Source: Aureococcus anophagefferens (Eukaryota > Sar > Pelagophyceae > Pelagomonadales > Pelagomonadaceae). Taken from it: a stretch of DNA of 23,134 nt. Shown piece by piece: positions 1 through 23,134 of this stretch. Every line of letters begins with the position of its first letter. The first letter of the stretch is position 1. The position numbers and the translations under genes were made by a program. The DNA lies in NCBI RefSeq assembly GCF_000186865.1, contig NW_008705577.1, positions 701,954-725,087 of the forward strand, read 5' to 3'. Under the pieces are notes generated by a model, which ran no database searches, was not told the DNA's origin, and saw nothing but the letters and a program-made list of their open reading frames with translations.

Positions 1-1
1 G

Positions 2-2527
2 CCGAAGAAACGCCGCCGGAGACCCGCGAAAAGGGCCGCGGCGCCGGGCGACGCGGGCGCGCTCGAGTTCTCCGACGGCGGCGGCGGCGGCACGACGACG
101 TCGGCCGCGAGCCGCACGTCGGCGAACGACGCGACGTCGTCCGACGGCTCCGACGGCGACGCAGCGCGCCCCATCGAGCTCCTCGACGACGACGCGGGCG
201 ACCGCGGCGCCGCGGCCGTGAGCGACGCGGCGCTGCCGCTGCGGCTGCTCCGGCTCACGCGGAAGCTCGTGGCGGCGACGAGCCGCGTCGCGCTCGCGCG
301 CCTCGCGGCCGTCGAGGCCGCGGGCGCGCGCGCGGCCCAGCGCGACCTCACGGCCGTCGAGCTCCGCGTCGACCGGCGGCGGCGGCGGACGACGGCGACG
401 GCGCTCGTGCGCGCGTGCGCCATCTGGCAGCCGCCGACGGCCGCGGACGCGGCCGTGCGGCCGCCGGACCGGGCGTCGTCGTCGTCGAGCTCCGGGGAGG
501 CGTCGGCGTCGTCGCGGGGCTCGCGGCGCGGGTCCTTCTCCGCCCGGGCCGCGCGGCGGCGGACGCGCATGGACGCGGAGCGCAGGGCCGCGTCGAGCCG
601 GCGCTCGCGCGGCGTCGGCGCGGGCGGCGACGTCGGCGCGGGCCTCGCGGCGGACGGCCTCGTCGTCGCCGCCGTCGCGCCGCGGGGCGGCGGGCGGCGG
701 GTCCGCGTGCGGGTCGACTACGGCTCCGACGCGCTCTTCGGCGGCCACTCGACGGGCCGCTCCGGCGGCTCCGCGTCGGAGACGACGGACGGCGGCGCGT
801 CGGGCCGCGACGCGGGGCGACGGCGCGCCGCACGCGGCGGCCTTCGCGCGGCTCGGGAAGTACGTGCTCCGGCGCTGCCTCCACTACCTCGCGCCGGACG
901 ACGCCGCGCGCGTCGGCCTCTGCGGCGTGTCGTTGTACGCCGTCAACGCGAACGCGTGGGGCGAGGCGGCGCACGCGCGGCTGCTGAGCCGGTGTTACGG
1001 CGTGCCCCGCGACGAGATTTTGCCGTTCTACAACGCGCGGCGCGACCTCAGCGCGGAGCTCGCGGGCCAGCGGCTCTTCTCCTGGGGCGCTGTCGCCGGC
1101 GGCGGCGAGGCGCGCACGGCGCGCGAGCTCGCGGGCCTCGCGGGCCTCGGCGTCCGCCAGCTCGCGGCGACGCAGCGCGCGCTCCTGCCCGTCGTCGGCG
1201 GCGCGGACCACGCCGCCGCGCTGCTCTGGAGCGGGCGCGTCGTCGCCTGGGCGGGCGGCGGCGACGTCGACGAGCGGCGGCCGGCGCGGCCCAGTGTGTC
1301 AACGTCGCGGACGCGCCATCTCGTCGGCGGCGCCGCGGGGTTCGCGGCCTTGTCGCTCGCGACGGGCGACGCGTCGGGCGTCGAGGCGCCGCGCGCGCTG
1401 CCCCTCGTTCTGGACGGCCGGCGCGATGTGCCCGCCGGGGAGGCCGTCATGCTGCTGCGGCCGCCGGCGCCGCTGCTGACGAGCGCGGGCCTCGCGGTGC
1501 GGTGCGTCGCCTGCGGCGGCTTCCACGCGGCCGCGGCGACGGTCGCCGGGGACCTCTACGTCTGGCGCGCGGCCGTCGGCGACGCGGAGGCCGCGTTCGT
1601 CCTCGGCGTCGCCGGCGACGGCGGCGACGGCGGCGACGCGCCCGCCGAGGCCGCGGGCTTCGACCTCGAGACGCGGCGCGGCGCCGTCCTCGGCCGGGAC
1701 CCGAAGGCGGCCGCGCCGGACGGCGGCGCCGCCCCGCGCGCCGTGCCCCTGGACCGCCGCGAGACGACGTCGCGGGGCGCGGCGGGCGCGCCCGTGGTCT
1801 GCGCGTCCGTCGCCTGCGGCGCGCGGACGACGCTCGCGCCAGAGCGGGAAAAGGGTGATTCAACGTCGCTTCAACGTGAGTGTTCCGCGCGCGATTGTTC
1901 CAGAGAAATGATTCACGCTTCGAGAGCGCTCCGAGAGATAATCGCTCGTCCAAGAATTAGCCGAAACGAGTGGAACATGACCGAGATAGGAGCCTTTGAA
2001 GTTGGGAATTTCGCACTCTTTTCCTGCCCAGGCTCGCGCTCGGCGACGACGGCCGCGTCTACTCGTTCGGGCTGCGCTGCCTCGGGCGGCGCGTGGGCGC
2101 GGCGACGTACGACGGCGACGGCGACGGCGACGCCGGCGAGGACGGGGCCGCGCGGCGCGCGTGGGTCGCGCGGGAGATGGCCCTGCCCCGGGCCCTCGAC
2201 GCGCTCCACGACATCGTCTGGGTCGGCGCGGGCGAGTCCTACGGCGCCGCGCTCGACGACGAGGGCGTCCTCTGGCTCTGGGGCACGGGGCCCGTCGTCC
2301 GCTACCGCGCGCGCGGCGACGCGGGCGTCGCGATCCCGATCTCCTACGCGCCCCTCGAGCACAAGTACCGGGTCACGGGCGCCGCGGCCTGCTGGACCTC
2401 GCTCGTCGTCGCCTGCGTGCCCTGGCACGTCGCGCACGCGCCCGTGCAGGGCGCGCACACGGCGCCGCCCGCGGCCTACATGGCCGCGCTCCGCGAGCCG
2501 CCGGCGCCGCCCGAGGACCAGGAATAA
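2..2527 (+). CDS. F-box-like / RCC1-repeat protein, 5' truncated, one introner
   Basis: The frame is open from the window edge, so the N-terminus is missing. Exons are 2-1831 and 2032-2527, with TAA at 2525-2527. The first ~270 residues are low-complexity, with a basic cluster (PKKRRRR, near base 2-22) like a nuclear localisation signal. An F-box-like helical stretch follows (LRRCLHYLAPDDAARVGL, from 867). The rest holds degenerate RCC1 blade motifs: VRCVACGGFHAAAATVAGDLYVW near 1497-1565 in two halves, VCASVACGARTTLALGDDG across the intron, and IVWVGAGESYGAALDDEG near 2215-2270. RCC1 propellers bind partners, and F-box proteins recruit substrates to SCF ubiquitin ligases, so substrate recognition is an inference. 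The frame changes from phase 2 to phase 0 near 814-817 (a GGGG run); one surplus base there would explain it. AATAAA at 2523-2528 overlaps the stop codon. The gene converges on the next gene with a 9-base gap. Confidence 0.75.
1832..2031 (+). mobile_element. Introner 1 (family A, forward): GC-AG intron made by a transposable element
   Basis: A low-GC block interrupts the RCC1 domain. The element is 1840-2031. It is flanked by a perfect 8-bp duplication GCTCGCGC at 1832-1839 and 2032-2039. Its ends are imperfect inverted repeats: CAGAGCGGGAAAAGGGTG at the left, and the right end reads CTGGGCAGGAAAAGAGTG in reverse complement (14 of 18 match). Reading frame and domain continuity need the intron to run from the GC that starts the left duplication to the AG that ends the element, which restores the uninterrupted target. 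A textbook GTGAGT at 1876 inside the element gives the wrong frame. The element matches 19575-19757 in reverse complement along nearly its whole length. Confidence 0.88.
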
Positions 2528-2536
2528 AGTCGCTTT

Positions 2537-3394
2537 TTAGGCTTCGGGCTCGTCGAAGAACGACGCCGCGGCGCCGCCGAAACCGCCGCGCGCGCGCGCC
2601 GCGTTCGCCGCGGCGATGGCCGCGTGCTCGCGCCTGTGCGGCCCGCCGCTCTCGAGGAGGCGCGCGTCCGCGACGTCGCCGCAGCGGAGCGCCGTCCAGC
2701 CCGCGGCGTCGAGGAGGCGCGCGAGCGCGTCGACGGCGCGCGCGTCGCCGGCGAGCTCGACGGGCTGCTTCGCGTCGTCGCGGAGCGCCGCGGCGGAGAC
2801 GGTCGAGAAGGCCTTGGCCCAGGCGACGGAGCCGTCGTCCGCGGCGTCGCGGAGCCAGGTCAGCTGCGTCTCGTGCGGCGGCGGCGGCCTGGACCGCGGA
2901 TGCAGCGCCTCGACGAAGCCCGCGCCCATGTCCACGACGACCTTGCCGCCGAGGCGCGCCCCGTGCGCGACGACGACGTCGAGGGCCGGCGCGCCCGGAG
3001 GCACGCACAGCAGCACGACGTCGGCGCCCTCGAGCGCGTCCGCGACGCCGCCGCCGGTCACGCCGAGGCCGCTGAGCGCCGCGATGTGGCGGCCGCGCGC
3101 GGCGTCGCGGGAGCCGACGGCGACGGACGCGCCGACCGTCGCCCAGCGCAGCGCGTGCGCCGAGGCCATGTCGCCCGTGCCGATGATCGCGACCTTGAGG
3201 TCGGCGACGGGCGACGGAGCCGCCGTCGGAGCGCATCTCGGCGCGATCGCCGGCAGGCCGGACGACGATAGACCGGCGGACGACGATGGCGGCAGACCGG
3301 CGGACGACGACAGACCGGCGGACGAAGACGGAGGTAAACCGGCGTCCTCCGGTTTCGGCGTGCGCCAGGGATCGCGCTTGCGCAAGCGACCCAT
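2537..3394 (-). CDS. NAD(P)-binding oxidoreductase, F420-dependent NADP reductase / STEAP-like Rossmann family
   Basis: 285 residues from the ATG at 3394 to TAA at 2539-2537. A Rossmann dinucleotide-binding start lies at about residues 67-80 (KVAIIGTGDMASAHA, GxGxMA type), followed by VVLLCVPP and KVVVDMGAGF. The motif AKAFSTVSAAAL resembles the VKAFNTVSA segment of the F420-NADP oxidoreductase and STEAP families. It probably catalyses hydride transfer with NADP(H); the substrate cannot be told. The first ~65 residues are a Ser/Gly/Leu/Pro-rich leader built from a 42-bp DNA repeat (about 3256-3343), possibly a targeting or disordered region. A longer frame exists upstream from a TTG, but the ATG at 3394 is preferred. 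It shares a 124-bp divergent promoter with the DcpS gene and converges on the RCC1 gene. Confidence 0.7.
   Translation of the reverse strand: MGRLRKRDPWRTPKPEDAGLPPSSSAGLSSSAGLPPSSSAGLSSSGLPAIAPRCAPTAAPSPVADLKVAIIGTGDMASAHALRWATVGASVAVGSRDAARGRHIAALSGLGVTGGGVADALEGADVVLLCVPPGAPALDVVVAHGARLGGKVVVDMGAGFVEALHPRSRPPPPHETQLTWLRDAADDGSVAWAKAFSTVSAAALRDDAKQPVELAGDARAVDALARLLDAAGWTALRCGDVADARLLESGGPHRREHAAIAAANAARARGGFGGAAASFFDEPEA
3256..3343. repeat. 42-bp in-frame tandem repeat (two copies, 18+24 subunits)
   Basis: The block alternates units of 18 and 24 bases built on CCGGCGGACGACGA, so the full period is about 42 bp, present twice. On the minus strand it encodes repeated AGLPPSSS and AGLSSS in the N-terminal leader of the oxidoreductase. 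Period and frame agree (42 = 14 codons), so copy-number change would keep the frame. Confidence 0.7.
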
Positions 3395-3518
3395 CGTTTG
3401 CGCGCGGGCTGCCGAGATGGGCTGCCAGTTGGGCCAGTTTGGGCAGGCCGGGGGGCAAGGCTCAACACTTCTCAAGGTTCACCACGTGGATCGATCACCC
3501 AAGGTGCCACAGAAATCG
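3395..3518. promoter_or_regulatory. Short divergent promoter with a G-box-like palindrome
   Basis: 124 bp separate the start codons of the oxidoreductase (-) and the DcpS gene (+), so both promoters must lie here or overlap coding sequence. It contains the palindrome CCACGTGG at 3482-3489 (core CACGTG), the known target of bHLH and bZIP factors, and TTGGGCCAGTTTGGGCAG, a near-duplicate of a 9-mer, at about 3428-3445. No TATA box is evident. Regulatory use of the G-box is inference. Confidence 0.35.
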
Positions 3519-4460
3519 ATGTCCTCGCAAATGAGCGCAGATGAGCGCCGCGTCCTCGACGACCTCGCGCCCTTCGCCGCGAAAGAGGTGCTCGCCTTCG
3601 GCGACGGCGGGCGCCACGCCGTCGTCCTCGGCGACGTGCGCGGCGACCCGGCCCTCGTGCAGCTCACGCAGCGCGCCGAGTACGACACCAAGGAGGCCCT
3701 CGTCGCCGCGCTGCCGTCCCTGAAGCTCGCGCTGACGAACTACAGCGGCGCCGAGTACTCCTACTACGACGCGGCCGCGCCGTCGGGCGCGGCCTTTGCC
3801 TGCGAGGCGATCTGGCCCGCGTCGGAGCGGCAAGTCCAACGCAAGCGCCCCGCGGAGCTCGTCGTCTACGAGGAGACCGGCGAGGCGTACGACCGGCTCG
3901 TCAAGCCCTTCGCCGCGGGGCAGGCGGCGAAGATCGGCTGGATCGACGCGGTCTGCAACCTCGAGCACGAGCGCGAGCGGAATCTTCAAGACCACGAAGA
4001 TTTCGTCGTCAACGTCGACACGAAGTGGCGGACGCACGGCGACTTCGGCGACCGGGCCGCCTGGAAGGGCGCGCCCTGGACGGCGGATCTGTACCTGCTG
4101 GCCATCGCCAAGGACGCGGCGTACGCGTCGATCCGCGACCTCCGGGGCGAGCGGGGCGCGGGCCTCGTCCGGGCCATGCGCGACGCGTTGCTCGCCGCCG
4201 CGCGAGACTACTACGGCGTGCCCCCGTCGAAGCTCCGCGTCTTCTTCCACTACCAGCCCCAGTTCTACCGCCTCCACGCGCACTGCACGGCGGCCCAGCA
4301 CGTGACGCCGGGCTGCGAGTGCGACCGCGCTCACCTCTTGACGACCGTTGCCGAGAACCTCGACCTCGCGCCCGACTACTACGCCCGGGCGACGCTGACC
4401 TACAAGCTCCGCGTCGGCGAGAAGCTCCACGGCATCCTGGTCGAAGGCGAGGGCTCCTGA
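3519..4460 (+). CDS. DCPS: Scavenger mRNA decapping enzyme DcpS (m7GpppX diphosphatase), HIT family
   Basis: 313 residues, single exon, ATG at 3519, TGA at 4458-4460, close to the usual ~330. DcpS hydrolyses the m7GpppN cap left after 3'-5' mRNA decay. Family signatures: NVDTKW at about residues 165-170, WTADLYLLAIAKD and SIRDLRG at about 187-210, and the HIT region VFFHYQPQFYRLHAHCTA at 241-258. In animal DcpS the last segment reads HYLPSYYHLHVHFTA. The central nucleophilic histidine (H253) and the following one (H255) are present, but the first position of the HxHxH triad is Arg (R251). The N-terminal swapped-dimer domain and the C-terminal HLL...NL segment are also recognisable. A second in-frame ATG lies four codons downstream of the first. 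Confidence 0.9.
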   Translation: MSSQMSADERRVLDDLAPFAAKEVLAFGDGGRHAVVLGDVRGDPALVQLTQRAEYDTKEALVAALPSLKLALTNYSGAEYSYYDAAAPSGAAFACEAIWPASERQVQRKRPAELVVYEETGEAYDRLVKPFAAGQAAKIGWIDAVCNLEHERERNLQDHEDFVVNVDTKWRTHGDFGDRAAWKGAPWTADLYLLAIAKDAAYASIRDLRGERGAGLVRAMRDALLAAARDYYGVPPSKLRVFFHYQPQFYRLHAHCTAAQHVTPGCECDRAHLLTTVAENLDLAPDYYARATLTYKLRVGEKLHGILVEGEGS

Positions 4461-4461
4461 A

Positions 4462-4474
4462 GGGGCTGTTCCCC
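4462..4474. repeat. Small hairpin just after the DcpS stop
   Basis: GGGG-CTGTT-CCCC begins two bases after the TGA. It leads directly into the tandem hairpin array and may be its outermost member. Confidence 0.4.
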
Positions 4475-4480
4475 ATCACA

Positions 4481-4587
4481 GCGCTCCTGCGCCCAGCCAG
4501 ACAGTCTGGCTGACTCGCTCTTGCGAGTTGAGCACTGGCAAAATGCCAGTGAGTGTGGCAAATTCACACCGGTGTTTCTGAACACCA
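4481..4587. repeat. Hairpin-array unit 1 (107 bp, six consecutive hairpins)
   Basis: Almost every base falls in a stem or a small loop. In order: GCGC-TCCT-GCGC (4481-4492); CAGCCAGA-CAG-TCTGGCTG (4494-4512); ACTCGC-TCTT-GCGAGT (4513-4528); CACTGGCA-AAA-TGCCAGTG (4533-4551); GTGTG-7 nt-CACAC (4553-4569); GGTGTT-TCTG-AACACC (4571-4586). The 3' arm of hairpin five can also pair with the 5' arm of hairpin six (ACACCGGTGT, 4566-4575), so an alternative fold exists. Base composition is clearly lower in G+C than the genes around it. There is no convincing open frame. Confidence 0.9.
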
Positions 4588-4693
4588 GCGCTCCTGCGCC
4601 CAGCCAGACAGTCTGGCTGACCCACTTGTCAAGTGGGCACTGGCAAATTGCCAGTGTGGGTGTGGACTTCCCACACCGGTGTTTCCGAACACC
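4588..4693. repeat. Hairpin-array unit 2 (second tandem copy, stems conserved by paired changes)
   Basis: Direct tandem copy of unit 1 with the same hairpin order: GCGC-TCCT-GCGC (4588-4599); CAGCCAGA-CAG-TCTGGCTG (4601-4619, identical); CCCACTT-GTC-AAGTGGG (4621-4637); CACTGGCAA-A-TTGCCAGTG (4638-4656); GGTGTGG-ACTTC-CCACACC (4659-4677); GGTGTT-TCCG-AACACC (4678-4693). Hairpin three differs from unit 1 in both arms, yet both versions pair perfectly. Hairpins four and five have longer stems than in unit 1. Differences elsewhere fall in loops. Confidence 0.9.
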
Positions 4694-4797
4694 ACCCTTG
4701 GAGGAAGACTTCGCGGACCGCGGTCGGCCCTTCGGATCACACCCGCAAGCGCGTCGCTTTCGACAGCCGACTCGACTTAGTCGCGCCGCGCGGCCGC
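4694..4797. other. Spacer between hairpin array and the next (minus-strand) gene
   Basis: About 100 bp with no gene. It holds the palindrome GACCGCGGTC (near 4717) and the imperfect hairpin CGACT-CGACTT-AGTCG (near 4768-4783). It is the 3' flank of the minus-strand gene that stops at 4798. Confidence 0.5.
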
Positions 4798-5472
4798 CTA
4801 GGCCGAGGCCGCGGCCTCGCCGCGGGCGACGTGGGTCTGGAAGATGAGGAGCTTGCGGAGGGGGTGGTTCAGGAGCCAGCCGTTGCCGTGGTCGCGGCCG
4901 TGCTCGTCCTCGAAGTCCCGCGCGTCGGCGATGATCTGGACGATGTCGCTCGACATGGTCACGGGCTCGCCCTTGCGGAAGACGACGTCGTCGGGCCAGC
5001 CGTAGGTGGGCGACGCGTAGTGGACGCCCTGCCCCGAGACGAGCTTCTCGGCCTGGCGCAGGACCTGGCGCCGGTTGTCCTCGCTGATGGGGTGCTCGTC
5101 CGTGAGGAACTCCTCGAAGGCCATCATGTCGAAGGCGCCGAGCATCGCGCGCTCGTCGTCCGTGAGGTCGGCGGCCGCCTTGCCGCGCCGCGCGCGCTTC
5201 TTCGGCCGCGGCGTCATGTCGTCCCAGTCGCGCTCCTCGTAGGTCAGCCGCTCCACGGGCGACGCGCCCTTGGACAGGCGCGCCGACGTGCGCCGCGGGC
5301 CCTGGGGCGCCTTCTTCTTGGGCGGCGTGCGCTGCGCCTTCTTGGGCGCCTTGAGCTTCGCGGCGCCGTCCTTGCCGAGGCCCAGCGACACGAGGAAGGC
5401 TTCGTTTCGCTTGATTCTCGCGTCGCGCTCGAGCTCGTACTGCGACTTCGGAGGCGCGTGGACGACGGGCAT
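4798..5472 (-). CDS. Basic, probably nuclear protein of unknown function
   Basis: 224 residues from the ATG at 5472 to TAG at 4800-4798. The N-terminus (YELERDARIKRNEAFLVSLG, about residues 12-31) resembles a short leader motif I associate with various plant and algal nuclear proteins. Two Lys/Arg clusters (PKKAQRTPPKKK about 43-54; PRPKKRARRGK about 91-101) look like nuclear localisation signals. The C-terminal ~110 residues are a compact mixed domain ending in GNGWLLNHPLRKLLIFQ, which I do not recognise. The frame stays open upstream to 5931, but that part is antisense to the next gene and compositionally unlike protein, so the ATG at 5472 is preferred. It is divergent from the 5720-6181 gene. 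Confidence 0.65.
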   Translation of the reverse strand: MPVVHAPPKSQYELERDARIKRNEAFLVSLGLGKDGAAKLKAPKKAQRTPPKKKAPQGPRRTSARLSKGASPVERLTYEERDWDDMTPRPKKRARRGKAAADLTDDERAMLGAFDMMAFEEFLTDEHPISEDNRRQVLRQAEKLVSGQGVHYASPTYGWPDDVVFRKGEPVTMSSDIVQIIADARDFEDEHGRDHGNGWLLNHPLRKLLIFQTHVARGEAAASA

Positions 5473-5719
5473 GATGGATGCTGGGGCTGCGATCTCCTGA
5501 TGATGCCACTGGATGGGGCTGATGGGGCTGCGATCTCCGGAAGGCGCCAAGTTCGAAACTCTCGGGGCTGCAAGTTGCAGGGAGCTTGCAGCGCAAGGTG
5601 GTGTGGCGATTCGCGAGCTTCTTGATGGTCTCGACGCCAACACAAAGGAGCTCTCGCAAACCCTCCTACCCAAACCTGTGGAAACGCCTCCCGCCCCCCC
5701 TACGCATTCAGGAACCGCG
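5473..5719. promoter_or_regulatory. Divergent intergenic region with a 16-bp direct repeat
   Basis: 247 bp between two divergent starts. TGGGGCTGCGATCTCC occurs at 5482-5497 and 5523-5538, with partial GGGGCTG copies between and after. GC is lower than in coding DNA, and the last ~60 bases before 5720 are C/T/A-rich, as expected for a 5' leader. A frame is open from an ATG at 5513 into the downstream gene, so that start is possible, but the repeats and composition argue for non-coding DNA. Confidence 0.4.
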
Positions 5720-6181
5720 ATGCCTCGTCGAAAGCTCGCGCCCAACCGAGGGGTTTCGACCACGCCCGCGGACGCCGATGAAGACGAAGGCGAGCGGCCG
5801 TCCCTGACGGACACAGAGTTGAATGCGAAGTCGCAGCGCCATTTGCTCGCGGGGGAAAAGCTCGCCGAGATCGAGCCGGTGACGAGCCCGGAGCGGCCAC
5901 TCATCGCGCCCCCCAGCCGAACCATGAGCACGCGGAGCGACGACGGCCTCGTCCTGCTCTCGACGGCGACGCGCTCGGTTCCCCTGGAGCACGCGGCCGC
6001 GGCCCTCGGCGACGTCCCCGGCGGCGACGGCGAAAGCGACGAGGACGCCTACGACGAGGAGCAATCCTTCCCCATGCTCCAGAGCTGCTTCTGCGGCGCC
6101 TTCGACTACGATCTCGTCGATCTCTCGACGATCTACGAGGAAGGGGAACCTCACGAGGACGGCGCGACCGTCGACGCCTGA
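5720..6181 (+). CDS. Small acidic protein of unknown function
   Basis: 153 residues from the ATG at 5720 (alternative ATG at 5513 would give 222), TGA at 6179-6181. Basic start (MPRRK), then Asp/Glu-rich disordered stretches (DADEDEGE; GDGESDEDAYDEEQ). Near the C-terminus a hydrophobic patch, SFPMLQSCFCGAFDYDLVDL, carries a CxC pair and may be a short binding motif. TSPERP and TPADAD offer proline-directed phosphorylation sites. No recognised domain. It points in the same direction as the XPF gene, 324 bp downstream. Confidence 0.5.
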   Translation: MPRRKLAPNRGVSTTPADADEDEGERPSLTDTELNAKSQRHLLAGEKLAEIEPVTSPERPLIAPPSRTMSTRSDDGLVLLSTATRSVPLEHAAAALGDVPGGDGESDEDAYDEEQSFPMLQSCFCGAFDYDLVDLSTIYEEGEPHEDGATVDA

Positions 6182-6505
6182 GCGAATGCCAACGCGACCC
6201 AGTCCGCGAGGCTACCGGAGGCGCGACGGACGCGACCCGCGGCGTCGGCGGGCCGCCGCCGCCGTGACGCCCTCCCGCGCGACGCGCGCGCGCAGTCGTC
6301 GCCGGCGCAGCTCGTAACGCAAGCAGAAGTGCAGAAGCCTCTGTCGTCGAGCAGACGGGTCCGAGGGAGAAGGAGAAGGGTGCTACAACATCTCTTCAAT
6401 CGATGTTGACGAGCTGCCGGAGAGCGCATGGATCCTCTCACAAAGGCCCGGCCCGCGCCGCAGTAGCCGCCGCAGTAGTCGCGGCAGCGGGTCTCACGCA
6501 CACCG
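6182..6505. other. Intergenic / XPF 5' region: short uORF and a possible introner fragment
   Basis: No gene is seen. The first ~150 bp are G/C-rich and featureless. About 6369-6396 resembles the left end of introner family A (GGAGAAGGGTG, then CAACATCTCTTCAA, against GGAAAAGGGTG, then CAACGTCGCTTCAA at 1848-1874). A 12-codon upstream ORF (ATG 6428, stop TAG 6464-6466) precedes the XPF start. CCGCAGTAG is repeated just before it (6458-6478). Confidence 0.4.
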
Positions 6506-9436
6506 ATGGCGGCGCCGACGGCGCCCGCGCCGAGCGCCGCGGCGCCGTCGCCGCAGCTGCCCGCCTACCTGGCGCCGGTCGTCGACTTTGTGTGCGACGG
6601 CGACGCGCTCGCCGTCGTCGCGCGGGGCCTGTCGGCGACGGTGAACGTCGTCGCCGAGGTGCTGCGGCGCTGCGGCGGCGCCGACGGCCGCGGCGTCCTC
6701 GTGCTGAACATGAACGCGCGGGAACCCGCGCTCCGCGACGCGCTCCGGCGACTCGGCGGCGGCGGCGTCGCGGTCGCGGCGGCGTCGGAGACGTCGCGCG
6801 CGGCGCGCGCGGCGGTCTACGGCGGCGGCGGCGTCGTGCTCTGCGGGTGCCGCGTCGCCGTCGTGGACCTGCTCGACGGGACCATGGACGCCGCGCGGCT
6901 CGGGGGCGTGCTCATCGCGGACGCGCATCGCGCGACGGAGCGGTCGCTCGAGGCCTTCGTCGTCCGGGCCTTCCGCGAGCGCGAGCGGCCCGCGGAGTCT
7001 CCCCGCGCCTGGGTCCGCGGCATCACGGAGGAGCCCGAGCGGCTCGCGCGCGGCTTCGGGAACCTGTCCAAGGTCGTGAAAGAGCTGCAGGTCGACGGCC
7101 GCGTGGAACTCACATCTGAGATTAGTTGGACCAGACTCTTCGACCGTGCTTCGAGAACTCGACGAGAGCAATCGACTCGTCCCAAAATCAGCCGAATCGA
7201 CTTCGATGCGACCGAGCGAGAGGCATCTGACGTTCGGCCCCGCAGGTCGACGCCGTCGGCCTGTGGCCGCGCTTCGAGCACGGCCTCGCGAGCGCGCTCG
7301 AGCGCAACCCGCCGCGTGTCTTCGAGCTGCGGCGCGGGCTCGGCGGGCCCGCGGCGGCGTTCCAGCGGGCCGTCGTCGTCGCCGTCGACGCGTGCGTCCG
7401 CGAGCTCCGCGCCGCGCTCGCGGGCCGCGCGGACGGCGGCGCGGACGTCGCCGGGCGGCGGCAGTCGCTCGACGCCGTGCTCCGGGAGGCGGCGGCGTCG
7501 GCGTCCGCCTTCTTCGGGTGCCTCGACGACGCGCTGCGGAGCCTGCGGAGCCGCGACGAGGCGCTCGCGCCGGCGGCGCGCGCGCTCGCGGGCGACGCCG
7601 CGGCGCTCCGGCGGCTGCTCGAGCACGCGGAGCGCGGCGACGGCCTCGCGTGCCTCGAGCTCACCGAGGCGACGCTCCGCGCGGCGTCCGCGCGCGGCCG
7701 CGACGCCGCCGCCTGGGCGACGGGCGCCGCGGCGGACGCGCTTTTGAATTCTGCTCGGCGCCGCGCCTTCGAGGTCGCGCCCGCGCGGCGGGGGCAGCCC
7801 GCGCGGCTCCGCCGCGTCCTCGAGCCGAGCCCGCGCCTGGCGTTAGCCGTCGACGCCGTGCGCGACGGCGGCGGCGGCGGCACGTGCGTTTTGGTCGTCG
7901 CGGACGCGTCCGCGGCGGCGGCGGCGGCCGACGCGCTCGACCGGGGGCCCGAGCGCGCGGCCGAGGCGCGGTTCCTCAAGTACCTCGAGCGGTCCAACGC
8001 GCCCTTCCGCGACCGGCCGAAGACGACGCTCGAGCGGTCGCTCCTGATCGCCGAGGAGGCGAGCCTGCGCGCGGGCGGCGAGCCGCGGAAGCGGACGCGC
8101 GCGGCTTCGTGGCGGCGTTTGGTCGTGGCGACGCGCGCGGAGCTCCTCGACGGCTGCGACGCGCTGGGCGACTGGCGGCCGGACCGCGTCGTCCTCGCCG
8201 ACGCGCACCCGGACTGCGCGCGGGCGCTCGAGGCCTACGGCGCGCGGAGCCGCCGCGCCGTCGAGGTCTACGCGGTCGTCGTCGACGGAGCGGCCGACGA
8301 GGCGTCGCGGTCCGCCCAGGTCGACCGGGAGCGCGCCGCGTTCCTCAAGCTCGTCACCGAGAAGGAGCTCGTCGTCGTGCCGTCGGCGGCGGCGCGCGAG
8401 GCCGCGCGGCGGCGCGCGCGGCCGCCGCCGCTCCGGGGCGGCAAGCCGCCGTCGACGGCGGTGATCGCGGACGCGCGCGAGTTCCGCGCGCCGCTGCCGT
8501 CGGCGCTCCACGGCGCGGGGCTCGACCTCCGGCCGGCGACGATCACCGTGGGCGACTACGTGCTGTCGCCGGAGTTGGTGGTGGAGCGCAAGGCCGTGGG
8601 CGACCTCCACGGGTCGCTGCAGTCCGGGCGCCTCGTCGCGCAGGCCGAGGCCATGGGGCGCCACTACGCGACGCCGCTGCTCCTCGTCGAGACGACGAAG
8701 AGCCTGCGGGGCACGTCGGCGCACGTCCGCGACGACGACGACAAGGCCGTGAACCGCGCGGTCAGCGACGCGGGCGACGGCGACGACCTCTGCTCGACGC
8801 GGTGTGGAAATCAAATCTTCAACCCGACTTCAATGTGCGCGTAATCGAATGATTTGACACGAGCACGTCCGCCGCGCTTCGAGAACTCGCTGAGAGCAAT
8901 CGATTCGTCCAGAAATCAGCCGAATCGACTTCGATTTGACCGAGCTAGAGAATTCTGAAGTTTGGCCCCGACGTCCCAGCTCACTGGTTGATTTCCACAC
9001 AGGCTCGACGCGGGCCATCGAGGCGCGCGTCGCGGTGCTGGCCATGCACTTCCCGCGGCTGCGCTTCCTCTGGGCCGGCGACGACGCCGCGACGGCGGCG
9101 CTGTTTCTGGCGCTGAAGCGCGTCCGCGGCGACCCGGTCCTCGAGGACGCGCGGCGATGCGGCGCGCCGGACCTCGACGACGACGCGGCCGCGGGCGGGC
9201 GCAACCAGGCGGGGCTCGACGTGCTCATGAAGCTCCCGGGCGTCAACGCGTTCAACGTGCGCGCCGTCGTCGACGCCGTCGACAGCCTCGCGGACCTCGG
9301 CGACCTCGGCGTCGACGAGCTCCGGCCGCTCGTCGGGAAACACAACGCGCGGCTCCTCTTCGACTTCCTCCGGCGGCCCCTCGGCGACGCGGACGTTTCG
9401 CGGACGAAGCGCGCGGACCCGAGGCTCGACCGTTAG
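6506..9436 (+). CDS. ERCC4: DNA repair endonuclease XPF/ERCC4/Rad1
   Basis: Three exons (6506-7090, 7246-8791, 9003-9436) give 854 residues, near the family length of ~900. XPF, with ERCC1, makes the 5' incision in nucleotide excision repair and also acts on crosslinks and recombination intermediates. The N-terminal half is the degenerate SF2 helicase-like region (DGDALAVVARGLSATVNVVA; GGVLIADAHRATERSLEAFV; VGLWPRFEH rebuilt across intron 1, matching LYLWPRF of the human protein). The nuclease core is intact: GDYVLSPELVVERKAVGDL at about residues 631-649, with D632 and the E642-R643-K644 of the ERKxxxD motif. A C-terminal helix-hairpin-helix (LMKLPGVNAFNVRAVV) lies in exon 3. Both introns are introners. 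The stop overlaps that of the convergent channel gene. Confidence 0.93.
7091..7245 (+). mobile_element. Introner 2 (degenerate, related to family B), GT-AG, phase 0
   Basis: 155-bp low-GC intron in the helicase-like part of XPF. Flanks GTCGACGG (7091-7098) and GTCGACGC (7246-7253) are a near-perfect 8-bp duplication. The intron starts at the GT of the left copy and ends at CGCAG before the right copy, joining Gln to Val with no change to the domain. The internal core 7148-7196 matches the other introners. The ends no longer pair well (about 6 of the first 8 bases), so this looks like an older or shortened copy. Confidence 0.75.
8792..9002 (+). mobile_element. Introner 3 (family B), GC-AG, between nuclease and HhH domains of XPF
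   Basis: Element 8800-9002 (203 bp), flanked by a perfect 8-bp duplication GCTCGACG (8792-8799 and 9003-9010). Terminal repeats: CGGTGTGGAAATCAA at the left, TTGATTTCCACACAG at the right (14 of 15 complementary). Using the GC at 8792 as donor restores the frame (DLCSTRAIEARVAVLAMHF). The nearby GT at 8802 would shift the frame and retain the duplication. Intron length is 211 bp, identical to introner 5. Confidence 0.9.
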
Positions 9437-11547
9437 GCCGGGCGCCAGTCGCCGTCTTCGTCGAAGTGGGACGGGTGGAACTCCGCGGGGGTCCCGGACG
9501 ACGTCGCGCGCGCGTCCGGCGGCGGCGAGCTCGGCGCCGCCGCGGCGGCGTCGGGCTCGTCGTCGTCGGGCTCGTCGCGGGGGCTCCATCGCTCGTCGGG
9601 CTCGCCGCGGGGGCTCCATCGCTCGCCGGGCTCGTCGTCGTCGCTCATCCGCACGACGACGGCCTCGGCGGCGCCCGGCGGCGGCGCCTTGGGCGCGCGG
9701 CGCAATGCCGCCTTCTGGGACCGTGTCGCCGTGAGGAACGCGTGCGATAAGACGGGCTCGAAGAGCATGCGCCGGACGTGGCCGAGGACGCGGTGGTCGT
9801 GGAGGGCCGCGTCGCTCGTCGCCTCGTTGTCCGCGTCCTCGGCGGCGAGCTGGTCGGACCAGTAGACCCAGTCGCCCTCCTCGAGGAACGCGCCCCGGGG
9901 CCCGTTGATGCGGTTCTCCCGGATGTAGGTCGTGACCTCGTGGCGCACGTGCGCGCGGCCCTCGGGCCCGGACGCCCAGGCGTCGAGCGCGGCGGCCTGC
10001 GCCGCGTCGACGGCGCCCGCGAGCGTGGCCGCGGCCGCCGGTGCCGGCGCGCGCGCGGCGAGCGCCGATAATGCCTCGATGAGCGTCCGCCCGTGGCCCT
10101 CGCTGGCCCGGCACTTGCGCGCGGCGCGGTACGCGACGACGGCGAGGACGAGGGCGCCGAAGCCCGCGAGGATCGCCCGGTAGTAGACCAAGCCGATCGC
10201 GTCGTCCTCCGCGAAGTTCTCGCCGTCGTATTCGCACTCGTTGTAGAAGAAGCCGTCGACGATGGCGCGGACCTCGCCCTCGGTGCGCAGCGCCATGAGG
10301 TGGTAGGAGAGCGCCTCCGGGATGCCCGCGAGGTAGACCGTGTCGCCGACACCGACGGCCATGTCCTCGTAGCCCTCCGAGAGGTCCTGGGCCGCGTCGT
10401 GGAAGAGCCCCCGGAACCCGTCCGACTGGGGCCGCGGGCAGTGGACGCCCTCGGCGTAGTAGCGCACGAGCGTCCCCGCGTCGGTGATGGCGTCGCAGTC
10501 GCCGCGCTTGAGCGCCTCGACCATGGCCGCGTGGCCGCCGTCGTACGCGACGATGTCCACGTCCGCGTCCGCGTAGCGCTCGCGGAGCCACCCGAGGTAG
10601 GCCGTGTCGTCCTTCGCGCAGAGCTTCTGGCCGCCCTGCCTCGCGCAGCCCTGGACCGACGTGTAGGCGTACTGCGGCTCCGAGGACACGAGCAGCGCCG
10701 TGAGCTGCGCCGTGTAGAGCGCGACGGTCACCAACGTAAAAAACGTGAAGCCCGCGCTCAGCACGCGGCCCTCGCCCGTCTTCGGCGAGTGGCTCCCGGC
10801 CTGCGTGAACGTCGACCAGGAGAGCCACGCCGAGTGGATGTAGTTCTTCCGCAGCCCGCGCCACGAGAGGCCCGGCGCCTCCTCGAAGTCCGAGCCGCGC
10901 GCCGCGGACGGCGCCTCGAGGAACCAGAACGTCGCCGGCGCCGCGACGAAGAGCACGACGAGGATCGCCGCCCAGAGGTCCGCCTTGAACGGCGCGAAGG
11001 CGAGGGCGTTCGCGTCGAGCTTCTTCGCGGGCGGCCGCCACTCGACGGCCAGGCCGACGCCGACGCTGCCCATGAACGGCGTCGTCATGCGGCTCTTCGC
11101 TAAACGGCCCGGCGTCACGAAGAAGGCCCCGAGGTACGCGTCGCTTTCGCCGCCCTCGACGTCGGCCTGGGCCGTGCCGTAGTCCGGCGTGCCCGGCACG
11201 TGGCCCGTCGCGAGGCGCAGGTCGTAGGTGAAGTTTGCGCGCGACGCCGCGAGCTGAAGGATCTCGAGGCAGATGCCGCCCCAAGTTTTCGGCGGCGCCG
11301 CGACGCCGCGGTCGTCGAAGTCGACGATGACGAAGGGCACCTCGGGCACGACGGTGATCGACAGGTGGCGCCCGAGCGCGTCGCCCCGGACCGCCGCGCC
11401 GAGGACGGTCTCGCGCGACGCCGCGCACCGCGCGCAGCCCTCCGCCATGGCCCGCTCTTCCTCCGTGAGGCTCGCGTTGCGCTCGAAGACGTAGCGGCTC
11501 GCGTTGCGCTCGGCCGCCGCGACGGCGGCGAGGACCCAGAGCCGCAT
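9433..11547 (-). CDS. Ionotropic glutamate receptor-like ion channel (GLR)
   Basis: 704 residues from the ATG at 11547, chosen because it starts a signal peptide (MRLWVLAAVAAAERNAS), to TAA at 9435-9433. Order: ligand-binding lobe S1 (about 60-180); M1 about 188-210 (LWAAILVVLFVAAPATFWFL); re-entrant pore about 238-256 (SAWLSWSTFTQAGSHS); M3 about 262-288 with YTAQLTALL, matching the SYTANLAAF gate motif of glutamate receptors; lobe S2 (about 290-448); M4 about 450-473; then a ~230-residue cytoplasmic tail. It is a cation-channel architecture gated by a small ligand. No amino-terminal LIVBP domain is present, as in minimal or prokaryotic-type receptors. The tail contains a 30-bp DNA repeat. 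Intronless. The ligand cannot be told. Confidence 0.85.
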   Translation of the reverse strand: MRLWVLAAVAAAERNASRYVFERNASLTEEERAMAEGCARCAASRETVLGAAVRGDALGRHLSITVVPEVPFVIVDFDDRGVAAPPKTWGGICLEILQLAASRANFTYDLRLATGHVPGTPDYGTAQADVEGGESDAYLGAFFVTPGRLAKSRMTTPFMGSVGVGLAVEWRPPAKKLDANALAFAPFKADLWAAILVVLFVAAPATFWFLEAPSAARGSDFEEAPGLSWRGLRKNYIHSAWLSWSTFTQAGSHSPKTGEGRVLSAGFTFFTLVTVALYTAQLTALLVSSEPQYAYTSVQGCARQGGQKLCAKDDTAYLGWLRERYADADVDIVAYDGGHAAMVEALKRGDCDAITDAGTLVRYYAEGVHCPRPQSDGFRGLFHDAAQDLSEGYEDMAVGVGDTVYLAGIPEALSYHLMALRTEGEVRAIVDGFFYNECEYDGENFAEDDAIGLVYYRAILAGFGALVLAVVAYRAARKCRASEGHGRTLIEALSALAARAPAPAAAATLAGAVDAAQAAALDAWASGPEGRAHVRHEVTTYIRENRINGPRGAFLEEGDWVYWSDQLAAEDADNEATSDAALHDHRVLGHVRRMLFEPVLSHAFLTATRSQKAALRRAPKAPPPGAAEAVVVRMSDDDEPGERWSPRGEPDERWSPRDEPDDDEPDAAAAAPSSPPPDARATSSGTPAEFHPSHFDEDGDWRPA
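9571..9630. repeat. 30-bp tandem repeat in the channel C-terminal tail
   Basis: Two 30-bp copies (9571-9600, 9601-9630) differ at two positions. On the minus strand they encode two copies of ERWSPR(G/D)EPD, an acidic and basic SP-containing peptide within a disordered tail. The period is ten codons, so expansion keeps the frame. Confidence 0.8.
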
Positions 11548-11806
11548 GGGCAGCCCCCCCCCGCGGCGCTCGTCGGGCAGCCTCGATGCACGGAGGCAGC
11601 CGCGCGGCGACGAATGTACTGGGATGGACGCTGCCGTTCCAGCTGCCGAGGCCGGCGACGGGAGCGGCGCGCCCCGGTCGGGAAGAAACACCGGTCCAGC
11701 TCGCAGTCAACAATGCAGAGCCGCACTTCCAGCTTTGTGTGCTTCAGGACGAGCTGCTCCACAGGATCTTGACGGCACGCGCAAAGCTACACCTCAACAA
11801 ACGAAC
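11548..11806. promoter_or_regulatory. Divergent promoter between channel and Mpv17 genes
   Basis: 259 bp between the GLR start (-) and the Mpv17 start (+). The right-hand ~110 bp are less G/C-rich (CAGTCAACAATGCAGAG, ACCTCAACAAACGAAC before the ATG), as expected of a 5' leader. No TATA box or RNA gene is seen. Confidence 0.35.
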
Positions 11807-12533
11807 ATGGCTATGCTCTGGGCCAAGTACAACCAGGCCCTCGCGGCCCAGCCGCTCGCGCGCGCCGGCGCCGGACCGGAAAAAAAACAACACACAAAAC
11901 CGCCGCCCGCACCGCAGGCGGTCAAGGCCTTCACGTCGCTGACCGGCTTCACGCTCGGCGACGTCCTCGCGCAGAAGGGCGTCGAGGGCAAGGAGGAGCG
12001 CGGCGCCGGCGCCTGGGGCGGGGAATGACAACGCGCGAACCGCCGACCTTCGCAGGCTCGACGTCGCGCGGACCGCGCGCATGGCGACGTTCGGGCTGCT
12101 GTGGCACGGGCCGAGCGGCCACTACTTCTACGGCTTCCTCGACCGCATGCTGCCCGGCACGTCCATGCAGACCGTGTTCCAGAAGGTGGGCATCGACCAG
12201 ATCGCCTGGAACCCCATCTTCGGCGTCGTCTTCTTCACGTCGTTGGGACTCATGGAGGGCAAGTCGACGGACCAGATCCAGGACAAGATCAAGGCGGACC
12301 TGCCCACGGCCGTGACGGGGTCCTGGGCCTACTGGGTCCCGGCCCACTTCGTCAACTTCCGCTTCATCCCCGGCGAGCAGCGCCTCCTCTACATCAACGG
12401 CGCGCGCCCGCGCCGCCGCTCTTTTTCGCGCGCGCCGCGCCGCGCGACGCGCCCCGCCGCAGGCATGCAGATCATGTACAACATCTTCCTCTCGTTCCTC
12501 GGCAACAAGGACGCGCCCAAGGACGCCAAGTAG
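11807..12533 (+). CDS. Mpv17/PMP22 family membrane protein, four exons with GC-AG mini-introns
   Basis: The spliced model (exons 11807-11857, 11918-11997, 12056-12399, 12463-12533) gives 181 residues, the normal Mpv17 length. Mpv17-type proteins sit in the mitochondrial inner or peroxisomal membrane and affect channel activity and nucleotide or metabolite balance. Family pattern: W-Y-L-P at the start (MLWAKYNQALAAQPL), KAFTSLTGFTLGDVLAQ, DVARTARMATFGLLWHGPSGHYFYGFLD, DQIAWNP, WAYWVPAHFVNFRFIP, and the final YNIFLSFL (for WNxYLS). Each exon end was set by family continuity and frame: PL/AVKAF, E-E-L-DVAR, YIN-G-MQ. All three introns need a GC donor. ATG at 11807; a second in-frame ATG follows two codons later. 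Confidence 0.85.
11858..11917 (+). other. Mini-intron 1 of the Mpv17 gene (60 bp, GC-AG)
   Basis: Starts GCGCGCGCCGGCGCCGG, holds an A-rich tract (eight A in a row, then CAACACACAAAA), and ends CACCGCAG. It is phase 0 and divisible by three without a stop, so it can be read through; removal is inferred because the family has PL directly before the AVKAFTS segment. Confidence 0.6.
11998..12055 (+). other. Mini-intron 2 of the Mpv17 gene (58 bp, GC-AG)
   Basis: Starts GCGCGGCGCCGGCGCC and ends CCTTCGCAG. It contains an in-frame TGA (12026-12028), and the frame changes across it, so removal is obligatory. TGACAAC inside could serve as a branch site. No GT donor gives the right frame. Confidence 0.75.
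12400..12462 (+). other. Mini-intron 3 of the Mpv17 gene (63 bp, GC-AG)
   Basis: Starts GCGCGCGCCCGCGCC, has a short T-run (CTCTTTTTC), and ends CCGCCGCAG. It is divisible by three with no stop. Retention would insert an Arg-rich stretch between YIN and MQIMYN, where the family is continuous. Confidence 0.6.
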
Positions 12534-12574
12534 GACCCCCGCCCCTAAAAAGCAAGCCTCCCGTGGGGGGGGGC

Positions 12575-13519
12575 TCACGCGGACGCCGCCTTCTGGTGGT
12601 CCGGGAGCGCGGCGTCGACGGCGGCCTGGACGTCGGCCATGAGCTCGTCGGCGCTCCGGTCCCGGGTCTTCACGCGGGGGAGGACCTTCAGCTCGACGCC
12701 CTTGGGCACGGCGAGCGGCATGAGCGCGGACGGCGGGTGCCACTTGTGGAGGTCGCAGAGCGCGATGGGCACGATGTCGACGCCGGCGTCGATGGCCATC
12801 TTGAAGGGCCCGCGCTTGAACTTCTTGAGCGTGCCGTCGTCGGATCGCGTGCCCTCGGCGAACGCGACGAGCGAGTTGCCGTCTTTTAGGGACGCGACGG
12901 CCGCCTTGTACGACTCGAGCTGGGACCGGCGGTCCGCGCGCCGCAGGGCGATGTGGCCCGCGAAGCCCATGGCCCAGCCGATGAAGGGGATGCGCAGGAT
13001 CTCGATCTTCGAGATGTACTTGAAGGGCCGCGGCAGGAACGCGGACAGAGTGAGGATGTCGAGGTACGAGCAGTGGTTCGGCACGTAGAGCACGGCCTCG
13101 TCCCGGTCCGGGAGGTGCTCGGCGCCGACGACGGCGGGCCGGTAGCCGCAGGTGAGCATGGACACGCGGCTCCAGAAGCCGACCATCCAGTCCATCGCGC
13201 GCCGACGCTTCCAGTCGCTCACCCTGGAGATCGCCGCGCAGGTGAGCACGAGCGGGTACATGGCGATGACCCAGCAGCTCATGCTCAACCCGAAGATCGC
13301 GCCCACGGGGTTCATGGCCTTGCTGCCGAGCTTGAGCGCGAAACGACCGGGCTGGGGCGCGCCGGGCACCGGCGCCGGCGACGCGACGGCGCCGGCGAAG
13401 CGCCGCGACGCGGCGGTGCGCGGTCGCGCGACGCCGCGCCGTGGAATTTGGAGAGCGTGGATCGCCGCGGGGAGCGCGAGCGCGAGCGCGCAGAGAGGAG
13501 CGCGCAGAGAGGGCGCCAT
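12575..13519 (-). CDS. 1-acyl-sn-glycerol-3-phosphate acyltransferase (PlsC/LPAAT family), probably plastid-targeted
   Basis: 314 residues, ATG at 13519, TGA at 12577-12575. LPAAT acylates lysophosphatidic acid to phosphatidic acid in glycerolipid synthesis. Catalytic block NHCSYLD (residues 148-154, NHxxxxD with H149 and D154); substrate block FAEGTRSDDG (220-229, EGTR); PFKMAIDAGVDIVPIAL (238-254) is the proline-containing block IV. Membrane helix about 73-97. The first ~20 residues are a hydrophobic signal-like segment ending AAIHA, followed by Arg/Ala/Ser-rich sequence (LQIPRRGVARPRTAASRR). This resembles the bipartite leader that takes heterokont proteins into complex plastids, although the residue after the predicted cut is Leu rather than the usual Phe. 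Convergent with Mpv17 (41-bp gap) and downstream of the 13701-14654 gene on the same strand. Confidence 0.88.
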   Translation of the reverse strand: MAPSLRAPLCALALALPAAIHALQIPRRGVARPRTAASRRFAGAVASPAPVPGAPQPGRFALKLGSKAMNPVGAIFGLSMSCWVIAMYPLVLTCAAISRVSDWKRRRAMDWMVGFWSRVSMLTCGYRPAVVGAEHLPDRDEAVLYVPNHCSYLDILTLSAFLPRPFKYISKIEILRIPFIGWAMGFAGHIALRRADRRSQLESYKAAVASLKDGNSLVAFAEGTRSDDGTLKKFKRGPFKMAIDAGVDIVPIALCDLHKWHPPSALMPLAVPKGVELKVLPRVKTRDRSADELMADVQAAVDAALPDHQKAASA

Positions 13520-13700
13520 CGCGTGCGATGTTGAGCCAGAGCACCACGATCTGCGGTAACTTGACAATGTTGAAGTCATTGAAGCCAGGTTGACGCAAAG
13601 CAGCCCGCAGAGATCGGCAGTCGCGGACACCCAGGGGTCGCCGCCACCGACCGCGCCGGCGTTCGAAACGGCCGACTGGCACCGGAAGCGCGCTTCGCGC
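13520..13700. promoter_or_regulatory. Spacer between two minus-strand genes; includes a 12-bp palindrome
   Basis: 181 bp carry the 3' end of the 13701 gene and the promoter of the acyltransferase. GAAGCGCGCTTC (13685-13696) is a perfect palindrome just past the minus-strand stop and could fold in the 3' UTR. 13540-13600 is A/T-richer (ACTTGACAATGTTGAAGTCATTGAAG), a plausible promoter or 5' leader. Confidence 0.35.
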
Positions 13701-14654
13701 TTAGGCCCACGCGTGGGACACGCCGACGGTCGTCGCGCCGACGCAGTCCTCGAGCGCCTTGCCCGGGCCGAACTTGCGGCCCGGCGGGCCGAAGGCGAAG
13801 GACGTGAAGCAGCCCGCCTCGCCGACGTCGGCCTCGACGAGGGCCTTGAGCGCCTCGAAGGTCGCGTTGCGCGGCAGCGTGTACATGAGCATCTCGTAGC
13901 CGTCGCGCCAGAGCATGACGCGGACGTGCGTCGGCAGGAGGTAGATGGCGTCCTTGGACGTCGACGGCGCCGCGCCGGGCTGGACCTCGCCGAGGCCCGC
14001 CGACGCCTGGAACTTGGCGATCGCGGCGGACGCGCGCTTCACCTTGAGCTCGTCGAAGAGCTCCTCGGGCGCGGACAAGTCCGGGCCGTAGAGCTTCCAC
14101 ATGTCCGGGTCGAGGAAGTCGGCGTAGCGCTGGTAGACGCACCACTTGAGGTCCGCCTCGCTCCAGGCCTCGCCGAAGTACTCGGACGCCCACGCGTAGC
14201 TTCGCACGTGGCCGGGTTTCGACGCGTCCGCGCCGTAGCGGTCCGCGAGCGCCGCCGCGGGCAGCCGCTGGAGCGCCGCGAAGTTCGCGGCGACCTGCTC
14301 GAAGAGGCGCCGCTTCACGTGCTCCAGGGGCCTGCGGCGAGCGGCCGCGTCGCGCGGCGGAAAACGCCGGAAACTCGCGCGCGCGCGTCGAAAAAAATTC
14401 GCGCGGGACGCGGGTTTATGCTCGAGCTCGTTGCAGGGAATGGGAATCGTCACCTGGCCCTCGCGCTGCGGCGACCGGAACTCGGCGAGGGCGCGCATGA
14501 AGTTGTCCATGATGTAGACCTCCTGCACTTCGACGGGCTCGGGGATCGACTCGAGGTCGGAGAACGCGCCGCCGGAAAGCACGGAAAAGTGGTCCGCGTC
14601 GGCCCACCCGATGCGCGGCAGGCTCGACCAGAGTGTCGGTTCCGGCGCGCCCAT
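13701..14654 (-). CDS. Unknown protein, two exons, possible ubiquitin-like C-terminal fold
   Basis: Exons 14654-14410 and 14331-13701 give 291 residues; ATG at 14654, TAA at 13703-13701. No family recognised. The N-terminal part has IGWADADHFSVLSGGAFSDL and a run ending in FRSPQREGQVTIPIPCNE; the middle is helical and aromatic-rich (SYAWASEYFGEAWSEADLKW). The last ~75 residues (HVRVMLWRDGYEMLMYTLP, then NATFEALKALVEADVG) have the strand-strand-helix rhythm of a ubiquitin-like or beta-grasp domain; that is inference only. The frame stays open upstream to 14789, but the ATG at 14654 begins the better composition. Confidence 0.6.
   Translation of the reverse strand: MGAPEPTLWSSLPRIGWADADHFSVLSGGAFSDLESIPEPVEVQEVYIMDNFMRALAEFRSPQREGQVTIPIPCNELEHKPASRANFFRRARASFRRFPPRDAAARRRPLEHVKRRLFEQVAANFAALQRLPAAALADRYGADASKPGHVRSYAWASEYFGEAWSEADLKWCVYQRYADFLDPDMWKLYGPDLSAPEELFDELKVKRASAAIAKFQASAGLGEVQPGAAPSTSKDAIYLLPTHVRVMLWRDGYEMLMYTLPRNATFEALKALVEADVGEAGCFTSFAFGPPGRKFGPGKALEDCVGATTVGVSHAWA
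14332..14409 (-). other. 78-bp GT-AG intron in the 13701-14654 gene
   Basis: On the minus strand it begins GTCCCGCGCGAATTTTTTT and ends CGCTCGCCGCAG, phase 2. Removing it joins KPA to PLEHVKRR and deletes an Arg/Phe-rich stretch. T-runs and a G/C-rich background resemble an ordinary intron. No target-site duplication or terminal inverted repeat is seen, unlike the introners. Confidence 0.6.
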
Positions 14655-14823
14655 TTTTGCGTGCCTCTCGTCGTCAGACGCTGTGCGCCGACGATGATGA
14701 GGTTGACGGAGTCGTCGCTGCTCCAAAACGCGATGGAGCTTGTGGCAAATCGATAAGCGCAGCGCTGCCGCAGCGCGTGAAGCACTCAAACCACGTCCGA
14801 TGAAGCGCCTTGCAACGCACTAG
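14655..14823. promoter_or_regulatory. Divergent promoter, 169 bp
   Basis: Lies between the starts at 14654 (-) and 14824 (+). GC is lower than in the genes. GCGCAGCGCTGCCGCAGCGC near 14757-14776 is an imperfect palindrome. No TATA box is seen. Confidence 0.3.
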
Positions 14824-15666
14824 ATGCTCTACACGCACGCCGACCTCCACGTCCCGCCCGGCGGCGACGCCGGCTTCGCGCTGGGGCCCTGGGCGCCCGC
14901 CGCGGCCGAGCCCTCGTTGGACCGCGCCGCCTTCCGGCGCGACGGCTGGGCGACGATCCGCGGCGCGTGCGCGGAGGACCTCGTCGCCGCGGCGCGCGAC
15001 TACGTCGCCGCGCGCCGGGCGGACTGGGCGCTGCCGCGGCTCCGGCCCGACGATTGGCGATGCCACCTCGAGCAGCCGCTCGGCGCCGGCGCCGTCGTCG
15101 CCGACGGCCACGCGCCGCTCCTGGCGCTGCTCCGCGCGTCGCCGGCGCTCGCGCGCGCGCTCGGCGACCTCGGCGGCGGCCGCGAACCCGCGGGGCTGCT
15201 CTACACGCAGGTCGCGCATCGGACGCCGCTCAAAAAGAAGCGCGGCCGGGCGGACGCGCGGCCCGGCCACCTCTACCACATCGACGGCGAGGCGAACGCC
15301 TCCGGGTCGCGCTTCCCGGACCTCTTCTCCGTGATCCTGGCCGTCGCGCTGTCGCCGCAGCTCGAGCCCGACGCGGGCAACCTCTCCGTCTTCCCCCGCG
15401 AGCACGCGCGGGACTGGCGGGACTACCCGGACCTCAAGCGGACCCGGTCCCTGCCCGACCTCGGGCGGCCGCTCCAGGTGTCCCTCGACGTCGGCGACGC
15501 GGTCCTCATGCACCCGCTCTTGCCCCACCGCGGCGGGACGAACGGCTCCGACGCGACGCGGGAGCTCGTCTTCTTCCGCGTCCAGTACGCCCACGTCGCC
15601 TACGACCGCCCGGACCGCGGCGCCGCGCTCCTCGCCGACCCCTTCGTCGAGCTCGATTTTGGCTAA
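14824..15666 (+). CDS. Phytanoyl-CoA dioxygenase (PhyH)-like Fe(II)/2-oxoglutarate oxygenase
   Basis: 280 residues, single exon, ATG 14824, TAA 15664-15666. The facial triad is visible: H152-x-D154 in LYHIDGEAN and the distal H235 in GDAVLMHPLLPHRGGTN; R247 in TRELVFFRV would bind 2-oxoglutarate. GNLSVFPREH (about 186-195) fits the segment between the two halves of the beta-helix. The first ~50 residues (FRRDGWATIRG) match the usual FxxxGYxxxxG opening. PhyH relatives hydroxylate very different substrates (fatty acyl-CoAs, halogenated or amino-acid compounds), so the substrate is open. The stop codon overlaps the stop of the convergent gene (shared CTAA, 15663-15666). Confidence 0.82.
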   Translation: MLYTHADLHVPPGGDAGFALGPWAPAAAEPSLDRAAFRRDGWATIRGACAEDLVAAARDYVAARRADWALPRLRPDDWRCHLEQPLGAGAVVADGHAPLLALLRASPALARALGDLGGGREPAGLLYTQVAHRTPLKKKRGRADARPGHLYHIDGEANASGSRFPDLFSVILAVALSPQLEPDAGNLSVFPREHARDWRDYPDLKRTRSLPDLGRPLQVSLDVGDAVLMHPLLPHRGGTNGSDATRELVFFRVQYAHVAYDRPDRGAALLADPFVELDFG

Positions 15667-17153
15667 GGATGTCGTTTTAGACGGCGCGGCTGCCGCACCC
15701 GCGCGGCTTTGAGCCGCGCAAGCTTCGCCTCCGTCTCGCGGATCTCCGCGTCGAGGTCCGACAGCGATGCGGCGGGCGCCTCCGGCGCCGGCGCGACGGG
15801 CGCCTCCGGCGATGCGGCGAGCGCCTCCGGCGCGGCGGCCGCCGCGTCCTCCCCGTCGAGGAAGACGCGCGGCGCGTCGAGGTCCCTCCGGTCGGCGGCG
15901 CCCGCGAGCGCCCGCAGCCCCGCGTCGTCGTCGGTCGCGCGGAAGAAGGAGTCCTTCCAGCAGAACTTGGCCCGGAGCGGCGTCGACGCCGGCGACTCGA
16001 GGTCCGAGAGCGCCCGGAGGCAGCAGGCGCGGAAGTTGTCGCCCGCCGGGCAGGCGCGCGTGCAGTTGAGGCCGTCCGCGTTCTCCGCCAACACGGTAGA
16101 CCCCGTGACGAAGGGCCGCCGCGCGTAGGTGTCCGCGCCGCCGACGGGCGGTATCCGAGAGACGACGGCGCGCCGCCAGTCGTCGTCGCCGGGCGGCGCC
16201 GGTTCCCGGAGCTCCGCCATCGTCGCCGCCGTCGCGTCGCGCCAGGCGCGCCAGTCCACGTGGCGCAGCATCCAGGTCGGGTGCCAGTGCTCCTCGGGCA
16301 TGCAGTTGGTCATCTCCGGGCTCAGGAGCCGCGACACACCCTCGGCGCCGACGGAGCAGAGGTACGCCTCCCAGAGGCCCGCCGGGTAGTAGCTGCACTC
16401 GCACATGCCCTTGGCGCCGCGGTGGTGCGGGTCGCCGTCGTCGAAGACGACGCGGCGCCAGAACGCGTCCTCCGCGGCGCACGGCTTCACTTTGTCCGCT
16501 CTGTCGCTCACGCGAAAGTCGCGCTCGATGTCGACCGCGCCCGTCGCCGCGACGAAGGCCTCGAAGCCCGGCCGGAAGACGAAGGAGTTCTCCGCGACGA
16601 GCGCGAAGTGGGACATGTCCGGCACGCGGTGCCTCGCGCACCAGAAGTTGAGGAGGTGCGAGACGATGACGCTGCCCCGGCCGCGCTCCGTCGGGATCCG
16701 CGCGGGGTTGATGAGCACGCGCCGCCGCGCGGCGGCCGCCGGTCCCGCGCGGTGGATCTCGGCGTAGGCGTCGCCGAAGGCCGTCGACAGCGACAGGTGC
16801 GCGACCACGACCGTCGTCGGCCGCGCGTACTGGAGCAGGAGCCGCGCGTGCAGCTCCAGCGTCGCCGGGCTACTGTAGTACGCGCAGCTGCAGACGAGCC
16901 GGAAGCCGCCGTCGCGCTCCGTGAGCGCCACCGCGCCGGCGAAGCGCGTCGCGGCCGCCTCGTCGTCGCGCAGCGACTGCAGCGCCGGCGCCAGGACGCT
17001 TTTCAACGGGCAGGTGTAGTTCGACGGCTCGCGGCCCCAGAATCGCCGATGGTGGGGACCGAACTCCGGGTAGCGCCGGCGCGCCGTGGCGTTGTCGGCG
17101 TCCGCGGCGACGGCGAGCAGCGCGAGCACCGCCGCCGTGGCGGCGGGTGACAT
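15663..17153 (-). CDS. Secreted or Golgi-lumen protein, possibly glycosyltransferase-like; unknown function
   Basis: 496 residues, ATG 17153, TAG 15665-15663, intronless. A signal peptide or anchor is clear (MSPAATAAVLALLAVAADA, 1-19), with several N-glycosylation sequons after it (NAT at 21, NYT at 45). Cysteine-rich body (about 12 Cys). SHFALVAENSFVFRPGFEAFV at about 181-201 resembles the segment after the sugar-nucleotide site in branching-type glycosyltransferases, but no complete motif was found, so the enzyme call is weak. The C-terminal ~60 residues contain Ala/Pro/Glu repeats (EAPVAPAPEAPAAS) and a short coiled coil (LDAEIRETEAKLARLKAA). A 7-bp-stem hairpin (15701-15719) sits inside the last codons. 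Confidence 0.6.
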   Translation of the reverse strand: MSPAATAAVLALLAVAADADNATARRRYPEFGPHHRRFWGREPSNYTCPLKSVLAPALQSLRDDEAAATRFAGAVALTERDGGFRLVCSCAYYSSPATLELHARLLLQYARPTTVVVAHLSLSTAFGDAYAEIHRAGPAAAARRRVLINPARIPTERGRGSVIVSHLLNFWCARHRVPDMSHFALVAENSFVFRPGFEAFVAATGAVDIERDFRVSDRADKVKPCAAEDAFWRRVVFDDGDPHHRGAKGMCECSYYPAGLWEAYLCSVGAEGVSRLLSPEMTNCMPEEHWHPTWMLRHVDWRAWRDATAATMAELREPAPPGDDDWRRAVVSRIPPVGGADTYARRPFVTGSTVLAENADGLNCTRACPAGDNFRACCLRALSDLESPASTPLRAKFCWKDSFFRATDDDAGLRALAGAADRRDLDAPRVFLDGEDAAAAAPEALAASPEAPVAPAPEAPAASLSDLDAEIRETEAKLARLKAARVRQPRRLKRHP

Positions 17154-17215
17154 GCCCTGCCCTTTCGAGTGCTCGCCGCAACGGATAGGTTGAAGCTGCT
17201 ACTTCGCCTTAGAGA

Positions 17216-17874
17216 TCACCCTACGGGCCGAAAGGTCCCGTCGCTCGCCATCTCCGTGGCGATGGGGACGCAGTTCGGAATGTGGCCGCCGGCGTCCTTG
17301 AGGAGCCACTGGATCGAGTTGTGGTGCGCGACGACCCAGATGTCGCGCTCGGGCCGGCCCTGGAGCCAGGCCGCGAAGCCCTGGAGCGTCGCATCCTCGC
17401 CCTCGGCGACCAAGGAGAAGTCGATGTCCTCGAAGCGCGGCAGGCAGCAGAGGTCGCGGTCGCGGCGCAGCGCGGCGACCGGCCGGCGCGCGTTCTCCGG
17501 TAGCTTGCTACCGATCTCCTTGATGCCCGGGTGCACACGATCGGCGCCGCGGCGAATCGCAGGTGCAGGCACGTCGCGAGCGCGCGCGTCAGCGGCGAGA
17601 CGACGACGAGGTCCGGCTCGACGCGAATGTCCGCGCCCGCGGCCGTCGCTTCGCCGACGCCTTTCCGCGTGAGCCCGCAGTCGAGGAGCCGCGGGTCCGT
17701 GCGCTTGATGCCCCGCGACCGCGCGGCGTTGCCCTCGGACTGGCCGTGCCGGATGAACGTGACGCGCTGCGGCGCGCCGATCCCCGGGCACGAGGCCGCG
17801 TGCGGGTCGACGAGCGTGCCCGCGCGCGCGACGGTTTCCTGCGTGCGCCTCTTGTTTTCCACGAGCGACGCCAT
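17216..17874 (-). pseudogene. Histidine phosphatase (phosphoglycerate mutase-like) gene with a frameshift
   Basis: ATG at 17874, stop TGA at 17218-17216, but the domain is split between two frames. The first part carries the catalytic VTFIRHGQSEGNAA (R42-H43-G44, the phosphorylated histidine) and VVVSPLTRALATC. The second frame continues directly with HPGIKEIGSKLPENARRP and the second catalytic histidine region WVVAHHNSIQWLL. The switch falls in a CACAC run at 17534-17538, where two surplus bases (or one missing) would account for it. The family contains phosphoglycerate mutases, fructose-2,6-bisphosphatases and assorted phosphatases; substrate unknown. Because everything else is intact, a sequencing or assembly error is about as likely as a real lesion, so the pseudogene label is provisional. 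Confidence 0.7.
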
Positions 17875-17913
17875 GCGTGTGTGTCTTGCACGAGGCTGCG
17901 AGTCTGTCTTGCA

Positions 17914-18013
17914 CGAGGCTGCGACTGCGACGCTTCGGGCTGCCCGACGAGGCTGCGACTGCGACGCTTCGGGCTGCCCGACGAGGCTGCGACTGCGATG
18001 CTCGGGCTGCCGA
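17914..18013. repeat. Minisatellite, three 34-bp units, in the divergent promoter
   Basis: Units 17914-17947 and 17948-17981 are identical (each starts CGAGGCTGCGACTGCGACGC); the third, 17982-18013, is shortened by two bases and diverged. A related 23-bp step (CTTGCACGAGGCTGCGAGTC start, 17885-17907) precedes them. It lies between two divergent starts (17874 and 18156). Confidence 0.85.
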
Positions 18014-18155
18014 CGCGCAAGCCCGGATTGTTCGAGCTCACGCGCGTATTGAGGTCTGCATGCGATCTATGTTGAAGACGGACAGTTGCCACAGTGGCCT
18101 CTTGCGCATGGGAGCTTTGCGAGTCGAGTGACGGCGCTTTGCGAGTCGAGTGACG
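18014..18155 (+). promoter_or_regulatory. Promoter side with a 20-bp duplication abutting the ATG
   Basis: GCTTTGCGAGTCGAGTGACG occurs at 18114-18133 and 18136-18155, separated by two bases; the second copy touches the ATG at 18156. The upstream ~80 bp (about 18030-18110) are lower in G+C, as expected for promoter or leader DNA. Confidence 0.5.
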
Positions 18156-21100
18156 ATGGCCGCCCGCGCCGTCCTCCCCGCGCTGCACGTGGAGCCGCTG
18201 CGGTCGTCGAGCGTCAAGACGCTCGGCGTCATAGCAACCCTGCGCGCCGAGGCCTGCGGCGGCGAGGTCCTGGAGCGCTGCTTCGCCGCCGACGCGCGCT
18301 GCGACGAGGCGCTCGGCCGCTTCGTCGCGGAGCTGCGCGACCGGAGCGAGTTCCTGGCGCGGCTCGTCGCCGCGGCGCCCCCCGACGAGCGGCGGGGCGT
18401 CGCGCGGCTCGTCGCGTACCGCGTGCTGTCGCCGCACGCGTGCGACGACGTCGCCGTCTGCGGGCTGCTCGCGGCGGCGCGCGGCGCGCCGCGGGGCACG
18501 CTGAAGCAGCTCGTCGAGGTCTACGCGGAGCGGAGCGACGTCGTCGCCTACTTCCGCGACGTCGCGTGGCGCGGCGACGGCGCGCGGCGCGCGCTCGCGG
18601 CCTACGAGCGCGCGCGGCCGCCGCCGGGCGCGACGGGCGCCGGCCGGCGGCCCGCGGGCGCAATATCGCTCCGCGGGCCGCCGGAGGACGCGCCCCTCGC
18701 GGGCGTGCGCGCGGCGCTCGCCCTCGTGCGCGCGCTCGCCGACGAGCGCGCCGTCGCCGAAATCCCGCGGCCCGTCGCCGCTTTGGTCGCCGGTTCGGAA
18801 AAGCCCGCGGCGCTCTTCGGCGCCATGGTCCTCGCGCCGGCGGCGCGCCGCGCCGTGCGCTGCGCCGCGGGCGTCGCGACGGCCGCCGAGGCCGCGGGCG
18901 CGGACGTCGCGGACGACGCGCCGCGGAAAGACGGCGACGACGGCGGCCTGAGCGACGCGCTCCGCTGCGGGTGGAGCGGCGCCGCGGCCGCGCGCTACGT
19001 CGACCGCGCCGCGGCCCACGACCGGCCGCGCCTGCGGCGCAAGGTCGACGAGCTCCGCGACGCCGTCGCCGCGCTCGCGGAGGCCGTCGCCGCCGCCGCG
19101 GACCCGCGGTCGCGGCGCGCCGCGCGCGCGCTCAGCGGCGACTGCCTCCGCGCGCTCGCGGCGCGCCGCGCGGCGCCGCGGCCGCCGCGGGCCCTGGGCT
19201 GCGCGTCCTGCCTCAGCCGCCACGAGGCGCGGACCCTCCCGCGAGGGCCCCATGGGCTCGGAGCCGACCGAGTTCGTCGTCGTCCCGCACGGGCCAGACG
19301 CCGCCGGCGGCGCCCCCGACGACGGCGCCACCGCCGCCGTCCCGGCCGCGTGGCGCGAGGCGCCGGCGCGCCCCGCGTCCGCGCGCGACGCCGCGTCGCG
19401 CGTCGCCGAGGCGTCGCGGCCCCCGGCGCGCGCCCGCGCGCCGCCGCCGCCGCCGCGCCGGGCCGCGCCGGGCGGGCCGCGCTACGCGAACCCGACGCTG
19501 AGCCGCCTCGCGCGGTCGCCGGAGAAGGTGCGCTTCGACGATCTGCGGCCCGACGAGCAGCGGCTGTGCTTCGACGGGGCGGGAAAAGGGTCCAACTTCA
19601 AAGGCTCATATCTCGGCCGTGTTCCACTCGTTTTGGCTGATTCTTGGACGAGCGATCATCCCTCGGAGCGCGCTCGAAGCGTAGATGCTTTCCCGGGAAC
19701 GCGCGCGCGCGAAACACTCACGTTGAAGCGACGTTGAATCACCCTGTTCCTGCCCAGGTACTTCGACGCGATGCTCCGCCGGCCCTGGGCCGACGTCGAC
19801 GGCGACCGGCGCGGCGACGCCGTCCAGGAGAATCTGCGGCCCGGCGCGCTCCACATGCCGACGGTGCGCGCCGTCGCGCGGCTGAGCGTGCCCGAGACGC
19901 GGCGGCGACACCACGGCGCGTCCGCGGCCCGCGCGCGCGCGGCGCCGCTCGCGGCGACGGCGCTCCTGAAGAGCGCGCCGTCGCCGCCGCCGCGGCCGAC
20001 GCCGGACGAGTCGAGCTTCCGCGAGTCCGTGCGGCGCACCTTCGACTCGTCGGAGTCGGCCGCGTCGACGCCCGACCCGGCGCCGCGGCGCTCGCCCGAG
20101 TCGGCGACGCCGACGGCGCGCGCGTTCCCGGAGTCGAACGACGACACGCCCGTCGGCGCGTCGTCGCCGTCGTCCTCCGGCAGCTCGGCGCCGGCGCCGC
20201 CGGCGCCGCCGGCGCGGCGGACGCCGGAGCGGCCGCGGCCGCCGCGCGTCGCCACGTCCGCGCCGACGCGCGGCGCGTTCCTCGAGGCGGTGCTCGGGCC
20301 CGCGCCGGGGTCGCCCGTCGCCGACCCGCTGTCGCCTCTCTCCGGCGACAGCGTCGCCGCGCCGGCGACGGCGCGGGACACCGCGGCCGCGCCGCCGTCG
20401 CCGCCGCTGTCGCCGCTCTCGGGCGACAGCGTCGCGGCGCCGGCGACGGCGTTCCGGCCCGAGGCGCTGCCGCCGCCGCCGCCGGAGCCGGCGCGCACCT
20501 GGCAGCCGGAGACGCCCTACGAGTGCGACGCCTACGACGACGACGGCGCGCCGCCGCCGCCGCCGCTGCCCGAGGTCCACGAGCCCTCGGTGCTCCTCGA
20601 GGGCGACCTCTTCAAGAAGGGCCTCGGCCGCTCGGCGCTGGGCCGGAGGACCTGGAAGCGGCGCTGGGTCGAGCTCTACGACGAGTGGACCGACCACATG
20701 GGCACGCACGTCGGCCCCGCCTTGGCCTACTACCGCGACGCGACGCTCCTCGGCGCCGTGCTGCTCTGTGTGGAATTCAAATCTTCAACCCGACTTCAAT
20801 GTGAGCGTATGCGACCGTTTTGACACAAGCTCTTCGGCTGTGCTTCGAGAACTCGACGAGAGCAATCGATTCGTCCAAAAATCAGCCGAATCGACTTCGA
20901 TTTGACCGAGCTAGAGAATTCTCAAGTTTGGTCAGGACCACCCTAACCAGTGGTTGAATTCCACACAGGTGCTGCTGGACGGCTGCGCCGTCGCGGACCG
21001 CGACGGCAAGGGCGACCCGGTCCCGCGCGAGTTCTACGCGACGTCGCGCATCGAGCAGCGGGCCTGGATCGACGCGATCCGCGGGGCCGTCGACGCGCAC

Positions 21101-21667
21101 GTCGACCGCATGGCGCGGCTCGCGCCCGCGGCGCGCGCGCGGCGCCGGAGCAGCATCACGACCTTCCGCGAGACGCTCGTCGCCGAGGCCGAGGGCTCCG
21201 ACGACGACGGCGACGACGACGGCGGCGGCGACGACGACTCGAGCGACGACGGCTCCGCGGCGCCGGGGGCGCCCGCGGCGGCGGCGCCGCCGCCGTCGCC
21301 GAGCCGCGGCAAGGAGGTCCGGGGCCTCGCGCTGCTCGCGCCGCCCGGGCTCCGGGTGCTCAAGCACTGCCGCCACGCGCGCCCCCACGGCTGCTACCTC
21401 ATGCTCGACGTCCACGGCAGCCATTTGATGTGGACGAAGAAGCGGCGGCAGGCCCAGCAGGGGTCCATCAAGGTCGACGAGATCACGGACGTGACCATCG
21501 GCCTCTCGACGAACGTGCTCGCGCGCCACGGCCACCTCGAGAAGGCCCATTTTTACCTCTCCATCATCACCAAGTTCCGGACGCTGGACCTCGAGGCCGA
21601 CTCCCTCGAGGTGCGCGACGACCTCGCCGCCGCCGTGGACTTCCTCCGCGAGCACCCGGATATTTAA
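18156..21667 (+). CDS. Large protein with two PH-like domains at its C-terminus; two introners, one frame break
   Basis: Exons 18156-19565, 19758-20757 and 20969-21667 encode about 1035 residues if one surplus base near 19245-19251 is discounted; TAA at 21665-21667. The N-terminal ~340 residues are Ala/Arg-rich helices I do not recognise. The middle is Pro/Ser/Ala-rich and disordered, with a duplicated LSPLSGDSVAAPATA. PH domain 1 starts at LEGDLFKKGLGRSALG, has KRRWVELYD, runs through introner 5 (GA / VLLDGCAV) and ends in the usual helix with its Trp (EQRAWIDAIRGAVDAH). After an acidic linker (DDDGDDDGGGDDDSSDD) comes a second PH-like block (CYLMLDVHGSHLMWTKKRRQ, SIKVDEITDVTIGL, AVDFLREH). 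PH domains bind phosphoinositides or proteins, so a membrane-linked signalling or trafficking role is inferred. It converges on the WW gene with a 17-bp gap. Confidence 0.72.
19566..19757 (+). mobile_element. Introner 4 (family A, inserted in reverse orientation), GT-AG
   Basis: Element about 19575-19757. Target duplication is GTGCTTCGA (19566-19574) and GTACTTCGA (19758-19766), one mismatch. The reverse complement of the element matches introner 1 over nearly all its length, including the CAACGTCGCTTCAACGTGAG block and the 49-bp core (here 19631-19680). The intron uses the GT that opens the left duplication and the AG at the element end, joining RL to YFDAMLRR in frame. This is the same element spliced when transcribed from the other strand. 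Confidence 0.88.
20329..20451. repeat. 45-bp duplication encoding LSPLSGDSVAAPATA
   Basis: Copies at 20329-20373 and 20407-20451 are separated by 33 bp. They encode the same 15 residues with several synonymous differences, so the peptide appears to be held constant while the DNA drifts. The repeat carries LSPLS, a proline-directed phosphorylation-type motif. Confidence 0.75.
20758..20968 (+). mobile_element. Introner 5 (family B), GT-AG, inside a PH domain
   Basis: Element 20766-20968 (203 bp) with a perfect 15-bp terminal inverted repeat (CTGTGTGGAATTCAA at the left, TTGAATTCCACACAG at the right) and a perfect 8-bp duplication GTGCTGCT (20758-20765 and 20969-20976). The left duplication supplies the GT donor, and the terminal repeat ends in the CAG acceptor. 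Phase 0. It is closely similar to introner 3; the one base that differs in the inner terminal repeat (AAATC versus AATTC) has changed at both ends. Confidence 0.95.
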
Positions 21668-21684
21668 GAGCTCTTCGGTGCTTA
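21668..21684. other. Convergent gene junction with a 10-bp palindrome
   Basis: AAGAGCTCTT (21666-21675) begins on the last two bases of the plus-strand stop codon and fills most of the 17-bp gap to the minus-strand stop at 21685. It could fold at the 3' end of both transcripts. Confidence 0.45.
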
Positions 21685-23134
21685 CTACGGGGTAGCGTCG
21701 GACGCGACCTCGAGGGGCACGTCGACGAGCGCGGCGTCCTCGACCGGCGCCTCGCCGCCGCCGTCGACGGGCGCCTCCCCATCTTCGACCTCCTCCGCGG
21801 GCTCCGGCGCCTCGCCGCCGTCGTCGTCCGCCCCGGGCGCCTCGCCGCCGCCGCCGTCCGGCGCGCCGTCGTCCTCCTTGCGCTCGGCGCCCGGCGGCGG
21901 CGCGGTCGGACTCGCGGCGTGTTCGGACCACTTCGTCTCGCCGGTGCGCGTCGAGTAGAGGTAGGGGACGCCGTCGTCCGTGTGGTGGATGACCCACTCC
22001 GTCGGGCTCGCCGGATCGGTCCAGCGCGTCTCGCCCGTCGCCGTGTTGTAGAAGTACTCGGTCCCCTGGTCGTCGAGGTGGGTCGTCCACGTCGGCGCCG
22101 GCGACGCGGGCGCGTCGCGCGTCGCGGGCGCGTCGTCGGCGAAGCGCGCGGTCTTCGGCGCCGCGCTCGCCGCGCGCGGGCGGGCGCTCCGCTCCTTCCG
22201 CGCGGCGCTCGCGGCCGGCGACGCGACGGACGACCGGCGGCTGGTCTCGAGCACGCTCTTCGCGCGCCGCTGGCCGGCCGCGTCGTAGAGCCGGACGCCG
22301 TGGCGCTCCGCGCCCGCGCGGAGCGCCGCTTCGTTCGCCGTCGGCGTCGAGGAGCGCTTCCGGATGGGGTTCAGCTCGAGCTCCCGGGCCTTCGCCGCGT
22401 CGCCGGGCTCCCGCTCGGCGACCTTCTTCGGCGACGGCGCGAAGAAGGCCAGGGAGCGCCGCGGCGACAGCTTCGAGAGCGCGCGGACGGCCCGCTTCCC
22501 CCGGCTCGCGGCCTCGGCGCCGAAGGCGCGGAGGGCCCGCGTGTAGAGCACCTTGGCCAGGTCCGCGACCTGGACGACGAGCATGACCGCGGCGACGAGC
22601 GAGAACTCGCGGAAGAGCGCCGTCAGCGCGAGCGCCGCGCCGAGGCCGTCGCGCGCGAGCGTCGCCGCGAGCGCCGCGCGCGAGATCCGCACCGTGGGGA
22701 ACCTACCAAGCATGACAGTGACGATTTCTCACTGTTTTCCCACCCGAAATCTCTCGAAAATCGTCACAGGACGCTGCGCCGGAACCCGTCCGCGGACCGC
22801 TTCCCCGCGTGCCAGGGGAAGAGGGGCAGCAGCTCCATGTCGAGGACGGCGAGGGGCGCCATGACGCGGAAGAGGACCGCGTGGCCCTTGGCGAGGTTTG
22901 GCTCGAGCAGGGGCTCGCCGCGGCGCTTCCGCCGCTTGTAGAGGCGGACGAGGACGACGACCGCGAGCACCCAGGCCGCGTAGACGCCGAGGACCTGGAG
23001 GAGGAAGAGGCCCCGGTGGGAGCCGTAGAGCTCCCAGGCGAAGCACGCGCAGAAGCCGTCGTTGACGAGCGACAGGAAGAGGAGCACGCGCCGCTTGTTC
23101 GGGTCGATCATCGGGGACGCGAAGGCGATGGCCG
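21685..23134 (-). CDS. Multi-pass membrane protein with two WW domains, 5' truncated
   Basis: Exons: beyond 23134 to 22786, then 22702-21685 (stop TAG 21687-21685). There is an ATG at 23111, but the frame continues open above it (AIAFASPMIDPNKRR) to the window edge, so the gene probably starts outside. The N-terminal part has about four hydrophobic helices (LLFLSLVNDGFCACFAW; FLLQVLGVYAAWVLAVVVLV; AVLFRVMAPLAVLDMELLPL; FSLVAAVMLVVQVADLAKVL, the last in exon 2). A basic Ser-rich cytoplasmic linker follows, then WW domain 1 (TWTTHLDDQGTEYFYNTATG, then ETRWTDP) and WW domain 2 (EWVIHHTDDGVPYLYSTRTG, then ETKWSEH). WW domains bind proline-rich ligands. The tail is acidic, with GGGEAP repeats. The partner and role are unknown. 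Confidence 0.72.
22703..22785 (-). other. 83-bp GT-AG intron with internal inverted repeats (possible mini-introner)
   Basis: On the minus strand it runs from GTTCCGGCGCAGCG to CATGCTTGGTAG and is followed by GTTCC again, a 5-bp direct repeat at donor and exon start. A perfect 10-bp inverted repeat, GTGACGATTT (22718-22727) and AAATCGTCAC (22758-22767), spans most of it; a second hairpin, ACAGTGA-7 nt-TCACTGT, lies at 22715-22735. Splicing joins SADG to FPTVRISR in frame (phase 2) and skips a TGA. Confidence 0.75.

Follow-up and report, generated by a model that had tools for sequence, protein, structure and literature searches.

Directly downstream of a gene for a DcpS-like scavenger decapping enzyme, the alga Aureococcus anophagefferens carries a segment (positions 4671-4734, plus strand) that is, by sequence comparison, close to certainly a copy of the alga's own histone 3′-end signal. 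Positions are those of the window, the whole stretch of 23 134 nucleotides of contig NW_008705577.1 that was analysed. The segment is of the H4/H2B type and consists of a flank, a stem-loop, the tail ACCC and a downstream element. It aligns with the 3′ ends of host histone H4 genes at 91% identity over 67 columns, with an E-value of 3.6e-19 among the loci retrieved from the genome and of 6.3e-18 against the whole genome (49.05 Mb in 86 contigs). The gene ahead of it is DcpS and there is no histone coding sequence; what is present is hence a histone-type 3′ end only, not a histone gene. Its stem-loop is the last of twelve small hairpins that make up a tandem array of two units.

On balance we favour a reading in which the histone 3′-end machinery would cut the DcpS pre-mRNA, whose end would be a stem-loop, likely with SLBP bound to it, and not poly(A).

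The DcpS gene and the signal behind it

The DcpS-like coding sequence (313 aa) occupies 3519-4460 on the plus strand and closes with a TGA stop codon at 4458-4460; its Pfam DcpS_C match (E 1.6e-14) was scored on the longer open frame 2616-4460. The product is 96% identical to protein P0001 and both have the C-terminus EGEGS, so that the frame is open to the usual C-terminus. Its best species-named relative is an m7G(5′)pppN diphosphatase of A. anophagefferens, with 268 of 271 aligned residues identical outside a gap of 39 residues, and at E ≤ 0.001 it is the single DcpS match in the genome. The annotated A. anophagefferens DcpS protein (P0002) terminates in LKGLFS versus EGS here, so gene model or sequence differs just 5′ of the array. 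On the far side, a convergent open frame of 377 aa (4798-5931, minus strand; predicted boundaries) has no Pfam family match. The array sits between the end of the DcpS coding sequence at 4460 and the end of this frame at 4798, and starts 20 nt 3′ of the DcpS stop codon.

Two other kinds of repeat were seen in the window. Dispersed repeats of 100-200 nt lie in both orientations at 1839-2005, 7136-7237, 8802-9003, 19592-19758 and 20768-20969 and are 82-87% alike (one 62%). On inspection by eye they resemble introners, reported from Aureococcus in a passage of one paper (PMC9860276). A cluster of short tandem repeats at 17874-18155, with units of 23, 34 and 22 bp, adjoins a minus-strand frame at its 5′ end; judged by eye, the product of this frame resembles a phosphoglycerate-mutase-type protein.

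The stem-loop of the signal, GGTGTT-TCCG-AACACC at 4678-4693, is hairpin 6 of the second array unit and was identified by genome pattern searches. It has a six-pair stem and a four-base loop, one base of which is unlike the main form of the host; the TCCG loop is also present in two H2A genes. ACCC stands directly behind the stem (4694-4697), as it does behind 30 histone stem-loops found with a pattern that itself includes ACCC. Six nucleotides after ACCC, one base below the range of 7-9 nt in histone genes, comes a purine-rich sequence like the histone downstream element, GGAGGAAGA, with its GAAGA core at 4704-4708. The genome holds at least 14 other copies of the 4671-4734 module, and among the matches listed seven are behind H4 genes and seven behind H2B genes.

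The sequence-only reading had taken the array for something without a named counterpart. That view did not survive, hairpin 6 being the histone mRNA 3′ stem-loop with ACCC and downstream element.

This complete signal is present at unit 2 only, and on the DcpS strand only. Its stem-loop lies 217 nt behind the DcpS stop codon, outside the histone range of 42-108 nt. The corresponding hairpin of unit 1 (4571-4586, loop TCTG; assigned by sequence comparison) lies 110 nt behind the stop. Its stem is intact, and stem-loop and flank share 23 of 25 bases with the H4 end, after which AGCG follows and not ACCC; it is probably not a processing site.

Histone 3′ ends of the host and their processing

The stem-loop with ACCC, at up to three mismatches, occurs at 35 places in the 49-Mb genome (reversed-pattern control, 1), and 30 of these follow the stop codon of an H2A, H2B, H3 or H4 gene at a distance of 42-108 nt. 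Hairpin 6 searched together with its 5′ flank, again at up to three mismatches, was found at 29 places (reversed control, 1), two of them in the window; the flanks of most of the other 27 translate as ends of H4, H2B, H3 and H2A. A degenerate stem pattern with zero mismatches hit 33 genomic places, among them one outside the 35 (C3:234327) that does not pair. Some histone stems covary, GGTTTT/AAAACC at two places and GGTGTC/GGACACC at one, with all six pairs kept. GAAGA is found 7-9 nt behind ACCC in all 27 distinct histone contexts, versus a frequency of 0.2% per position in the retrieved loci. As a passage in one source describes it, the histone downstream element is the sequence recognised by U7 snRNA (PMC7614891). 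We take the GAAGA of the host histone genes to occupy the place of this element, and the set of stem-loops to be the alga's histone mRNA 3′ end.

Compared with the replication-dependent histone mRNA 3′ end in general (SLBP stem-loop plus downstream element; RF00032), the array shares the six-pair stem, the four-base loop, ACCC and a purine-rich element, and it matches the version of the host histone genes nearly letter for letter. It differs in its place behind DcpS, in its distance from the stop codon, and in the five preceding hairpins and the tandem duplicate; any U7 pairing is putative. The H4 genes of the host (for example C4:97060, C1:439488 and C36:315883) differ in having 3′ UTRs of 65-74 nt up to the stem-loop and no hairpin string.

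For the machinery, the SLBP RNA-binding domain (PF15247) has one match in the genome, at C1:804287 (E 7.1e-20), above the Pfam cut-off and covering profile positions 1-57 of 70. The U7 snRNA model (Rfam RF00066) gave no match at E ≤ 1 among 65 scored of 1063 candidates; this negative is weak, given that coverage and the sub-cut-off matches of the model in 6 of 14 control genomes. The Rfam Histone3 model (RF00032) did not report the window. Tested on seven true stem-loops of host histone genes (loci L013, L014, L031 and L076), it missed six and scored the seventh at 18 bits versus a gathering score of 34, and is thus almost insensitive to this lineage. In viral contigs the exact stem-loop had no matches, and a search of these contigs for DcpS relatives gave four pattern matches, none confirmed.

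Five of the 35 stem-loop places are without a histone end in front, namely the window, C50:129181, C36:304895, C71:32886 and a place on contig C12, and among them an intact stem, ACCC and the downstream element occur together only in the window. C50:129181 and C36:304895 are H3-type 3′ ends with no histone gene ahead and without a downstream element. They look like relics, which suggests that stray copies can be inert. At C50:129181 (L062, about 1433-1640) an H3-type end running from TAA to ACCC is followed, by eye, by an inverted piece of H3 coding sequence, and the break is directly behind ACCC, the position where a processed mRNA would end. The H3-type end at C36:304895 (L075, 1996-2070) has one broken stem pair, no GAAGA and no H3 gene ahead. 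C71:32886 is a poor match, with five of six pairs, ACCG for ACCC and no GAAGA. The C12 place (C12:9637-9656; L066, 1501-1520), near the start of its contig, has an intact stem, ACAC for ACCC and GAAGA at 7 nt, and follows, 416 nt after the stop codon, an open frame that looks FHA-like by eye. It is a possible second non-histone stem-loop end, and a weaker candidate. Widespread presence of the stem-loop at non-histone genes was considered and rejected, such places being only five of 35 even with the window, two relics and one poor match included.

Architecture and folding of the array

Tandem Repeats Finder placed the repeat at 4479-4694, with period 107, 2.0 copies and 84% matches. Repeat finding and inverted repeats divide it into unit 1 (4481-4587, 107 nt) and unit 2 (4588-4693, 106 nt), both read on the plus strand and each with six hairpins. 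Each of the twelve hairpins is a perfect inverted repeat with a stem of 4-9 bp, and almost no DNA separates them; array G+C is 59% versus 74% for the window; in both respects the sequence-only reading had described the array correctly.

In unit 1, hairpin 1 (4481-4492; sequence and fold) is GCGC-TCCT-GCGC with 4 bp, and the next four were called as inverted repeats: hairpin 2 at 4494-4512 (8-9 bp, with the same sequence in unit 2), hairpin 3 at 4513-4528 (6 bp, both arms unlike unit 2), hairpin 4 at 4533-4551 (8 bp) and hairpin 5 at 4553-4569 (5 bp plus one G-U). Their counterparts in unit 2 are hairpin 1 at 4588-4599 (from the fold) and, as inverted repeats, hairpins 2 at 4601-4619, 3 at 4621-4637 (7-8 bp), 4 at 4638-4656 (8-9 bp) and 5 at 4659-4677 (7 bp). 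The right arm of this last hairpin, by alignment, doubles as the 5′ flank of the histone stem-loop.

Hairpins 1-5 had no second copy in the 49-Mb genome by DNA search, in which very common words are skipped. A dispersed repeat, as which the array had been considered, was rejected on this ground. An Rfam scan of the array gave two sub-threshold matches only, neither above chance: Entero_5_CRE on the minus strand, at 19.1 bits versus 46, and P5, which falls outside the array.

Folding was judged against shuffled sequence. As RNA, 4479-4695 folds at -126.3 kcal/mol (z -10.70), and as DNA it reaches z -12.44, with none of 200 shuffles as good in either case. A scan of the window in 768 segments of 107 nt, with 40 shuffles per segment, placed all of the four best z-scores (-5.6 to -6.2) in the array; the best elsewhere was -5.0. 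A further 976 non-redundant 107-nt segments, taken from the other retrieved loci and hence largely from the surroundings of histone genes, were tested with 30 shuffles per segment, and their best z was -4.5.

The two units differ in a way that preserves pairing. Hairpins 1 and 2 are identical between them and hairpins 3 and 5 are altered in clusters. When hairpin 3 is aligned by hand on its outer C-G pairs, T-A is seen changed to C-G and G-C to A-T; hairpins 4 and 5 have extra pairs in unit 2. Random mutants were folded for comparison. When unit 1 received 11 substitutions and 2 deletions, none of 4000 mutants reached the fold energy of either unit, and of 4000 mutants of unit 2 with 11 substitutions 15 reached the energy of unit 1. 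When the 11 substitutions were allowed only in the variable stretch of unit 1, the energy of unit 2 was reached by none of 4000 mutants and that of unit 1 by 11 of 4000. The pairing-preserving pattern between the units exceeds chance. The earlier proposals that hairpin 3 had changed in both arms while still pairing in each unit, that hairpins 4 and 5 had moved toward better pairing, and that folding is what is kept thus hold up, the last by both the fold z-scores and the mutant comparison.

Similar hairpin strings in histone 3′ UTRs were also looked for and were rejected by z-scores. The 27 distinct histone 3′ UTRs range from 0.0 to -3.6 with the stem-loop and from 0.3 to -4.1 without it, versus -9.4 and -9.1 for the array. 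Histone 3′ UTRs are not comparably rich in hairpins, so such a string does not generally accompany the stem-loop.

Alternative explanations and proposed function

The main rival is that a histone 3′ end was transposed or converted into the place behind DcpS and is inert there, the paired changes having arisen by quasi-palindrome correction. In this known mutation process one arm of a hairpin templates the repair of the other, so both arms can change together. We regard such an inert copy as unlikely, with some points in its favour. Two other stray histone 3′ ends without a histone gene ahead are present in the genome, the differences in hairpins 3 and 5 are clustered while hairpins 1 and 2 are identical, and since there are just two units, selection is indistinguishable from templated mutation. 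Against it, quasi-palindrome correction leaves the histone signal unexplained, and both relics have lost the downstream element (one a stem pair as well), whereas the window copy has kept stem, ACCC and GAAGA despite about 9% divergence from H4. The stem of unit 1 is intact as well.

A two-directional structural terminator or roadblock between convergent genes, in the earlier reading a two-way terminator or insulator, seems improbable. The array does lie between convergent frames and its fold energy is nearly equal on the minus strand, but only one strand carries ACCC and the downstream element. Because hairpin 6 brings these two, the array is strand-specific for DcpS and not a symmetrical terminator. 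Moreover, no 107-nt window in the other retrieved loci folds as strongly for its composition.

We give still less credence to the idea that the array is a non-coding RNA in its own right, with a 3′ end formed by the histone machinery. The very stable fold and the complete 3′-end signal would suit such an RNA; however, with the array starting 20 bp behind the DcpS stop, the DcpS coding sequence would have to contain the promoter of that RNA, and there is no Rfam match above chance. Least credible of all is a mobile hairpin element or recombinase substrate (a transposase substrate or mobile palindromic repeat had also been suggested), for which the palindromic make-up and nothing else speaks, whereas hairpins 1-5 have no other genomic copy and the recurring part, hairpin 6, is explained by histone genes.

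We therefore return to the reading of the array as the 3′ UTR of the DcpS mRNA, a role that the sequence-only reading had listed among its candidates, that of a structured 3′ UTR, and that the present results support. The array would be transcribed as this 3′ UTR and cleavage would fall just after ACCC; the mRNA is predicted to carry at its end a stem-loop, which SLBP would likely bind, in place of a poly(A) tail. It may then follow the histone mRNAs in S-phase-linked production and decay. Before the 107-bp tandem duplication the working stem-loop would have stood about 110 nt from the stop codon, close to the histone range; the duplication would have put it at 217 nt. Hairpins 1-5 likely form a compact 3′ UTR, and their unbroken chain would fold up the 217 nt, keeping the stem-loop near the terminating ribosome as in histone genes. 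While the identity of the module is near certain, its function is held with less confidence because stray, apparently inert ends occur, and in view of the U7 and Histone3 results. The full proposal is more tentative, and we would put it at somewhat short of even: that the DcpS mRNA captured a histone H4 3′-end signal and with it SLBP-type processing, giving histone-like cell-cycle control, and that the string of hairpins, preserved through compensatory change, acts as a spacer whose folding keeps the stem-loop near the stop.

In the literature searched, none of the matches listed describes a histone-type end on DcpS, which is weak evidence of absence, and no paper on histone stem-loops in Aureococcus or Pelagomonas was found there. 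According to a passage in a paper of 2009, direct regulation of other genes had never been attributed to SLBP (PMC2781718).

The histone 3′-end code of this alga is documented here, with the main loop UUCG, the tail ACCC and GAAGA 7-9 nt further on. If the proposal is true, the histone 3′-end system would be open to capture by non-histone genes. S-phase mRNA decay would then be linked to its own clean-up, through a cap-scavenging enzyme that is produced at the same time as the histones.
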